Below, piece by piece: positions 1 through 64,000 of a DNA stretch of 64,000 nt. Positions within the stretch are counted from its first letter, which is position 1. Each line of letters opens with the position of its first letter. Made by a program: the position numbers and the translations under genes. Source of the DNA: Synechococcus sp. WH 8016 (GTDB lineage: Bacteria; Cyanobacteriota; Cyanobacteriia; PCC-6307; Cyanobiaceae); NCBI RefSeq assembly GCF_000230675.1, contig NZ_AGIK01000003.1, positions 1 through 64,000 on the forward strand, given 5' to 3'. The notes below the pieces were generated by a model. The model saw nothing but the letters and a program-made list of their open reading frames with translations, ran no database searches and was not told the DNA's origin.

Positions 1-641
1 TTACCGAAGTTCCCGGCACGGAGCATGGTGCGGAAAAGATCCTTACCGGTAAAGCTCGTGTCGAGAGTTATCTGGAGGTCGTAGTTGAAACTCACAGCAC
101 CAGACTGAGCGGCAGCAGCAGCAGCACGCTTCGCACCATTGAGCTGATCAGCGTTACCACCGAAGCTGTTAGCACCGATCACGAAGGTGGCTTGACCCTT
201 CAGCTTGGTGGTGGTGGAGAACTGAGTTGCTTCCAGTTCGCCAACGCGAGCTTCCAAACCGTCAACACGGCCCTTGAGGATGGCGAGTTCTTTTTCGAAC
301 TCTTTCATCAAGCGCTTGAGCTCGTCGGTCACTTCAGTGACGCGGTCGAGACAAGCGTTCAACAGAGCAGCCGCTTCAAAGCGGGTCATCGCCCTGTTAC
401 CGCGGTAGGTGCCGTTGGGGTAACCAGCCACACAGCCGTAGCGCTCGATCAGGTTGCTAAGAGCCTGATAAGCCCAATCGGTTGGGTAAACGTCGGAAAA
501 CTGAGTGATGCTGGTGACTTGCTCGCCAGTGGCAGCGTAGTCAGACACACCGTTGATGTTCAGCTCAGTGGCATTCGCGGCCACAGGAGCCAAAAGGCCC
601 AGGGCGGCTGGGGCCACCAGCAGTTGATGGAAAAGTTTCAT
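1..641 (-). CDS. SLH-domain outer-membrane porin (3' part outside window)
   Basis: Outer-membrane channel of the cyanobacterial Som/iron-uptake porin type. The reading frame starts at ATG 641 and runs off the left edge, so only about 213 N-terminal residues are visible. They comprise a signal peptide ending near ANA, an SLH segment at about 35-100 (DVYPTDWAYQAL, then YGCVAGYPNGTYRG), a coiled coil at about 100-135, and the first barrel strands (SFNYDL, TSFTGKDLFRTMLRAGNFG). By family knowledge the SLH domain binds peptidoglycan-linked polymer and the barrel spans the outer membrane. The first part is nearly identical to the next porin, but the barrel diverges after residue 160. The family is certain; the substrate is unknown. 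Confidence 0.9.
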   Translation of the reverse strand, partial: MKLFHQLLVAPAALGLLAPVAANATELNINGVSDYAATGEQVTSITQFSDVYPTDWAYQALSNLIERYGCVAGYPNGTYRGNRAMTRFEAAALLNACLDRVTEVTDELKRLMKEFEKELAILKGRVDGLEARVGELEATQFSTTTKLKGQATFVIGANSFGGNADQLNGAKRAAAAAAQSGAVSFNYDLQITLDTSFTGKDLFRTMLRAGNFG

Positions 642-688
642 TTTCGGTCCTCACACCAAAAAATTGAGGTATCGAGACGCATGGCGTC
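154..688. repeat. Direct repeat copy A (porin 5' block)
   Basis: This 535 bp block matches 2278-2812 without any indel. A base-by-base hand comparison gave 15 mismatches, about 97% identity, and the last 142 bp (547-688) match perfectly. It covers the 47 nt upstream of the start codon plus the signal peptide, SLH and coiled-coil coding region. Homology stops abruptly at both ends, which suggests recent duplication or gene conversion. Confidence 0.9.
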
Positions 689-980
689 GTGTGTAATTTG
701 ATACCAAGTGGCAGGGAAGCCCATTCCTTGCGTACCAGACGAGGGAATGGCACACCGTCATGCATCCCTGGCTTCATTGATCCATGAAGCGCTTCACTCT
801 CCAATCCCAGCCTTAAAAAAAGACACCTTGCACACGCTCAGCAGACAGCACGAGTGCATGACAGTTGATCAATTGACCCAAGAGGCAAGAGCAGACCTGC
901 TTGTCGAAATTCGATAAAAGCAATGTCAAGAGAACAAGCGCATTTCAAATCGAAACGGCAATTACTCAACAATCAGAAAA
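689..980. other. Intergenic region upstream of the first porin
   Basis: About 290 bp between the shared porin leader and the terminator of the second porin. It must contain the promoter of the leftmost porin, but I could not pick a convincing -35/-10 pair. The short open frames here show no recognisable motif and I do not call them genes. Confidence 0.4.
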
Positions 981-981
981 T

Positions 982-1019
982 AAAAAGCCCCCTGGAGGAC
1001 TAAATGTCATCCAGGGGGC
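982..1019 (-). terminator. Rho-independent terminator of the second porin
   Basis: A perfect 10 bp stem (987-996 paired with 1010-1019; arms GCCCCCTGGA and TCCAGGGGGC) with a 13 nt loop. On the minus strand it is followed by a T run (982-986). It lies about 60 nt past the stop codon of the porin ending at 1080 and insulates it from the next porin. Confidence 0.9.
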
Positions 1020-1079
1020 GATTAATGATTTAGATCTGTTGAATAAGTGCTCTAGATGAGCGCTTATTCAAGTAAGGGA

Positions 1080-2765
1080 TCAGAACTTGAAGGTGGTCTT
1101 CAGGAGACCGCCGAAGTTGTTGAAGGTGTCGTTAGAACGATCGCCACCAACAACGTTTCCACGGCCATCAGTCAGATCGCCATAGGGACGGCTGAGGTAG
1201 TAGATCGCTGGAGTCACAGAGATGTTGTCTGTAACTTGGAACTGGTACCACCACTCCCAAGCGTAGTTGCCGTCAGCAACGAAGTCAGAGAAGCCTGCGT
1301 CTTCTGCAGCATCTCTGTAGTCGATGCCAGTAACAAACGTGGGTTGACCAACGGCCATACCCAGAGTGTTGCCCTTAATGAAGGCATCAGCCCACTGAAG
1401 ACCCACGTACCAAGACTGAGTATCAACAGACCGGTAAATATTGGAGTCATCATTTGTGATGCTGTTGAAGCCGTAACCAGCACTAACGCTAGGAATCCAA
1501 CCAGCTTCTTCAGGAGACCACCAAGCACTCAGGCCGAAGGAGGAATTGTTACCATCTCCGGTTGCAAGAACCGCAAGAGGTGTTCCATTTCCGCCGTAAA
1601 GAGTGCCAGCGTTTTGAGAGGTGTAGTTGTAAGCAGCAGCTAAACCCCAGTTTTCAGGTGCGTAAGCAATCTGAACGGTACCGTTTGAACCAGCTCCGTC
1701 AGTAGCAATACCACCAGCATTTGGATCTGACAGGAAACCGTTTGTGCTCAGGTAATTAGCACTAACGCTGAAATCATCAGATTCCCAAGAGATACCAGCA
1801 CCTTGGCCTAGGCCGAGGTTGTAAGTCGCAGGTGCACCGGCGTAGGTGAAGAAGTCGAGAACGGTGTCAGCAGGATATGCACTTGGCCATACAGCCAGCA
1901 TGTCGTCCTGACGAACAAGTCCACCAACGGTTGCGGTGAAGCTGTCACCAATGGGGAACTGATACCAAAGGCGGTTTACAGCAACGCTGTTTGCACCAGA
2001 GGGCTCTTCAAAGGCAGTTTCAAGACCAGTCAAACCGACATACTCACCGCCACCGAAGGCAGAGTTGCCGAAGTTACCTGCACGCAACATGGTGCGCAGC
2101 AAATCCTTTCCGGTGAAGCTTGTATCTAGGAAGAGACGCAGGTCATAGTTGAAGGACGTAGCTCCTGAAGTTGCAGCAGCTGCAGTGGCACGCTTGGTAC
2201 CGATGCCCCCATCAGTAAAGCCAAAGGCATCTGTAGAAGGTGTTCCAAGGAAAAGATCGGCAGCACCTTGCTCGGCATTACCACCGAAGCTGTTAGCACC
2301 GATCACGAAGGTGGCTTGTCCCTTCAGTTTGGTGGTGGTGGAGAACTGAGTGGCTTCCAGTTCGCCAACGCGAGCTTCCAAACCGTCAACACGGCCCTTG
2401 AGGATGGCGAGTTCCTTTTCGAACTCTTTCATCAGGCGCTTCAGCTCGTCGGTCACTTCGGTGACGCGGTCAAGACAAGCGTTCAACAGAGCAGCCGCTT
2501 CATAGCGGGTCATGGCCCTGTTACCGCGATAGGTGCCGTTGGGGTAACCAGCCACACAGCCGTAGCGCTCGATCAGGTTACTAAGAGCCTGATAAGCCCA
2601 GTCGGTTGGGTAAACGTCGGAAAACTGAGTGATGCTGGTGACTTGCTCGCCAGTGGCGGCGTAGTCAGAAACACCGTTGATGTTCAGCTCAGTGGCATTC
2701 GCGGCCACAGGAGCCAAAAGGCCCAGGGCGGCTGGGGCCACCAGCAGTTGATGGAAAAGTTTCAT
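1080..2765 (-). CDS. SLH-domain outer-membrane porin
   Basis: Complete 561-residue porin of the cyanobacterial Som/iron-uptake porin type. Order: signal peptide (1-24, ending in ANA), SLH domain (about 45-105, with YPNGTYRG), coiled coil with repeated L/E/V heptads (about 100-140), then an OprB-like beta barrel to the C terminus, ending in aromatic Phe (KTTFKF) as expected for a Bam substrate. It sits directly upstream of a second porin on the same strand, and each has its own leader and, here, its own terminator. The N-terminal 535 bp block is almost identical to the neighbour while the barrels differ, so the two pores probably differ in selectivity. The solute is not deducible. Confidence 0.93.
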   Translation of the reverse strand: MKLFHQLLVAPAALGLLAPVAANATELNINGVSDYAATGEQVTSITQFSDVYPTDWAYQALSNLIERYGCVAGYPNGTYRGNRAMTRYEAAALLNACLDRVTEVTDELKRLMKEFEKELAILKGRVDGLEARVGELEATQFSTTTKLKGQATFVIGANSFGGNAEQGAADLFLGTPSTDAFGFTDGGIGTKRATAAAATSGATSFNYDLRLFLDTSFTGKDLLRTMLRAGNFGNSAFGGGEYVGLTGLETAFEEPSGANSVAVNRLWYQFPIGDSFTATVGGLVRQDDMLAVWPSAYPADTVLDFFTYAGAPATYNLGLGQGAGISWESDDFSVSANYLSTNGFLSDPNAGGIATDGAGSNGTVQIAYAPENWGLAAAYNYTSQNAGTLYGGNGTPLAVLATGDGNNSSFGLSAWWSPEEAGWIPSVSAGYGFNSITNDDSNIYRSVDTQSWYVGLQWADAFIKGNTLGMAVGQPTFVTGIDYRDAAEDAGFSDFVADGNYAWEWWYQFQVTDNISVTPAIYYLSRPYGDLTDGRGNVVGGDRSNDTFNNFGGLLKTTFKF

Positions 2766-2812
2766 TTTCGGTCCTCACACCAAAAAATTGAGGTATCGAG
2801 ACGCATGGCGTC
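2278..2812. repeat. Direct repeat copy B (porin 5' block)
   Basis: Partner of the block at 154-688: equal length, 15 mismatches by hand count. The repeat ends at 2812, and the following sequence (inverted repeat from 2813) is unique to this copy. The two porins therefore share leader and N terminus but not the upstream control region. Confidence 0.9.
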
Positions 2813-2831
2813 CTGTACAAATTACGTACAG
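2813..2831. promoter_or_regulatory. Inverted repeat upstream of the second porin (possible operator)
   Basis: Perfect inverted repeat CTGTAC-N7-GTACAG, 48 nt upstream of the porin start codon and exactly at the end of the duplicated leader. It resembles a dimeric regulator site. It is not an NtcA site, because the GTA/TAC spacing is 9 rather than 8. The cognate regulator is unknown and the functional role is inference. Confidence 0.35.
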
Positions 2832-3581
2832 CAATATTCAACGCAATTATCGCTGTGACAGAAAAGACCCTGGATTGCATCAAAGGGCACATTAAGACCA
2901 GTTTAAGTAGCACTTGATACTAAATTTGCCAGATGTGTATCACCACAAACATATACGCCAAAGCTCGCAATATTGAGCACATTGAGCCACTGCATACACG
3001 TCACTCTCCACAACACCTGGCCCATGACTTGCTTTTCCAGAGCTACTACATCATGGAGTCAAAAGAGTGGCTCCAATCACAGAGAATCCACCAAAGACTG
3101 AGAGGCAATCTCCTCACAAAACCTTGACTGGCAGCCACGCCAATCCGAATCACCGGCATAACGACAAAAAGCAGACTTTATTCAAATCCCCACAGCAGAG
3201 TGATTAGAATTTAATTTGACTAGAAAGCTTCAAATAACAAGCTGACTCCAATTTACATTTCCTCAAAAAAGCAACTAAAAAGCACAAGCGCAACAATAAT
3301 TTATCAGCTTTACTGCGATTTCTGTTAAGACCAGTAGGTTTTAGAAGGCCAGAATTGCAGAGGACTTGATAATATAGACGGATTAAAACCGCTAGAGACA
3401 ACTTTCTTCTGTGGGGTGTCCAATAAAGTTACGTCAAGATCTCGACCAATAAATGCTTATCCAACAATGACACCCCCTCAAAACCGACCCATATCACCTT
3501 TTAAAAAAGCATCAACAGCAGAAAGCGCCTGAGCAAGCCAATTAATAGCCAATACAGTCGTGACGTAATAATGGAGCTGAG
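2832..3581. other. 750 bp AT-rich non-coding stretch
   Basis: No convincing gene. Short open frames (for example 2933-3127 plus and 3204-3401 minus) carry no recognisable motif, and the second is mostly Lys/Leu-rich low-complexity translation. The region must hold the promoter of the second porin on the right-to-left strand and perhaps one for the gene at 3582. It marks the left edge of the AT-rich island. Confidence 0.5.
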
Positions 3582-4253
3582 ATGGACAGCCAAATGGTTC
3601 AAACAAAGCTCAGCAATCTCCGCAAGGCATTAAGCATTGCAGTACTTCCCGGTCTTCTGGTGTACGTCTTGGCAATCAGCCTTAGCGCATTGGCAGGAAT
3701 CAAGGGAATTCTGGTCATCAGAGATCTGGCTCAAACTTGCGACTCTCTGCTTGGAGTTGGTCTGATATCAAACCTGGGCTACCTTCTCTGGATTGCAACA
3801 GCAGCAATCGCGCTCTTTAGCGCATACGCCACGCCAACACACAACCAGCACAAATTAAAGAAGATGCTGCTTTGCGGGGGCTGGTTTTCATTCATACTTT
3901 GTATAGATGATATGTTCTTGCTACACGACAGATACATTGGTCAAACTTTCCTGTATGTAGTTTATGCGATATTTGCATTTCTCATTGTTTTCAAGTTCCG
4001 AGATCAGCTGGTAAAGAATGGTGGAGAGGTGTTCATCCTGGCAGCCACTCTATTGGCTTTGTCGGTGCTTACCGATAAATTTCAACGCGATATTGTCGAC
4101 ATAACACCTATAAATTATGCGTCACTACAGCTTTTCGAAGAAGGAGTTAAATTCCTCGGAATCACTACATGGCTATATTTTTGGTGGTCAGCTTCTGCAC
4201 GGTTTATCAAAAATAGCATCAATCCCCAAAGTCAAGAGACCAAGCTTACTTGA
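3582..4253 (+). CDS. Multi-pass membrane protein of unknown function
   Basis: 223 residues with about six hydrophobic segments (roughly 18-40, 58-82, 97-110, 122-137, 149-163, 189-205). Visible polar residues inside or beside membrane segments are D109, D110, H115 and D116 (CIDDMFLLHD), D165, and the acidic pair E186/E187 before the last segment. This acidic/His pattern could form a metal or substrate site, but I do not recognise the family. ATG 3582 has GGAG a few bases upstream. It is the first gene of the AT-rich membrane-protein group, 34 nt before the EEISW-family protein, so co-transcription is likely. Confidence 0.7.
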   Translation: MDSQMVQTKLSNLRKALSIAVLPGLLVYVLAISLSALAGIKGILVIRDLAQTCDSLLGVGLISNLGYLLWIATAAIALFSAYATPTHNQHKLKKMLLCGGWFSFILCIDDMFLLHDRYIGQTFLYVVYAIFAFLIVFKFRDQLVKNGGEVFILAATLLALSVLTDKFQRDIVDITPINYASLQLFEEGVKFLGITTWLYFWWSASARFIKNSINPQSQETKLT

Positions 4254-4287
4254 CCAGTCTTCCCTCTTCCGCACATTCAGACGAACC

Positions 4288-4932
4288 ATGTCCAAGAGAA
4301 AATTCCTGAAGCTTCGAAAGAATTTAGACATAAGGCCAATTTACTTGTTGATAATTATATACACATTAATAAAATGGCTCCCTTTTGGAATATTCGGATG
4401 GATTCAAAATGAGGATGGCTTGATGGAGTGGAGCAGTGTCGCACTACTCTGCTTCTCAGCGTTCAATACAATAAACATCCTGAAACAATCTCATCTTTCA
4501 TTAACAGAACGACTGGTTTGGATTTTTTATACAGTATTTTTTGTGATTTTCATTGCCGAAGAAATTAGCTGGGGGGAACGTCTACATGGCTACGGAATCG
4601 AGTCTATACAAGCAATTAACACTCAAGGGGAAACTAATCTCCATAACATTGGAGCTTTTCAGCTCAAAGGATTTCTCCATCTTGGCTGGGCGGCCTTAGG
4701 GCTCCTACTGGGACTCGGATCGTGGATCATCAAAAACTCACCTCTTTTCCCTGACAAAAAACTCTCTCTTTACTTCCTCATACCAGCAATCTGGTATATA
4801 AGTTTTGAATTTTGCAGAGAGGATGGTATTTGCCCAATTACGGTGGCAAATCACCAAGAGATCTACGAGTTCTTAATCGCTATCGGACTTTTCCTGCACA
4901 CACGTTTATGGCGTCGCCGAAAAACTTGTTAA
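4288..4932 (+). CDS. EEISW-family polytopic membrane protein (copy 1)
   Basis: 214-residue membrane protein with about six hydrophobic segments. Conserved features shared with the inverted paralogue at 7015-7716: LPFG.F at 31-36, EDG at 42-44, EEISWGERL at 91-99, QGE at 113-115, NLHN at 117-120 and H131. Such invariant E, W, R, N and H residues at membrane borders suggest an enzyme or a polyprenyl-linked substrate site. The family is known to me only as uncharacterised. I chose ATG 4288 because the longer frame from 4117 overlaps the previous gene and its extra residues have no paralogue match. The 3' end overlaps the glycosyltransferase start by 25 nt, indicating an operon. Confidence 0.75.
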   Translation: MSKRKFLKLRKNLDIRPIYLLIIIYTLIKWLPFGIFGWIQNEDGLMEWSSVALLCFSAFNTINILKQSHLSLTERLVWIFYTVFFVIFIAEEISWGERLHGYGIESIQAINTQGETNLHNIGAFQLKGFLHLGWAALGLLLGLGSWIIKNSPLFPDKKLSLYFLIPAIWYISFEFCREDGICPITVANHQEIYEFLIAIGLFLHTRLWRRRKTC

Positions 4933-7034
4933 AATCAGTCAAAAACTACATAAAACACCCATTCAGTAATTGGCTCTGGTGGGGTGCGCTACTGCTGATC
5001 TGGCTACTGAGCACTTGGTTCGACAGAGCCTGGTTGTTTCATGATCAGAGACTTCCCTCCTGGGATCAAGCGGAATATCTCAGCAGTGCCTTGGAACACG
5101 GAAGGGGACTAGGACTTCTACCCCCTAGAGAATGGAATGGATGGCAAGCACTTCTGGACTTGTCTCCAAAAATCCCCCCCCTATCGGCACTCATCAGCGG
5201 AAGCATGATGGCTTTCACAGGAGAAGCCGCAGACGAAGCGAGCTGGGTCTTAAGTCTTTGGCATGGGTTACTACTGATAATTGTGGCCCAGTGGGGTCGT
5301 GCTCTGGGTGGCACGAAGCTTGGTCTACTTGCCGCAATATTGCTGGCCTTGTCTCCAGCGATGGCGGAACACAGGGTTGAATTTAGCCTCGATCTTGCTG
5401 TAGCAACAAGCAGTAGTCTTGCGCTCTGGCTTCTGTTTCTCTGGCAAAGCAATTCTCCAGAGGGAGGAACTTGGAAACAGGCCTTTGCCGCAGCAGTCTC
5501 AATCGGAGGAGCATTGCTTATCAAGCAGAGCTCATTACTCGTTCTAGCGATGCCGTCGCTTTGGGCGGCCTGGCAGGCGTTTTCGATCAAGAAGCGACGA
5601 AGTCAAACCATCGCAGGGATCTCGGTGGTTATCTCCATGTTGTTGCCATGGCTTCATCACAATTGGATCACAACCATTGGAGGAACACAGCGGGCTGTAT
5701 TGGTCTCAGGAGCAGAGGAGGGGGATCCCGGAATCCTCAATCTGCAGAGCTGGATCTGGTATCCAAAGCTTATGCCGAACCAACTAGGTGTACTGGTATT
5801 GACACTTGGGCTGGCGGGATTAGGCCTATTAGCATGGAAAAACAAAACTAGATTAACAAGAGAATTCAAACATCCGGTTTTAAACCTTGCTGATGGCTGG
5901 CCTTGGGTGATTGGAGTGACTCTTAGTGGCTGGATCTGCATAACACTAAGTCCAAACAAAGACGCAAGATATATCGCTCCAGTGCTTCCATTGCTCATAT
6001 TAATCCTTGCAAAAGGGTGGCTAGTATTAATTAATTTTGCTAGCCAAAAAGCCGGCAAAAGAAACAGCTTGATTGCTTTTTGCTCCATTCTCGTATTATC
6101 AGCAACACTAAGCATCAAACAGCGCTGGAGCGATATTGATAAAAAGGCAGGCTCACCTGCCATTCATGCTTTAAACAGCATTAATAAAAGAGTGAAAGGA
6201 TTGCCAACGACTGTGTTCATAACATCCAGTGATCGCAACCTCAACGAGCAAACCTTGAGCTATCTCGGCCAAATCAATGGGCGTGACATCCAAGCTCGTC
6301 GTCTAGGCAGAAGTCCTGGACAAAAAGATATGGCATTGGATCAATCAAACTGGTGGATTCTTGCAACGGGTGATCAAGGGACATCGCGAAAATCCGCCAG
6401 AAAACTTGGCCGGAAGGTACGCAAAGACCCGAGATTTGAATTAATAGAGTCTTGGGGGTGGACTGAAGGTCGCGAGGTTGAACTATGGAAACGCAAAGAT
6501 TCAGCAGAAAAGCCAACAACATTTGACTACCGATTTATATCACTAGCACGCAGCCTCGAATCTGGGCCAGGAAGTCTAGATTCAATTTTCAAAGAAATAG
6601 AAGTGCAACATCTTCTTGATCCAGATTTTAAATATCAAGATCGAGTTAAATCTTGGGCGCTGAAAAAACTAAAAGAGAATAACCATAATCCAGACGCACT
6701 TTGGAGTCTTGCCCTTTTAGGAGTGCTACAAAACAGGCCAGAAAATGCTGCCAGATGGTTCACACAACTTGAAGCGTTAGATGCAGAAGAAAACTGGGCG
6801 AGAGCCTATCACCTTGTTGTACTTCTTGCTGACTGGAAATCATGCAAAGCTGCATGGCTAGCAGATACTTACCTAAAAGAATCAAAAGGCAGAGAGAAAA
6901 TAAATTTACTGGTTGCACTTCGCGATCTATCTAGAACCACTTGTTTCGACCCAAGAGGGCCAATAGGTCTCAAAAACAGCATCATCCCGGCCATCAAAAG
7001 CGTTGAAAATCAAATCAACGGCGAGAAGAATTAG
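4908..7034 (+). CDS. GT-C type membrane glycosyltransferase (ArnT/PMT-like) with C-terminal soluble region
   Basis: 708 residues. The N-terminal half has about ten membrane segments. Asp53 in SWDQAEY after the first segment and the RVEFSLDLA stretch near 156-164 match the PMT/ArnT layout of enzymes that take sugars from polyprenyl-phosphate and transfer them to envelope acceptors. Residues after about 430 are soluble, and those near 600-700 look like helical TPR-type repeats (NPDALWSLALLGVL, then RPENAARWFTQL), unusual for ArnT. ATG 4908 is chosen because it overlaps the preceding gene by only 25 nt. Acceptor and donor are unknown. The 3' end overlaps the convergent gene by 20 bp. Confidence 0.75.
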   Translation: MASPKNLLKSVKNYIKHPFSNWLWWGALLLIWLLSTWFDRAWLFHDQRLPSWDQAEYLSSALEHGRGLGLLPPREWNGWQALLDLSPKIPPLSALISGSMMAFTGEAADEASWVLSLWHGLLLIIVAQWGRALGGTKLGLLAAILLALSPAMAEHRVEFSLDLAVATSSSLALWLLFLWQSNSPEGGTWKQAFAAAVSIGGALLIKQSSLLVLAMPSLWAAWQAFSIKKRRSQTIAGISVVISMLLPWLHHNWITTIGGTQRAVLVSGAEEGDPGILNLQSWIWYPKLMPNQLGVLVLTLGLAGLGLLAWKNKTRLTREFKHPVLNLADGWPWVIGVTLSGWICITLSPNKDARYIAPVLPLLILILAKGWLVLINFASQKAGKRNSLIAFCSILVLSATLSIKQRWSDIDKKAGSPAIHALNSINKRVKGLPTTVFITSSDRNLNEQTLSYLGQINGRDIQARRLGRSPGQKDMALDQSNWWILATGDQGTSRKSARKLGRKVRKDPRFELIESWGWTEGREVELWKRKDSAEKPTTFDYRFISLARSLESGPGSLDSIFKEIEVQHLLDPDFKYQDRVKSWALKKLKENNHNPDALWSLALLGVLQNRPENAARWFTQLEALDAEENWARAYHLVVLLADWKSCKAAWLADTYLKESKGREKINLLVALRDLSRTTCFDPRGPIGLKNSIIPAIKSVENQINGEKN

Positions 7035-7716
7035 GCAAACGTCCTGATGTTAACAAGGACTTAGCATGACCAAAACAATGCAGAAACAATCCAAGAGACA
7101 TCAATAATTCTATAGCTTCTTGATCATTCCTTATACGATCACCAAGCGTAATCCAAGACAGGTCCCAATAAGCATAAAAAGCAGCCACAAATAAAAAGAA
7201 TAGGCTGAAGCGCTTAGCAGGGAATGCGTCAATTGAGGGGAAGAATCGCCAACCGAACCATCCAAAAAATAATCCCGAAGCGATATATGAAAAATGAAGA
7301 TAATTTTGAACACCTTCTAAATTATGCAAGTTTGATTCACCCTGAGCATTCATGTCTCGCAACGCACCAATACCAAATCCGGTCAAGCGCTCTGCCCAGC
7401 TAATCTCCTCACCCGCTACGTAAAGACAAAAAATTGCAATCAAAACCCACCAAAACAATTGAAGAGGATGACTCGTTATTCTTCCCTTCCAAATAACAAC
7501 TAAAGCGGAAATACCGGCAAAAAAATAACCTAGAAATTGTAACCATTCAACCAGACCATCTTCTCCCTTACGCCAAGCATCAAAAGCCCCAAAAGGAAGA
7601 AAGTAAATGACCCCATATAAAAGCAAAAGATAGACAAGAGGGAACACATCAACCTTTGGAGACAGATCGCCCCAAGGGGTTCGAATGATGCGAGGGCTCG
7701 ATACGTGGTCGATCAA
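7015..7716 (-). CDS. EEISW-family polytopic membrane protein (copy 2)
   Basis: 233 residues, about six membrane segments, paralogous to the protein at 4288-4932 but in opposite orientation. Shared landmarks: LPFG.F (40-45), GEDGLVEW (51-58), EEISWAERL (103-111), QGE (125-127), NLHN (129-132), H141, and a C-terminal E.L..LGLFLH stretch. TTG at 7716 is the only in-frame start upstream of the conserved part that I find. It converges on the glycosyltransferase gene with a 20 bp overlap of coding ends. Placement on both sides of a GT-C enzyme suggests a role in the same envelope pathway, by inference only. Confidence 0.72.
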   Translation of the reverse strand: MIDHVSSPRIIRTPWGDLSPKVDVFPLVYLLLLYGVIYFLPFGAFDAWRKGEDGLVEWLQFLGYFFAGISALVVIWKGRITSHPLQLFWWVLIAIFCLYVAGEEISWAERLTGFGIGALRDMNAQGESNLHNLEGVQNYLHFSYIASGLFFGWFGWRFFPSIDAFPAKRFSLFFLFVAAFYAYWDLSWITLGDRIRNDQEAIELLMSLGLFLHCFGHAKSLLTSGRLPNSSRR

Positions 7717-7789
7717 GGCTTAAGCAAGGGTTGGAGATGATGCAAGAGTAGGCGCACAAGCAACCTCTTCGCTTGCTAGGCCATTTGTA

Positions 7790-9406
7790 ATGCAGAGGAT
7801 CTCTCCCCAAAAGCAAGCTGCTTTAGCCGCAGTGATTTTTGCCGTTGTCGCAATCACACTCCAGTGGTGGCGACTCATGAGCTTGAACGCAAGCTACGAC
7901 CAAGGGATATTTTTTCAAATTTTGTGGAACGGGCTCAGCGGTCATCCATTCGAAAGCACGCTTTCATCACAGCTATCCACCAACGTGATCCATAGCGGGG
8001 AATTTCCAGCTCTTGGATACCAGCGCCTAAGTCAGCATTTCACTCCCATTTTGGTGACCTGGATCCCACTGATTGGCCTACTTGGCATCTGGGGTTTACC
8101 AATCATTCAGGTGGGAATGATTACAGCCGCTGGAATCGTTTTATACAAGCTTGCAGCTCTTGAGCTCAGCCCATCACTATCTGCAAAAATAACATTTTCT
8201 TTCTACTTTGCCAATGCCGTCATCGCTCCAACACTTGCAAACTTTACCGATCTCTGCCAACTACCACTGCTTGTATTTGCTCTTCTCTATGGATTGAGAA
8301 CACACAACAAATTACTAACGCTCATATGCACTGTCTTAATTCCATTAGTCAGAGAAGATACAGGCGTTGTTCTAGCAGGAATTGCTCTTTGGCTAGGAGT
8401 AAAACAACCTCAACGCCGGCCCCTCGCTACAGCAATGTTTTTGGTCGGAGTGAGCTGGGTTGTCATTGTTACCAACGTCTTAATGCCGATGTTCGGCGAT
8501 GACAATGCGCGCAGATTCATGGTTTCCAATTTTGGACAGTTTGCGCCCGGCGTTGATCGTGCCACAAGCCTTGACATCTTGGGCCAGGTATTGCGCCAAC
8601 CCATCACTTTGCTTCGCGAGCTAGTGAGTCCGCCAGGAGACACTCTGTTGTACCTCGCCGGACAAGGGCTCCCGCTTCTGTTTATCCCATTGATTGCAAC
8701 TGATGCTTGGCTAATGATGGGATTTCCACTACTGGGCTTACTACTTGCAAAAGGCAGCAATGATCCACTCTCTATCAACATACGATATACATTTTTGGTC
8801 GTTCCAGGACTTTTCGGAGGATCAATCTATTGGTGGCGATCTAGAGAAAAGATCTTCTCGTCAAAACGATTTCGACAAATCTGGACTGGATGCATGGTTC
8901 TATCCTTACTTTTCGCAATCGCAGGAAACCAAAATCGTAGTTTTTCATTTTTAATCCCCGATAGCATTCAACCTTGGCTTTACAACAACCCTGTTCAGCA
9001 GTGGAAGCATGGACAATCTGCACGCGCGTCAATAAAGGAGATCCCGGCTCAAGCATCTGTTAGCGCAAACACCAATCTCGTCCCATGGCTAGCCAATCGC
9101 TCTGTGCTTGTAAGATTCCCCCACTCACTTAATTTTCAAGACGAATCCGGCATTCAAAAATCAGTGGACTGGATTGCCGTCGACCTTAAGGATTTAAGCC
9201 ATTTCGCATCTGCGTTCCCACGAGATCGGAAAATGCTCAACAAGAGCTTATCTAAGTTACAGAAAAACAGAAGCATTTACTCCGTTTATTCAATCAATGA
9301 TGGCGTTGTCCTAATGCAAAAACATAAATCGCAATCAAAAAAGTTAGAGAAAGAGCTTGACCAGTTAATTATTAATTTGTCAACCCAAAACGATGCCCCT
9401 CAATGA
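7790..9406 (+). CDS. DUF2079 family membrane protein
   Basis: 538 residues with about ten membrane segments. The N-terminal SYDQGIFFQILWN (35-47) with Asp37 and the later REDTGVV motif are typical of DUF2079, a family with the GT-C glycosyltransferase architecture but no established reaction. The last 120 residues are soluble. It is divergent from the EEISW paralogue (73 nt between starts) and probably belongs to the same envelope-glycan module. ATG 7790 gives a standard short N-terminal tail before the first segment. The last codons lie inside a strong hairpin at 9395-9431. Confidence 0.8.
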   Translation: MQRISPQKQAALAAVIFAVVAITLQWWRLMSLNASYDQGIFFQILWNGLSGHPFESTLSSQLSTNVIHSGEFPALGYQRLSQHFTPILVTWIPLIGLLGIWGLPIIQVGMITAAGIVLYKLAALELSPSLSAKITFSFYFANAVIAPTLANFTDLCQLPLLVFALLYGLRTHNKLLTLICTVLIPLVREDTGVVLAGIALWLGVKQPQRRPLATAMFLVGVSWVVIVTNVLMPMFGDDNARRFMVSNFGQFAPGVDRATSLDILGQVLRQPITLLRELVSPPGDTLLYLAGQGLPLLFIPLIATDAWLMMGFPLLGLLLAKGSNDPLSINIRYTFLVVPGLFGGSIYWWRSREKIFSSKRFRQIWTGCMVLSLLFAIAGNQNRSFSFLIPDSIQPWLYNNPVQQWKHGQSARASIKEIPAQASVSANTNLVPWLANRSVLVRFPHSLNFQDESGIQKSVDWIAVDLKDLSHFASAFPRDRKMLNKSLSKLQKNRSIYSVYSINDGVVLMQKHKSQSKKLEKELDQLIINLSTQNDAPQ

Positions 9407-9431
9407 ATGATTAAATCACTCATTGAGGGGC
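9395..9431. terminator. Strong hairpin spanning the stop codon of the DUF2079 gene
   Basis: A 12 bp perfect stem (9395-9406 with 9420-9431; arms GCCCCTCAATGA and TCATTGAGGGGC) and a 13 nt loop. The left arm contains the TGA stop of the plus-strand gene. A U tract is weak on both sides (CTCTCG on plus, ATCGTTTTGG on minus), so it could end the minus-strand small ORF, the plus-strand gene, or both, or protect mRNA 3' ends. Confidence 0.6.
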
Positions 9432-9487
9432 TCTCGCCGGGTCCGCTCTGTCGCGGAACCGATTGATCTAGGAACTAGACGCCGTAA

Positions 9488-9541
9488 TCAGACGGCCTTC
9501 TCCACGATCAGCAGACCCTGAATCAAAGAACTAGAACTCAT
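9488..9541 (-). CDS. Tiny 17-residue ORF with a consensus ribosome-binding site
   Basis: ATG at 9541 to TGA at 9488 encodes MSSSSLIQGLLIVEKAV. It is preceded by AGGAGGAGG (9555-9547) at a 5 nt gap, the clearest Shine-Dalgarno sequence I noticed in this window. The minus-strand transcript would then reach the hairpin at 9395-9431. The product could be a small hydrophobic peptide, a leader peptide, or the remnant 5' end of a decayed gene. There is no recognisable family. It lies downstream of psbD but beyond the psbD terminator, so it probably has its own promoter in 9560-9790. Confidence 0.4.
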   Translation of the reverse strand: MSSSSLIQGLLIVEKAV

Positions 9542-9555
9542 GGACACCTCCTCCT

Positions 9556-9793
9556 GAAGGGATAAGTGATCGCCGGCAATGCATTCGGAAGGAAATCAGC
9601 GCTAGAAGCACTAAAAAACTGCCACAAAGCTGCGAACTGTACTCACCCATCCTAACTGAATATTCTCCATAGGGCCTCAAAAAATCCATAAGCACGCCCA
9701 GAAAGCAACGAAGAGATGAGGGCTTAATCAGTTTTGAGAAACTTTAATGGCCAACTCAGCGACAGTAAGAAAGAGACCTTTAACGAAGACAAC
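9556..9793. other. Non-coding stretch between small ORF and psbD terminator
   Basis: About 240 bp with no gene that I can support. On the minus strand it would hold the promoter and leader of the 17-codon ORF. I could not identify a convincing promoter pair. Confidence 0.4.
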
Positions 9794-9821
9794 AAAAAAG
9801 CGCTCAATTAATTGAGCGCTT
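9794..9821 (-). terminator. Rho-independent terminator of psbD
   Basis: A 24 bp perfect palindrome at 9798-9821 (half-site AAGCGCTCAATT), followed on the minus strand by a T run at 9794-9799. It lies 38 nt past the psbD stop codon and indicates that psbD is transcribed alone. Confidence 0.88.
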
Positions 9822-9858
9822 GAAGTGATCAGAAAAACAATCGAATTTTTCGACTTAA

Positions 9859-10914
9859 TCAGAGAGCGTTTCCACGGGGCAGAACCTCTTCAGGGAAGAC
9901 GAAGTTTTCGTGCGGCTGGTCAGCCGGTGCCATCCAGGCACGCAGGCCTTCATTCAGAAGAATGTTCTTCGTGTAGAAGGTCTCAAATTCAGGATCCTCA
10001 GCAGCGCGGATTTCCTGTGACACGAAGTCATAGGCACGCAAGTTGAGGGCAAGGCCAATGATGCCGATGGAGCTGGTCCACAGGCCCATCACAGGCACAA
10101 ACAGCATGAAGAAGTGCAGCCAACGCTTGTTGGAGAACGCAATTCCGAAGATTTGGCTCCAGAAACGGTTGGCGGTGACCATGGAATAGGTCTCTTCTTC
10201 TTGGGTGGGTTCGAACGCCTTAAAGGTGTTCGACTGTTCACCATCCTCAAAAAGAGTGTTTTCCACGGTTGCGCCGTGAATAGCGCAAAGCAGTGCACCG
10301 CCAAGAATGCCGGCCACTCCCATCATGTGGAAAGGATTCAGGGTCCAGTTATGGAAGCCCTGGAGGAACAACAGGAAGCGGAAAATTGCAGCCACACCAA
10401 AGGAGGGTGCAAAGAACCAGCTGCTCTGTCCCAAGGGGTACATCAGGAAGACACTGACGAACACCGCAATCGGACCGGAGAAGGCGATGGCGTTGTAAGG
10501 ACGAATGCCGACCAAACGAGCAATTTCGAACTGACGCAGCATGAAGCCGATCAGTGCAAAGGCGCCGTGGAGAGCAACGAAAGCCCAAAGGCCTCCGAGC
10601 TGACACCAGCGGACGAAGTCACCCTGGGCTTCTGGGCCCCAGAGCAAGAGAAGGCTGTGACCCATCGCATCAGCGGGGGTGGACACAGCAGCGGTGAGAA
10701 AGTTGCAACCCTCGAGGTACGACGACGCAATGCCGTGGGTGTACCAGGAAGTTACAAAGGTGGTTCCCGTTAACCAGCCACCAATCGAAAGGTAGGCCGT
10801 GGGAAGAAGGAGAATGCCGGACCAGCCGACAAACACAAATCGGTCGCGTTTGAGCCAGTCATCGAGGACGTCGAACCATCCCCGCTGCGGCATGCGACCT
10901 GCAGCGATCGTCAT
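9859..10914 (-). CDS. psbD: Photosystem II reaction-centre protein D2
   Basis: D2 forms the photosystem II core heterodimer with D1 in the thylakoid membrane and binds P680 chlorophyll, pheophytin, QA and the non-haem iron. The 351 residues match D2 throughout: N-terminal [20 protein letters not shown], five membrane helices, the [15 protein letters not shown] segment, and a C terminus ending PRGNAL. Length is standard. It has its own terminator and no psbC downstream, although psbD commonly overlaps psbC in cyanobacteria. This is therefore probably the separate second psbD copy that many cyanobacteria carry, often induced by high light. The copy number cannot be checked in this window. Confidence 0.98.
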
Positions 10915-10919
10915 GAGAG

Positions 10920-10933
10920 AGCTTCATGAAGCT
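10920..10933. promoter_or_regulatory. Palindrome just upstream of the psbD start
   Basis: AGCTTCATGAAGCT is a perfect 14 bp palindrome ending 5 nt before the psbD ATG. In the mRNA it covers the ribosome-binding zone, where no Shine-Dalgarno sequence is evident. It could be a translational control element, or chance. Confidence 0.3.
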
Positions 10934-11098
10934 TTACGTTTGTGAGCCTAGAGGCCTTGGCTCTTTTTGCAGGGGCTACACAGCCGAGAAACCCATAGAT
11001 GAGTGAAAATACTCAAGCCTCCGTTTCCAGCTCCTAGTGAGGAGAATGGAATCACAAACACTCTTTTATCTGTGTACGTCGTCGAATTAGCTCTTCGC

Positions 11099-11335
11099 AT
11101 GAGCCCGATGCCTATCTCTGTTCAACGCAAGGAATCGGGAGATGCCGAATCTGTGTATCAGCAGGTTCGGCAAGCCCTTGAGCAGGGACAGCCACGCTTG
11201 CTTGAAATGACCTGCGAAAAAGTAGAAGGCAAACGACTCAGCGTTCTAACGAGCGACGTTTTAGCGGTTCGGATTTACGAGAAGACAGCAGCATCCGGGG
11301 GGAGCAAACGCCCAGGCTTTTCACTCGACAGCTAA
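11099..11335 (+). CDS. Small conserved-looking hypothetical protein
   Basis: 78 residues from ATG 11099 (another ATG is at 11108). Soluble and mixed alpha/beta: an Ala/Gln-rich helix ([14 protein letters not shown]) followed by beta-like segments ([26 protein letters not shown]). No catalytic motif is seen and I do not recognise the family. It ends 6 nt before the ABC ATPase start and is probably co-transcribed with it. The longer frame from 11003 reaches into the psbD promoter region and is less likely. The start choice is uncertain; that the region codes is likely from the tight spacing. Confidence 0.6.
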
Positions 11336-11341
11336 ATCCCT

Positions 11342-12022
11342 GTGGGAACGGACACCAACGAGCGGGTTCTTCAGTTTGAAAGCGTGAGTTTTTGCTGGCC
11401 CTCTGGCACCCACGCTCTGGACCGCTGCAGCTTCAGCGTTCCAGGGCCAGGCCTTTGGATGCTTGTAGGGAGCAACGGCAGCGGAAAGAGCACTCTCTTT
11501 CGCATGATCGGAGGATTGATCCAACCTCAGTCAGGACGAATGGACTGCAACGTCCAAACAGCCTTGGTGTTCCAAAATCCCGACCATCAACTGCTACTTC
11601 CCAGTTGCGGCAGCGATCTTCTCCTTAACCTTCCCCCCACGCTTACCCCGGCCCTCAAACGAAAGCGGATCGCCCACCTGCTCGAACAGGTTGGGCTCGC
11701 CGGTATGGCTGGCCGGCAAATTCACACCTTGAGTGGAGGCCAAAAACAGCGCCTAGCGATTGCTGGTGCTCTAGCCAGCGAAGCCAAACTTCTGCTGCTT
11801 GATGAGCCCACAGCCCTTTTAGACCCATCCAGCCAAAGCTCGGTCCTGGCAACCGTTCAACAGCTTTGTCACCGCTCACTCAATCCACTCACAGCTCTTT
11901 GGATCACGCATCGACTGGATGAACTGGACCATGCTGACGGCGCAGCACTGATGGAAAAGGGCAGGATTGGTCCCTGGGGAAAAGGCCTCGCCTTACGCCG
12001 CACACTCAAGGCACTTGCCTAA
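11342..12022 (+). CDS. ABC transporter ATP-binding protein (CbiO/EcfA-like)
   Basis: 226-residue ATPase subunit that would energise a membrane transporter. All motifs are intact: Walker A GSNGSGKST (43-51), Q loop VFQNPDHQLLLPS, signature LSGGQKQRLAIAGAL, Walker B LLLLDEPTALLD and switch histidine in WITHRLDE. The Q-loop context FQNPDHQ resembles the cobalt/ECF-type (CbiO, EcfA) ATPases. GTG 11342 is the likely start. No transmembrane or substrate-binding partner is adjacent, so its membrane partner must be encoded elsewhere; the substrate cannot be told. It ends 35 nt before tRNA-Asn. Confidence 0.85.
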   Translation: MGTDTNERVLQFESVSFCWPSGTHALDRCSFSVPGPGLWMLVGSNGSGKSTLFRMIGGLIQPQSGRMDCNVQTALVFQNPDHQLLLPSCGSDLLLNLPPTLTPALKRKRIAHLLEQVGLAGMAGRQIHTLSGGQKQRLAIAGALASEAKLLLLDEPTALLDPSSQSSVLATVQQLCHRSLNPLTALWITHRLDELDHADGAALMEKGRIGPWGKGLALRRTLKALA

Positions 12023-12057
12023 GTCAGGGCCTGGCAGTTAAGGTCTCCTGGTCTCAA

Positions 12058-12129
12058 TCCTCGGTAGCTCAGCGGTAGAGCGGTCGACTGTTAATCGATT
12101 GGTCGCAGGTTCGAATCCCGCCCGGGGAG
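12058..12129 (+). tRNA. tRNA-Asn (GTT anticodon)
   Basis: A 72 nt cloverleaf without encoded CCA. Acceptor TCCTCGG pairs with CCGGGGA, the D stem is GCTC/GAGC, the anticodon loop is CTGTTAA, the T loop is TTCGAAT, and the discriminator is G. The T stem GCAGG/CCCGC contains an A-C mismatch at the third pair (12107 with 12119); all other stems pair well apart from ordinary G-T wobbles. It is followed by a clear terminator. Confidence 0.95.
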
Positions 12130-12140
12130 TTTCAAACCAA

Positions 12141-12172
12141 TGTCATCACCTTCACGGTGGTGACATTTTTTT
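12141..12172 (+). terminator. Rho-independent terminator after tRNA-Asn
   Basis: Stem 12141-12150 (TGTCATCACC) pairs with 12156-12165 (GGTGGTGACA) with one T-G wobble and a 5 nt loop, followed by seven T (12166-12172). It starts 12 nt after the tRNA. Confidence 0.9.
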
Positions 12173-12429
12173 GTCTAGGTAGCAATGGTTTTTCTTCATT
12201 CAGAAAAAAACTGCCACCCAACGTCCTCCAAATCAGAAGATTTCCTGTAGAGCCGCAGGCGTCAATCTCCGCGTTACTCCAGCAAAACCCAGTCAGGCAT
12301 TCATTTTCCAGGGGCACGCCAACCATGAAGGCAAGCACCGGAATTCTGCAGAAACTGGTTGATCTTGAGAGAATTACTCCTTAATGACGCGGCCTTACCT
12401 CGTCCAACTGTTTTTTCGCCAGCATTTAG
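12173..12429. other. Leader region upstream of rpaA
   Basis: About 257 bp without a supported gene. The open frames crossing it have no recognisable product. It should contain the rpaA promoter and a long 5' leader. I saw no clear binding motif. Confidence 0.4.
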
Positions 12430-13230
12430 ATGAAGCCTTCCATCCTGCTGATCGAAGACGACCGGGACATGAGCGAACTGGTAGGCGGCCACTTAGAGCA
12501 CAGTGGTTTTGATGTTCAACGCGCCGACGACGGTATTAAGGGTCAGGCTCTCGCACTGCAATACACCCCTGATTTAATCCTTCTCGATTTAATGCTGCCC
12601 AATGTGGACGGTCTCACGCTCTGCCAACGACTGCGCAGAGATGAAAGAACAGCTTCCATTCCAATCCTGATGTTGACAGCTTTAGGTGGCACGAAAGACA
12701 AGGTGAGCGGATTCAATTCAGGAGCTGATGATTACCTCACAAAACCCTTCGACCTCGAAGAGCTTCAAGCACGCGTGAAAGCACTTCTGAGGCGTAGCAA
12801 CAGAGCTCCTATCGGAACATCCGGGAATCATCACGAAATTCTTAGTTATGGACCGCTAACCCTGGTACCAGAACGTTTTGAGGCCATTTGGTTCGATCAT
12901 CCCGTCCGCCTCACCCACCTGGAATTCGAGCTTCTTCATTGCCTGCTCCAACGTCATGGTCAAACGGTTGCTCCCTCTCTCATCCTCAAAGAGGTTTGGG
13001 GTTATGAGCCAGATGACGATATCGAAACAATTCGCGTTCACGTCCGTCACCTACGCACCAAATTAGAACCAGACCCACGCAAGCCCCGTTTTATCAAAAC
13101 GGTTTATGGAGCTGGGTACTGCCTTGAACTGCCCACCGGGTCTCAACTCGATGGACTGCAAGATGTGCTCGCTCAAGCGCGCCAAGATCGAGAGCAAAAA
13201 GCTGAAGCCACGAATCGGGCAACCGCTTGA
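12430..13230 (+). CDS. rpaA: Response regulator RpaA (OmpR family)
   Basis: RpaA is the DNA-binding output regulator of the cyanobacterial clock, phosphorylated by SasA, and it also affects phycobilisome-photosystem coupling. 266 residues: receiver domain 4-120 with acidic pocket EDD (9-11), phosphoacceptor Asp53 in LLDLMLP, and the LTKPF lysine; winged-helix domain about 145-245 with [18 protein letters not shown] and [17 protein letters not shown]. The long stretches [15 protein letters not shown] and [15 protein letters not shown] fit RpaA rather than RpaB. The C-terminal tail is charged and low in complexity. It is transcribed alone and converges on holB with a 10 nt gap. Confidence 0.93.
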
Positions 13231-13240
13231 TCTTGAGCGC

Positions 13241-14224
13241 TTAGAGCCCCATCAAATCCAGAAACGTCACTTCCCAGGCCAATCTGGGTTGCACAAACGA
13301 AAGCAATTGAACGCGTAATTTCTCGAGTTTTCTGAGAATTTGCTCGTTCTTTTGCTCCCTCCAATGGTGCTGTTGTAGCCAATTGATGAGCCAAAGCTGT
13401 TGCTCACCATCAAGGGCCTCAGTGAGATCACGAGCGAGGCCGAGGGCTTCAATCGGCTGGGTTGGCAAGGCGTGCAAACGTCCCATCAAATCGGCAGAAA
13501 CCCTGGACCACTGCTTGACATGACCCAATAGCGCGCCTGGAGAGCCCCCAGCCATTGCAACCAACTCAGGCTGCATGAGCGCTTGCTTTGCAGACTCTTG
13601 GTCGACCTCAGCGGGCAAACGTTGGAGCACGGACTGCATGTCTTCCACACTTAGCTGGATCAATCGAATCAACTGACAGCGGGATCGAATCGTGGAGAGC
13701 AACCGTTCGGGAGCCGCTGACAACAAAATCAACACTCCATGGCCTGGTTCCTCAAGCGTTTTGAGCAGAGCATTCGCGGCGGCTTCCGCCATCGCTTCAG
13801 GCTCCTCAAGCACAACAAGACCTCGCGACGACTCCAGCGGTTGCCGTGACAAAAAACGACTGATGTCGCGAATCTGATCCAACCTCACAAGGGGAGGGGT
13901 TCGCCGACTCACGCCGGCCTCTTCAGCTTCAGAGCGGGAGAGCAAACGTCCCTGATGGCTGTAGCTGGGTTCGACCCAGAGGAGATCAGGGTGGTTGCGC
14001 TCTGCCAAGCGACGCCGCTGGCGCGGATTGCACTGGCCTTCACTGAGCACACCCTCGAGGAATCTCAAAACAGCCAGGCGACGGCCTACGCCTTCTGGAC
14101 CAGCGAAAAGATAGGCAGGAGCGAGGCGGCCTTGCTGCAGAGCTGCCCTTAAAAGGGTCTCAGCTAGAGGCTGGCCCACCAAATCAGCAAACAGATCCTG
14201 CTCTTCGCGCAACAACTGGCTCAT
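13241..14224 (-). CDS. holB: DNA polymerase III delta' subunit
   Basis: Clamp-loader subunit that helps the gamma complex open and load the sliding clamp. 327 residues from ATG 14224. Features: the N-terminal LVGQPLAETLLRAAL segment, AYLFAGPEGVGRRLAVLRFL in place of a Walker A, SRFLSRQPLESSRGLVVLEE, and EAAANALLKTLEEPG with the clamp-loader sensor SAAPERLLSTIRSRCQ. The usual four-Cys zinc module is not evident. The ATG overlaps the tmk stop as ATGA, so translation is probably coupled. The C terminus is less conserved. Confidence 0.92.
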   Translation of the reverse strand: MSQLLREEQDLFADLVGQPLAETLLRAALQQGRLAPAYLFAGPEGVGRRLAVLRFLEGVLSEGQCNPRQRRRLAERNHPDLLWVEPSYSHQGRLLSRSEAEEAGVSRRTPPLVRLDQIRDISRFLSRQPLESSRGLVVLEEPEAMAEAAANALLKTLEEPGHGVLILLSAAPERLLSTIRSRCQLIRLIQLSVEDMQSVLQRLPAEVDQESAKQALMQPELVAMAGGSPGALLGHVKQWSRVSADLMGRLHALPTQPIEALGLARDLTEALDGEQQLWLINWLQQHHWREQKNEQILRKLEKLRVQLLSFVQPRLAWEVTFLDLMGL

Positions 14225-14871
14225 GACTGCCAAGCTGCCGCCCGGGTGAGCAAGGCCGTTTGAATCGCCTCCGCAACCTCCAGACGCGGACGGTCAGCCA
14301 CAACCGACACCCAGCCTCGCGTCTTAGCCAAATCAGAGAAACCCTTGGCAACGCGCTCTAAGAAAGCAAAACCTTCCGCTTCCATTCGATCTTCCTCACG
14401 ACTTCCGCGGCGCTGAACGCTCAATTCCAAAGGGAGATCAAGCCAGATCGTCATGTCGGGGCTGAGCCCTCGCGTGGCAATGCGTTCAAGCTCAGTGATA
14501 AGCACACGGTCGAGACTTCGTCCATATCCCTGGTACGCCATCGTCGATCCCGTGAACCGATCACTGAGCACCCAATCACCCCTCTCCAAAGCAGGCTGAA
14601 TCACTCGGTCCACATGCTGAGCACGATCCGCTGCATACATCAACAACTCTGCTGTTGGCCCCGGGTCAGCATCTTGAGGGGGGTGGAGCAGAAGCTCACG
14701 CAGGCTTGTCCCCAAGGCCGTTCCTCCCGGTTCTCGAGTGACAATCAGCTGAGACCCCGCGGGCATCAGTCCGCTCGTCGGGAGCCAACTCGATAGCTGC
14801 TGAAGCTGGGTGGTTTTGCCACAACCATCAATGCCCTCCAGCACCAGCAGTCGTCCCTTGCTCCTGCCCAT
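14221..14871 (-). CDS. tmk: Thymidylate kinase
   Basis: Phosphorylates dTMP to dTDP for DNA synthesis. 216 residues from ATG 14871: P-loop EGIDGCGKTT (12-21), TREPGGT with the DR(Y/F)-type dTMP site, LMYAADRAQHV, LSDRFTGSTMAYQG and the Arg-rich lid region. The upstream part of the longer open frame lies in the copper ATPase gene and is not used. The start lies 2 nt after the ATPase stop codon, and the stop overlaps holB, so the three form a copper ATPase-tmk-holB run. Confidence 0.95.
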   Translation of the reverse strand: MGRSKGRLLVLEGIDGCGKTTQLQQLSSWLPTSGLMPAGSQLIVTREPGGTALGTSLRELLLHPPQDADPGPTAELLMYAADRAQHVDRVIQPALERGDWVLSDRFTGSTMAYQGYGRSLDRVLITELERIATRGLSPDMTIWLDLPLELSVQRRGSREEDRMEAEGFAFLERVAKGFSDLAKTRGWVSVVADRPRLEVAEAIQTALLTRAAAWQS

Positions 14872-14873
14872 GG

Positions 14874-17219
14874 TTAACGAAGCCGCAGGCTGAGGGCATT
14901 CAGCACAACTGACACCGAGCTGAATGCCATAAGCAACGCTGCTAAGGGCGGGGACAGGAGAAGTCCAAAGCCGGGCAGAAGCACACCAGCAGCAATCGGC
15001 AGGGCAATGAGGTTGTAACCAAAAGCCCAAATCAAGTTCTGACGGATCTTGGACATCGTTCGCTTCGCCAAGCAAAGGGCCTCTGGCACCGCTTCAAGCC
15101 GGTCACCAAGCAGCACAAGATCAGCCGTGTCCTGAGCGATTTGCGTGCCTGTGCCGACGGCGATGCCGAGGTCGGCTGCCGCCAAAGCGGGGGCATCGTT
15201 GATTCCGTCACCCACCATCGCCACAGCACCCTGGTCTCTCAAAAGCTCAAGCCGTTCAAGCTTTTGATGCGGCAAGAGCTGCCAAGCCAGATCAGCGTCT
15301 GCAAAGCCAAGCTCACGTCCCACCCGTTCCACGGTCTGGCGACGGTCTCCACTCAGCATCGCGACGGACTGGCCCTGATCTCGTAAGCGCTGGATAGCGA
15401 GCGATGCATCCGGGCGAAGTCGATCGTCGACGGTGACGAGACCCAGTGGATTTTCAGCCAAAGCAACAGCCACTAACGACTGCCCACGCTGGACAGCCGA
15501 ATCGAGGGTTTGTTGCTGTTGCTCCGTCCAGGACACCCCTTGATCCCGCAGCCATTCGGGAGAACCAACGCGGACCAGACCTTCCACTCCCTGCAAACGA
15601 CCTTCCATCCCCGCACCCGGAGTGGTGCGGCTGGACTCAACCCCTAGAAGAGGCAACTGAAGCCGCTGTGCCTCCTGCAACAGCGCATGGGCGAGTGGAT
15701 GCCGGCTGGTCTGCTCAAGGCTGGCCGCCAACTGAAGCGTCTGCGGTGGATCCTTGCTCGCCAACACCGAATCAACCAGAGGCCGGCCAAGGGTGAGCGT
15801 GCCTGTTTTATCGAACACCATGCGCTGCACGGAGGCTGCCAGCTCGATCACATCACCGCCTCGAAACAACCAGCCCTGCTTCGCGGCCAAGCCTGACGAG
15901 ACGGTGATGACGGTGGGAGTGGCTAATCCCAAAGCACAAGGGCAAGCCACCACAAGCACCGCAATGGAGAGTTGGAGAGCGAGACCAAGAGGCGTCTCAG
16001 CTCCCGCACCAAGAGAGCCGTGGAGACCATGCGCATGGCCGTGATCCATCAAGGCCACAGGGACATCAAGGACCTGAGGCCAAAGACGACAACCGACCTG
16101 CCACCAGAACAGGAACGTGAGAATGGCAAAACTCACCACCGCATAACAAAACTGGCCGGCTACACGATCGGCAAGCCCCTGAATCGGCGCTTTTCTTGCC
16201 TGGGCTTGCTCCACCAAATCAATGATCCGAGCCAGAGCGGTTTCACGACCAATCCGCTGCACCTCAACCATCAGGGTGGCTTCCAGATTGAGGCTGCCGG
16301 AACTGAGCTCAGCGCCTGGAGAAGCATCCAGCGGTAAGGGTTCACCCGTCAGGCTGGAAAGATCCACAGCCGAATGCCCCTCACGCACGATTCCATCCAC
16401 CGGGACGCGGTCGCCGGCCAAAAGCTGAACACGCTCTCCTGGCCGAAGCGCCGAAACAGGCACCTCACGGATCGTGCCATCGTCCATCAACAGCCGCGCC
16501 ACATCAGGCTGGAGAGCCGCTAAGTCCTGCAGCGCCCGGCCCGTGCGGCGGCGCGCCCGCTCTTCAAGAAAGCGGCCGAGCAACACAAAGCCCAGGAGCA
16601 TGACCGGCTCGTTAAAGAAGCAGGGCCAACCCACCTGAGGCCAAGCCAAAGCGACCAAGCTCGCCAGGTAGGCACTTCCAACGCCCAGGCTCACCAGGGT
16701 GTCCATCGTCGGCACCCCCATGCGGGCGGCTCGCCATCCGGCGATGAGAATGGGTCGCCCAGGCCCCACCAAAGCAACCGTGGCCAAGCCGGCGTGAAAA
16801 GGGAGCGAACCAAGAGGTGGAACGTGGACGGTTCCGGCTTCAGCCAGATGCCCCACCACGGACAACACGAGCAGCACAAGCGCAACGATTAACTGACGCC
16901 ACTGCTGCCACCACCCCCAACTGCGATCAGCCTCAACCGCTGCACCAAATGCATTGGTCTCACGAGGCTGGGCACGGAAACCTCGCGCCGTTAAAGCCTC
17001 AACAACACCATCAAGATCCGCAACGGCATCGTCTTCAAAACGAAGCCAAGCGCTGCGGGTTACCAGATTCACGCTGGCTTCACAGACCCCGGGTTGATCC
17101 AGAAGTGTGCGTTCGACCGAACGAACACAACCACCACACTTCATGCCATCCACGTCCAAAAGCATCGTGGGTGGTGAATTTGTGGCGCTAGCGGAATTTG
17201 TCACAACTGCAGAACGCAT
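14874..17219 (-). CDS. Copper-type P1B ATPase
   Basis: 781-residue P-type pump for copper across the plasma or thylakoid membrane. N-terminal HMA domain with GMKCGGC (Cys28, Cys31), eight membrane segments, SLTGEPLPLD actuator loop, ion-binding CPC in VACPCALGLATP, phosphorylation motif DKTGTLT, HP motif in TSRHPLAH, and GDGINDAPALAAADLGIA. A His-rich loop (MDHGHAHGLHG) precedes the CPC helix, which is unusual and may bind metal. It could be the CtaA or the PacS paralogue; the sequence alone does not decide. ATG 17219 is preferred over TTG 17222. It faces ycf3 across 64 nt. Confidence 0.95.
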   Translation of the reverse strand: MRSAVVTNSASATNSPPTMLLDVDGMKCGGCVRSVERTLLDQPGVCEASVNLVTRSAWLRFEDDAVADLDGVVEALTARGFRAQPRETNAFGAAVEADRSWGWWQQWRQLIVALVLLVLSVVGHLAEAGTVHVPPLGSLPFHAGLATVALVGPGRPILIAGWRAARMGVPTMDTLVSLGVGSAYLASLVALAWPQVGWPCFFNEPVMLLGFVLLGRFLEERARRRTGRALQDLAALQPDVARLLMDDGTIREVPVSALRPGERVQLLAGDRVPVDGIVREGHSAVDLSSLTGEPLPLDASPGAELSSGSLNLEATLMVEVQRIGRETALARIIDLVEQAQARKAPIQGLADRVAGQFCYAVVSFAILTFLFWWQVGCRLWPQVLDVPVALMDHGHAHGLHGSLGAGAETPLGLALQLSIAVLVVACPCALGLATPTVITVSSGLAAKQGWLFRGGDVIELAASVQRMVFDKTGTLTLGRPLVDSVLASKDPPQTLQLAASLEQTSRHPLAHALLQEAQRLQLPLLGVESSRTTPGAGMEGRLQGVEGLVRVGSPEWLRDQGVSWTEQQQQTLDSAVQRGQSLVAVALAENPLGLVTVDDRLRPDASLAIQRLRDQGQSVAMLSGDRRQTVERVGRELGFADADLAWQLLPHQKLERLELLRDQGAVAMVGDGINDAPALAAADLGIAVGTGTQIAQDTADLVLLGDRLEAVPEALCLAKRTMSKIRQNLIWAFGYNLIALPIAAGVLLPGFGLLLSPPLAALLMAFSSVSVVLNALSLRLR

Positions 17220-17283
17220 CAACGAACGCTAGGCAGGGCTGCTGATTGCAGTCAGGATGGGAACACACCTTTTTTGGCTTCCT

Positions 17284-17805
17284 GTGCCGCGCAGCAATCG
17301 AAACGACAACTTTATCGACAAAAGCTTCACGGTCATGGCCGATCTGATCGTGAAGCTACTGCCGATTAATGCCCGTGCCAAAGAAGCTTATGTGTACTAC
17401 CGCGACGGCCTCTCCGCCCAGAACGACGGCGATTACGCCGAAGCCTTGGAAAACTACGAGGAAAGCCTGAAGCTGGAGGAGAACGCGATCGACCGGGGCG
17501 AGACCCTCAAAAACATCGCCATCATTTACATGAGCAATGGCGAGGAAGAGCGGGCGCTGGAGACCTACCAAAAGGCCTTGGATGAGAACCCCAAGCAACC
17601 GTCATGCCTGAAAAACATGGGTCTGATTTATGAAAAAAGAGGTCGTACAGCCGAGGAAGAGGGGCGTCGTGATGATGCCGATGGCTGGTTTGACCTGGCA
17701 GCTGACGTTTGGACCCAAGCCGTCAGGCTGAATCCTGGTGGCTATCTCGATATCGAGAACTGGCTGAAATCAACTGGCCGCAGCAACGTCGACGTGTACT
17801 TCTGA
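17284..17805 (+). CDS. ycf3: Photosystem I assembly protein Ycf3
   Basis: TPR chaperone needed to assemble PsaA/PsaB into photosystem I on the stromal side of thylakoids. 173 residues from GTG 17284, which gives the conserved N terminus [14 protein letters not shown] and the standard family length; the upstream ATG 17257 would add nine unrelated residues. Three TPR units run about 35-68, 72-105 and 115-150 ([41 protein letters not shown]). The C terminus has [13 protein letters not shown] as in plastid Ycf3. Divergent from the copper ATPase. Confidence 0.95.
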
Positions 17806-17808
17806 ACC

Positions 17809-19206
17809 TCATGCTTGGTCGTCAGCAGGGTTAACGCCAAGGGCAAGAACCAGCGCTTCCGTGATCGAACCAGCTTGGTGCAGCTCCAAATCCACGCTGG
17901 CCTGCCCTTTGGCGAGTCCACAGCCTTTGGGAACCACGGCTCGTCTGAATCCAAGACGGACAGCCTCTTGCAAGCGCAACTCCAACTGCCCAACAGGCCT
18001 GAGCTGACCACCAAGGCCAAGTTCACCCAGCAGGACGGTCCCTGCCGGCAAGATGAGATCGCGATAACTCGCCACAACAGCTGCAGCCACGCCCAAATCA
18101 GCCGCAGGCTCCTCCACATCAAGACCACCCGCTACAGCTAGGTAGCAGTCGAAACGTGAGAGGGGCAGGCCCATGTGCTTTTCGAGCACCGCAAGGATCT
18201 GATGCAATCGATTCACGGCAATCCCTGTAGCCGTCCGTCTTGGACTCGCATAGCTCGTGGTGCTGACCAAGGCCTGAAGATCCACCACAAGAGGCCTGGT
18301 GCCCTCACAGGCCACGATCGTGGCGACACCGCTGGCCTCATCTCCACTCAGGAACAACTCACTCGGATTGTTGACCTCAACAAGACCTTGGCCCTGCATT
18401 TCGAACACACCCAGTTCATGGGTGGCACCAAAGCGATTTTTTACGGCACGCAGAAGTCGATGACTGGCAAAACGATCCCCCTCAAACGTGAGCACGGCGT
18501 CGACCAAGTGCTCTAGGACCTTCGGCCCTGCCAACATGCCCTCCTTGGTCACATGGCCGACAAGCAGCAAAGCTGTGTTCTGGCGCTTGGCCAATCGCTG
18601 CAGAGACGCGGCGCATTCCCTCACTTGAGCAACCGACCCTGGAGCACTCGACAGGTTGGCGTCATGCAGGGCCTGAATGCTGTCGATGATCGCCACATCG
18701 GGCCGCAGAGCCTCAAGCTCTTCCAACACCAACTCCAGGTCTGTCTCGGCAAGCAGTTGAAGCCCCTCGCTCTCTCCACCCAAACGCAACCAGCGCAACT
18801 TCACTTGCTGGGCTGATTCCTCAGCACTCACATACAAAACGGACAGCCGGTTCGCCATGACCGATGCGCTTTGCAGCAGCAGCGTGCTTTTGCCGATCCC
18901 TGGGTCACCCCCCACGAGCACGAGCGAGCCGGGGACGACGCCACCGCCCAAGACGCGATCCAATTCTGGATAACCGCTCTCAAGCCGCTGAATCGGGCGA
19001 TCACCCAGATCAGACATGGCGGTGGAACGTCGCGCCACTGGAGCTGCTGCTGACTCGGCGGGCGCGCGTCTGCGCCGGCCGTCGGGTTTCGGAGCTGTTT
19101 GCTCAACCAAAGAATTCCAGCTGCCGCAACTGCTGCAGCGGCCAAAAAACTGTCGAGTCTGGGCACCACAGCTCTGGCAAACGAAGATTGAAGCGGGTCG
19201 GGACAC
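17809..19206 (-). CDS. radA: DNA repair protein RadA
   Basis: RecA-related helicase that promotes branch migration during recombination repair. 465 residues: zinc finger Cys10/13/24/27 (CQSCG, CSSCGSW), Walker A GGDPGIGKST (99-108), Walker B VAIIDSIQAL, the RadA-specific KNRFG (256-260), and a C-terminal Lon-protease-like domain (AVAGGLDVEEPAADLGVAAAV). GTG 19206 is the start that keeps the zinc finger intact. It converges on ycf3 with a 3 nt gap and is divergent from rpaB (91 nt between starts). Confidence 0.95.
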   Translation of the reverse strand: MSRPASIFVCQSCGAQTRQFFGRCSSCGSWNSLVEQTAPKPDGRRRRAPAESAAAPVARRSTAMSDLGDRPIQRLESGYPELDRVLGGGVVPGSLVLVGGDPGIGKSTLLLQSASVMANRLSVLYVSAEESAQQVKLRWLRLGGESEGLQLLAETDLELVLEELEALRPDVAIIDSIQALHDANLSSAPGSVAQVRECAASLQRLAKRQNTALLLVGHVTKEGMLAGPKVLEHLVDAVLTFEGDRFASHRLLRAVKNRFGATHELGVFEMQGQGLVEVNNPSELFLSGDEASGVATIVACEGTRPLVVDLQALVSTTSYASPRRTATGIAVNRLHQILAVLEKHMGLPLSRFDCYLAVAGGLDVEEPAADLGVAAAVVASYRDLILPAGTVLLGELGLGGQLRPVGQLELRLQEAVRLGFRRAVVPKGCGLAKGQASVDLELHQAGSITEALVLALGVNPADDQA

Positions 19207-19297
19207 GTCGAACTATGAAGAAAGTTGGCTTTCGGTGAAAAAACGGGGCCTCCGTCCACTTATCTGTAGCCAATACCTGTACGAAATAAGTTCGGAT

Positions 19298-20044
19298 ATG
19301 ACGGCCACAGCCGCCAGCAAGGAAACGATTCTCGTTGTCGACGACGAGGCCAGTATTCGACGCATTCTGGAAACTCGTCTGTCGATGATTGGTTACAACG
19401 TTGTAACCGCCTGCGACGGCACTGAAGCTCTCGAAAGCTTTGAACAGTGCAATCCAGACCTGGTGGTCTTGGACGTGATGATGCCCAAGCTGGACGGCTA
19501 CGGCGTCTGCCAAGAATTGCGCAAGGAGTCGGATGTTCCGATCGTGATGCTCACCGCCTTGGGTGACGTTGCAGACAGGATTACTGGCCTTGAGCTCGGT
19601 GCTGACGACTATGTCGTCAAACCGTTTAGTCCTAAAGAGCTAGAAGCAAGAATCCGCTGCGTTCTTCGCCGCGTTGAGAAAGAACAGGTGGCTGGCATCC
19701 CCAACTCTGGGGTGATTCAAGTCGCAGATCTCCGCATCGACACCAATAAGCGTCAGGTGTTCCGTGCGGATGAACGCATCCGCCTCACCGGAATGGAGTT
19801 CAGTCTCCTCGAACTGCTCGTGGGTCGCTCTGGTGAACCATTCAGCCGCGGTGAAATCTTGAAGGATGTGTGGGGATATACACCTGAGCGTCACGTGGAC
19901 ACGAGGGTCGTGGATGTTCACATCTCACGGCTTCGCTCCAAACTCGAAGACGATCCGGCCAATCCCGAGCTGATCCTTACGGCTCGGGGAACCGGTTACT
20001 TGTTCCAGCGCATCATCGATTCCGTTGCACCCGAAGGATCCTGA
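19298..20044 (+). CDS. rpaB: Response regulator RpaB (OmpR family)
   Basis: RpaB (Ycf27) is the essential regulator that represses high-light genes under low light by binding HLR1 sites, with Hik33/NblS as partner kinase. 248 residues from ATG 19298: receiver with VVDDEAS, phosphoacceptor Asp59 in VVLDVMMPKLDGYGVC, VVKPFSPKELEARIR, then a winged helix with TGMEFSLLELL and HVDTRVVDVHISRLRSKLEDDP. The longer open frame upstream runs through the radA antisense and is rejected. The 3' end overlaps plsX by 20 nt, so the two are probably one transcript. Confidence 0.95.
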   Translation: MTATAASKETILVVDDEASIRRILETRLSMIGYNVVTACDGTEALESFEQCNPDLVVLDVMMPKLDGYGVCQELRKESDVPIVMLTALGDVADRITGLELGADDYVVKPFSPKELEARIRCVLRRVEKEQVAGIPNSGVIQVADLRIDTNKRQVFRADERIRLTGMEFSLLELLVGRSGEPFSRGEILKDVWGYTPERHVDTRVVDVHISRLRSKLEDDPANPELILTARGTGYLFQRIIDSVAPEGS

Positions 20045-21365
20045 ATTCAGCCCGGCCGACGAAGCCAGGAGCAAACCACGCCGATCGAAGGCGGTTAGAA
20101 GACTGGTGATTTGGTACCGGCGCAATAGCGCCGTGACCACCCTTGTTGATACCGCTACCACCTCTGCCAGCGCCGCGGGCAATGTGGCTGAATCGGTTGG
20201 ATCGATGGCAGGGAGCGTCGTCACCAACGCCGGAAGCATGGCGGGACAGATGCTCCAACCGGTGATGGACCCCCTACGCCGCCTGCAAAGTTCAGAGGTC
20301 GGCGCTGACGGGCTGATCCATGAGCGTGATCGCCTTTGGGTCGCCGTGGATGGCATGGGTGGAGACCATTCCCCTGGGGAGATCCTGGACGGCTCTCTTC
20401 AAGCCATCGATCGGCTGCCCTTGCGGATTCGCTTTGTTGGCGAAACAAACCGTGTCCTGGAAGCTGCGGAGGCCTCTGGACTCACAGAACCGCTCAACAA
20501 CGCCATCAATGCAGGGCACCTGGAGCTGATCCCCAGCGGCCCCTCCGTGGAAATGCACGAAGAAGCCACGGTTGTGCGCCGGAAGCGCGATGCCAGCATC
20601 AATGTCGCCATGGACCTGGTGAAGCGCGGAGACGCCTTGGCGATTTACTCCGCAGGAAATTCTGGTGCTGTGATGGCTTCGGCCATCTTTCGCCTCGGTC
20701 GATTAGCGGGTATCGATCGACCTGCCATTGGAGCTCTGTTTCCCACCAAAGACCCCGGCCAACCGGTGCTCGTGCTGGATGTAGGAGCCAACATGGACTG
20801 CAAGCCTGCCTATATGCATCAATTTGCGTTGCTCGGCAACATCTATTCGCGCGACGTTCTCCAAGTCGATCGCCCTCGAATTGGCTTGCTCAACATTGGC
20901 GAAGAAGAATGCAAAGGCAATGAACTCGCCCTACGCACCCACGAGTTACTGAAAGAGGAAACCCGTCTTCATTTCGCCGGAAATTGCGAAGGAAGAGATG
21001 TTTTATCCGGGGAATTTGATGTGGTGGTTTGCGATGGCTTTACGGGCAATGTGCTGCTGAAATTCCTTGAGTCCGTCGGCAGTGTTCTGCTCGGTGTGCT
21101 CAGGGCCGAATTACCGCGGGGACGCCGCGGCAAAGTTGGCTCAGCCTTCCTACGCAGCAATCTCAAACGCATCAAAAAACGGCTCGACCACGCGGAACAC
21201 GGCGGCGCGCTTCTGCTTGGGGTGAATGGGATTTGCGTGATCGGTCATGGAAGCAGCAAAGCCCTATCTGTAGTGAGCGCTCTGCGCTTGGCACACTCCG
21301 CTGCAAGTCATGGTGTGATGGACGATCTCGCCGAACTCAGCAAGCCAGCACCGCTCAAAAGCTGA
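20025..21365 (+). CDS. plsX: Phosphate acyltransferase PlsX
   Basis: Makes acyl-phosphate from acyl-ACP, the first step to phosphatidic acid. The catalytic domain starts near residue 104 (RLWVAVDGMGGDHSPGEIL) and carries GNSGAVMASA, LDVGANMDCKP, NIGEEECKGN and VVCDGFTGNVLLK. 446 residues from TTG 20025, which overlaps rpaB. About 100 N-terminal residues precede the domain: a basic patch (RSKPRRSKAVRRL), then an Ala/Gly/Ser/Val-rich helix with repeated GSMAG, perhaps a membrane anchor. The start is uncertain because internal GTG and ATG codons exist. First gene of a plsX-fabH-fabD-plsC lipid cluster. Confidence 0.93.
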   Translation: MHPKDPEFSPADEARSKPRRSKAVRRLVIWYRRNSAVTTLVDTATTSASAAGNVAESVGSMAGSVVTNAGSMAGQMLQPVMDPLRRLQSSEVGADGLIHERDRLWVAVDGMGGDHSPGEILDGSLQAIDRLPLRIRFVGETNRVLEAAEASGLTEPLNNAINAGHLELIPSGPSVEMHEEATVVRRKRDASINVAMDLVKRGDALAIYSAGNSGAVMASAIFRLGRLAGIDRPAIGALFPTKDPGQPVLVLDVGANMDCKPAYMHQFALLGNIYSRDVLQVDRPRIGLLNIGEEECKGNELALRTHELLKEETRLHFAGNCEGRDVLSGEFDVVVCDGFTGNVLLKFLESVGSVLLGVLRAELPRGRRGKVGSAFLRSNLKRIKKRLDHAEHGGALLLGVNGICVIGHGSSKALSVVSALRLAHSAASHGVMDDLAELSKPAPLKS

Positions 21366-21386
21366 AGCCCCCTCGCTGGACTGTGA

Positions 21387-22436
21387 TTGACTGACGCCAC
21401 TCACAGCGCTTCCACATTGGCTGGATCTCCCCCACCCTTCCGTGGCATGGCTCTGGTCGCAAGTGGCAGCGCCCAGGCGAACCAAACCATCAGCAATGCT
21501 GACCTCAGCGAGCGGGTGCAGACCAGCGATGAATGGATTCGCACCCGCACCGGAATTCAGTCTCGGCGTGTCAGCACTCCGGATGAGTCGCTAAACGACC
21601 TGGCGATCCGTGCTGGGGCAAAGGCCCTGGAGATGGCCCACTGGGAGCCAGACACCCTCGACATGGTGTTATTGGCCACCTCCACCCCTGACGACCTCTT
21701 TGGATCAGCACCAAGGGTTCAGGCCGGATTGAAAGCGCACAATGCCGTGGCCTTTGACCTCACGGCGGCCTGCAGCGGCTTTCTATTCGCGCTCGTGACA
21801 GCCGCCCAGTATCTGCGCACTGGCGCCATGCAACGGGTGCTGGTGATCGGCGCCGACCAGTTGAGCCGATTTGTCGACTGGGACGACAGAAGCACCTGTG
21901 TGCTGTTTGGTGACGGGGCTGGCGCCGTTGCCCTCGAAGCCACTTCTGCAGAAGCGGACGGCTTGTTGGGTTTTCGGCTGCGCAGCGATGGCAGCCGCGG
22001 CCATTCCCTGACCTTGCCCCAGATCCCCACCAGTCTTCCCCTGGTCAACACCACGCGCCATCAATGCGGGGGCTATCTACCGATTCAGATGAATGGACAA
22101 GAGGTGTACAAATTTGCCGTGCGCGAAGTGCCAGCCATCCTCAAGGAGCTTCTAGAACAAACATCCACAACCCCAGAGCAGCTGGACTGGCTGCTGCTCC
22201 ATCAAGCCAACCAGCGCATTTTGGATGCCGTGGCGGATCGATTTTCCATCCCTCACTCCAAGGTCTTGAGCAACTTGGCGAACTACGGCAACACCTCTGC
22301 CTCCACGATCCCGCTCATGCTTGATGAAGCTGTGCGCGACGGGCGCGTAGCCCCTGGTCACCTACTGGCCAGTAGTGGCTTTGGCGCTGGCCTCAGTTGG
22401 GGAGCCGCATTGTTGCGTTGGCAAGGTCCCGCTTAG
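21387..22436 (+). CDS. fabH: 3-oxoacyl-ACP synthase III (FabH)
   Basis: Condenses acetyl-CoA with malonyl-ACP to start fatty acid synthesis. 349 residues from TTG 21387; starting at ATG 21447 would remove 20 residues just before the conserved VASGSA strand. The catalytic triad is visible: Cys in DLTAACSGF, His in LLLHQANQRI and Asn in LANYGNTSAS; the SDEWI.TRTGI substrate loop is also present. It lies 21 nt after plsX and 28 nt before fabD on the same strand. Confidence 0.96.
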   Translation: MTDATHSASTLAGSPPPFRGMALVASGSAQANQTISNADLSERVQTSDEWIRTRTGIQSRRVSTPDESLNDLAIRAGAKALEMAHWEPDTLDMVLLATSTPDDLFGSAPRVQAGLKAHNAVAFDLTAACSGFLFALVTAAQYLRTGAMQRVLVIGADQLSRFVDWDDRSTCVLFGDGAGAVALEATSAEADGLLGFRLRSDGSRGHSLTLPQIPTSLPLVNTTRHQCGGYLPIQMNGQEVYKFAVREVPAILKELLEQTSTTPEQLDWLLLHQANQRILDAVADRFSIPHSKVLSNLANYGNTSASTIPLMLDEAVRDGRVAPGHLLASSGFGAGLSWGAALLRWQGPA

Positions 22437-22464
22437 GCTCCCAGCCATCTTTACCTGCCAACCG

Positions 22465-23361
22465 ATGACGATCGCCTGGGTGTTCCCCGGACAGGGGTCT
22501 CAGAAGTCGGGCATGGCTGCGCCCGTGCTGACCCTTCCAGGAGCGGAAGAACGATTTGCACTCGCCTCCCGTCTGCTTGGCCGAGATTTGCTGGCGATCT
22601 GCCAAGGAGAACCCGATGGGGACGCTGATCCAGCCGATCTCAACGACACCAGCAACACGCAACCAGCGCTCTTCGTCGTTGAAAGCCTGATTGTGGATGA
22701 ACTCCGCAGGCAAGAGCGCGAGCCCGCATTTGTCGCTGGCCATAGCCTCGGAGAACTGGTGGCCCTGTATGCCGCTGGTGTCTTTGATGTGACCACAGGC
22801 CTTGCGTTGATGCAGCGGCGCTCAGAGCTGATGGCAGCCGCTGAAGGCGGAGCGATGACTGCCGTCATCGGCTTTGACCGCGATCAGCTTGAAAGCCTTG
22901 TCAACAGCACGGCCGGCGTGGTGATCGCCAATGACAACAGCGCTGCGCAGGTGGTGATCTCAGGGACACCGGACGCTGTCAAAAGCGTGAGTGAGCAACT
23001 CACCTGCAAGCGCGCGATTCCCCTCGCCGTCTCCGGGGCCTTCCACTCGCCCCTGATGGCAGAAGCGGCTGCAGCCTTCAAGGACCATCTGGAGGGCCTG
23101 CCTTTCGAAGATGCTCGCGTCCCCGTGCTGAGCAATACCGATCCCACCCCCTGCAGCGACGCCGGTCAACTGAAGCAGCGCTTGTCTCAGCAAATGACCA
23201 CGGGCGTTCGCTGGAGAGAAACCATGGAGTCGCTGAACTCAGCGGGAGTCGACACTTTGATCGAGATCGGGCCAGGGAAAGTGCTCAGTGGCTTGGCTAA
23301 AAGGTCCATGACGGGTGTCACAACTGCCCAGCTCTCGAGCTCCGCTGATTTGGGTCTCTAA
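22465..23361 (+). CDS. fabD: Malonyl-CoA:ACP transacylase (FabD)
   Basis: Loads malonyl groups from CoA onto acyl carrier protein. 298 residues from ATG 22465: N-terminal FPGQGSQ, nucleophile Ser94 in GHSLGE (92-97), the QRR motif in LMQRRSELM, and active-site His in SGAFHSPLM. The longer open frame begins inside fabH and is not used. It is followed after 6 nt by plsC, consistent with an operon for acyl-chain and phosphatidic acid formation. Confidence 0.96.
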   Translation: MTIAWVFPGQGSQKSGMAAPVLTLPGAEERFALASRLLGRDLLAICQGEPDGDADPADLNDTSNTQPALFVVESLIVDELRRQEREPAFVAGHSLGELVALYAAGVFDVTTGLALMQRRSELMAAAEGGAMTAVIGFDRDQLESLVNSTAGVVIANDNSAAQVVISGTPDAVKSVSEQLTCKRAIPLAVSGAFHSPLMAEAAAAFKDHLEGLPFEDARVPVLSNTDPTPCSDAGQLKQRLSQQMTTGVRWRETMESLNSAGVDTLIEIGPGKVLSGLAKRSMTGVTTAQLSSSADLGL

Positions 23362-23367
23362 AAAGCC

Positions 23368-24051
23368 ATGTCTCGCCTTGTGCCGACCACGGACGACAGC
23401 TCGGCTGTTGTGACATCCATCACGCCTAAACCCAGCCTGGTCTACCAACTCGTTAGCTACTTGCTGGTTTTTCCTGTCTTTCGAGGACTCTTAAAAGGTC
23501 GCACGAGCGGCAACGCTTTGGTGCCCCTTCAGGGGCCATTGGTGGTGGTTGCGAATCATGGCTCCCATCTCGATCCACCGTTGCTTGGCCACGCCTTGGG
23601 CCGTCCTGTGGCCTTTATGGCCAAGGCAGAGCTCTTCCGGATTCCAATCTTGGGGGCCCTGATTCGGGCCTGCGGTGCGTATCCGGTGAAACGGGGTGCC
23701 AGTGATCGAGAGGCAATTCGTACAGCAACAGCTCGGCTGGAAGAAGGCTGGGCCATTGGTGTCTTTCTGGATGGCACCCGTCAAACGGACGGCCGCGTGA
23801 ATGAACCAAGACCAGGCGCAGCCCTCCTTGCAGCGCGCAGCGGAGCCCCCCTTCTCCCGGTGGCCATCATCAATAGCCATCGCGCCCTAGGCGCGGGGAG
23901 AAGCTGGCCAAGACTCGTTCCTGTTGAACTTCGCATCGGAGAGCCAATCCCTGCTCCTACAGGACGCAGGAAGCCAGATCTAGAGGCCACCACCCGGGAG
24001 CTTCAGCAGCGCATCAACGCCTTGATCGATCAAGGCGTCGGGAAGCCTTGA
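23368..24051 (+). CDS. plsC: 1-acyl-glycerol-3-phosphate acyltransferase
   Basis: Acylates lysophosphatidate to phosphatidate at the membrane. 227 residues: the NHGSHLDPP motif with catalytic His64 and Asp69, the substrate-binding FLDGTRQTDG block (EGTR-type with D in place of E), and the ARSGAPLLPVAI block. One hydrophobic segment lies near 25-42. Last gene of the plsX-fabH-fabD-plsC run. Its 3' end overlaps the convergent DUF218 gene by 22 bp. Confidence 0.92.
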   Translation: MSRLVPTTDDSSAVVTSITPKPSLVYQLVSYLLVFPVFRGLLKGRTSGNALVPLQGPLVVVANHGSHLDPPLLGHALGRPVAFMAKAELFRIPILGALIRACGAYPVKRGASDREAIRTATARLEEGWAIGVFLDGTRQTDGRVNEPRPGAALLAARSGAPLLPVAIINSHRALGAGRSWPRLVPVELRIGEPIPAPTGRRKPDLEATTRELQQRINALIDQGVGKP

Positions 24052-24617
24052 GGCCAATTCCGTAGCGCCCAAGGCTTGAGGTCCCGACCTGTGATGACCC
24101 AAGTCAGCGCCCGAATGCCATCACCCAAACGCTTGCCCCACGTCTCCTCACGACAAGAGGGCTGACAGGCCACAGGCACTCCCGTTAAGCGAATCCCCCG
24201 GCTTCCTGCCACAAGCCGTCCCACGGTCATGGCGCGGGGCAAATGATCTTCACTCGTCACCAAATAAACGTGCCGCACACCGTCGCGTTTCAAGTCGTCG
24301 ACCAAAGAGGTGAAGTTACTGAAGGTGTCTTTAGCTCTGTAATCCAGCAAGACACGGCCCTGATCCATCCCCGCATCCCTAACGAGCCACTGTGCGTACT
24401 CCGGATTGCTGCCACCACTGACAACCAGGGGCAAAGACAATTGCTGAGCCAAGCGCAGTCCCACCCTTTCGCGATCGAGGTCTCCGCCCAGCACGAGAAT
24501 CCGTTGAGGAGGCTGCACGGTGGTGAGGGCCTGACGAAACGGCCTTAAGGGGCCTGCAGTGCTTGCCCACGCCAGAGCCGCAAGGATCACAAACGTGGAA
24601 CGCCAGCCTCGGGCCAT
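24030..24617 (-). CDS. DUF218 (YdcF/SanA-like) membrane-anchored protein
   Basis: 195 residues from ATG 24617. One N-terminal membrane segment (about 6-24), then a DUF218 domain with ILVLGGDLDRERVGLRLA, VVSGGSNPEY, LLDYRAKDTFSNF and VTSEDHLPRAM, the last being the usual conserved His/Arg block. Family members affect envelope integrity but their reaction is not settled. The start codon overlaps the tsaB stop by one base (TGATG), so the two are co-translated. The C-terminal coding end overlaps plsC by 22 bp. Confidence 0.85.
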   Translation of the reverse strand: MARGWRSTFVILAALAWASTAGPLRPFRQALTTVQPPQRILVLGGDLDRERVGLRLAQQLSLPLVVSGGSNPEYAQWLVRDAGMDQGRVLLDYRAKDTFSNFTSLVDDLKRDGVRHVYLVTSEDHLPRAMTVGRLVAGSRGIRLTGVPVACQPSCREETWGKRLGDGIRALTWVITGRDLKPWALRNWPQGFPTP

Positions 24618-25240
24618 CAGACAGGTCCCACCGGAGACGTGGGGTAAATGGGCAGCACAAGCTCCCAGGGCCCTGGAGCGGCCTCCTGCTCCCAGTGACA
24701 ACAACGCTGGAGCAGATGCTGCACATCCGACGCAACATCCAGCTCCATGCTGAGAGCTGGAGAGGGGTCCTCGTCCTCGCTGAGCAAACGAGGACGTTCC
24801 AGCTCTTCCACCGGAATGGAGCCAGAGAGTAGGCGGTAGCGACCCGCCACTCGACCACGACGGGGAAGGGTCTGCACGATCGAGAAGGGCTCCAAAGCCT
24901 GACTGGCCGGCAAGGCCACGGATAACCGTGGGGCCATCAAAGCGAAACTGCTCTCACCGTGCAAAGGGCACCCCAACTGCTGGGCCAGGGTGCGTGCCAT
25001 GACCACGGTCAAGCGAGTTCCCGTGAACCCTCCAGGACCTGTGCTCACAGCCAAACGGCCAATCGAAGCCCATTCCGCTCTTGGGAGCAGCTCCTCAACA
25101 GCAGAAATCAAACCATTGGTGAGCTGACGTCCCATCGAGCGAGACAGGATGCGAGTCCCCCCAGCAGGGTTTTCAGCGTCGCAAACGGCAAGACCAAGGG
25201 TTTCGCTCGAACTATGCAAAGCCAACAGCCAACGGCTCAT
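24617..25240 (-). CDS. tsaB: tRNA threonylcarbamoyladenosine protein TsaB
   Basis: Partner of TsaD/TsaE in making t6A at position 37 of ANN-decoding tRNAs. 207 residues with the ASKHA-type start LLALHSSSETLGLAVCD, the conserved SIGRLAVSTGPGGFTGTRL block, and LAQQLGCPLHG. The second half is divergent, as usual for TsaB. ATG 25240 overlaps the ycf34 stop (ATGA). Part of a ycf34-tsaB-DUF218 operon on the minus strand. Confidence 0.92.
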   Translation of the reverse strand: MSRWLLALHSSSETLGLAVCDAENPAGGTRILSRSMGRQLTNGLISAVEELLPRAEWASIGRLAVSTGPGGFTGTRLTVVMARTLAQQLGCPLHGESSFALMAPRLSVALPASQALEPFSIVQTLPRRGRVAGRYRLLSGSIPVEELERPRLLSEDEDPSPALSMELDVASDVQHLLQRCCHWEQEAAPGPWELVLPIYPTSPVGPV

Positions 25241-25488
25241 CGAGGCAACTCCTGCTCAGGGCGCAACCGCTGCCATCGTCCGTAATCAGCCTCAAAGCTC
25301 GTGCAAGCGCGCACATCCCATTCCACGCCAACACCACCCTCGTTCAGGTCATGAAGACTGATATGAATGCGAGGTTCTTCAGGACACACGTCAGGCTTGT
25401 CATTGAGATGAGCCACACCATGCTGCCGCTCCACCGCGTGATAGGCCTGACAACGATCCACCCAGCGGCAATCCACGCAGATGCACAT
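25237..25488 (-). CDS. ycf34: Ycf34 Fe-S protein
   Basis: Small iron-sulfur protein conserved in cyanobacteria and red-lineage plastids, reported to influence photosynthetic electron transport. 83 residues from ATG 25488, giving the family N terminus MCICVDCRWVDRCQAYHAVE with Cys2, Cys4, Cys7 and Cys13 as cluster ligand candidates. PEEPRIHISLHDL and VEWDVRACTSFEADYGRW follow in order. First gene of the ycf34-tsaB-DUF218 run and divergent from cca. Confidence 0.92.
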   Translation of the reverse strand: MCICVDCRWVDRCQAYHAVERQHGVAHLNDKPDVCPEEPRIHISLHDLNEGGVGVEWDVRACTSFEADYGRWQRLRPEQELPR

Positions 25489-25537
25489 GCACCCCACCTC
25501 TGCAGAGGACTCCATTCTGGAGGGGGATGCCGGCCAG

Positions 25538-26698
25538 ATGGCAGGTCAACTCATGACACGGCTGCAGCCACAACGCTGGCCGATCCCTCTCGATCGCTTC
25601 CCCGCAGGAACAGTGCTGGTGGGCGGAGCCGTCCGTGACGGATTGCTTAACCGTTTAACGGAGCATCCAGATCTCGACATGGTGGTTCCGGACGATGCGC
25701 TGGAACTGGTCCAAAAACTCTCTCAAGAGTTTGGAGGCGCCTGTGTGGTGCTTGATCGAGACAGGGACATGGCCCGCCTGGTTCTAGGAAGTTGGACCAT
25801 CGATCTTGCAAGACAGGACGGTGATGATCTCACCGCTGATCTATTGCGAAGGGACTATCGAATTAACGCCATTGCTCTCACCCTCACGACGGAACCAAAA
25901 CTGTTGGATCCCAGCGGTGGACTTGCGGATCTACGCGATCAACGCATTGCTGCCGTTCACGAACAGAACCTGCTGGATGATCCCCTGCGGTTGCTGAGAG
26001 CTCCAAGACTGGCCGCCGAGCTCTCGATGAGGATCGACGAGGCAACACTCGAGATGATCGCGCGCCATCGTCAGCAATTGCCCAAGGTGGCACCAGAACG
26101 GATACAAGCGGAGCTGCTGAAGCTTGTTCAAGCCAACAATGCCGATCAAGCGATCAGCTTGCTGCACTCTTTGCAATTGATCGCGCCATGGTGTTCCGAT
26201 CAATCGCCAAAAACGTTCAACACACGCGCTTTAACAACAGAAGAACAACAACTCGCCCTGCCGCTAGCGCGCTTAACGCAGTTACTGAGTGATCAAGGCT
26301 TGCGCGATTTGCGGTTTAGCCGGAAGCAAATCCAACGCTGCTTGCGACTGAGAACCTGGTGGTTGAGAGATCAACAACAAAGCGCTGACACCCTGGAAGA
26401 GCAGGAGCGCTTAAAACTGCATCAAGAGCTTGAAGAGGATCTCCCGGCCTTCACATTGGCCTGGCCGTTGGAGCGTCAAAAGGAATGGCTCAGTCGCTGG
26501 CGTGACCAGGAGGACACCCTGTTCCATCCCAGTGCACCCCTGAATGGTCGAGCGTTGCAGGCGGAACTTGGCTTGCGTCCAGGCCCCGAGCTGGGGGAGC
26601 TGATTCATCATCTTTGCCTTGAACGGGCCTTCGGGCGGATTGGCAGCGAAGCCGAAGCCATTCAGCGCGCACGCGACTGGATTAACAGGCCGCTGTGA
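25538..26698 (+). CDS. cca: CCA tRNA nucleotidyltransferase / poly(A) polymerase family
   Basis: Adds or repairs the 3' CCA of tRNAs; needed here since the tRNA-Asn gene does not encode CCA. 386 residues: VLVGGAVRDGLLNR with the DLDMVV metal-binding pair, RRDYRINAIAL, DPSGGLADLRDQRI, DDPLRLLRAPRLAAEL, then a helical tRNA-binding half. ATG 25538 has GGAGGGGG upstream; ATG 25553 is an alternative. Class II enzymes include CC-adding, A-adding and poly(A) variants, and I cannot tell which this is. Confidence 0.9.
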   Translation: MAGQLMTRLQPQRWPIPLDRFPAGTVLVGGAVRDGLLNRLTEHPDLDMVVPDDALELVQKLSQEFGGACVVLDRDRDMARLVLGSWTIDLARQDGDDLTADLLRRDYRINAIALTLTTEPKLLDPSGGLADLRDQRIAAVHEQNLLDDPLRLLRAPRLAAELSMRIDEATLEMIARHRQQLPKVAPERIQAELLKLVQANNADQAISLLHSLQLIAPWCSDQSPKTFNTRALTTEEQQLALPLARLTQLLSDQGLRDLRFSRKQIQRCLRLRTWWLRDQQQSADTLEEQERLKLHQELEEDLPAFTLAWPLERQKEWLSRWRDQEDTLFHPSAPLNGRALQAELGLRPGPELGELIHHLCLERAFGRIGSEAEAIQRARDWINRPL

Positions 26699-26769
26699 TT
26701 AACTGACTTGCCTTAACGACAGCGATCGGCCTGATAGGCAGTTTTCTTCTCTCTCTCCCCCCCCGTCTC

Positions 26770-27210
26770 ATGAGCGTGCGTCTTTACATCGGCAACTTGC
26801 CGCAAACATTCGAAGCCAAAGAGTTGGAGACCCAACTCACCAGCGTGGGGGAGGGAATCCGCTTCAAAACCGTGCTCGATCGAGAAACGGGAGCCTGTCG
26901 TGGCTTTGGGTTCGCCAATGTTGACGACGAAAAAGTTGCCGATGCTTTGATCGAGCAATTCAACGGCAAGGACTTCAATGGCAACACCCTGCGCGTAGAA
27001 CGCTCTGAACGACGAGAGAGCAACGCAGGTGGCGGAGCTGGTCGTCGAGGCGGTCCCGGCGGCCCTGGCAATGCCCCAGGCTCGGCCCGGAAAGCTGTCA
27101 ACAAGGTGGTTCACAGCGACGCAAAAGCAGAATCAGCACCCGATCCTCGCTGGGCTGGAGAACTATCCAAACTCAAAGATTTGCTGGCAGACCAGAAGAC
27201 ATCAGTCTGA
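26770..27210 (+). CDS. RNA-binding protein (single RRM)
   Basis: 146-residue cyanobacterial Rbp-type protein. The RRM spans 3-80 with RNP2 LYIGNL (5-10) and RNP1 RGFGFANV (44-51). A Gly/Arg-rich linker (85-105; GRRGGPGGPG) and a short C-terminal segment DPRWAGELSKLKDLL follow. Family members bind RNA and respond to cold, and some localise photosynthesis mRNAs near thylakoids. The leader has a C/T-rich run before the ATG. Monocistronic and convergent with crtB. Confidence 0.93.
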   Translation: MSVRLYIGNLPQTFEAKELETQLTSVGEGIRFKTVLDRETGACRGFGFANVDDEKVADALIEQFNGKDFNGNTLRVERSERRESNAGGGAGRRGGPGGPGNAPGSARKAVNKVVHSDAKAESAPDPRWAGELSKLKDLLADQKTSV

Positions 27211-27219
27211 GTTTCTTGA

Positions 27220-27258
27220 GCTTTGTGATCACTTAGCGAGACTGAGCGATCACAAAGC
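27220..27258. terminator. Hairpin between the RRM gene and crtB
   Basis: An 11 bp perfect stem, GCTTTGTGATC (27220-27230) with GATCACAAAGC (27248-27258), and a 17 nt loop that contains the crtB stop codon. No U tract follows on either strand, so it may be a weak bidirectional terminator or an mRNA-stabilising structure. Confidence 0.4.
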
Positions 27259-28141
27259 ATCTTGGAAGTTCAAGAGCTTTGCTCAATTTGCCAACGAAGG
27301 CACGGCGATTGAAAACATCATAATTATTGCGTTCAATCGCATCGAGAATCCCCCTATAAAGGCGAAGAGACGTCCAAACAGGCCAGCGCGCGTCTGCTGA
27401 CAACCAGCGGACCCCAGCTTCCGAGCGAACGAACCATTCTCTGGCACGAGCCAGCTGAAACATCATCAGCTCAATCCAAGCCTCATTGATCTTTCCGGCC
27501 AAAAGATCATCTTCACTGACTCCAAAGTGGCGGAGATCTTCTTGCGGGAGATAGATACGACCTCGCGCACGATCTTCACCAACATCACGAAGAATGTTGG
27601 TGAGTTGATTCGCAATCCCCAGGGCAACGGCTGCGTCAGAAGGATCAGGACACTCACTCCATGGAGCTGAGGTGTAAGCCTCATCAACACCCATCACTCC
27701 CTGAGTCATCAAGCCAACGGTTCCCGCAACGCGATAGCAATAGAGCTTTAAATCTTCAAAAGTGGGGTAGCGGGTCCAAGACAGATCCATGCGCTGCCCT
27801 TCAATCATGTCTAAGTAAGGCTGAATATCCTGCGGATATCGCTGCAAAGTGTCGTGCATCACCGCATCCAAATTGTCTTCAACAGAGCCGTCGAAAAGTG
27901 CTCTGGTTTTTTCTTCCCAACGATCGAGTCGCTCGGCAAGCTCCTCGACCGGACGTAATTGAGCCTCCTCGCTATCCATGAGTTCATCGGTCCGTCGACA
28001 CCAGACGTAAATGGCCCAAATTGCCCGCCTCTTCTCAAGCGGCAACAACAACGTGCCCAAATAAAACGTCTTTGCCCACTCGGCTGTCTCAGAACGACAA
28101 GCCTCGAAGGCTGCATCGAGATCCGAAGCTGCGAGGGTCAT
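27233..28141 (-). CDS. crtB: Phytoene synthase
   Basis: Joins two geranylgeranyl diphosphates into 15-cis-phytoene, the first carotenoid step. 302 residues: the two Asp-rich Mg2+-diphosphate sites are RRTDELMD (first) and NILRDVGEDRARGRIYLP (second), with YCYRVAGTVGLMTQGVMG between. The start ATG lies 3 nt after the crtP stop, so crtP-crtB form an operon as in other cyanobacteria. Confidence 0.97.
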   Translation of the reverse strand: MTLAASDLDAAFEACRSETAEWAKTFYLGTLLLPLEKRRAIWAIYVWCRRTDELMDSEEAQLRPVEELAERLDRWEEKTRALFDGSVEDNLDAVMHDTLQRYPQDIQPYLDMIEGQRMDLSWTRYPTFEDLKLYCYRVAGTVGLMTQGVMGVDEAYTSAPWSECPDPSDAAVALGIANQLTNILRDVGEDRARGRIYLPQEDLRHFGVSEDDLLAGKINEAWIELMMFQLARAREWFVRSEAGVRWLSADARWPVWTSLRLYRGILDAIERNNYDVFNRRAFVGKLSKALELPRCFVIAQSR

Positions 28142-28144
28142 GAC

Positions 28145-29566
<1,422 letters not shown>

Positions 29567-29669
29567 TCAAACCACAATTTGAAGACAACCTTAAAAGGAT
29601 CACGGCCCGGTTCGCTTCCTAAAGTCTTCGACAACCGCAAGCGCGGTGTCCTTACGCAATACAAGCCCC

Positions 29670-30017
29670 ATGGCCGACACCCTGCTGAAGAGCACCACTC
29701 GCCACGTGCGCCTATTCACAGCTCGAGTGGATGACGGGCGGCTCGTCCCAGACCCCCATCAGCTCACTCTCGACCTTGATCCAGACAATGAGTTCCTTTG
29801 GGATGAAAGCTGTGTTCAGACGGTTCAACAACGCTTCCGTGAGCTGGTTGCTGCCCATTCAGGACAGCCTCTGAACGATTACAACCTTCGCCGGATCGGC
29901 TCGGAACTAGAGGGAAGCATCCGCCAGCTCCTGCAGGCAGGCCAGCTGAGCTACAACCCTGATTGCCGGGTTCTGAACTACTCCATGGGCCTGCCCCGCA
30001 CACCTGAACTGCTGTGA
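29670..30017 (+). CDS. ndhM: NAD(P)H-quinone oxidoreductase subunit M
   Basis: Peripheral NDH-1 subunit found only in cyanobacteria and plastids, located at the ferredoxin-side arm. 115 residues from ATG 29670, the usual family length: [52 protein letters not shown] and [17 protein letters not shown] 29646 upstream would add eight residues and is less likely. The stop overlaps the start of the DUF3172 gene by two bases (GTGA). Confidence 0.95.
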
Positions 30018-30616
30018 GCCGCTCCCCCTACGACCGTCCACGGGGCGGAAATCCCCGTCGTCCTGATGAGCGCAGAGGAGGTCGGTACAACCCTCCGCCA
30101 CCGGGCAACAACGAGGGTGGAGATGGAGGCGGTCGTTTCAACACCACCAGAATTGCTGTCCTCGCTGGAGTTCTTGTGGTGGGGATCGGTATCGGCAGTG
30201 CCGTGACAAGCACCACCCAGGGAGATCAAGGCAACATCGCCAGCAGCCAGCAGTTGGATATGGCGGTGCCCGATCCAGAGTTCTGCAGGCAATGGGGAGC
30301 TAGCGCCTTTGTGATGGACATTGAGATGTACACCACACTCAACCCATCCAGCAGCTTCGTCACGCAGCCCACCCTCCAACCAGGCTGTGTGATTCGTCGA
30401 GAGAACTGGGCTGTATTACGCAAAGAAGGCGCCGTCACCGCAGCTCAGGAAAGGCAATGCAAACAAAGGATGAACACCTTTGCTTACATCGGATCCGTGC
30501 GGGACAAACCCGTTGTTCGCTGCGTCTACCAAACCGACATCACGCAGAACAAATTTCTCACCAAGGGAATCGCCGACGACACCGTGGGAATCACCCCAGA
30601 AGCTGATCAGTTTTAA
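30014..30616 (+). CDS. DUF3172 membrane-anchored protein
   Basis: 200 residues from GTG 30014. Order: basic/Pro/Gly-rich N terminus (1-42, [16 protein letters not shown]), one membrane helix (46-64, [15 protein letters not shown]), then an extracytoplasmic domain with Cys residues ([52 protein letters not shown]) typical of the cyanobacteria-specific DUF3172. Function unknown. Co-translated with ndhM by a GTGA overlap, and its stop overlaps the convergent rbcR by 4 bp. Confidence 0.85.
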
Positions 30617-31608
30617 GGCGCGTCAAGATCTGTGATCACGGGCTCTGGCCCTACAGCCGCAGGTCTTGGCTGACGCAAAGGACTATCGGCGCTGGCAAAC
30701 ACCGGCAAAACATCACACCGAAACGCCTCTGCCGCCCGTGAGCAGTAGCGAGCTGGGTGGGTGATCAGCCTTAATTGGCGCCGCACCTGAAGGCCCGCCA
30801 CGGATGGCTTGTGCAAACTGCCTGCCGTGAGCTCCCTCTCAATCGAGACCACCGGCAGGAAAGCCGCACCCAAGCCTGATTGCACAGCATTTTTGATGGC
30901 CTCAAGGGAATTGAGCTCCATCTCAATCCGCAGTCTCTGCACATCCAAACCAGAACGCGCCAGCAGCTGATCCACCATCTTGCGCGTGGTGGACTGGGCA
31001 TCTAAACAAACAAATCCCAAGCGATAGAGATCCTCCTTACTCAATTCAGGCAGGCGAGCCAGGGGGTGCTTCACCGGAAGCACCAGGGCCAATTCATCAC
31101 TGGCGTAAGGAACCACCTGAAGCGACTCGTTCAACTCAGCGGGTAATTCGCCACCGATGATGGCGAGATCGATCTGGCCATTCGCCACGCTCCAACCGGT
31201 TCGTCTCGTGCTGTGAACATGCAGCTGCACGGCCACATCTGGGAATTTTTGCCGAAACAAACCAATCATTCGGGGCATCAGGTACGTCCCCGTGGTTTGG
31301 CTTGCACCCACCACGAGAGATCCCCCCTTCAGGTTGTGCAAGTCATCCAAAGCGCGACACGCTTCGTGGCATTGACTCAGAATTCGATCGCAATAGCTCA
31401 GCAGCAAGTGACCGGCTTCGGTGAGCTGAGCCTTGCGACCTCCACGATCAAACAAGGACACCTCAAGCTGCTTCTCCAGGTTCTGGATCTGCAAACTGAC
31501 CGCTGGCTGCGTCACATAAAGACTGTCAGCAGCTTTTTTAAAGCTGCCTTCGCTGACGATGGCGCGGAGAATCCGCAGCTGATCCAGTGTGAAAGGCAGA
31601 TCGGCCAT
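30613..31608 (-). CDS. rbcR: LysR-type regulator RbcR (Ycf30)
   Basis: Regulator of carbon-fixation genes (RuBisCO operon) in cyanobacteria and red-lineage plastids. 331 residues from ATG 31608: N-terminal winged [23 protein letters not shown] with [20 protein letters not shown], then the effector domain with [18 protein letters not shown] and [17 protein letters not shown], stretches typical of RbcR rather than NdhR or CmpR. The target is not shown by the local sequence. It is divergent from the Z-ISO-like gene with ndhF beyond. The assignment over other LysR paralogues is strong but made from memory. Confidence 0.88.
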
Positions 31609-31698
31609 ATGCGACAGCCGACCCGGCAGGGATAGCTCCAAGATTTTATAGGGAAGGAACCCACCGCCCGGCAGAATTACCCTCCATGCAGCAACTCT

Positions 31699-32445
31699 TT
31701 GGATGAGCTCTTAGGCGGCGGAAGGCATCACTCCAGCGTGGTGATGCTGGTGCTGCTTTTGGTCTTCGCTGTGATTCACAGCGGTGGGGCTGCCCTTCGC
31801 ACGCGCGCTGAAGCCAAAATTGGGGCCAGGGCCTGGCGCTTGCTATTCGCTGCCTTGAGTATTCCTTCCGCGATTGTCGTCATCGGCTATTTCCTTGCCC
31901 ATCGCTATGACGGCATAAGGCTCTGGAATCTTCAAGGCGTGGAGGGCTTAGTGCCCGTGATCTGGGTGCTCACAGCCATTAGTTTTCTGTTCCTTTATCC
32001 AGCCACATACAACCTGCTGGAAATCCCCGCTGTCCTGAAACCGCAAGTGCGTCTCTACGCCAGCGGCATCATACGGATTAGCCGTCACCCTCAAGCCGTT
32101 GGCCAGGTTCTCTGGTGCTTTAGCCATGCCCTATGGATCGGCAGCAGCTTCATGGTCGTGACCTGCATCGGCCTGATCGGACATCACCTGTTCGCTGTTT
32201 GGCATGGAGATCGACGCTTACAAGCTCGATTCGGTGACGACTTCGTAAAGCTGAAACAAAGCACATCCGTGCTGCCTTTCGCCGCTGTCCTTGATGGACG
32301 TCAGACCCTGATTTGGAGCGAATTGCTGCGGCCAGCACAACTCGGCATCGCGATCGCGGTGGGGGTTTTCTGGTGGGCCCATCGCTTCATTTCATTGGGA
32401 GGCATCGCATTCCTTCACTCACCTCTTGAAGGGCTTTTGAGCTGA
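31699..32445 (+). CDS. 15-cis-zeta-carotene isomerase (Z-ISO/NnrU family)
   Basis: Haem-b membrane enzyme that isomerises the central 15-cis bond of zeta-carotene between the two plant-type desaturases. 248 residues, about seven helices. It matches plant Z-ISO over long stretches: [76 protein letters not shown] and [13 protein letters not shown]. Histidines in AVIHSG, RHPQ and GHHLF are haem-ligand candidates. TTG 31699 is the longest start; GTG 31738 or ATG 31744 would begin just before the first helix. NnrU of denitrifiers is the broader family, but this context and sequence favour Z-ISO. Confidence 0.85.
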
Positions 32446-32479
32446 GCTGCCTACACTCAAATCACTCTGCTTCACTCGG

Positions 32480-34483
32480 ATGCCGTCGGCTGCCGATTTT
32501 GCCTGGCTGATCCCAGTGCTCCCCCTCGTTGGGGCATTGATCACAGGTCTTGGTCTGATTAGCTTCAATCGCACCATTAACCGGCTCAAAAAACCGGTGG
32601 CCTTGCTGCTGATCAGCTGCATTGGAGCTGCAGCGGTCATTAGTTATGCCGTTCTGTTTGAACAGTTGGGTGGAGCGCCCCCCGTTGAGCATCTGTTCAT
32701 CTGGGCGAGTGCTGGAGATTTCAGTCTTCCGATGGGGTACGTGGTCGACCCGCTGGCAGCAGTGATGCTCGCCTTGGTGACCACGGTGGCGCTGCTGGTG
32801 ATGATTTATTCCCACGGCTACATGGCCCACGACAAGGGCTATGTGCGCTTTTTCACCTACCTCGCCATCTTCAGCAGTTCCATGTTGGGGCTCGTGGTGA
32901 GCCCCAACCTTCTGGAAATTTATGTGTTCTGGGAGCTGGTGGGGATGGCCTCCTACCTCTTGGTGGGCTTCTGGTACGACCGTGAAGGCGCTGCTCACGC
33001 CGCCCAAAAAGCATTCGTCGTCAATCGCGTTGGCGACTTCGGTCTCCTGCTCGGCATCCTCGGGCTTTATTGGGCCACTGGAAGCTTCGGATTCCAGGGC
33101 ATTGCCGATGGCTTATCTGCAGCCGTCAGCAGTGGTGTCGTGCCTGGATGGGCTGCACTCGCGCTCTGCCTGTTTGTCTTTATGGGGCCAATGGCGAAGT
33201 CGGCCCAATTCCCACTCCACGTGTGGTTGCCTGATGCCATGGAGGGGCCCACACCGATCTCTGCTTTGATCCACGCGGCCACCATGGTCGCCGCAGGCGT
33301 TTTCCTCGTCGCCAGGCTGGAACCCCTCTACAGCCAATTCCCAGCTGTAGGCACTTTTATCGCCGTCATTGGAACGATCACCTGTTTCTTGGGAGCCTCC
33401 ATCGCTCTCACGCAGATGGATCTCAAGAAAGGGCTTGCTTACAGCACCGTTTCGCAGCTGGGTTACATGATGCTGGCCATGGGGTGCGGCGCTCCCGTTG
33501 CTGGCATGTTCCACCTGGTGACCCATGCCTTCTTCAAGGCGATGTTGTTCCTTGGATCTGGATCTGTGATCCATGCCATGGAAGATGTGGTGGGTCACGA
33601 ACCTGTCCTCGCCCAAGACATGCGGCTGATGGGTGGACTGCGCAAAAAGATGCCGATCACGGCCATCACTTTTTTAATCGGGTGTGTTGCCATTAGTGGC
33701 ATCCCACCCCTGGCTGGCTTCTGGAGCAAGGATGAGATTCTTGGCCAGGCCTTCAACAGTTTCCCGCTGCTCTGGGCTGTTGGCTTCGCGACTGCGGGCA
33801 TGACCGCCTTTTACATGTTCCGCCTTTACTTCCTGACCTTCGAAGGGGAGTTCCGGGGGAATAACTCTGCTCTGCAGCAGGAGCTCATGGCTGCCGCAGG
33901 GAAACAAGTCGAGGAGGGTCACGATCACCACGCAGCCGGCAGTGTCCACGAGTCACCCTGGTCCATGACCCTTCCCCTAGCGGTTCTCGCCGTGCCCTCA
34001 GCCCTAATCGGCCTGCTCGGCACCCCCTGGAATAGCCGTTTTGCTGGGCTGCTGAATCCCGAAGAGGCTGCGGAAATGGCCGAACACTTCAGCTGGGGAG
34101 ACTTCCTTCCGCTCGCCGGAGCGTCCGTTGCGATTTCCGTCACCGGACTCACGGTGGCCGTTCTCGCCTACGCCCTGCGCAAGATCGACCTCGGCGAACT
34201 GGTGGCAGCTCGCTTCCCAACCATCAATGCCTTTTTGGCGAACAAGTGGTACTTAGATGCCATCAACGAGAAATTATTTGTACGCAGTAGTCGCAAGCTG
34301 GCCCGCGAAGTCCTGGAAGTGGATGCAAAGGTTGTGGATGGTGTGGTGAATCTCACCGGTTTGCTCACCCTTGGCAGTGGCGAAGGCCTCAAATACTTCG
34401 AAACGGGTCGAGCCCAGTTCTATGCCCTGATCGTGTTCGGTGGAGTGATTGCCATGGTGGTTCTCTTCGGCGCTCTGGGCTGA
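32480..34483 (+). CDS. ndhF: NAD(P)H-quinone oxidoreductase subunit 5 (NdhF1)
   Basis: Largest membrane-arm subunit of NDH-1L, a proton-pumping antiporter-like protein of respiration and cyclic electron flow. 667 residues, about 16 helices: IYVFWELVGMASYLLVGFW with the conserved Glu, AFVVNRVGDFGLLLG, FPLHVWLPDAMEGPTPISALIHAATMV (abbreviated: PLHVWLPDAMEGPTP), DLKKGLAYSTVSQLGYM, VTHAFFKAMLFL and the long lateral helix near the end. It lacks the traits I would expect of NdhF3/F4 CO2-uptake forms. Followed after 116 nt by ndhD. Confidence 0.95.
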   Translation: MPSAADFAWLIPVLPLVGALITGLGLISFNRTINRLKKPVALLLISCIGAAAVISYAVLFEQLGGAPPVEHLFIWASAGDFSLPMGYVVDPLAAVMLALVTTVALLVMIYSHGYMAHDKGYVRFFTYLAIFSSSMLGLVVSPNLLEIYVFWELVGMASYLLVGFWYDREGAAHAAQKAFVVNRVGDFGLLLGILGLYWATGSFGFQGIADGLSAAVSSGVVPGWAALALCLFVFMGPMAKSAQFPLHVWLPDAMEGPTPISALIHAATMVAAGVFLVARLEPLYSQFPAVGTFIAVIGTITCFLGASIALTQMDLKKGLAYSTVSQLGYMMLAMGCGAPVAGMFHLVTHAFFKAMLFLGSGSVIHAMEDVVGHEPVLAQDMRLMGGLRKKMPITAITFLIGCVAISGIPPLAGFWSKDEILGQAFNSFPLLWAVGFATAGMTAFYMFRLYFLTFEGEFRGNNSALQQELMAAAGKQVEEGHDHHAAGSVHESPWSMTLPLAVLAVPSALIGLLGTPWNSRFAGLLNPEEAAEMAEHFSWGDFLPLAGASVAISVTGLTVAVLAYALRKIDLGELVAARFPTINAFLANKWYLDAINEKLFVRSSRKLAREVLEVDAKVVDGVVNLTGLLTLGSGEGLKYFETGRAQFYALIVFGGVIAMVVLFGALG

Positions 34484-34599
34484 GCGATTCGTTGATTTCC
34501 AACCTTCAGGAGTGGGGGTTATGTGTGTCAACGCCTATCGAGTGGATGCGCATTCGCCCAAGATTTCTACACTGCCAAAAGTGGTGAAAGACCTGTCCC

Positions 34600-36276
34600 G
34601 TGCTCGAATTTGCCGTAAGTGCACCCTTTGATCCGGCATTCGACATCTCAAGCGGTATCGTTCCGGCCACTTTCCCGTGGTTGAGCCTTTCGATCCTGTT
34701 TCCCATCGTTGGGGCCTTCATTGTTCCCTTCGTGCCAGACGATGGAGATGGCAAACAGGTTCGCTGGTTTGCACTCGGAATTGCCCTCACCACCTTCCTC
34801 ATTACAGCGGCGGCCTATCTCACGGGATATGACCCCAGTTACAGCGGACTCCAACTATCGGAACGGGTGAGCTGGCTGCCCAATCTCGGGCTCACTTGGG
34901 CTGTTGGGGCCGACGGCCTCTCCATGCCGCTGATCCTGCTAACGAGCTTCATCACAGCCTTGGCGGTTTTGGCCGCCTGGCCCGTGACGTTTAAGCCCAA
35001 GCTGTTCTTCTTCCTGATCCTGGCGATGGATGGCGGACAAATTGCCGTCTTCGCTGTTCAAGACATGCTTCTGTTCTTCCTCGCCTGGGAACTGGAGCTC
35101 CTTCCGGTGTATCTCTTGCTGGCCATCTGGGGAGGGAAAAAACGTCAATACGCGGCCACCAAGTTCATTCTCTACACAGCTGGCAGCTCTCTGTTCATCC
35201 TCTTGGCAGCCCTTGCCATGGGCTTTTTTGGAGGGGGCGTGCCCAACTTTGAATACAGCGTTCTTGCCCAAAAGGGTTTCAGCACTGGATTTGAGTTGCT
35301 CTGTTATGCGGGGTTATTGATTGCCTTCGGGGTGAAATTACCGATTGTTCCCCTCCACACCTGGCTTCCTGATGCCCATGGTGAGGCCACGGCACCTGTT
35401 CACATGTTGCTGGCAGGCATTTTGCTCAAGATGGGGGGCTATGCCTTGATGCGCTTTAACGCCGAAATCCTTCCCGTCGCGCATGCCCAATTCGCGCCCC
35501 TCCTGGTGGTGCTGGGAGTCGTGAACATCATCTATGCGGCGCTCACCTCCTTCGCTCAACGCAATCTCAAACGCAAGATCGCTTACAGCTCCATCAGCCA
35601 TATGGGTTTCGTGCTCATCGGCATTGGCAGCTTCAGCGAGCTGGGGACAAGTGGAGCCATGCTCCAAATGATTAGTCATGGATTGATCGGCGCCAGTCTG
35701 TTCTTCCTCGTGGGTGCCACCTACGACCGCACTCACACACTTCAGTTGGATGAGATGGGGGGCATTGGCCAAAAAATGCGGATCATGTTTGCCCTGTGGA
35801 CTGTTTGCTGCCTCGCCTCCCTTGCCCTGCCTGGGATGAGCGGATTTGTGAGCGAACTGATGGTCTTCACAGGCTTTGCCACCGATGAGGCCTACACCCT
35901 CAGCTTCCGAATCGTGATTGATGGCCTGGCTGCCATCGGCGTGATCCTGACTCCGATCTATTTGCTGTCGATGTTGAGAGAGATCTTCTTTGGGAAAGAA
36001 AACAGAGAACTCGTTTCTCACTCCAATCTTGTGGACGCTGAGCCCAGGGAGGTTTACATCATCGGTTGCCTGCTCGTTCCAATCATTGGCATCGGGCTCT
36101 ATCCAAAGCTGATGACCGACAGCTACAGCAACACGATCTCAGCTCTTGTAAGGCGTGATGTTGACGCCATGGAGAGGGTCACACGACCCACAGCGCCTCT
36201 CATCCGCAGCAGTTCCCTTGTGCCAGCGCTCTTCTCGGCACCAAAACTGACACAAGCGTCCCAGCCCGTCTCGTAA
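34600..36276 (+). CDS. ndhD: NAD(P)H-quinone oxidoreductase subunit 4 (NdhD1)
   Basis: Proton-pumping membrane subunit of NDH-1L/M. 558 residues from GTG 34600, about 14 helices: [33 protein letters not shown] with the conserved Glu, [54 protein letters not shown] and [12 protein letters not shown]. This is the classic NdhD1/D2 pattern paired with NdhF1. The C-terminal 40 residues are polar and variable. A hairpin at 36302-36322 probably ends the transcript. Confidence 0.95.
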
Positions 36277-36301
36277 AGATCTTCGTCCTTTCTCTGGAAA
36301 T

Positions 36302-36333
36302 GCGATTCAGAGTCTGAATCGCTCCTTAATTTT
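36302..36333 (+). terminator. Probable terminator of ndhD
   Basis: A 9 bp perfect stem, GCGATTCAG (36302-36310) and CTGAATCGC (36314-36322), with a 3 nt loop, followed by TCCTTAATTTT. The U tract is interrupted. It starts 25 nt after the ndhD stop. Confidence 0.5.
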
Positions 36334-36361
36334 CAGACGCCTGTCGCACACTCTGTTCGCC

Positions 36362-36751
36362 ATGCGTCAGATCAATTTCAGTTTAATTTTCATCTTCGGC
36401 CTCGGCACGGTGTTTTTCACCTTGGAGAACACCAGCCCCACCACGGTGAATGTTTTGCCATGGATGCACTACACCTTGCCTCTGGCCGCTCTGCTGCTCT
36501 TAGCAGCGGGGATCGGAGCTGCTGCTGCCTGGCTTTTTGCAAGCTGGAGCGGAATGCTCAATACGGTGGAGCGATTGGGCAAAGCCACTGAATTCGAAGC
36601 TCAGCAGGTTCGCATTCAAGAATTAGAAACCGACCTCGATCGCTACCGCTCAACGGTGCAGACCCAGTTAGGACTGCTGCCATCAGGCAACAGCGACTCG
36701 GCCTCAACCACAAACGCGAATCCCACCGTCGACATCGATTCCAATTCCTAA
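36362..36751 (+). CDS. LapA-domain (DUF1049) membrane protein
   Basis: 129 residues. Two membrane helices (about 5-20 and 37-60) with the LapA-type spacing and small loop PTTVNVLPW, then a coiled-coil helix (LGKATEFEAQQVRIQELETDL) and a Ser/Asn-rich tail. LapA-like proteins in enterobacteria help regulate lipopolysaccharide assembly; the cyanobacterial role is not known. It stands between ndhD and scpA on the plus strand with 61 nt to the latter. Confidence 0.75.
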   Translation: MRQINFSLIFIFGLGTVFFTLENTSPTTVNVLPWMHYTLPLAALLLLAAGIGAAAAWLFASWSGMLNTVERLGKATEFEAQQVRIQELETDLDRYRSTVQTQLGLLPSGNSDSASTTNANPTVDIDSNS

Positions 36752-36812
36752 AGAGGAAAGGCTTAACGGGAAGAAGGAAGCGAATCTCCTGTGGGGACTG
36801 GCGTCCCCCGGA

Positions 36813-37751
36813 TTGGGCCGATACCTTGCCATCAGATTGAGGTTGTTTTTGTCTGATGCTGGCCTGACCTCAAAAGCGGATGCCGGCGCCCGTCTTGCGA
36901 TCCGTCTTCTCCAGGATGCCGCCCAAAGCGGCACGCTTGATCCTTGGGATGTCGACGTCATCTCAGTGGTAGACGGATTTTTAGATCAACTCAGACAACG
37001 CATCGACATTCCCCGACAGGTTGCTGCTCAGCTGGGCCAACAGGGAGGAAGCTACGAACGTGATTTGGCAGAAAGCAGCGAAGCCTTTCTTGCTGCTTCC
37101 GTGCTGGTGGGGCTCAAGGCGGAGGTGCTTGAAGCCAGCACCCTCCCACCAGACCCGGTTGTGGAAGACGCCTTTGACCCCGACTTCATGGAACAGGGTT
37201 GGCTGGATCCCCGCTTCAATTTGCCGCGCCATCCTGAACGCCACCTCTTAAGACGCCCTGTGGCTCCACCTCCCCTGAGGAGGCCGGTCACGCTTGGGGA
37301 ACTGATCGAACAACTAGAGACCATTGCCGAGCAACTAGAGACAGACGAACTGGACATGCGCCGGCGTCAGCGCCAGAAGCGCTTTAGCAATCGAGAGGCG
37401 ATTGCCCAGGTCGCAGCCTTGGCCCATCGGGAAAAACTTCCTGAAACCACTGCCGCCTTGGGAGTTTTCTTGAAAGAATGGGAGCAGGCCTTGCACTGGG
37501 TTGATTTTGAGCTTCTTGTCAGCCGTTGGGCAGAGGCGGCGGCTCCCGACCTCGACACAGACCGCGTTGGAGTGTTCTGGGCCCTTTTGTTTCTGTCTTC
37601 TCAGAGTCAGGTCGAGCTAGAGCAAGTGGGCTCGCTGCACGCACCCATTCGTTTAAAGCGTCTGCTCCTTGCCGGCGAAATCACTCAGTTGCCGATCACC
37701 AGTCTGGAAGTGCCAGATATCACGCCGACCTTGCCTGCGATTGCCGCCTAA
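36813..37751 (+). CDS. scpA: Segregation and condensation protein A (ScpA)
   Basis: Kleisin subunit that bridges the SMC dimer in chromosome condensation. 312 residues from TTG 36813; the true start may lie a few codons later, before the conserved AGARLAIRLLQDAAQSGTLD segment. DPWDVDVISVVDGFLDQLRQ is the kleisin N-terminal signature, and the C-terminal winged helix follows FWALLFLSSQSQVELEQ. The middle is charged and variable. The partner ScpB and SMC are not in the window. Confidence 0.88.
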   Translation: MGRYLAIRLRLFLSDAGLTSKADAGARLAIRLLQDAAQSGTLDPWDVDVISVVDGFLDQLRQRIDIPRQVAAQLGQQGGSYERDLAESSEAFLAASVLVGLKAEVLEASTLPPDPVVEDAFDPDFMEQGWLDPRFNLPRHPERHLLRRPVAPPPLRRPVTLGELIEQLETIAEQLETDELDMRRRQRQKRFSNREAIAQVAALAHREKLPETTAALGVFLKEWEQALHWVDFELLVSRWAEAAAPDLDTDRVGVFWALLFLSSQSQVELEQVGSLHAPIRLKRLLLAGEITQLPITSLEVPDITPTLPAIAA

Positions 37752-37796
37752 TCACCCTCTTATGTTGATGACTACGTTTTCAAGCTTGGTACGTCA

Positions 37797-38972
37797 ATGA
37801 AGGCCATGATCCTGGCCGCAGGCAAGGGAACCCGGGTGCAGCCGATCACGCATGTGATCCCGAAACCCATGATTCCGATCCTGCAGAAACCGGTGATGGA
37901 GTTCCTGCTGGAGCTGCTCAAAGAGCATGGTTTCACTGAGGTCATGGTCAACGTGTCTCATTTGGCCGAGGAAATCGAAAACTATTTCCGAGATGGTCAG
38001 CGTTTTGGTGTCGAAATCGCTTACAGCTTCGAGGGAAGCATTCAGGACGGCGAATTGATCGGAGACGCCCTGGGTTCTGCGGGCGGTCTCAAAAAAATCC
38101 AAGATTTTCAGACCTTTTTTGACGACACCTTTGTGGTGTTGTGTGGTGATGCCCTCATCGACCTCGACCTCACCGAGGCCGTCAGACGTCACCGCGCCAA
38201 AGGCGCACTGGCCAGTCTTGTCACCAAAACGGTCCCCAAAGACCAGGTGAGCAGCTATGGCGTTGTGGTGAGTGATGACGATGGCAAAATCCAAGCCTTT
38301 CAAGAGAAACCCAGTGTTGAGGAAGCGTTAAGCGACACGATCAACACCGGCATCTATCTCTTCGAGCCTGAGATTTTCGAGCACATTCCCTCCGGAAAAT
38401 CCTTCGACATCGGGGCCGATCTCTTTCCCACTTTGGTGAAGCAAGGAGCTCCGTTTTATGCCCTCCCCATGGATTTTGAATGGGTCGACATCGGCAAAGT
38501 GCCTGATTACTGGCAAGCCATTCGCAGCGTTCTCCAAGGAGAAGTTCGTCAAGTTGGCGTTCCTGGGAAAGAGGTCAAGCCTGGTGTGTTTACGGGCCTG
38601 AATGTGGCGGCCAATTGGGACAAAATCAACGTTGAAGGCCCGGTCTATGTCGGCGGAATGACCAAAATTGAGGATGGTGCCACCTTGATCGGTCCCACGA
38701 TGATTGGACCAAGCTGCTACATCTGCGAAGGTGCAACCATCGATAACTCGATCATTTTTGATTACTCAAGGATCGGGGCGGGCGTTCAATTGGTGGAAAA
38801 ACTCGTGTTTGGCCGCTATTGCGTTGACAAGGAAGGCGATCACATCGATCTCCAGGAAGCTTCACTCGATTGGTTGATTACGGATGCCCGTCGCCAGGAT
38901 TTGGTGGAGCCCTCTCCTCAACAGAAAGCGATGGCAGAACTCCTGGGCACCGATCTCACCCAGGCAAGCTGA
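37797..38972 (+). CDS. Sugar-1-phosphate nucleotidyltransferase with left-handed beta-helix tail
   Basis: Activates a hexose-1-phosphate to an NDP-sugar. 391 residues: N-terminal MKAMILAAGKGTRVQP with the GxGTR loop, KPMIPILQKPVMEFLLE, LCGDALIDLDL (metal-binding Asp), FQEKP and NTGIYLFEPE, then hexapeptide repeats from about 270 (VYVGGMTKIEDGATLIGPTM, with ICEGATIDNSIIFDYSRIG) forming a left-handed beta helix. Donor and sugar could be GDP-mannose or dTDP/UDP-glucose; the family name does not decide. The 3' end overlaps metF by 17 bp. Confidence 0.85.
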   Translation: MKAMILAAGKGTRVQPITHVIPKPMIPILQKPVMEFLLELLKEHGFTEVMVNVSHLAEEIENYFRDGQRFGVEIAYSFEGSIQDGELIGDALGSAGGLKKIQDFQTFFDDTFVVLCGDALIDLDLTEAVRRHRAKGALASLVTKTVPKDQVSSYGVVVSDDDGKIQAFQEKPSVEEALSDTINTGIYLFEPEIFEHIPSGKSFDIGADLFPTLVKQGAPFYALPMDFEWVDIGKVPDYWQAIRSVLQGEVRQVGVPGKEVKPGVFTGLNVAANWDKINVEGPVYVGGMTKIEDGATLIGPTMIGPSCYICEGATIDNSIIFDYSRIGAGVQLVEKLVFGRYCVDKEGDHIDLQEASLDWLITDARRQDLVEPSPQQKAMAELLGTDLTQAS

Positions 38973-39846
38973 CGGCAGCCTGTTTCAAAATCGCTGGGAT
39001 GCGTTCTTCCGCTTTGATCGCCATCAGATGAACGCCTTGAGCCACTCCTAGGTATCGCTGAACCTGTTCAGCAGCAATTTGAATGCCTTCTGCCGCCGGG
39101 TCCGCCGCGGCCTCCAAGCGGGCGATCAGACTGTCGGGAATACAAGCACCAGGCACCATCCGATTGATAAACGCTGCATTGCGCGCCGACTTCAACAAGA
39201 ACACACCCGCTAGCACTGGAAGCTCCATGGGCTCTGCGATCTCACGGCAAAACCGTTCCAACACAGCAGCATCCATCACCATCTGCGTCTGAACAAAACG
39301 CGCTCCTGCGGCTTTTTTTCGCTCCATCCGTCGCACCAAGCCTGACCAACTTGCACATTGGGGATCTGCCGCCGCTCCAGCGAAGATGTCGGTAGGACCA
39401 TCGGCAAGCTCACCCTTAACCGGATCATCTCCGCGATTGAAGGCCGTGACCTGCTGCAGCAAGCGCACAGATTCCAGTTCATTCACGGGACGGGCCTTGG
39501 GCTGATCACCAGCACGAACAGGATCCCCGGTGAGGCAAAGAAGATTACGGATCCCCAGCGCATGGGCACCCAACAGATCCGCTTGAATCGCAATGCGATT
39601 GCGATCGCGACAGGCCATCTGCAGCACGGGCTCGATGCCTTTGTCCAGAAGGAGGCGAGCCACAGCAAGACTGCTCATCCGCATGACGGCACGACTGCCA
39701 TCCGTGACATTGACAGCATGAACAAACCCCTTGAGGGCCCTTGCCATCTCGAGAGCATGGGATGGGTCTCCACCTCGTGGAGGCATCACTTCAGCCGTAA
39801 TGGTGACGGCTCCAGCCTCGAGGCTGCTTTGCAGCGCTGAACGCAA
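38956..39846 (-). CDS. metF: Methylenetetrahydrofolate reductase
   Basis: Reduces 5,10-methylene-THF to 5-methyl-THF for methionine synthesis. 296 residues from TTG 39846: EVMPPRGGDPSHALEMA with the catalytic Glu, VNVTDGSRAVMRMSSLA, HALGIRNLLCLTGDPV, ARFVQTQMVMDAAVLERF and LPVLAGVFLLKSARNAAF. It is the short TIM-barrel type without a regulatory domain. The TTG start is the only one upstream of the active-site Glu that I can place; conserved residues begin soon after. Confidence 0.92.
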   Translation of the reverse strand: MRSALQSSLEAGAVTITAEVMPPRGGDPSHALEMARALKGFVHAVNVTDGSRAVMRMSSLAVARLLLDKGIEPVLQMACRDRNRIAIQADLLGAHALGIRNLLCLTGDPVRAGDQPKARPVNELESVRLLQQVTAFNRGDDPVKGELADGPTDIFAGAAADPQCASWSGLVRRMERKKAAGARFVQTQMVMDAAVLERFCREIAEPMELPVLAGVFLLKSARNAAFINRMVPGACIPDSLIARLEAAADPAAEGIQIAAEQVQRYLGVAQGVHLMAIKAEERIPAILKQAAVSLPG

Positions 39847-39954
39847 ACGAATGATCGCTACTGAAAACCACTATGGAAGATCAGGTTCTCCATACCTGCT
39901 TAAGATGCAAACCATGGTCCAAGAAGAATGGCCATCGGTGAGGAGCCCTGTTCA

Positions 39955-40206
39955 ATGACTGTTTCCCTCTCCAGCCGTGAAATAGAGATCATCGAACTGG
40001 TAGCCGAGGGGCTGACCAATCAAGAGATCGCTGAACGACTGACGATCAGCAAGCGTACGGTCGACAATCACGTGAGCAATGTGTTCACAAAAACCGGCTC
40101 AAAAAATCGCGTGGCTTTGTTGAACTGGGCGATGGATCACGGAAAAATTTGCCGAGATGGCTTCAATTGCTGCACCCTTCCCCCTGATGCCTCCGACGCG
40201 TCCTGA
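39955..40206 (+). CDS. HTH-only LuxR/GerE-type regulator
   Basis: 83 residues from ATG 39955, consisting almost only of a GerE helix-turn-helix (5-65: SSREIEIIELVAEGLTNQEI, with SKRTVDNHVSNVFTKTGS). There is no receiver domain. A short tail with two adjacent Cys (FNCCTLPPD) plus a Cys in KICRDG follows. Its size and layout resemble PedR, the cyanobacterial small LuxR-type regulator that senses photosynthetic electron flow, but I cannot confirm orthology. The last 44 nt overlap the convergent 61-residue ORF. Confidence 0.85.
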   Translation: MTVSLSSREIEIIELVAEGLTNQEIAERLTISKRTVDNHVSNVFTKTGSKNRVALLNWAMDHGKICRDGFNCCTLPPDASDAS

Positions 40207-40348
40207 TCGGAAGAGGGACAGGGATTGGGATATCCGTTAAGGAGCAGCTCGCCAAAGAAAGTCCAAACAAACTGGCATAAGCGAGGCAGGCTTCACGATC
40301 CAATCCTGTGAAACGCAGGATCCCATCAGAGTCATATAGACCGAGCAT
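40163..40348 (-). CDS. Small hypothetical protein
   Basis: 61 residues from ATG 40348: GLYDSDGILRFTGLDREACLAYAS... then a Pro/Arg-rich tail. The N-terminal half looks like a compact structured unit (beta-hairpin LYDSDGILRF followed by a helix EACLAYASLFGL), which favours a real gene over a shadow frame. Its coding end overlaps the HTH regulator by 44 nt. No family name can be given. A longer frame from 40393 exists but the added residues look like leader. Confidence 0.5.
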   Translation of the reverse strand: MLGLYDSDGILRFTGLDREACLAYASLFGLSLASCSLTDIPIPVPLPIRTRRRHQGEGCSN

Positions 40349-40401
40349 GCCGTCTCCCCTTGCGAACCATGCTCCAAATCTAAAGGAAATCAAAAGAATT
40401 T

Positions 40402-40905
40402 TTAGGTTTTCAGCCGATATTCGTCAATCCAATCCTGAGGCCAGGTAGCAAAAGGCTGATAAGCCAGTGCTGCATTGCTCCAGCGCGGATCCCCTGTGAT
40501 CTCAACACCACACCAGTCGGGGATCGTTAAGGGGCTATCGGGGGCCTCAAGCTCAACCTCAGCAAGAATTAACGGTGAATTGCTGCCTTCAAAGCAATCA
40601 ACGACCCAATCCCCCCCTCCCTGCTGAAGGGAATAGCGCGTTTTCGTGACGCGATGGGGCGCAAGTGCCCAAAGCTCTTCCGCATCCGTTGCGGGAATGT
40701 CGTACTCGAATTCATGGCGAGCAATCCCGGCAGCAGGGGCCTTCAAGGTCAGCCATGCCTTGCCATCGGCGCGCAACCGCATGCGAACGGTGAATCCATC
40801 GGGCGAGGCGGACAGATACCCCTGTCGCAGCGCTTGGGGGGGACCCGCCACAAGACGCCATCCGGGATGGGTCACCAGGAATCGCCGTTCAATCTCCAGG
40901 GCCAT
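40402..40905 (-). CDS. CYTH-domain protein (triphosphate tunnel enzyme)
   Basis: 167 residues from ATG 40905. CYTH/TTM enzymes hydrolyse triphosphate substrates inside an eight-strand beta tunnel. Seen: EIERRFLV at 4-11 (the ExExK signature with Arg in place of the usual Lys), RQGYLS, VRMRLRADGKAWLTLK, EFEYDIPATDAEELW, TKTRYSL, WVVDCFEG and LAEVELEAPD. The start lies 1 nt after the nadK stop, so they are co-transcribed. The Lys-to-Arg change may be conservative. The substrate (polyphosphate, tripolyphosphate or ATP) is unknown. Confidence 0.88.
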   Translation of the reverse strand: MALEIERRFLVTHPGWRLVAGPPQALRQGYLSASPDGFTVRMRLRADGKAWLTLKAPAAGIARHEFEYDIPATDAEELWALAPHRVTKTRYSLQQGGGDWVVDCFEGSNSPLILAEVELEAPDSPLTIPDWCGVEITGDPRWSNAALAYQPFATWPQDWIDEYRLKT

Positions 40906-40906
40906 C

Positions 40907-41860
40907 TCAGTTTGAGGAGGGAGCACTATCCAGCAAACTTCCCGCCCAGTGAAGTTTGCGTGACAACGTTCGGTAATAGGACGGACTTTGATCCAGCTGG
41001 ACCATCAACGCGTGATGGGCAGCCTGCTGAATCACGCAGCATTCACCTGGGCCAAAAACCTCTCCAGCCGCCCCATCTTTCCAAAGTTTCACCTGACGAC
41101 TGGCATCACCCAGAGGCCAAATCACAACCCTGGAGCGAGGAGGCAGCACCACGGTGCGACTTGACAAACTCATCGGACAAATCGGACTGACAACAATCGC
41201 ATCGATCCCTGGATGCAAAATCGGGCCACCAGCAGCCATCGCATAACCCGTTGATCCCGTAGGCGAGGCCAAAATCAAGCCATCTCCTCGAACTTGATCC
41301 ACAACCTCTCCATCGATCTCCATTTCAAGAATGCAGGTTGGAGACAAATCTTCGTGATAGGGCTTGAGGTAGAGGTCATTCAGTGCCCAGTGAATCTCCT
41401 GATCGTCAGGAAGACCATCGTCTGCTCCAGAGGTCTCCTCATCCTCAGAACCATGCAGATCCCCCATGCGCTGGATCACCGCCTGCAACATCATGCGCCG
41501 CTCCAAGGCAAAACGATCCTCCAGCACGCGCTCCCAGAGCCCTTCACTCCGAAGCAAACCGGGATCATGCGTGAGAAAGCCAAGATGGCCTCCTACGTTG
41601 AAACTCAAAATCGGGACATCCAGAACGGCGAGATGTCGGGCAGCACCGAGCACGGTTCCGTCACCACCAAGCACCACCGCCAAATCCGGTAGCCGAGGCT
41701 CAGAGGCCAGCAAACCGGGGAACGGGTCTGCCGTCAGGCCACTCATCGCCAAGACGCAGGTCACGCCAATCGTCTCAAGCTCATCGGCGCAACGACGCGC
41801 CTCTTTGAGCGCCAGTGGGCTATCTGCGCGATAAATCAGCCAGACCCGTTGAAGGCGCAT
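40907..41860 (-). CDS. nadK: NAD kinase
   Basis: Phosphorylates NAD to NADP, the electron acceptor of photosynthesis. 317 residues: [13 protein letters not shown] (65-77) with the catalytic [30 protein letters not shown] with the NAD-binding [24 protein letters not shown], and [15 protein letters not shown]. Placed directly after ndhE (15 nt) and before the CYTH gene (1 nt) on the minus strand, so NADP supply is linked with NDH-1 subunits. Cyanobacteria often carry two NAD kinases; which one this is cannot be said. Confidence 0.95.
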
Positions 41861-41875
41861 AACAGCGTGACGTCT

Positions 41876-42208
41876 TTACCAGCGCAAAAGATTGAAGCGC
41901 TCCATGTCCACAGTGACTCTGTTCCTGTACAGCGACAACAAGATCGCCAAACCGACAGCAGCCTCAGCTGCAGCAACGGTGATCACAAACACTGAGAACA
42001 CCTGGCCACGAATCAGTTGGCCATCGACGTAGGAAGAAAAGGCCATCAGGTTGATGTTCACTGCATTGAGCATCAACTCAATGCTCATCAACACGCGAAC
42101 AGCATTTCGGCTGTTAATAAGACCCCAGACTCCCGTACAAAACAGGACTGCTGCCAAGAGCAGATAGGCTTGGAGAGGAACAGAACCAGAAAGCAGCTCA
42201 GAGAGCAT
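41876..42208 (-). CDS. ndhE: NAD(P)H-quinone oxidoreductase subunit 4L
   Basis: Small membrane-arm subunit (NuoK homologue) of NDH-1. 110 residues and three helices: [19 protein letters not shown], then [17 protein letters not shown] with the conserved membrane Glu, and [20 protein letters not shown] with the second Glu. ATG 42208 and GTG 42211 are adjacent alternatives. It is the last of the ndhA-I-G-E run. Confidence 0.95.
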
Positions 42209-42228
42209 CACAAGAAAGGAGAAAGAGT

Positions 42229-42828
42229 TCAGGCACGAGGCTGGTCGGTCAATAAAGGAGTGCGAGCCTTTTCTATTAGGCCCTGATCGACCTCTTCGCC
42301 AGTGACAGGATCTACAGATTGAACGTCACGACGGGCCAGAACAATGGCCCCAATCATGGCCATCAACAATAAAACAGATGCCAACTCAAAAGGCAGCAAG
42401 TAGTCGGTGAACAGATGTTCACCGATGCGAACGGTGGCATCCTCTCCAAGCGGCATTGGGCCCTTGGCCCAGGGCGTGGTGACCACAACACGGGTCAAGA
42501 GTGCAAACAGGCCAACACACACACCACCCGAGAGAAGACGGCGTATGGGGAGTCCGGGGATCGGAGCCAGATCCTCCTTTTTGTTCACCAGCATGATCGC
42601 GAACAGGATCAAAACGTTGACGGCACCCACATACACCAGGACCTGGGCCGCCGCCACAAAACTGGCGTTAAGCAGGAGGTAGAGACCTGCCACTGCCAAA
42701 AACACACCGCCTAGGAGGAAGGCTGAATAGACAATGTTGCTCAAGAGCACCACGCCGAGGGCTCCCAGGACGATGACGGCACTCAGAGCCAAAAAACAAA
42801 TGAGCTGCGTTGACGCGGCGATCGTCAT
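42229..42828 (-). CDS. ndhG: NAD(P)H-quinone oxidoreductase subunit 6
   Basis: Membrane subunit (NuoJ homologue) of NDH-1. 199 residues and five helices: [40 protein letters not shown] with the conserved pi-bulge region, and [20 protein letters not shown]. The C-terminal tail is hydrophilic ([17 protein letters not shown]). ATG 42828 overlaps the ndhI stop (ATGA). Confidence 0.95.
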
Positions 42829-43484
42829 CCTGCGCTCTCCTCCTCGTTGGAAGCTGAAGAAGATGATTCTCTCCCATCCTCGGCAGCCTTCCTGGATCCA
42901 GCGGCCTTGAGCTCCTCAAGGATTTGCTCAGGAAGCTTGCCCGCTCGGGAGCGATCAGGAGAAACGCCATGGGGCTGAACTTCCCCAGCGGGCAAATACA
43001 CCAGTTCCCGCAACGGCTGGACCGATGGATCTGTCGTCACACTGGTTGGCAGGCGACCTAAGGCAACGTTGTCGTAATTCAGGCTATGGCGATCGAAGGC
43101 TGCCAATTCATATTCTTCGGTCATCGACAAGCAATTGGTGGGGCAGTACTCCACGCAGTTGCCGCAAAAAATACAAACCCCAAAATCAATCGAATAATTG
43201 CGTAGCTCTTTTTTCTTCGTCTCCTTGTTCATCACCCAATCCACCACGGGAAGATTGATGGGACAGACGCGCACACACACCTCACAGGCGATGCACTTGT
43301 CGAATTCGTAATGAATCCGTCCTCGATACCGCTCCGACGGGATCAGCTTCTCGTAGGGGTACTGCACCGTGACCGGACGGCGCTTCATGTGGTCGAAGGT
43401 GACCGACAGGCCTTGCGTGAGATTACGGGCCGCATCCACTGCATCCCTGGTGTAATCACCAACCTGTTTAAGGAAGCCGAACAT
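42825..43484 (-). CDS. ndhI: NAD(P)H-quinone oxidoreductase subunit I
   Basis: Iron-sulfur subunit that carries electrons from ferredoxin toward plastoquinone. 219 residues with two 4Fe-4S sites: Cys64/67/70/74 ([12 protein letters not shown]) and Cys104/107/110/114 ([12 protein letters not shown]). N-terminal amphipathic helix, then [21 protein letters not shown] low-complexity Ser/Glu tail (about 205-219) extends beyond the plant length. Between ndhA and ndhG in the operon. Confidence 0.97.
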
Positions 43485-43565
43485 GGTTTGGAATCGGGGA
43501 AGGGAACGATCGAGGAATCAAAACCCGGCTTTCATGATGCCGCCGGGGGAGGGGAAGTGACGAGA

Positions 43566-44720
43566 TCAGCCGCCAAAAGCAACCGGAAAGGCCAGCTTGA
43601 GGGCTGCTGTGACCAGGAGGTTGACCAGGGCCAAAGGCAACAGGAATTTCCAGCCAAGATCCAACAGCTGATCGATCCTGACCCGTGGAGTGGTCCAACG
43701 CAAAAGAATCGCGATGAAGACCAACAGATAGGCCTTCAAAACCGTCATCACAATGCCCACGGTGCCTGTGATCAACTGCACCAAAGGCGCATCAATCGGC
43801 TGGTTTAACCAAGAAGCCAGCCATTCAACGGGGATCGGGAAGCCCCAACCACCTAGATAGAGGATGGAAACAAGGAGAGCAGAGAGAACCAGATTGATGT
43901 AACTGCCCAGGTAGAAGAGGGCAAATTTCATCCCTGAGTATTCGGTCTGATAGCCAGCAACTAGCTCTTCCTCAGCTTCTGGGAGGTCAAAAGGCAGACG
44001 CTCACACTCCGCAAGCGCACAAATCCAGAAAATCAGGAAGCCAACCGGCTGACGCCAGATGTTCCAACTCAGAACACCAGCCCCCGTTTGTTGGTTAACG
44101 ATATCGACAGTGCTTAAGGAGTTGCTCATCATCACGACGGCCAGGACGGCCAACGCGAGCGGAATCTCATAACTGATCGATTGGGCTGCCGCACGAAGAC
44201 CTCCCAACAACGAATATTTATTGTTTGAGGCGTAGCCACTCATCAGAAGACCAATGGGCTGAACGCTGCTCAGCGAGATCCAAAGGAAAATGCCAACGCC
44301 CACATCGCTGATCAACAGGTTCTGACCGAAGGGCACGATCAACCAAGACAAAATGACCGGCACCACCACCAGCACAGGGCCGAGGGTGAAAAGAATGCTG
44401 TCCGCTCGGTCCGGAATGATGTCTTCCTTGACGAGCAGCTTGAGCCCATCGGCAAGAGGCTGAAGAACACCGAGGGCTCCGGCGTACTCAGGCCCAACCC
44501 TTTGCTGCACGGCTGCAGAAATCTTTCGTTCCAGCCACACCGTGACCAGAACACCCACAACAGCGGCCACAAGGACCAGCAACATCGGGAAGGGAAGCCA
44601 GAGCATGCGAGCAGCCTGGGCCGAGAGCCCAAACCCCTCCAGGGCCTGACTAAAGCTCTGCTCAAGGTCAAGACCCGGGCTCACCAGAGCCGGCGCGGTG
44701 GTGGCGAGGGAAGTCACCAT
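43566..44720 (-). CDS. ndhA: NAD(P)H-quinone oxidoreductase subunit 1
   Basis: Membrane subunit (NuoH homologue) forming the quinone-binding interface of NDH-1. 384 residues with eight helices: [57 protein letters not shown] with the acidic loop, and [14 protein letters not shown]. The N-terminal 40 residues are more variable. First gene of the ndhA-I-G-E cluster and 24 nt after the gltA stop, so gltA may be in the same transcript. Confidence 0.97.
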
Positions 44721-44744
44721 GGTCAGAGAACAGATTGATGCAAC

Positions 44745-45935
44745 TTAAGCGCCCGCGGCATTCACCCGCTCGTCTGCAGGGACCCAATGACGCATGGATG
44801 TGCCGGTATAAATCTGAGAAGGGCGAAAAATTCGATTGGCGCCGAGCTGCTCCCTCCAATGTGCCAACCACCCGGCCACCCGGGAAATCGCAAACACCGG
44901 GGTGAACAGATCTCTTGGAATCCCAAGTTTCCTGTACACAAGCCCTGAATAAAAATCAACGTTGGGATAAATCCCCTTGGGGCCGAGTCGAACCGCGGCA
45001 GCCGTTTCAAGGGCATGGGCCACGTCATAAAGATCGTCGTGACCAAATCGAGCAAACAACTCCTCAGCCAAGGACTGAAGGATCACGGCACGCGGATCTT
45101 TCACTTTGTACTCGCGATGGCCAAAACCCATCACTTTGCGTTTGCTCGCCACGGCTGACTCGAGGTAGGAGTCGGCCTGTTCCGGAGTACCAATCTCCTC
45201 CAACATCGCCAGAACATCTTCGTTAGCGCCTCCATGGAGAGGGCCCGCCAGCGTTCCGACCGCCGATGCCACGACGGCATAGGGGTCGGTCAGCGTGCTC
45301 GCCGTCACCCTGGCGCTGAACGTACTGGCATTGAGGCTGTGCTCAGCGTGGAGGATCAAACAGCGATCAAAGATTCGAGAGGCCAGGGGATCGGGCTCTT
45401 GCTCCGTGAGCATGTACAGAAAGTTGGCGGAGTAAGCCAGGTCGTCGCGGGGCTGGATTGGATCCTGGCCTTTTCGGATCAACTGGAAGGCCGCCACCAT
45501 GGTTGGAATCTTGGCAATCAGCCTGACAACAGCGTCATAGATGTATTGCGGATCATCGATGGCCCGGCGGGAATAGAAGAGACCCAAGGAAGCCGCGCTC
45601 GATTGCAGCGCATCCATCGGATGCCCGTTGGCGGGGAAGCACTTCATCATGTCGCGCACCCGAAAGCTGACTCGGCGATGCATCTGCACTTCGTGCTCAA
45701 AATCACGAAATTGCTGCGGTGTAGGCAGTTCACCCCAGATCAACAGATAGGTGGTCTCCAGGAAACTGCTGTGGACCGCAAGGTCATCGAGGGAGTAGCC
45801 CCGATAGGAGAGACGCCCCTGGAGGCCGTCAATGTCGCAAATCGAAGATTGGGTGGCGGGGACGCCCTCCAGACCAGGCCTGAACACCAACCCCGTGCGT
45901 TCATGCCGGATTTCGGTACCGCCGGTCTGACTCAC
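44745..45935 (-). CDS. gltA: Citrate synthase
   Basis: Condenses oxaloacetate and acetyl-CoA, entry to the (branched) TCA pathway. 396 residues if starting at GTG 45935; three successive GTG codons (45941, 45938, 45935) make the exact start unclear. Active-site residues: His in ILHAEHSLNASTF, His in GPLHGGANEDV, and GFGHREYKVKDPRA with the catalytic Asp. The longer frame to 46067 overlaps sixA and is rejected. It lies between sixA and ndhA on the minus strand. Confidence 0.95.
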   Translation of the reverse strand: MSQTGGTEIRHERTGLVFRPGLEGVPATQSSICDIDGLQGRLSYRGYSLDDLAVHSSFLETTYLLIWGELPTPQQFRDFEHEVQMHRRVSFRVRDMMKCFPANGHPMDALQSSAASLGLFYSRRAIDDPQYIYDAVVRLIAKIPTMVAAFQLIRKGQDPIQPRDDLAYSANFLYMLTEQEPDPLASRIFDRCLILHAEHSLNASTFSARVTASTLTDPYAVVASAVGTLAGPLHGGANEDVLAMLEEIGTPEQADSYLESAVASKRKVMGFGHREYKVKDPRAVILQSLAEELFARFGHDDLYDVAHALETAAAVRLGPKGIYPNVDFYSGLVYRKLGIPRDLFTPVFAISRVAGWLAHWREQLGANRIFRPSQIYTGTSMRHWVPADERVNAAGA

Positions 45936-45967
45936 CACCACCCACAACAACAACTTCTCATCGCAAC

Positions 45968-46453
45968 TTAAACGCAGCCCGGCAATAACAGACGTGGGCT
46001 TAGCAACCCCTGCAGCTGCGCAAGGCCACGGGGATCTTGATGGGAGGGGTCCCAATGAAGATGGCAAAGCCCCGCTTTACGCAGCCTCAGGCCAGCGGAT
46101 GGCGCTCCGATCAACGCTGCCGCAAGCCGACTCAAATCAGGCTCATGCCCCACCAGCAAACACGAGCCTTGCAAGCGCTCGACCAAGGGCCATGAATCCC
46201 CGCCGGGCTCAAGACAACGAGCGAGCTCAACCGCAGGAGCCATCCCGCTTTTTACGGCCAGCTCAGCGGTTTCACGCGCTCGGCGATAAGGGCTGCTGTA
46301 CAAGCGGTCAGAGATCAATCCGAGATCGCGCAGACGGCAACAGACCTTGAACGTACGCTCGCGGCCCAAAGGGGTCAGAGGGCGATCCGAATCATCCGTA
46401 CCTTGATGGCGCTCAACCGCGATGCCATGCCGCAACAGCAATAGGTCAACCAA
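45968..46453 (-). CDS. sixA: Phosphohistidine phosphatase SixA
   Basis: Removes phosphate from phosphohistidine of phosphorelay proteins. 161 residues from TTG 46453 (VDLLLLRHGIAVERHQG), the expected length; GTG 46468 is an alternative. RHG catalytic motif near 8-10, RPLTPLGRER, SSPYRRARETAEL and VGHEPDLSRL are as in the histidine-phosphatase fold. The start overlaps the end of the DUF3352 gene by 8 nt. The partner phosphorelay is not shown here. Confidence 0.88.
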   Translation of the reverse strand: MVDLLLLRHGIAVERHQGTDDSDRPLTPLGRERTFKVCCRLRDLGLISDRLYSSPYRRARETAELAVKSGMAPAVELARCLEPGGDSWPLVERLQGSCLLVGHEPDLSRLAAALIGAPSAGLRLRKAGLCHLHWDPSHQDPRGLAQLQGLLSPRLLLPGCV

Positions 46454-48080
46454 ACCGCAGCTGGGCACGGAGACGCAAGCGGTGAGAGCCTGCTTGACCA
46501 GCTCCCTCCTCACCAGATCCCTCCTCTTGATCGGTCCCAACCGCCAAAGCAAGCTCCTGCACCGCCGGGAGTAGGGGTCGGCCGGCCACCGACTGAATCA
46601 AGCTCCAGGGCCGCCACTTTTGGAGCTGAGCGCGGCTGGGCTCCGTCGCCAAGGCCAACTGCTGTGCCAGAGGCGCCGCCCCATCGTCTTGCAAGGCCCG
46701 TAGTTGATCCAAGCGCGGCTCAAGGGCGGAGTGATCCTGACGCGTTGTCAGAGCATCCAGGGTCTGCCCCCACCAGTCTTGACCAGATTCACGCTCCAAG
46801 GCCACCGCAAGCTGGGCCTGTAGAGAGGCTTCACCCCGCTGCCGCTGCCGGGCTAGCCGGGTCCATACCTCAAGGGCCGATCCATCAGACGGCAGGGCTG
46901 AGCGCACGAGCCCCTTGACTTGGAGGTCCGCATCCACAGCCTCCAAACCAGGCTGATCACTGGATGTTCCCAATAGCCATCCCTCTTCACCCTGCTTCCA
47001 AAGCAGGGGGCCCGCATCCAACCCCACCACAGCGGAAGCCCCCTCGGCTCCCAGGGTTTGGAGAGTCTCCTCAAGAACAGGCGCTAACCATTGAGCGACG
47101 GGGTCCTGATCATGAGGACTTAGGAGCCCTGCAGGATCCGAGAGCAAAGCCAGGGCAGAGGCTGATCCACCGGCTGAACGCATCAAGGATTGCGACTGCA
47201 GGCCGCCAGTCCCTGAACCTCCAAGCGGCTCACGAAAACGCAACACAGCATCCAGATCGAGAGCAGTCCCTTTGGGTTCCAGTGCTGCAACCAGACCAAC
47301 CAGGTCGTCGTCATTAGAAATTGAGCGCGGTATTCCAAGCCACGTCGCCATCGCGACAGGATCAGCCGTTAGCAGCGCCGCACCCCGACCAAGCTGCTGC
47401 AAATCAGCCACGAGAGCTTCGTCTCCAAGCTGGTGCAAAGCATCCAGTTGAGACACATCCAAAGACTGCTCCAGCACTCCACGACCGGAGGCAATTAAGA
47501 GCAGGTCATCGTCGATCAAGGCTGTAGCGATGGGCTGTGGGTCTTGACCGAGCAGCGCTCCGCGGCCGCTGATCACCCCCATTCCCCGGTAACGACTGAT
47601 TTGCAGATCGGTGCCCGCCAAGCTGCGCGTTTGCCAAAAGCGTTGCAGGAAACGCTTGGCCCCGTCTTGATCAAGGCTGGTGAGAGCGAGCACCCAACCC
47701 GCAGGAGCATCGGAGACGGGCGCAAACAAGGACAAACTGACCTGGGGACCGATCCAATCCGCGAGTTCTCCCACAAAATCCAAGCCCGCTAGAGCAAAGG
47801 CTCCATCCCGCAATTGCTGGGTGCTGTCCCGCGCTTGGCGTCGGCGTGACACCGGAGCCACGGCCTGGGCATAGGCAGGCATGCGCCCAGGATCAGCAAG
47901 CCAATGCAAACTCAGGGACGCATTTCTCGGAACGAACCGAGCGGCTCGTGGCAAGACGAGGGGTTGCCCGACAATCTTGAGGGGACTCTGCTGAGCCATC
48001 GCCCACCACAGGCCCAATGCGGTGGTTAGCAGCAACACCACCGTTGCAGCGACAGCTAAAAGGAAGGAACGCGCCTTCAT
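46446..48080 (-). CDS. DUF3352 secreted or anchored protein
   Basis: 544 residues. One N-terminal membrane helix or signal anchor (about 5-27), then a large extracytoplasmic domain with DUF3352 features (RFVPRNASLSLHWLADP near the start, repeats of LLLIASGRGVLEQSL type, and an alternating Gln-rich C-terminal part). Family members are common in cyanobacteria and have no known activity. Divergent from the rhodanese gene across a short promoter and first in a long leftward gene run that includes sixA, gltA and ndhA-I-G-E. Confidence 0.8.
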   Translation of the reverse strand: MKARSFLLAVAATVVLLLTTALGLWWAMAQQSPLKIVGQPLVLPRAARFVPRNASLSLHWLADPGRMPAYAQAVAPVSRRRQARDSTQQLRDGAFALAGLDFVGELADWIGPQVSLSLFAPVSDAPAGWVLALTSLDQDGAKRFLQRFWQTRSLAGTDLQISRYRGMGVISGRGALLGQDPQPIATALIDDDLLLIASGRGVLEQSLDVSQLDALHQLGDEALVADLQQLGRGAALLTADPVAMATWLGIPRSISNDDDLVGLVAALEPKGTALDLDAVLRFREPLGGSGTGGLQSQSLMRSAGGSASALALLSDPAGLLSPHDQDPVAQWLAPVLEETLQTLGAEGASAVVGLDAGPLLWKQGEEGWLLGTSSDQPGLEAVDADLQVKGLVRSALPSDGSALEVWTRLARQRQRGEASLQAQLAVALERESGQDWWGQTLDALTTRQDHSALEPRLDQLRALQDDGAAPLAQQLALATEPSRAQLQKWRPWSLIQSVAGRPLLPAVQELALAVGTDQEEGSGEEGAGQAGSHRLRLRAQLRFG

Positions 48081-48128
48081 GAAGCAGCAGGCGTGGGTAT
48101 GGCCTCATCTTTGTTCATGATGAATCCC

Positions 48129-48479
48129 ATGACACCCTCTTCACCCCAATCGATCAGCGCCAAAGACCTTCACGCGTGGCTAGCGAGCGGCAGTGCCCTT
48201 CAGCTCGTTGATGTTCGCGAGCACTCCGAACTGGAGATCGCTCCCTTCCCCGGGCAGGTGGAACATTTGCCGCTAAGTGAATCAAATCTATGGCTTTCCG
48301 ATCTGACCGCAAGGCTGACCACCAGCAAACCCATCGTGGTCATTTGTCACGCCGGGATCCGTAGCCGAAATTTTGGCTGCTGGCTCTTAGAGCAAGGACC
48401 GGATTATGAGGTATGGAACCTAGAAGGCGGCATTCATGCCTGGAGTGTGGACGTCGACCCGAGCGTTCCCCGGTACTGA
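48129..48479 (+). CDS. Rhodanese-like sulfurtransferase domain protein
   Basis: 116 residues from ATG 48129 (further ATGs at 48117 and 48120). Single rhodanese fold: SAKDLHAWL, LVDVREHSELEIAPF, active-site Cys in VICHAGIRSRNFG, and WNLEGGIHAWSVDVDPSVPRY. Such proteins carry persulfide sulfur or act as redox/sulfur sensors. The active-site loop CHAGIRS is complete, so catalysis is plausible. Adjacent to hrcA but with a 65 nt gap; the partner is unknown. Confidence 0.9.
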   Translation: MTPSSPQSISAKDLHAWLASGSALQLVDVREHSELEIAPFPGQVEHLPLSESNLWLSDLTARLTTSKPIVVICHAGIRSRNFGCWLLEQGPDYEVWNLEGGIHAWSVDVDPSVPRY

Positions 48480-48544
48480 GCAGCGGTTCATGACAACGCC
48501 ACCAATCCAAGGGGAAACCTCCGTACGATCACAGCGCTGATTGT

Positions 48545-49543
48545 GTGCCTGTGCAGCCGCTGCCCCGCCGACAACAGGAGGTGCTCAGGGCCACAGTGCA
48601 CCACTACGTAGACACCATTGAGCCAGTGGGGAGCCGAACCCTGGTTCAGAGGTTCGATCTGCAAGCCAGTGCTGCCACCGTGCGTTCAGCCATGGGGGCT
48701 TTGGAGCAGCGGGGTCTTCTCACCCAACCACATACATCTGCCGGACGGGTTCCAAGCCCCAGTGGATACAGGCATTACGTGGATTGTCTGCTTCCGAAGC
48801 CCGGAACAATCGCCCAACATCTCGATCAGGAGTTAACCCAACTCAGCCTTCGCTGGGCAGCGCTTGATGATCTGCTCCAAAACATGGCGAGAAGGCTCAC
48901 CGATTTCACGGGACTGATGAGCCTGATCACGCACCCCAGCCAAGGGCAACCCGCACTGGAAGCGATCCGACTGGTGCGCAGCGAGGAGCGCTTGCTGGTG
49001 ATGTTGGTGAAGAATTCCAGCCAAGCCAGTCACCTCAATCTTCGGCTGCCCTACGGCAGTGAGCACCAAATCGAAGCGATGGATCAATGGGCGCGTCGGC
49101 AGCTCGACGGCAACGGCCGTTTGAATTGGAATGCACTGCCAAGAGAATTGCAGGCCTGCGGCAGAGCCCTCCGCGATGCCATTGACAGCCATCAGACCTT
49201 GCAAACCACCCAAGAAACCAAGGCTCTCTTTCATGGCGTGTCTCGGCTCGTCGCCGAGCCCGAATTCAGCCAAAGCGCCAAGCTCAGACCACTCCTTGAA
49301 TTGATGGATCAGAGTCCTGCAGCCCTAACCCTCTCCGCTTCCGGTCCTGGATATGGCGTCTGGATCGGCCAAGAACATCCCGAACAGGCTTTGCACCACT
49401 GCTCAGTGGTTCAAGCCACCTGCACAAGCTCCACAGACGGCGTGGGGCATGTGGCGCTTGTGGGGCCAATGCGCATGGCCTACGCCACAGCACTCGCTGC
49501 CGTTAAGAGTGCCGCCCATCATCTCGAGAATCTTCTGAACTGA
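48545..49543 (+). CDS. hrcA: Heat-shock repressor HrcA
   Basis: Represses groESL-type heat-shock genes by binding CIRCE operators. 332 residues from GTG 48545: N-terminal winged HTH PRRQQEVLRATVHHYVDTIE, SASAATVRSAMGALEQRGLL-type segment (SAATVRSAMGALEQRGLL), PHTSAGRVPSPSGYRHYVD, and a C-terminal GAF-like dimer domain ending VGPMRMAYATALAAVKSA. No CIRCE element was seen upstream of it. One base separates its stop from the next ATG. Confidence 0.95.
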   Translation: MPVQPLPRRQQEVLRATVHHYVDTIEPVGSRTLVQRFDLQASAATVRSAMGALEQRGLLTQPHTSAGRVPSPSGYRHYVDCLLPKPGTIAQHLDQELTQLSLRWAALDDLLQNMARRLTDFTGLMSLITHPSQGQPALEAIRLVRSEERLLVMLVKNSSQASHLNLRLPYGSEHQIEAMDQWARRQLDGNGRLNWNALPRELQACGRALRDAIDSHQTLQTTQETKALFHGVSRLVAEPEFSQSAKLRPLLELMDQSPAALTLSASGPGYGVWIGQEHPEQALHHCSVVQATCTSSTDGVGHVALVGPMRMAYATALAAVKSAAHHLENLLN

Positions 49544-49544
49544 C

Positions 49545-50768
49545 ATGGCGTTCCAAGGAAGACCCCTGCCCCCCCCGGTCGCCATCGTCCTCGGACTCAG
49601 CATCGGGGGGGCTTTGTTTGCCATTTGGAGCGGTGTCAACCTGACAACGAACCAGGAGCCGTTTGAGCCCGCGCCGAACACCTCGATTGCCTCCAACGAG
49701 GCAGAACGAAGCGTTGCGAGCGAGAACCTTGATTCACTTCTCAACGAAGAACCCCGCCCTTGGTTGCTGGCACAGTCCCTTCCCCTGAAAGGCCCCTCCG
49801 GGCATATCGGAGAGCGCTTCGCCCTAGGTATCGACACTGTTCTACGAGAGTTGAATAACCGTGGTGGCATCGCCGGACGCCCCGTCAAGGTTTGGCGGAT
49901 CGATGATGGCTATGAGCCAGAAAATACGCTGCGTAATACCCGCTTTTTTGCGGCCGAGCCTGATGTTTTGGCCCTCTTCGGCTTTTTTGGCACACCCACG
50001 AGCAAAGCGGCCCTACCGATTGCCAAGACGGCGGGACTCACCCTTGTTGCTCCTCTCACAGGTGCTAGCGCCCTACGGGCACAAGGTCAGACAGGGGTGT
50101 TGCACTTCCGAGCCAGCTATGCGGAAGAAGCTCGGCGGATCGTCAATCACCTCGTCAACGACGGCTTCGTCAGAATTGCAGTGGCGTATCAGAACGACGC
50201 CTATGGAAAAGACGTGCTTGCCAGCACAGTGGAGGCCCTGAAAAAGCACAATCTCAGCGCTGTCAGCACAGCGGCCCTACCACGAAACTCCATTGAAACA
50301 AAGCAAGCCGCCGACACGATTATCAAATCAAAGCCCGATGCCCTCATCGTGATCTCACTGAGCAAAACGATGGCCTCGTTGGTGAACAACCTGCATCGAA
50401 ATGGCAGCCGCCCGCAATTAATGACCATCTCTCCAACAGGAACCAAAGCGCTGTTTCGGGATCTACCGCAAGCAGCCGCCTTTGGCGTTGGTGTCACACA
50501 AGTTGTGCCCTTCCCTTGGGATGCACGGCACCCAGATGTCGCGAGCTACCAACGACTCCTACGTCAGCAGCAGCAGGATGGTGAAGTTGATTTCGATTTC
50601 TACAGCCTCGAAGGCTTCATGGCAGCGCAATGGCTCGTTGAGGCGATGGAATCGATTGCTCCAGATATCAACCGGGATCGACTCGTCGATGAACTGAGAC
50701 GCACCACTCCAGGATTACATCGCAGTATCGATTTGGTCTTCCTTGGCAGCGATCCCTGGGAACCCTAA
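49545..50768 (+). CDS. Membrane-anchored periplasmic-binding protein (type 1, branched-chain amino acid-like)
   Basis: 407 residues. An N-terminal membrane segment (12-31) without a lipobox Cys, a polar linker, then a Peripla_BP_6-type domain from about 74: PLKGPSGHIGERFALGIDTV, LNNRGGIAGRPV, LFGFFGTPTSKAALPIA, APLTGASALR, VAYQNDAYGKDV, DALIVISLS and LEGFMAAQWLVEAM. The fold binds amino acids, amides or similar small molecules. No permease or ATPase genes are adjacent, so it may be a sensor rather than a transporter part. It starts 1 nt after hrcA and faces the ion-channel-like gene. Confidence 0.87.
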   Translation: MAFQGRPLPPPVAIVLGLSIGGALFAIWSGVNLTTNQEPFEPAPNTSIASNEAERSVASENLDSLLNEEPRPWLLAQSLPLKGPSGHIGERFALGIDTVLRELNNRGGIAGRPVKVWRIDDGYEPENTLRNTRFFAAEPDVLALFGFFGTPTSKAALPIAKTAGLTLVAPLTGASALRAQGQTGVLHFRASYAEEARRIVNHLVNDGFVRIAVAYQNDAYGKDVLASTVEALKKHNLSAVSTAALPRNSIETKQAADTIIKSKPDALIVISLSKTMASLVNNLHRNGSRPQLMTISPTGTKALFRDLPQAAAFGVGVTQVVPFPWDARHPDVASYQRLLRQQQQDGEVDFDFYSLEGFMAAQWLVEAMESIAPDINRDRLVDELRRTTPGLHRSIDLVFLGSDPWEP

Positions 50769-50790
50769 AAAGGTTGTTAGATCAACAACC
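50767..50790 (-). terminator. Terminator of the channel-like gene, embedded at its stop codon
   Basis: GGTTGTT (50772-50778) pairs with AACAACC (50784-50790) around a 5 nt loop; on the minus strand a T run follows (50767-50771). The hairpin contains the stop codon of the channel-like gene, and the T run includes part of the stop codon of the facing gene. The two coding ends are only 8 nt apart. Confidence 0.7.
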
Positions 50791-51994
50791 AGCTAGCTAT
50801 TGACAACAAAACCATAACGATAAGAGAAATAGGAGGCCAAAATTGCTCATAAAAATGAATACGTCCCAAAATCAAATCTCGACGCTCATTGGTCTCCAGA
50901 CCCGCTCGTCTCTTGAGACTCTCAAGATAGAGAACGAGCGCAAAACTAACGATTGAAAGGATGTAAGCAATCGCATAAATCGAGTCTAGAAACGAAAGAT
51001 AAGGGAGGCTTGGCAGCTCTGATCGATATCCGTCTTGCAAAAAGATCAGCGTTAACAGAACGGCGATCGGGATCTCAACACGAAACTCTGTCAGCACCCG
51101 GGTAATCAAAACAATCGAGGCCATCACCACAACCAGGGGCTGAATCAAAGTCCAGAATGCAGACCAAGAAGACTTTTGATAAGACACATCAAAAATAAGC
51201 TGGCTGTATTCCTCATCCACAGCGCTAACGCCAAGTCCCGAGGCAAAGTGATGCCGAAATTCCCCAAAAGACCAGCCGCGCGTGAGCCAGCCAAAGAGAT
51301 CAGAATACTGACCAATCCCGCTATCCCTTAAATCAGGAATCAAGCGAAGACTTTGATAGGTCAGATCACCAACAGGATCATCAGCTTCAAGAACAACAGG
51401 GAGACTCACTGAATTAAAAGGAAACCTCCGCAAGTCCAAGTTATCAATGTAAAAATCCCCTGTGTACAACATCCCTTGCCCAAAAGTGCCGTCTTCAAAT
51501 TCACGGACGTTCCGCAAAGGCGTGATTACAGATGTTTCCGGATTGATATCATTTTCAAGTCCAATTACCTCGGAAATAGCCAAGCCTCTTTCTTCCAAGT
51601 AATCCTGGAAAGGCTTTCCCCAACGCATCCAGATATATCCCTTGCTGGAAAAGCTAGGAACTTCCAGATCCAGACTGAAGTTATTCGCGACGTAAATACC
51701 TGCATAGACCTTGTATTTTGCCGCTTCCAGAAGTTCCGAATCACGCAGAACTTCCGCCCCCTTTAATGGCCTGCCACGAGCCGCAGCATCAGGCGCTTCA
51801 TTACGAATGTGAGGAGTACTCGTGAGCCGAAGCAATTCTCGAGAACTGATCACATCTAAATTTTCTCTACCAAGAAATTGAACCAGAAAAATCCCAGAGA
51901 TTACAATCACCAGGACGAGGAGAAAGTCCCAAAAGTTTAATCTGATGCGCAACATCTTGGGATACTTCAACAATCGCTGAAGCACAGTCTTCAA
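50777..51994 (-). CDS. Pentameric ligand-gated ion channel-like protein
   Basis: 405 residues from TTG 51994 (ATG 51955 is an alternative). N-terminal helix 23-41, a 230-residue extracytoplasmic beta-rich domain, then four helices grouped as in Cys-loop/pro-loop channels: M1 278-299 with Pro286, M2 306-322, M3 332-358, and M4 386-405 after a charged loop. Other hallmarks: [17 protein letters not shown] (94-110), W125 [15 protein letters not shown] (186-198, the pro-loop) and [11 protein letters not shown] (327-337). These patterns fit bacterial channels such as GLIC and ELIC; ligand and ion are unknown. Its start overlaps the trpB stop, and it faces a periplasmic-binding protein gene. Confidence 0.65.
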
Positions 51995-53247
51995 AGCTGA
52001 CTTCCAAGTTTTTCCGCCACGGTATTCACATCTTTATCACCACGACCAGAACAATTGATCACAATTTCGCTGCCGCTGGGAAGCGTGGGGCACAACATTT
52101 CCAGCCAAGCAAACGCATGGGCGGTTTCCAAAGCGGGAATGATTCCCTCCAACTCACTCACAAGCCGTAAAGCGGAGAGCGCCTCATCGTCCGTCACGGC
52201 AGCGTATTCAGCGCGGCCGATATCCCGCAGATAACTGTGCTCTGGCCCCACACCGGGATAATCAAGACCAGCACTGATGGAATGCGCTTCCTGCACTTGG
52301 CCGTCCTGATCTTGAAGAAGCAGGCTCATCGCCCCATGCAGCACCCCCACTCGGCCCTCCGTAATCGTGGCGGCATGACGTCCAGTTTCCACTCCATCAC
52401 CAGCGGCCTCAACGCCAATCAGACGAACAGAGGTGTCTTGCACAAACGGATGGAAGAGCCCCATCGCATTGGAACCTCCACCCACACATGCCAACAACAC
52501 ATCAGGAAGCCGCCCAAACGACTCCATGCACTGCTCCCGGGCTTCATTGCCTATCACGGCATGGAAGTCACGCACCAACATCGGATAGGGGTGGGGACCA
52601 GCCACGGATCCAAGGATGTAGTGGGTGGTTTCCACATTGGTCACCCAATCTCGGATGGCTTCGCTCGTCGCGTCCTTCAAGGTGGCGGTTCCTGCCGTGA
52701 CCGGCTGAACGGTGGCTCCCAATAAGCGCATCCGGAACACATTCAGCGCCTGACGGCGCATGTCTTCAGCCCCCATGTAGACCACGCACTCCAGGCCGAA
52801 ACGAGCGCAGACCGTTGCGGTGGCCACGCCATGCTGACCGGCACCGGTTTCAGCAATGATTCGCTTCTTGCCCATACGCAAGGCCAACAACGCCTGACCA
52901 AGGGCATTGTTGATTTTGTGGGCACCCGTGTGGTTGAGATCTTCGCGCTTCAACCAGATGCGTGGACCCCCATCGGAACGGCGATAGTGAGCGGTGAGAC
53001 GCTCCGCTTCGTAGAGGGGTGTGGCTCGCCCTACATAGGATTTCAGCAGCCGGTTGAGCTCAGTCGTGAAGGCTGAATCCTTCCACGCTTCAGCCGCCGC
53101 TTGTTCAAGCTCAGCAAGCGCTGGCATCAGCGTTTCGGGAACGTACTGCCCTCCATAACGACCAAACCGACCGTGAGCTTCAGGCCGAACCGAAGGCGTC
53201 AGGCTGGCTGGATCTGGGGTGCTGGCAGTCGGCAGAGTGCTTGTCAC
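51991..53247 (-). CDS. trpB: Tryptophan synthase beta chain
   Basis: Pyridoxal-phosphate enzyme that joins indole and serine. 418 residues from GTG 53247: [39 protein letters not shown] with Lys111 as the PLP Schiff-base lysine, [29 protein letters not shown] and the glycine-rich phosphate site, and [15 protein letters not shown] short variable N-terminal extension (1-24). trpA is not adjacent. The stop overlaps the start of the channel-like gene. Confidence 0.97.
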
Positions 53248-53285
53248 AGGTCTGGCATGCCGCTGAAACGGCTTCTTGCGGTAAT

Positions 53286-54245
53286 TCAGCGTAAACAGGC
53301 AATTACACGATGTCGTGGATCACAGGCCTCAATACGCAGATCTCGAAACCCTGCCTGCAGGAGAGCGGCGCCCATATCGAGGCCGAAATAGTCCTCGATG
53401 TAGGGCTCGGTGCTCTTCAGCAGGGTCGCAACGGCGGCTGGCAGGCGTTGCAACACCGATGAAGCTGGATCCTGATCCACCATCAGCAACACGCCCCCAG
53501 GCTTCAGAAGACGCGCTGCTTCTTGCAACACCTCACGGGTGGCGCTTTGAGGCAGCTCGTGGCAAACGAACTGAAGGCTGATGAAATCAATGCTCTCACT
53601 CGCCAAAGCGGTGTGTTCGGCAGCGGCATGGCGCCACTCACTGATCAAGCTGTCGCGATCTCTGACCCTTGCCACAGCCAGCATCTCTGGAGAGAGATCC
53701 AAACCGATCAGCCGTGGCCTGTTCAGACCACGTTGATCGGCCCGAGCGTTCAACCAACGGGCAAGCGCCTGGGTGCTGACGCCAACGGAACAACCCAGAT
53801 CCAAAACCTCGCGGGTGGAATCGCTGAGAAGCGTTTCCACCACGGCATGGATCGCATCGCGGAGTCGCGTCTGAGCCTGGAGCGGCTCCAGCGCTTCCTT
53901 TGGCCAAATTCGCAGGGCCATCGCATCGGTGGCTTGCTCAGCCTCCGCTGCCGCCTGCCAGCAGAGGTTGCCCTGCTCATAGGCATGGAAACGCGCTTGG
54001 TAGTAGGCGGGAGGAACCAGTCCCTCGGTGCGACTCTCGGCCAGAAGGGGAGCGGCCGCCTCCCACAATTCCGACCGTCGCTTCCGCCAAGGAATGCCGT
54101 TGCGCTCAGCCGTTCGGATGATCAGCTGTCGTGCCTGAAAAAACAGGGGGCGACGCAACAGGCGAATGCCAATCAACCGTTCAATCCAGCGGCCGAGCCC
54201 CCGACTGGAATCAGCCCATTGGGGAGCGGGAGCAGACCCACTCAT
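53286..54245 (-). CDS. Class I SAM-dependent methyltransferase
   Basis: 319 residues from ATG 54245. An N-terminal helical region of about 140 residues precedes the Rossmann core: motif [47 protein letters not shown] and [14 protein letters not shown]. The core resembles small-molecule or quinone/lipid methyltransferases of the UbiE type, but the substrate is unknown. The longer frame to 54332 overlaps the SUI1 gene leader. It stands between trpB and SUI1. Confidence 0.85.
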
Positions 54246-54284
54246 GGTGAGAAACGGCAGGATAGGAACGGATGCGAATAGCTC

Positions 54285-54611
54285 ATGCGCAAAGGAGGCT
54301 GGCAAGAATTCAGCAGTGCTGACAGTCTGCAACGCCCAACTGGACCATCAGCAGGCGTCACACCCAAAAATGAGCAGGTGGTTCGCGTGCAGCCCACCCG
54401 CGGAGGGAAAGGGGGCAAAACCGTCACGGTGATCCGAGGTCTTGAGTTAGATCCGGATGGCTTGAAGTCCCTCCTCAAAAAGTTAAAAACGCGCATTAGC
54501 AGTGGCGGCACCGCAAAGAATGGCGTGATCGAGTTGCAGGGGGATCAGGTTGAGCTCAGTCTCGAATTGCTTAAAAAAGAGGGCTACAAACCCAAGAGAG
54601 CTGGAGGCTGA
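54285..54611 (+). CDS. SUI1/eIF1-like translation factor (YciH family)
   Basis: 108 residues: an Arg/Lys/Gln-rich N terminus, then a SUI1 domain (about 31-104) with VRVQPTRGGKGGKTVTVIRG, LKSLLKKLKTRISSGGTAKN, VIELQGDQVELSLELLKKEG. Bacterial homologues (YciH) influence start-codon fidelity, but their main role is unsettled. Divergent from the methyltransferase gene with 39 nt between start codons, and followed by cysC after 88 nt. Confidence 0.92.
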   Translation: MRKGGWQEFSSADSLQRPTGPSAGVTPKNEQVVRVQPTRGGKGGKTVTVIRGLELDPDGLKSLLKKLKTRISSGGTAKNGVIELQGDQVELSLELLKKEGYKPKRAGG

Positions 54612-54699
54612 GACCTCAGCGGCTTCATGCCGAAATTGTGCCGAGATTGTGTAGTCGTCGTTTACGACGGGTGACAATGCCATCTTTCGCATCCCGTTC

Positions 54700-55326
54700 A
54701 TGGCCGCCGCCGACAACACAAAATCAACCAACATCGTTTGGCACCAGGCATCGGTTGATCGCGACACTCGCGCTGAACAACGGGGCCACGGCAGCTCAAT
54801 CCTCTGGTTCACGGGCTTAAGCGGGGCTGGCAAAAGCACCTTGGCCAATGCCGTGAACGCTGCTTTGTTTGAACGTGGACTGGCGACTTACGTCTTGGAC
54901 GGCGACAACGTTCGCCACGGCCTCTGCAAGGACTTGGGCTTTTCCGACGCCGACCGAGAAGAGAACATCCGGCGCATCGGCGAGGTGGCGAAGCTGTTCC
55001 TCGATGCGGGCGTGATCGTGCTGACGGCGTTTGTGTCTCCTTTTCGGGCTGACCGCGACAAAGCAAGAGCTCTTGTGAACGCAGGAGACTTCATCGAGAT
55101 CCACTGCGCAGCCGATCTAAGCGTTTGCGAAGAACGTGACACCAAGGGGCTCTATGCCAAAGCACGAGCGGGGGAAATCAAAGAATTCACCGGGATCTCC
55201 AGCCCCTATGAAGCACCGGAACAGCCTGAACTCAATATCAACACCGGCAACAGCAGCCTGGACAGCTGCGTAGACCAGGTGATCCATTATCTGGTTGAGC
55301 AAAAGATCATTCCTGCGCAGAGCTGA
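54700..55326 (+). CDS. cysC: Adenylylsulfate kinase
   Basis: Phosphorylates APS to PAPS, used in sulfate assimilation or sulfation. 208 residues: P-loop GLSGAGKST (39-47), [45 protein letters not shown] with the phosphorylated-serine position, and [18 protein letters not shown]. It is the stand-alone enzyme, not fused to sulfurylase. The 3' end overlaps the convergent AI-2E-family gene by 20 bp. Confidence 0.95.
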
Positions 55327-56386
55327 TCGCTTTTGAAGGCAGATCAAAGCCCTGACGATCAGCCCAGGCACCGATCAGGGTTTTGATGCAACTCGCCACT
55401 GGCACGGCAAGCAACAGGCCCAGAAGCTCTCCAAAACCGAACAAAGCGCCCGCTCGTGCACCAAGCGGGAGAGCAATCAGCAGCCAAGCCGGCTGCAAGC
55501 CAACAATGCTCCCCATCAAGCGTGGCTGGATCACCTGATCCACAACCTGACCGACGCCAATCGCAGCCGCCAAGATGGCTAAGCCCATTCCAGGATCTTG
55601 CACGGCCAACAAAACACTCACCGCAACGATGGTGAAAGCACTGGCGTAGGGGATCAACGTTGTTATGCCAATCAAAACAGCAAACAACACGCCATAAGGA
55701 ATCTTCAGCAAGGTGAACACCGCAATCTGACCAGCGCTCAAAATCAAAGCGAGCACGACCTGACCGGCGAAATAGCCCCGAAAGGTGCGCGTGATGGTTG
55801 CCACCACCAGCTCACGCCACTCCTGCGGCAACCAACGCACCAACCCTGCCGTAATGGATTCGCCTCCAATCAGAAAAAACACCGCCAGCACCAGGACGAT
55901 GACCGTGTTGATCGTGGTGCCGAGGGTCGCCCCAAGAAGGCTGAGCAACTGTTGACTGAACTGGCTCGCTAAACGACTGGCACGCGTCAAAACATCGCTG
56001 CTCAGATCTCCGAATTCACTTGGTAATCCACGGGCCATCGCCCATTCCTGGAGACGGCCGATCAACCCTTGGGAGGCTTCAAGCCAACCTGGCAAGGCAT
56101 TGATCAATTGCGCGAGTTGGTCAATCAAAAGGGGCACCAATGTGATGCCTGAGATCACCAAAATTCCTACGGCCAGCAAAAACACCAGGGAAATCGCAAG
56201 CCAACCCGGAAGCCCCCGGGCACGAAGCCAGCGGGAAGGAATGCTGAGGAGGAAGGCGATCAGGGCCGCGGTCAAAAACAAACCCGGAAAGGGCGCCAGC
56301 GGCACAAGCAACTGACGCAACACAAATAAGTTGAGCGTTAACAGAGGTAGGGCAAGTCCCCAACGCATCCAGGCAGGACCGAACAT
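55307..56386 (-). CDS. AI-2E family (PerM-like) membrane protein
   Basis: 359 residues from ATG 56386, about eight helices: paired N-terminal helices ([35 protein letters not shown]), a long amphipathic middle ([20 protein letters not shown]), and the C-terminal [40 protein letters not shown] and HP-type block [20 protein letters not shown]. The family holds AI-2 exporters and Na+/H+ antiporters; no specific function can be given. Confidence 0.88.
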
Positions 56387-56440
56387 CAAACGTTCCGTTG
56401 AGATTGAATTGTGAAACTGACCACGACCAAGGGTGTGTGA

Positions 56441-56995
56441 TCAGCTACTCGACATGGAATCCAGATACGCGTCAGCACCGAGATTTTTTAGGCGGGCATC
56501 CTTGGCAACCACCATGTCGTGGAGTTGCTGGCGGTAAGCCTCAAGTCGTTCAGAGAGGGCCGAATCACTGATCGCCAGAATCTGAGCAGCCAGCAAACCA
56601 GCGTTTAAACCGCCGCCAATCGCCACCGTGGCCACAGGGATACCACCAGGCATCTGAACAATGGAGTGCAGGGAGTCGACCCCGGAGAGCGCGCGACTCT
56701 TCACAGGAACGCCGATGACGGGAAGCGTGGTGAGCGAGGCCACCATGCCTGGGAGGTGGGCAGCACCGCCGGCACCAGCAACGATCACCTGAAATCCCAG
56801 CGATTTTGCATGCCTTGCAAAGTCCACCATTTCCAGGGGAGTGCGATGGGCCGAAAGCACACGCACCTCAACGTTGACACCCAGTTCTTCAAGGACCGAA
56901 ACCGCTGGCTTCAGGGTCGGCAAATCAGAATCACTTCCCATGATCACTGCAACACGGGACGTCGCGACGATTGTGGGCTCCGATGGCTTGGACAT
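56441..56995 (-). CDS. purE: N5-carboxyaminoimidazole ribonucleotide mutase
   Basis: Class I PurE of purine synthesis, converting N5-CAIR to CAIR. 184 residues from ATG 56995: [14 protein letters not shown] (18-31), [33 protein letters not shown], and [18 protein letters not shown]. The longer frame to 57106 lies in the spacer before nagA and adds no family sequence. Divergent from nagA. Confidence 0.96.
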
Positions 56996-57052
56996 AGCAA
57001 GCTTGCAGCGAGACTGCCATCGTCCCGCACTGGCTTCAGAGGACCCTTCCCC

Positions 57053-58204
57053 ATGCGCCGGATCACACACGTCTGTCTGCCCCAAAGCACGAGCAAGGAC
57101 GGGCACTTACAGCAGTGGTGGCTGCAACTCGATCAAGAAAACCGCATTGTGGATCGAGGATTGATGCCTGAGGGGACGGCCCTAGCCGGTGAAAGCTGGG
57201 GCGGAGACGTGCTCAGCCCGATGGCTGTAGACCTCCAGATCAATGGGGGTTTGGGACTGCCATTCCCAGAGCTGACCGATGCTGCGTTGCCACAACTCCT
57301 GCAGCTCCTCGATCAGCTCTGGCGCGATGGCGTGGAAGCGATCAGTCCCACTCTTGTGACCTGCGGCGTCGAGCCCTTGCGTCAAGCTCTCACCGTGCTC
57401 AGGCAGGCGCGTGCCGCTCACCAGCCCTTGCGCTGCAAGCTGCTTGGTGCCCACTTGGAAGGACCTTTTCTGGCCGAGGCAAGACGGGGAGCCCATCCAC
57501 GCCAACACCTCGCCAGTCCCACCATGGACGAACTCAAGGCACGCATCAGCGGCTTTGAGCAAGAGATTGCCCTGGTCACGCTGGCACCTGAACGCGATGG
57601 CGCCGCGGTCTTGATCGAACACCTGTGTGGCCTGGGCATTCGCGTGGCCCTTGGTCACAGCACTGCGGATGCAACCACGGCCAACGAGGCCTTTAACAAA
57701 GGCATGACGATGTTGACCCACAGCTTCAATGCGATGCAGGGGTTGCATCACCGCAATCCCGGGCCGATCGGAGCTGCCTGCCTACGGGATGACGTTGCAC
57801 TCGGCCTGATTGCTGATGGGGTTCACGTGGACCCCATGATGGCGGTGCTCTTGCAGCGGCTGGCGGGCGATCAACTCGTGCTGGTCAGCGATGCACTCGC
57901 CCCCTACGGACTCGAAGACGGAGTGCACCATTGGGATGAGCGTGCGCTTCTGGTGAAGAACGGCACCTGCCGGCTTGAGGATGGAACCCTTGCGGGCGTG
58001 ACCTTGCCGTTGCTTGAGGGAGTGAAGCGGCTGGCGCGCTGGAGCGCCCAGCCAAGTGCTTCCATCTATGCCGCAACCGTTGCACCCAGGAAGGTCCTGA
58101 ATTCCCAAGCAACGTTCCAGCTGCTGGGACGACCTCTGAACGAGCTGTTGCGCTGGCATTGGGATGCCGAAACCAACAACCTCAGCTGGCAACACGCTGA
58201 CTAA
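57053..58204 (+). CDS. nagA: N-acetylglucosamine-6-phosphate deacetylase
   Basis: Removes acetate from GlcNAc-6-P, used in amino-sugar and peptidoglycan recycling. 383 residues from ATG 57053: GAHLEGPFL with Glu136 as metal ligand, [36 protein letters not shown] and [12 protein letters not shown] with the catalytic Asp. The open frame from 56666 is a shadow of purE. It is followed by chlM after 27 nt. Confidence 0.93.
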
Positions 58205-58231
58205 GCTTTCGCGATCCTCCCCTCTGATGCC

Positions 58232-58945
58232 ATGTCACCCGAGTCCCTGCTGGACGACACGCAGGCTGAAAAGAAAGAGGTGAAGGGATACTTCGAAACC
58301 ACAGGGTTCGAGCGCTGGAATCGCATCTACAGCGAAAGTGATGATGTCAACAAGGTGCAGCGCAACATTCGCATCGGCCACCAAAAGACCGTGGATGAGG
58401 TGTTGAGCTGGATCAAGCAAAGTGGCGAGCTCAGTGACGTGAGCTTCTGTGATGCCGGCTGCGGCGTTGGCAGCCTCAGCCTGCCGCTAGCAGAAATGGG
58501 TGCTGGATCCATCCACGCCAGCGACATCTCTGAAGCGATGGCGCAGGAAGCGCAGCGCCGCGCAGAAGAGGCGGGCTTGACCATGCGCAAGCTCCATTTC
58601 TTCGCCAGTGATCTCGAAAGTCTTAGCGGCTCCTTTCACACCGTCTGCTGCCTGGATGTGTTCATTCACTATCCACAACCAGCTGCGGAGGAGATGGTGC
58701 GCCACCTCTGCAGCCTCACCGAGCAGAGGCTGATCGTGAGCTTTGCTCCCTACACCCCTTTGTTGGCATTGCTCAAAAGCATCGGCCAACTATTTCCTGG
58801 CCCAAGCAAAACCACCCGCGCGTACACCCTGAAAGAAACAGGAATTGTGCAAGCGGCTGAATCCTGTGGATTCAAGTTGATTCGTCGCAGTTTGAATAAA
58901 GCACCTTTTTACTTCTCGCGTCTTGTGGAATTCCAAAAGAGCTGA
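58232..58945 (+). CDS. chlM: Magnesium-protoporphyrin IX methyltransferase
   Basis: Methylates the C13 propionate of Mg-protoporphyrin IX in chlorophyll synthesis. 237 residues: EVKGYFETTGFERWNRIYSE, NKVQRNIRIGHQKTVDEVL, motif I SFCDAGCGVGSLSLPLA, ASDISEAMAQEAQRRA, VCCLDVFIHYPQPAAEEM and PSKTTRAYTLKE. These blocks are specific to the BchM/ChlM family. Downstream of nagA on the plus strand and convergent with the RluA-like gene. Confidence 0.96.
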   Translation: MSPESLLDDTQAEKKEVKGYFETTGFERWNRIYSESDDVNKVQRNIRIGHQKTVDEVLSWIKQSGELSDVSFCDAGCGVGSLSLPLAEMGAGSIHASDISEAMAQEAQRRAEEAGLTMRKLHFFASDLESLSGSFHTVCCLDVFIHYPQPAAEEMVRHLCSLTEQRLIVSFAPYTPLLALLKSIGQLFPGPSKTTRAYTLKETGIVQAAESCGFKLIRRSLNKAPFYFSRLVEFQKS

Positions 58946-58999
58946 ACTCAGTCAACGGATTTCACTCAGTTCGCATCACTTCAGTGGTTGATCGTCGCT

Positions 59000-59983
59000 T
59001 CAACGCTCAGCATTGTCTTCATCTCTCAACCGCTTGGGCGGCTGAGCACGGAGTGTTAGCTGCGTAGTGGGCGGCCAACACAAACCCTCCAAGCGCCAAG
59101 CGTGCAAGTGATACCCACCATCACCTGGTGTTGCTGTTGCAGACAGCCCCTGATCAGTTTGATACAAGGGATCTCCCAACAAGGGACAGCCCAGTTGGGC
59201 GAGATGGATGCGGATCTGATGGGGGCGGCCTGTATGAATCCGCACTTCCAAGAGATCTCCCGTTCGCCTTCGCTCCCTCAATTGCACTGCAGAGTGAGCC
59301 GATAAGCGCTTCCGCAATCGCTCCGGCGTTGTTGGCTCTGGCCCCCAAATCCAACCGAGCAATGGATGCTGCCGTTCGACAACATCGGTTTGGATGACAA
59401 GCGTCTCACCGTACTGAAGGCTCTCCAAACGAGGCGTCAAGGCCAGGTACGTTTTTTGGCGATCGCCTTCAGGGCGAAATTGCTTCGACAAGGCGGCCCG
59501 GGTTTCGGGCCGACGGGCACAAACCTGAAGGCCAGACGTGAACCGTCCGAGGCGATGAATCGGCTTTGGCACCAAGGACTCTCCAACAGAGCGGCTCCTC
59601 CGCTCCAGCAAGGACGTAAGGGTGTGGGCCAGAAAGCCGCCACCTGGCATCACCGGCAATCCTGAGGGCTTATTCACGACCAGCAGGTCACCGTCATCGT
59701 GAATGACCTCCCATTGATCAGGAACCGCAGCCTCCACCCAGGGAGGGCGCTGCCAACGAATCCAATCACCAGTTTTCACCTCAACGTCATCGGGACAAGC
59801 CAAACCATTCAGGCTGATTTCCCCGCTCGCCAAGCGCTCCTGCCAGGTCGCTGCACAGGAATGGCGATAACGCTGTGCCAGAACATCGCTCAATCGAAAA
59901 GACCGTTCCCCTGCTCGAACTCGATCGCAGTACGTCCAGCCGTTGTTCAACGCCGCCGGCAGCCATCCCGCCGGCTCAGCCAT
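59000..59983 (-). CDS. RluA-family pseudouridine synthase with Gly at the catalytic Asp position
   Basis: 327 residues: S4-like N-terminal part (about 38-80), catalytic domain with DDGDLLVVNKPSGLPVMPGG, then PIHRLGRFTSGLQV where the family's invariant HRLD is HRLG: Gly146 replaces the catalytic Asp (codon GGA at 59546-59548). GRPHQIRIHLAQLGCPLLGDPLY follows as usual. So it keeps the fold and RNA-binding surface but lacks the nucleophile. I recall plant and algal homologues with the same HRLGR change. It is co-translated with the response regulator (TGATG overlap). Confidence 0.85.
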   Translation of the reverse strand: MAEPAGWLPAALNNGWTYCDRVRAGERSFRLSDVLAQRYRHSCAATWQERLASGEISLNGLACPDDVEVKTGDWIRWQRPPWVEAAVPDQWEVIHDDGDLLVVNKPSGLPVMPGGGFLAHTLTSLLERRSRSVGESLVPKPIHRLGRFTSGLQVCARRPETRAALSKQFRPEGDRQKTYLALTPRLESLQYGETLVIQTDVVERQHPLLGWIWGPEPTTPERLRKRLSAHSAVQLRERRRTGDLLEVRIHTGRPHQIRIHLAQLGCPLLGDPLYQTDQGLSATATPGDGGYHLHAWRLEGLCWPPTTQLTLRAQPPKRLRDEDNAER

Positions 59984-60696
59984 CAGTTCACAAGGTGATG
60001 TTGGAGGGCATAACGCACAAGCTCCGTGCGGCTGGAAGTTTCCGTTTTGATAAAGAGCCGGCTCACGTATTTCTCCACATTGCGAATCGAGGTCTCGAGC
60101 TGCCGCGCGATCTCTTTGTTCATTAGGCCCTCAGCGACAAGCTGCAACACGCTGGCCTCCCTGGGCGTGAAATTGTGTTGAACAGGGTCCTGATTGGGGA
60201 GAGCGTCGGCCTGGGCGAGAAGCGAGCGAATCTCCGTGATCTGCTTAGCCATCTGACCCATATCGGTGTCAGCGAACCGGGCTGCTTCCTGCAACAACCG
60301 CTGCTGCCGCTGGGCAACATTTCGGACCCTCGCGACGAGTTCATCTGGATCAAAGGGTTTGGGGATGTAGTCATCCACGCCGGCGAGATAGCCCTGCGTG
60401 CGATCCGCCGTCATCCCTTTGGCGGTGAGAAAAATCACGGGTGTTCCGCCCAAGCGCTCGTCTTCGCGAAGCTTGCGAAGCAAGCCATAGCCATCAAGGC
60501 GAGGCATCATCACGTCGCTGATGACGAGATCGGGCAGCATTTGTTGGGCTTTGCTGAACCCTTCTTCCCCGTCCTCCGCCGTCGTGACATCGAAGCCTTC
60601 GTCCTCTAAGTAGGCCTGAACGGCAGTACGCAATCCAGGCTCGTCATCGACAAGCAGCAACCGTGGGGTCAGAGCCTCGCTGGGGGTCTCCGTCAT
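59983..60696 (-). CDS. NarL/LuxR response regulator, Ycf29-like
   Basis: 237 residues: receiver domain (11-130) with LLLVDDEPG, phosphoacceptor Asp61 in LVISDVMMPRLDGYGLL, VIFLTAKGMTADRTQGY and YIPKPFDPDELVAR, a linker helix (about 135-170), then a GerE HTH (FTPREASVLQLVAEGLMNKE, RNVEKYVSRLF). The FLTAKGMT.DR.QGY stretch is like plastid Ycf29. An NblR-type role in acclimation is another possibility. The stop overlaps the RluA-like start by one base, so both are probably co-expressed. Confidence 0.88.
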   Translation of the reverse strand: MTETPSEALTPRLLLVDDEPGLRTAVQAYLEDEGFDVTTAEDGEEGFSKAQQMLPDLVISDVMMPRLDGYGLLRKLREDERLGGTPVIFLTAKGMTADRTQGYLAGVDDYIPKPFDPDELVARVRNVAQRQQRLLQEAARFADTDMGQMAKQITEIRSLLAQADALPNQDPVQHNFTPREASVLQLVAEGLMNKEIARQLETSIRNVEKYVSRLFIKTETSSRTELVRYALQHHLVN

Positions 60697-60729
60697 GGAC
60701 CTGACGCATCTACGCGAAATCTAAAGGCG

Positions 60730-61245
60730 CTATTGGCTTGGCAACCGCAAAATCTCTTGGGATTCCACTTGCAAGGTGGAGAAGCCCAACGCCTTGGCCT
60801 GCTCTGTCAATCCTGAGGGATCTTTACCAGCCAGTTTTGGCTCACAGGCAGCCCACCACACCAGATGGTTTTCCCGGTTCGCCGCCGTAACCAAACCACC
60901 CGGGTTGAGGCGCTGAAGATAAATCGCACTCTGATCGCGGGTGACGCGCATGGGCTCAGTACGACTACAACTCACCGATTCCGTCGGAATGATCAGGTTT
61001 TCAGAAGATTCCCTCCAAAGCTTGTAACGCCTCAGATCCGGATCAGCCGAATCCACCTCGATGGCAAAAATGCCAAGCATGGAAGGACGTCCTAAGTCAC
61101 GCGTCTCAAGCACCACCAGATCGGCAGGCCGCGACGCCCGCATCTCTTCCAGCACCTTCTGTCGCAGGGATGGCTCTGCCATGCCGGGCGGCACCACACT
61201 GATCGCGAGCAGACTGAGGCTGCTGATCCAACAAGCCGCGCGCAT
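60730..61245 (-). CDS. Secreted hypothetical protein
   Basis: 171 residues from ATG 61245 (GTG 61248 adjacent). Signal peptide 1-24 (ending MAEPS), then a mature domain with DLVVLETRDLGRP, GIFAIEVDSADPDLRRYKLWRE and a two-Cys pair (VSCSRTEP, WAACEPKL), so a disulfide is likely in the periplasm. No family is recognised. It stands alone between the Ycf29-like regulator and the divergent cysteine desulfurase. Confidence 0.75.
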   Translation of the reverse strand: MRAACWISSLSLLAISVVPPGMAEPSLRQKVLEEMRASRPADLVVLETRDLGRPSMLGIFAIEVDSADPDLRRYKLWRESSENLIIPTESVSCSRTEPMRVTRDQSAIYLQRLNPGGLVTAANRENHLVWWAACEPKLAGKDPSGLTEQAKALGFSTLQVESQEILRLPSQ

Positions 61246-61270
61246 CACATAGGGACGACAGACTCACACC

Positions 61271-62452
61271 ATGCTGCCAAGTTCTGACACCGTCTCGACA
61301 CAGGGGGGAGCCATCGCCCTCGATCATCAAGCCACCACCCCGTGTCACGAGGATGTGATGACGGCAATGGAGCCCTGGTGGAGGGAGCAGTGGGGCAACC
61401 CTTCCAGCCGGCAACATCGACTGGGACTCACGGCCGCCGCCGCCGTGCAAGTGGCCCGAGAACAATTAAGTGATTGCCTTAACTGCTCTGCCGAACAGCT
61501 GATCTTCACTAGCGGAGCCACCGAGGCCAACAACATCGCCCTGCTTGGACATGCACGAGCCGTCTCCCGCGAGAGGGGAAAACCAGGGCATCTGATCAGC
61601 ATGGTCAGCGAACATCACGCTGTTCTCGACCCTCTTCAGCAGCTACGGAGCGAAGGCTTTCGCATCACTCTGCTCTCGCCCGAGCCGGATGGTCTTCTCG
61701 ACCCAAAAAAGCTTGAGGCCGCCATCAGCGAAGACACCCAGTTGGTCAGCGTGATGCTGGCTAATAACGAGATCGGCGTCATCCAGCCACTTCCTGAAGT
61801 CGCCGCCCTTTGTAGAGCTCACGGGGTGACGCTGCATAGCGATGCCGCTCAAGCCTTCGGCCACATCCCCCTGGATAGCCAAGGTCTTGGCGCAGATTTC
61901 CTCAGCCTGAGCGCCCACAAACTGAACGGACCGAAAGGGGTCGGTGCTCTGATCTGCCACCCGGAGCTAGCGGTGGAACCGCTGCAATGGGGAGGGGGAC
62001 AAGAACGGGGGTTGAGACCTGGCACCTTGCCGGTGCCGCTCATCATGGGCTTTGCCAAAGCGGCGGAGTTGGCCCTAAGCGATCTCGAAAGCCGCAGTCA
62101 ACGCCTCGAACAATTGCGCAATCGGCTTTGGGAGGGCGTGAAACAGAGACACCCAACCGTTCTTCTCAACGGGCACGCCACGGCTCGACTCCCGCACAAC
62201 CTCAACATCACCATTCCTGGTGTCTTGGGAAGCAAACTGCATCGAGCGCTGAGATCTCGCGTGGCCTGCAGCAGTGGCTCGGCCTGCAGTCGCGGTGAAC
62301 CTTCCCATGTGCTGATGGCCTTAGGTCGAAGCCGCCAAGAGGCCGAAGCCTCCCTGCGACTCAGCCTGGGGCGCAGCACCACGGACGGCGACATCGACCA
62401 AGCCATTCAGGCTCTTAACGACGTCATCCATCAATTGCGTCATAAAGCGTGA
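61271..62452 (+). CDS. Cysteine desulfurase (IscS/NifS family)
   Basis: Provides sulfur for Fe-S clusters and thio-modification. 393 residues: LDHQATTPCHEDV, FTSGATEANNIALLGHA, SEHHAVLDPL, LANNEIGVIQPL, HSDAAQAFGHIPLD, PLP lysine Lys217 in LSAHKLNGPKG, and Cys339 in SSGSACSRGEPSHVL, the mobile persulfide loop of group I enzymes. Group I length and loop suggest IscS/NifS rather than SufS. Divergent from the secreted hypothetical protein. Confidence 0.93.
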   Translation: MLPSSDTVSTQGGAIALDHQATTPCHEDVMTAMEPWWREQWGNPSSRQHRLGLTAAAAVQVAREQLSDCLNCSAEQLIFTSGATEANNIALLGHARAVSRERGKPGHLISMVSEHHAVLDPLQQLRSEGFRITLLSPEPDGLLDPKKLEAAISEDTQLVSVMLANNEIGVIQPLPEVAALCRAHGVTLHSDAAQAFGHIPLDSQGLGADFLSLSAHKLNGPKGVGALICHPELAVEPLQWGGGQERGLRPGTLPVPLIMGFAKAAELALSDLESRSQRLEQLRNRLWEGVKQRHPTVLLNGHATARLPHNLNITIPGVLGSKLHRALRSRVACSSGSACSRGEPSHVLMALGRSRQEAEASLRLSLGRSTTDGDIDQAIQALNDVIHQLRHKA

Positions 62453-62506
62453 AATGAAGAGTGCGCGTCGCTACTTTCCGGCCAAGCCTCTAATACAGAT
62501 CCGGCA

Positions 62507-63277
62507 ATGAGCGACATCACAGGGAGCGGCAGACTCCACGTCCTGCAAGCCATCGAAGATGGCTGGAACGCATTTACTAAAGCACCTTGGACCTTTCTTC
62601 TGTTTCAAGCACTGGTCGCAGTCATTGCTTTGCCCTTTGCAACACTCGCGGGCCTAAGCGGAGCTCGTTTAGCAGAAATGGAAGGGATTCCTGAAATTCA
62701 CCCAGCAGGTGCGAAATTCCTTTTGGTCGTTGGCCTGGTTGGCTACGTGATTGTCGTTCTTTGGGGTGTGGTGGGCATCGTGCGCGGTGCCTGGTGCAGC
62801 CTTGAAGGCCAAAAGCCTTCTTTCAGCACTTTTGTTCGCTGGGATGGCAACGCAGCTGGACGACTGTTTATTCGTGTAATTGAACTCTTTGTTGTCTTGT
62901 TGATCATCGGTGGGATCTGCTATTTGGTCAGTTTTGGTCTCGGCCAGATCAACAACGTGCTTGCCATCATTCCTGCACTTATTGCTCTCGTTCTATTCAT
63001 CTATTTAGGCATAAATCAAAAGTTTCTCCCCTTCATCGCTCTGCTCGGAAAGAACTCCTCTTTTGCAGCAATCCAACGCGGACGCTCTGTGGTTGACCCC
63101 TCTTGGTGGACGGTCCTGTGGTTCTTCATCCTGGAAGCGGTGATCAACGCCATTGCCGCTGGATTCCAGTACGGCGGTTTGTTCGTTGTTGTTCCTGTCT
63201 TGGTGTGCATCTCGACAGCGGCTTACCGTCAGCTTTTCGGCACTGAGGACCAAGCCGGTCTGATCAACGAAAACTGA
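62507..63277 (+). CDS. Polytopic membrane protein of unknown function
   Basis: 256 residues, about six helices: WTFLLFQALVAVIALPFATL, FLLVVGLVGYVIVVLWGVVG, LFIRVIELFVVLLIIGGICY, and C-terminal VVVPVLVCISTAAYRQLF. The loops GWNAFTKAPW and FVRWDGNAAGRLF suggest a DUF975-like or glycerophosphoryl-transporter-type fold, but I cannot name a family. The coding end overlaps the convergent DUF456 gene by 14 bp and a terminator for it lies inside that gene. Confidence 0.8.
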   Translation: MSDITGSGRLHVLQAIEDGWNAFTKAPWTFLLFQALVAVIALPFATLAGLSGARLAEMEGIPEIHPAGAKFLLVVGLVGYVIVVLWGVVGIVRGAWCSLEGQKPSFSTFVRWDGNAAGRLFIRVIELFVVLLIIGGICYLVSFGLGQINNVLAIIPALIALVLFIYLGINQKFLPFIALLGKNSSFAAIQRGRSVVDPSWWTVLWFFILEAVINAIAAGFQYGGLFVVVPVLVCISTAAYRQLFGTEDQAGLINEN

Positions 63278-63808
63278 GCCCAATAAAAGCCGCAATCCCA
63301 AGCAGCGCCAGAAACAGTTGAGCCAGACGACTCACAAGAAGTCCGGCGACAACGGCCAATCCCACGACGGATCCCTGGCGCAGTGCCTCAAGCCACCCCA
63401 AATTTCGGGGTGGCTTTTTTGTGACCCAGGTCTCCACCACCAAGGCCCCAAGCCAGGGGCCGAACAAAGCTCCAAGCAGTGGGCCTCCAAAAGGAAGGGC
63501 CGGAAGCAGGCCAAACACCCCTAAAACCAGACCTACCCCTGCCCCTGCTGCAGACCAACGGCTGGCCTTTAGGCGCATCGAGGCCAGGCCCAACGCCAAC
63601 AGGTCGGACACAAGGCCCAGACCAAACAACACCAAAGCGACGGCGAACTCAAGCCAGGCCTGCTGCCATCCGACAGCAGCGATCCACACCAGTCCCCCCA
63701 CAGGGAGCCAGATCAAGCCTGGGAGCAAGGGCAAGAGCGTGCCAGGAATCGCCAGCAGCTGCACCAACAGCGCCAGCCACCACAACCCGTCGGCAGACCA
63801 GGGAATGT

Positions 63809-63809
<1 letters not shown>
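63264..63809 (-). CDS. DUF456 membrane protein
   Basis: 182 residues (ATG at 63812 by exact codon placement; body ends at 63264). About four to five helices with DUF456 character: LLVQLLAIPGTLLPLLPGLIW, VALVLFGLGLVSDLLALGLA, the Gly-rich GAGVGLVLGVFGLLPALPFGG and LGALFGPWLGALVVE. Function unknown. It is co-translated with rsmH (ATGA overlap) and carries, within codons for KKPPRNLGWL, the sequence of a plus-strand terminator at 63391-63420. Confidence 0.85.
63391..63420 (+). terminator. Plus-strand terminator inside the DUF456 coding region
   Basis: Perfect 9 bp stem AGCCACCCC (63391-63399) and GGGGTGGCT (63407-63415), 7 nt loop, then a run of six T (63415-63420). It lies 114 nt past the stop of the plus-strand membrane protein ending at 63277, and within a minus-strand gene. 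It fits a terminator for the plus-strand transcript. Confidence 0.75.

Positions 63810-64000
<191 letters not shown>

Follow-up and report, generated by a model that had tools for sequence, protein, structure and literature searches.

A gene for a periplasmic-binding protein (PBP) and a gene for a homologue of pentameric ligand-gated ion channels (pLGICs) lie side by side in Synechococcus sp. WH 8016, which raises the question of whether their products operate together. What bacterial relatives of nerve-receptor channels do in the cell, and which ligands they naturally bind, has long been asked. Coupling of PBPs to pLGICs has been known since 2004 in the form of fusions, and the arrangement with stand-alone genes is a new variant. 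The part of Tasneem et al (2004; PMC549065) considered here describes PBP-I domains fused to pLGICs in Magnetospirillum magnetotacticum and Bradyrhizobium japonicum, and PBP-II and Cache genes located beside other pLGICs, for which cooperation in chemosensing was proposed. The same part includes a Synechococcus channel, describes the architecture of cyanobacterial forms as simple, and gives PBP-II, not PBP-I, as the stand-alone neighbours in "some bacteria"; a Synechococcus case may be among them. In the portion considered of Jaiteh et al (2016; PMC4795631), the main text does not contain the words "periplasmic" and "PBP." Among the literature matches listed (titles and beginnings of abstracts, with few subscription papers), a pair of a stand-alone PBP-I gene and a pLGIC gene was not found, and neither a PBP family common to bestrophin-like channels nor the N-terminal channel segment described below was found in the same titles and abstract beginnings. 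We analysed the pair within a stretch of 64,000 nt (positions 1 to 64,000 of contig NZ_AGIK01000003.1), hereafter the window.

Results

Channel and binding protein encoded at the locus

The minus-strand gene had been predicted to have the layout of a pLGIC, and structure prediction bore this out. The AlphaFold2 (AF2) model of the channel (pLDDT 82) consisted of a helix at residues 21-42, a beta-rich region at about 94-275, and helices at 276-299, 307-324, 335-366, and 369-404, and comparisons by Foldseek and VIA-align found in it the beta-sandwich and four-helix arrangement of pLGICs, with GLIC as the top structural match. Foldseek retrieved GLIC and sTeLIC with E values of about 1e-17, and the VIA alignment with GLIC, which extended from residue 90 on, covered 282 residues with a Z of 22.0 and an rmsd of 2.9 Å. 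The motifs claimed for the channel were located as RRFPFN at residues 189-194, the M1 proline at P286, and [11 protein letters not shown] at 327-337, and the extra N-terminal helix claimed at 23-41 was placed by AF2 two residues earlier and one residue further. In a single-sequence phmmer search of the PDB, the channel gave weak but significant matches to ELIC (E 7e-5) and GLIC (E 3e-4), and a profile of 44 channel sequences matched them with E values of 1.6e-19 and 2.9e-13, respectively. A Pfam scan of the window channel returned zero matches, its match to the NCBIfam model LGIC_1 (E 0.0013) was far under the cut-off, and a relative (L111) touched Pfam Neur_chan_memb with an E value of 7.5e-5, also under the cut-off. 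The fold, prolines, M2 pattern, and sequence match confirmed the window channel as a pLGIC (pro-loop/Cys-loop superfamily), with the pentamer and the current being predictions.

In the 44 channel sequences, P192, F193, and P286 were invariant. The register of M2 was taken from the GLIC alignment, with the prime numbering that we take to be that of GLIC M2. The residue at −2′ (E303 in the window) was acidic in 44/44 channel rows, and R305 (0′), L314 (9′), and F318 (13′) were each found in all 44, whereas the residue at 2′, E307 in the window, was mostly a small one among the relatives. According to the considered part of Tasneem et al (2004; PMC549065), an acidic-basic motif marks cation channels. 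Because −2′ is acidic in every row, the pore is predicted to be cation-selective.

The helix at 21-42 (M0) and the segment at 43-92 that follows it (N-segment) are additions to the GLIC plan. To our knowledge, both are absent from GLIC and ELIC. In the alignment of the family (A1), the columns of W22 and N23 were nearly invariant, with the window carrying W22-D23, and so were those of L55, L57, and R73. A short strand predicted by AF2 at 54-57 covers part of the motif RELLRLT. The coordinates are listed in Table 1.

The neighbour proved to be a type I PBP, as anticipated, with the Peripla_BP_6 profile matching both lobes at residues 79-387 (E 1.3e-38; 134 bits vs a cut-off of 31.7). Its best solved matches were PDB 4kv7 (E 2.1e-39) and 3lop, and its AF2 model had a pLDDT of 78.8. 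The claim of a membrane anchor without a lipobox held in part: the window PBP has a hydrophobic N-terminal helix and no lipobox, but the anchor is not a trait of the family, in which the N-termini differ and two relatives (L160 and L162) carry a lipobox-like LSAC.

The stop codons of the PBP and channel genes were confirmed at 50768 and 50777, so the coding ends are indeed 8 nt apart. The start codon of the PBP gene follows the stop of hrcA at a distance of 1 nt, and we infer that it is transcribed with hrcA as the last gene of that unit. The TTG start of the channel gene overlaps by 4 nt (TTGA) the stop of the upstream gene on the same strand, a PALP-family gene that we presume to be trpB. 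Thus, each gene follows at the end of a resident unit, and the two converge tail-to-tail, and they do not form one operon because the resident transcription units are different. They are also two open reading frames on opposite strands, not one fused polypeptide. The PBP was expected to lack adjacent ABC transporter genes, and its flanks are hrcA and, past the channel, trpB. The GC content was 45% for the channel gene vs 55% for the window. The dN/dS was 0.04-0.09 for the channel and 0.10-0.20 for the PBP in four of five comparisons for each gene, the fifth being saturated, indicating that purifying selection acts on both genes.

Table 1. Positions in the window of the PBP-channel pair, its parts, and its flanking genes.
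Feature	Position	Strand	Basis
hrcA, left flank	48545..49543	+	Pfam HrcA, E 1.1e-32
PBP gene, type I (Peripla_BP_6), 407 aa, putative sensor partner	49545..50768	+	Pfam, E 1.3e-38
PBP N-terminal hydrophobic helix, residues 10-30; signal peptide or membrane anchor	49572..49634	+	AF2, low confidence
C-terminal W-E-P of PBP	50757..50765	+	C-terminus comparison
Gap between both stop codons, 8 nt	50769..50776	.	Junction sequence
Channel gene, pLGIC homologue, 405 aa, TTG start	50777..51994	-	Sequence search, AF2, Foldseek, VIA
M4 helix, residues 369-404	50783..50890	-	AF2
M3 helix, residues 335-366	50897..50992	-	AF2
M2 pore segment, residues 303-324	51023..51088	-	Column counts, GLIC alignment register
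M1 helix, residues 276-299, with invariant P286	51098..51169	-	AF2, alignment
Beta-sandwich ligand-binding domain, residues 94-275	51170..51715	-	AF2, GLIC alignment
Pro-loop RRFPFN, residues 189-194	51413..51430	-	Alignment
Periplasmic N-segment, residues 43-92, M0 to beta-sandwich; candidate PBP docking site	51719..51868	-	Conserved-column breakdown in PBP-less relatives
Motif RELLRLT, residues 52-58; family pattern R[DE]x[LV]RL[STA]	51821..51841	-	Motif count
Extra N-terminal helix M0, residues 21-42	51869..51934	-	AF2, block pLDDT 80-82
trpB (presumed), right flank	51991..53247	-	PALP, E 2.1e-43

Linkage of the two genes among relatives

The linkage was surveyed in 300 genomes of the family, of which 102 had a match to the channel query (E 1e-3) and 48 had one to the PBP query (E 1e-20). 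As a result, the neighbourhood was found to be kept in relatives, with 52 of the 63 PBP matches located less than 1 kb from a channel match; these 52 cases are not independent because the linkage is inherited within clades. The orientation was divergent (head-to-head) in 45 pairs and convergent (tail-to-tail) in seven. All seven convergent pairs, two of which are relics, were at the site of the window and in one genus; convergent genes with stops spaced by 8 nt are thus confined to one site in one genus, the pairs elsewhere being mostly head-to-head. The rows entered were all 63 for the PBP and, among the matches listed, 73 for the channel (the class of 36% and above, plus fragments and relics); 21 of these 73 had no PBP within 1 kb, some being fragments at contig ends. 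The distances among PBPs and among channels were correlated (Mantel r 0.83 for 56 pairs, including one mispaired entry, L171_0; 0/2000 permutations as high), with shared species history retained in this value. Tandem duplicates at two loci (L142 and L146) retain both genes. In the PBP tree, the convergent PBPs (five rows) form one clade and the five rows used of bestrophin-linked PBPs, described below, another.

PBPs of the kinds described here were absent near 20 more distant channel loci (L265-L284), and a scan of viral_contigs gave 226 pattern matches with no relative among them. Fusion of a PBP to the pLGIC was considered for five long channel reading frames (668-778 aa) and rejected, as a Pfam PBP was absent from the four scanned (L108, L109, L110, and L124; L126 was left out); for L109, a PDB match was also absent.

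The history of the pair at the hrcA-trpB site was followed in the genus, where HrcA was found in 29 of 31 genomes. Among these 29 genomes, the site held an intact pair in six (open frames in G000, G001, G002, G010, G014, and G021), relics in four, and was empty in 19. Both genes were in pieces in two of the relics (G006 and G027), whereas G024 had channel pieces with a PBP trace and G011 a PBP piece; one gene intact without the other was found in none of the 29 genomes. Joint presence and joint decay at this site speak for the pair, as evidence that is moderate only because a single deletion over the shared gene ends can break both genes.

Conservation of the N-terminal segment and loss of the PBP

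Four channels without a PBP, L158 and the group of L104, L156, and L169, are close relatives of PBP-linked channels, and the genomes carrying them had no match to the PBP query at E 1e-20. The channel tree requires at least three changes of the PBP label. Since the four rows sit at two separate places nested among PBP-linked rows, we read this as two losses of the PBP, once in L158 and once in the common lineage of L104, L156, and L169.

We then compared the four channels at 224 columns conserved in 45 PBP-linked channels, without use of the motif. The deviating columns numbered 6-8 of 19 in residues 43-92 vs 3-12 of 205 elsewhere, a concentration in the N-segment with p values of 1e-6 to 6e-5 (raw, with relatedness and multiple tests ignored). 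When each of the 45 PBP-linked channels was left out in turn, it had 0-3 deviations in the N-segment, with p values of 0.085 or more in 45/45. The region 43-92 was bounded after the stricter motif count given below had been seen, and the reference of 45 rows, several of which are near-copies, omits the convergent group of the window (five rows) and L133/L115. In the transmembrane domain, 0/91 columns deviated in L158 and 0/91 were common to all of L104, L156, and L169; in the extracellular domain (ECD), the corresponding numbers were 4/102 and 3/102. This test rests on the two losses, that is, on L158 and on the L104/L156/L169 lineage.

The motif R[DE]x[LV]RL[STA] was missing from exactly the 12 PBP-less channels among 65, a split that is post hoc because the pattern was widened after a stricter one had been found in 47/53 channels with a PBP and 1/16 without. 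This count left out channels of 380 aa or less and four PBP-less channels in which the motif is absent (L167, L170, L181, and L183); L152, at a contig end with the motif present, was not grouped, and L171 was set by hand as PBP-less, the adjacent PBP belonging to a second, truncated channel. Because conserved columns of the N-segment break down where the PBP has been lost, the segment is a candidate for PBP contact, and because PBP-less channels exist (the 21/73 above and the 12/65 here, plus the four dropped earlier), the pore can presumably work alone. The simplest reading is that contact with the PBP holds the N-segment constant and that the pore keeps working without the PBP.

Chance neighbourhood was ruled out by the linkage counts, the history of the hrcA-trpB site, and the N-segment columns taken together. 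The comparisons thus indicate a PBP-pLGIC pairing beyond chance in marine and freshwater picocyanobacteria, and linkage, joint presence and decay, and N-segment constraint give good support to the original prediction of a functional pair.

Related pairs and bestrophin-linked PBPs

The genome of the window has three pLGICs detected by the channel query and four genes over the Peripla_BP_6 cut-off. Three of these four adjoin the three pLGICs, namely in the window pair, in a head-to-head pair on contig C5, and as an overlapping UrtA-like gene on contig C1; downstream of the fourth are genes for two BPD_transp_2 permeases and two ABC ATPases. The channel on C1 represents a second channel class, in which a UrtA-like gene lies directly downstream at 10 of the genus's 11 loci (L019, the one without it, is only 28% identical to this class), and a UrtA-type partner was found at 0/6 loci of this class outside the genus.

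At 7 of 92 loci, a Na_Ca_ex gene is located 49-116 nt behind the PBP gene on the same strand; together these seven make up a single clade in the PBP tree, which includes the second pair of the window genome, and the assignment was made by Pfam in L092, L103, and L107. Two of the seven loci, L107 and L163, apparently belong to one organism. Such a gene is absent next to the window pair. A Na+/Ca2+ exchanger as a neighbour would fit a Na+ or Ca2+ current, and it suggests a role in the handling of Na+ or Ca2+ or in signalling by these ions.

The 11 PBP matches outside pLGIC linkage represent 10 loci, and a bestrophin-like gene, defined by Pfam PF14023 (L102, L123, L127, L128, and L129) or by similarity to those genes (L184-L188) and with putative channel activity, adjoins in 10/10. 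When a bestrophin-linked PBP served as the query instead, the search recovered the PBP places of the first survey minus the two relics, plus one new locus, which also has a bestrophin-like gene. Bestrophin-linked loci often hold a second binding protein, PBP_like_2. An ABC transporter as the partner was rejected, as none of the PBP places adjoins one, with 52/63 adjoining a channel and the rest (10 loci) being next to a bestrophin-like gene. As for the C-termini, of 51 distinct PBPs linked to pLGICs, 50 terminate in W-x-P and the other one (L178) is a broken reading frame in a MAG, and 5/5 bestrophin-linked PBPs terminate in [FY]I[HN]. Because this split follows the PBP clades, a meaning for the partner is suggestive only, and it may reflect ancestry alone.

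Discussion

The reading that we favour, at slightly better than even confidence, is that the PBP docks on the N-segment of the channel and regulates the gating of a cation-selective pore. The two genes would encode one split receptor, in which the PBP would catch a small solute in the periplasm, and the liganded (or empty) PBP would dock on channel residues of about 43-92, at the motif R[DE]x[LV]RL[ST] just after M0, and shift the gating of the pore. We infer the physical docking, its site, the cation selectivity, and the effect on the current of ligand bound to the PBP from the comparisons above. A chemosensory or amino-acid-gated function of the pair, as originally proposed, is a hypothesis.

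In the considered part of Tasneem et al (2004; PMC549065), it was proposed that a PBP concentrates the ligand or hands it to the channel's own beta-sandwich site, that is, without stable docking or allosteric control. The varying N-termini of the PBPs are what a loosely tethered delivery protein might have, but the release of constraint in PBP-less channels sits in the N-segment and hardly in the beta-sandwich (3/102 and 4/102 ECD columns), and we regard such delivery as unlikely here. It is more improbable that the pair serves PBP-dependent uptake, with the membrane partner passing the solute or a co-ion in the manner of a permease, as happens in other secondary transporters that depend on a PBP. 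The presence of the same PBP subfamily beside bestrophin-like membrane proteins, often with PBP_like_2, would agree with uptake, whereas M2 keeps the acidic −2′ residue and the 9′ leucine, as gated cation channels do, and pLGIC pores are generally known to conduct ions, not nutrients.

Slightly less probable still is that the neighbours share only regulation or the history of a selfish island, with products that do not interact. The genes are on different resident units (1 nt between hrcA and PBP; 4-nt overlap of trpB and channel) and not even in one operon, and the channel gene has a lower GC content than the window (45% vs 55%), both of which are consistent with such a history; however, the two genes stay linked even where their orientation has changed, and divergence of the N-segment is specific to channels that lack the PBP, which would be unexpected from the loss of shared regulation.

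Regulation of the pore by a docked PBP would have parallels among known systems. The window channel has in common with GLIC of Gloeobacter and ELIC of Erwinia/Dickeya the fold, pro-loop, M1 proline, and M2 register, and with GLIC the acidic −2′ residue, although the identity with GLIC in the structural alignment is about 20%. GLIC is proton-gated, as stated in its PDB molecule name, and ELIC is gated by primary amines according to the portion of the source considered. The fusions in the considered part of Tasneem et al (2004; PMC549065) similarly couple a type I PBP to a pLGIC core, with sensing of amino acids or small solutes being proposed, but are one polypeptide, whereas the window has two genes and a channel with its own N-terminal helix and conserved segment. 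DeCLIC, as described in the parts considered of two reports (PMC12664993 and PMC9897478), is likewise a pLGIC of prokaryotes whose gating is modulated by an accessory module in the periplasm; this module is a fused N-terminal domain of two jelly-roll lobes, in contrast to the separate PBP of the window. UrtA of UrtA-UrtBCDE and PBPs of other amino-acid/amide ABC transporters have the fold family (Peripla_BP_5/6) in common with the window PBP, which lacks the adjacent permease and ATPase genes that the genome's own UrtA-like operon has. NMDA and AMPA receptors are conceptually alike in that a PBP-like domain controls an ion channel (PMC12664993, part considered), but their pore family is unrelated to pLGICs and they are single polypeptides.

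It is tentatively suggested, at distinctly less than even confidence, that the PBP subfamily is a detachable sensory subunit for channels generally, with the W-x-P set acting with pLGICs through the N-segment, the [FY]I[HN] clade acting with bestrophin-like proteins, and none of the members found being located beside an ABC transporter. If so, "binding-protein-gated channels" would be a modular class in picocyanobacteria, and their solute-binding half would derive from nutrient uptake and would have been exchanged among unrelated pores.

The repeated loss of the PBP provides a natural genetic experiment, which flags a short channel segment as the likely sensor contact, and marine Synechococcus strains that can be cultured, such as WH7803, allow the coupling to be tested directly. 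The present analysis suggests that the PBP and the channel work together as a detachable sensor and a pore. If this is true, evolution would have joined ion channels in trans with a sensor from nutrient uptake, a counterpart to the binding-protein domains that are fused in glutamate receptors.

Base composition and records of the PBP/channel pair

The GC content of the channel gene in the window (50777-51994; pentameric ligand-gated ion channel homologue, pLGIC) was 45%, compared with 55% for the whole window and 56–59% for hrcA, trpB, and the adjoining periplasmic binding protein (PBP) gene, and the channel and PBP genes may differ in history or expression. Among the loci compared with the window (L-numbers), the pair was also present in L151 and L175, whose record titles name Bifidobacterium breve and Phycisphaerae MAGs; both pairs were near-identical to cyanobacterial copies in trees, and these are probably mis-binned contigs.

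Other genes linked to channels or binding proteins

An UrtA-like gene (Peripla_BP_5) was located directly 3' of the second-class pLGIC, a distinct channel group, in 10 of the 11 genus loci, making this channel a candidate for urea or amide sensing. Broken second copies of this channel gene adjoined the intact copy at two loci. The Tll0287-like gene was perhaps another sensor partner of a pLGIC. The long channel ORFs carried long N-terminal extensions. Pfam scans of four of these ORFs (L108, L109, L110, and L124) assigned the extensions to no family, and the L109 ORF had no match in a PDB search. Furthermore, bestrophin-like genes adjoined the window-type PBP subfamily, often with a PBP_like_2 binding protein also present, possibly representing a second type of binding-protein-linked channel.

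Features at the related loci
Feature	Locus:positions	Remark
Second-class pLGIC and UrtA-like gene	L093:5480-7926; L014-L018, L025-L028	
Broken channel copies	L161:7537-8012; L027:1063-1310	
Tll0287-like gene and pLGIC	L131:3704-5798	Tll0287-like gene PF11845; the two head-to-head
Long channel ORFs	L108:3727-6063; L109:2659-4734; L110:3638-5722; L124:3533-5539; L126:4355-6502	668-778 aa
Bestrophin-like gene and PBP	L102, L123, L127, L128, L129, L184-L188, L287	
Decarboxylase/MFS/pLGIC cluster	L174:1760-6975; L172; L168, L166	four genes, one strand; L168 and L166 from ORF layout only
PLP decarboxylase		PF00282; Pfam scan of L172
MFS transporter		scan of L174
Cluster ORF		458-619 aa; no Pfam match

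ELIC, a member of the pLGIC family, is amine-gated. The decarboxylase cluster, in which an amine-making enzyme adjoins a channel of ELIC's family, merits attention.
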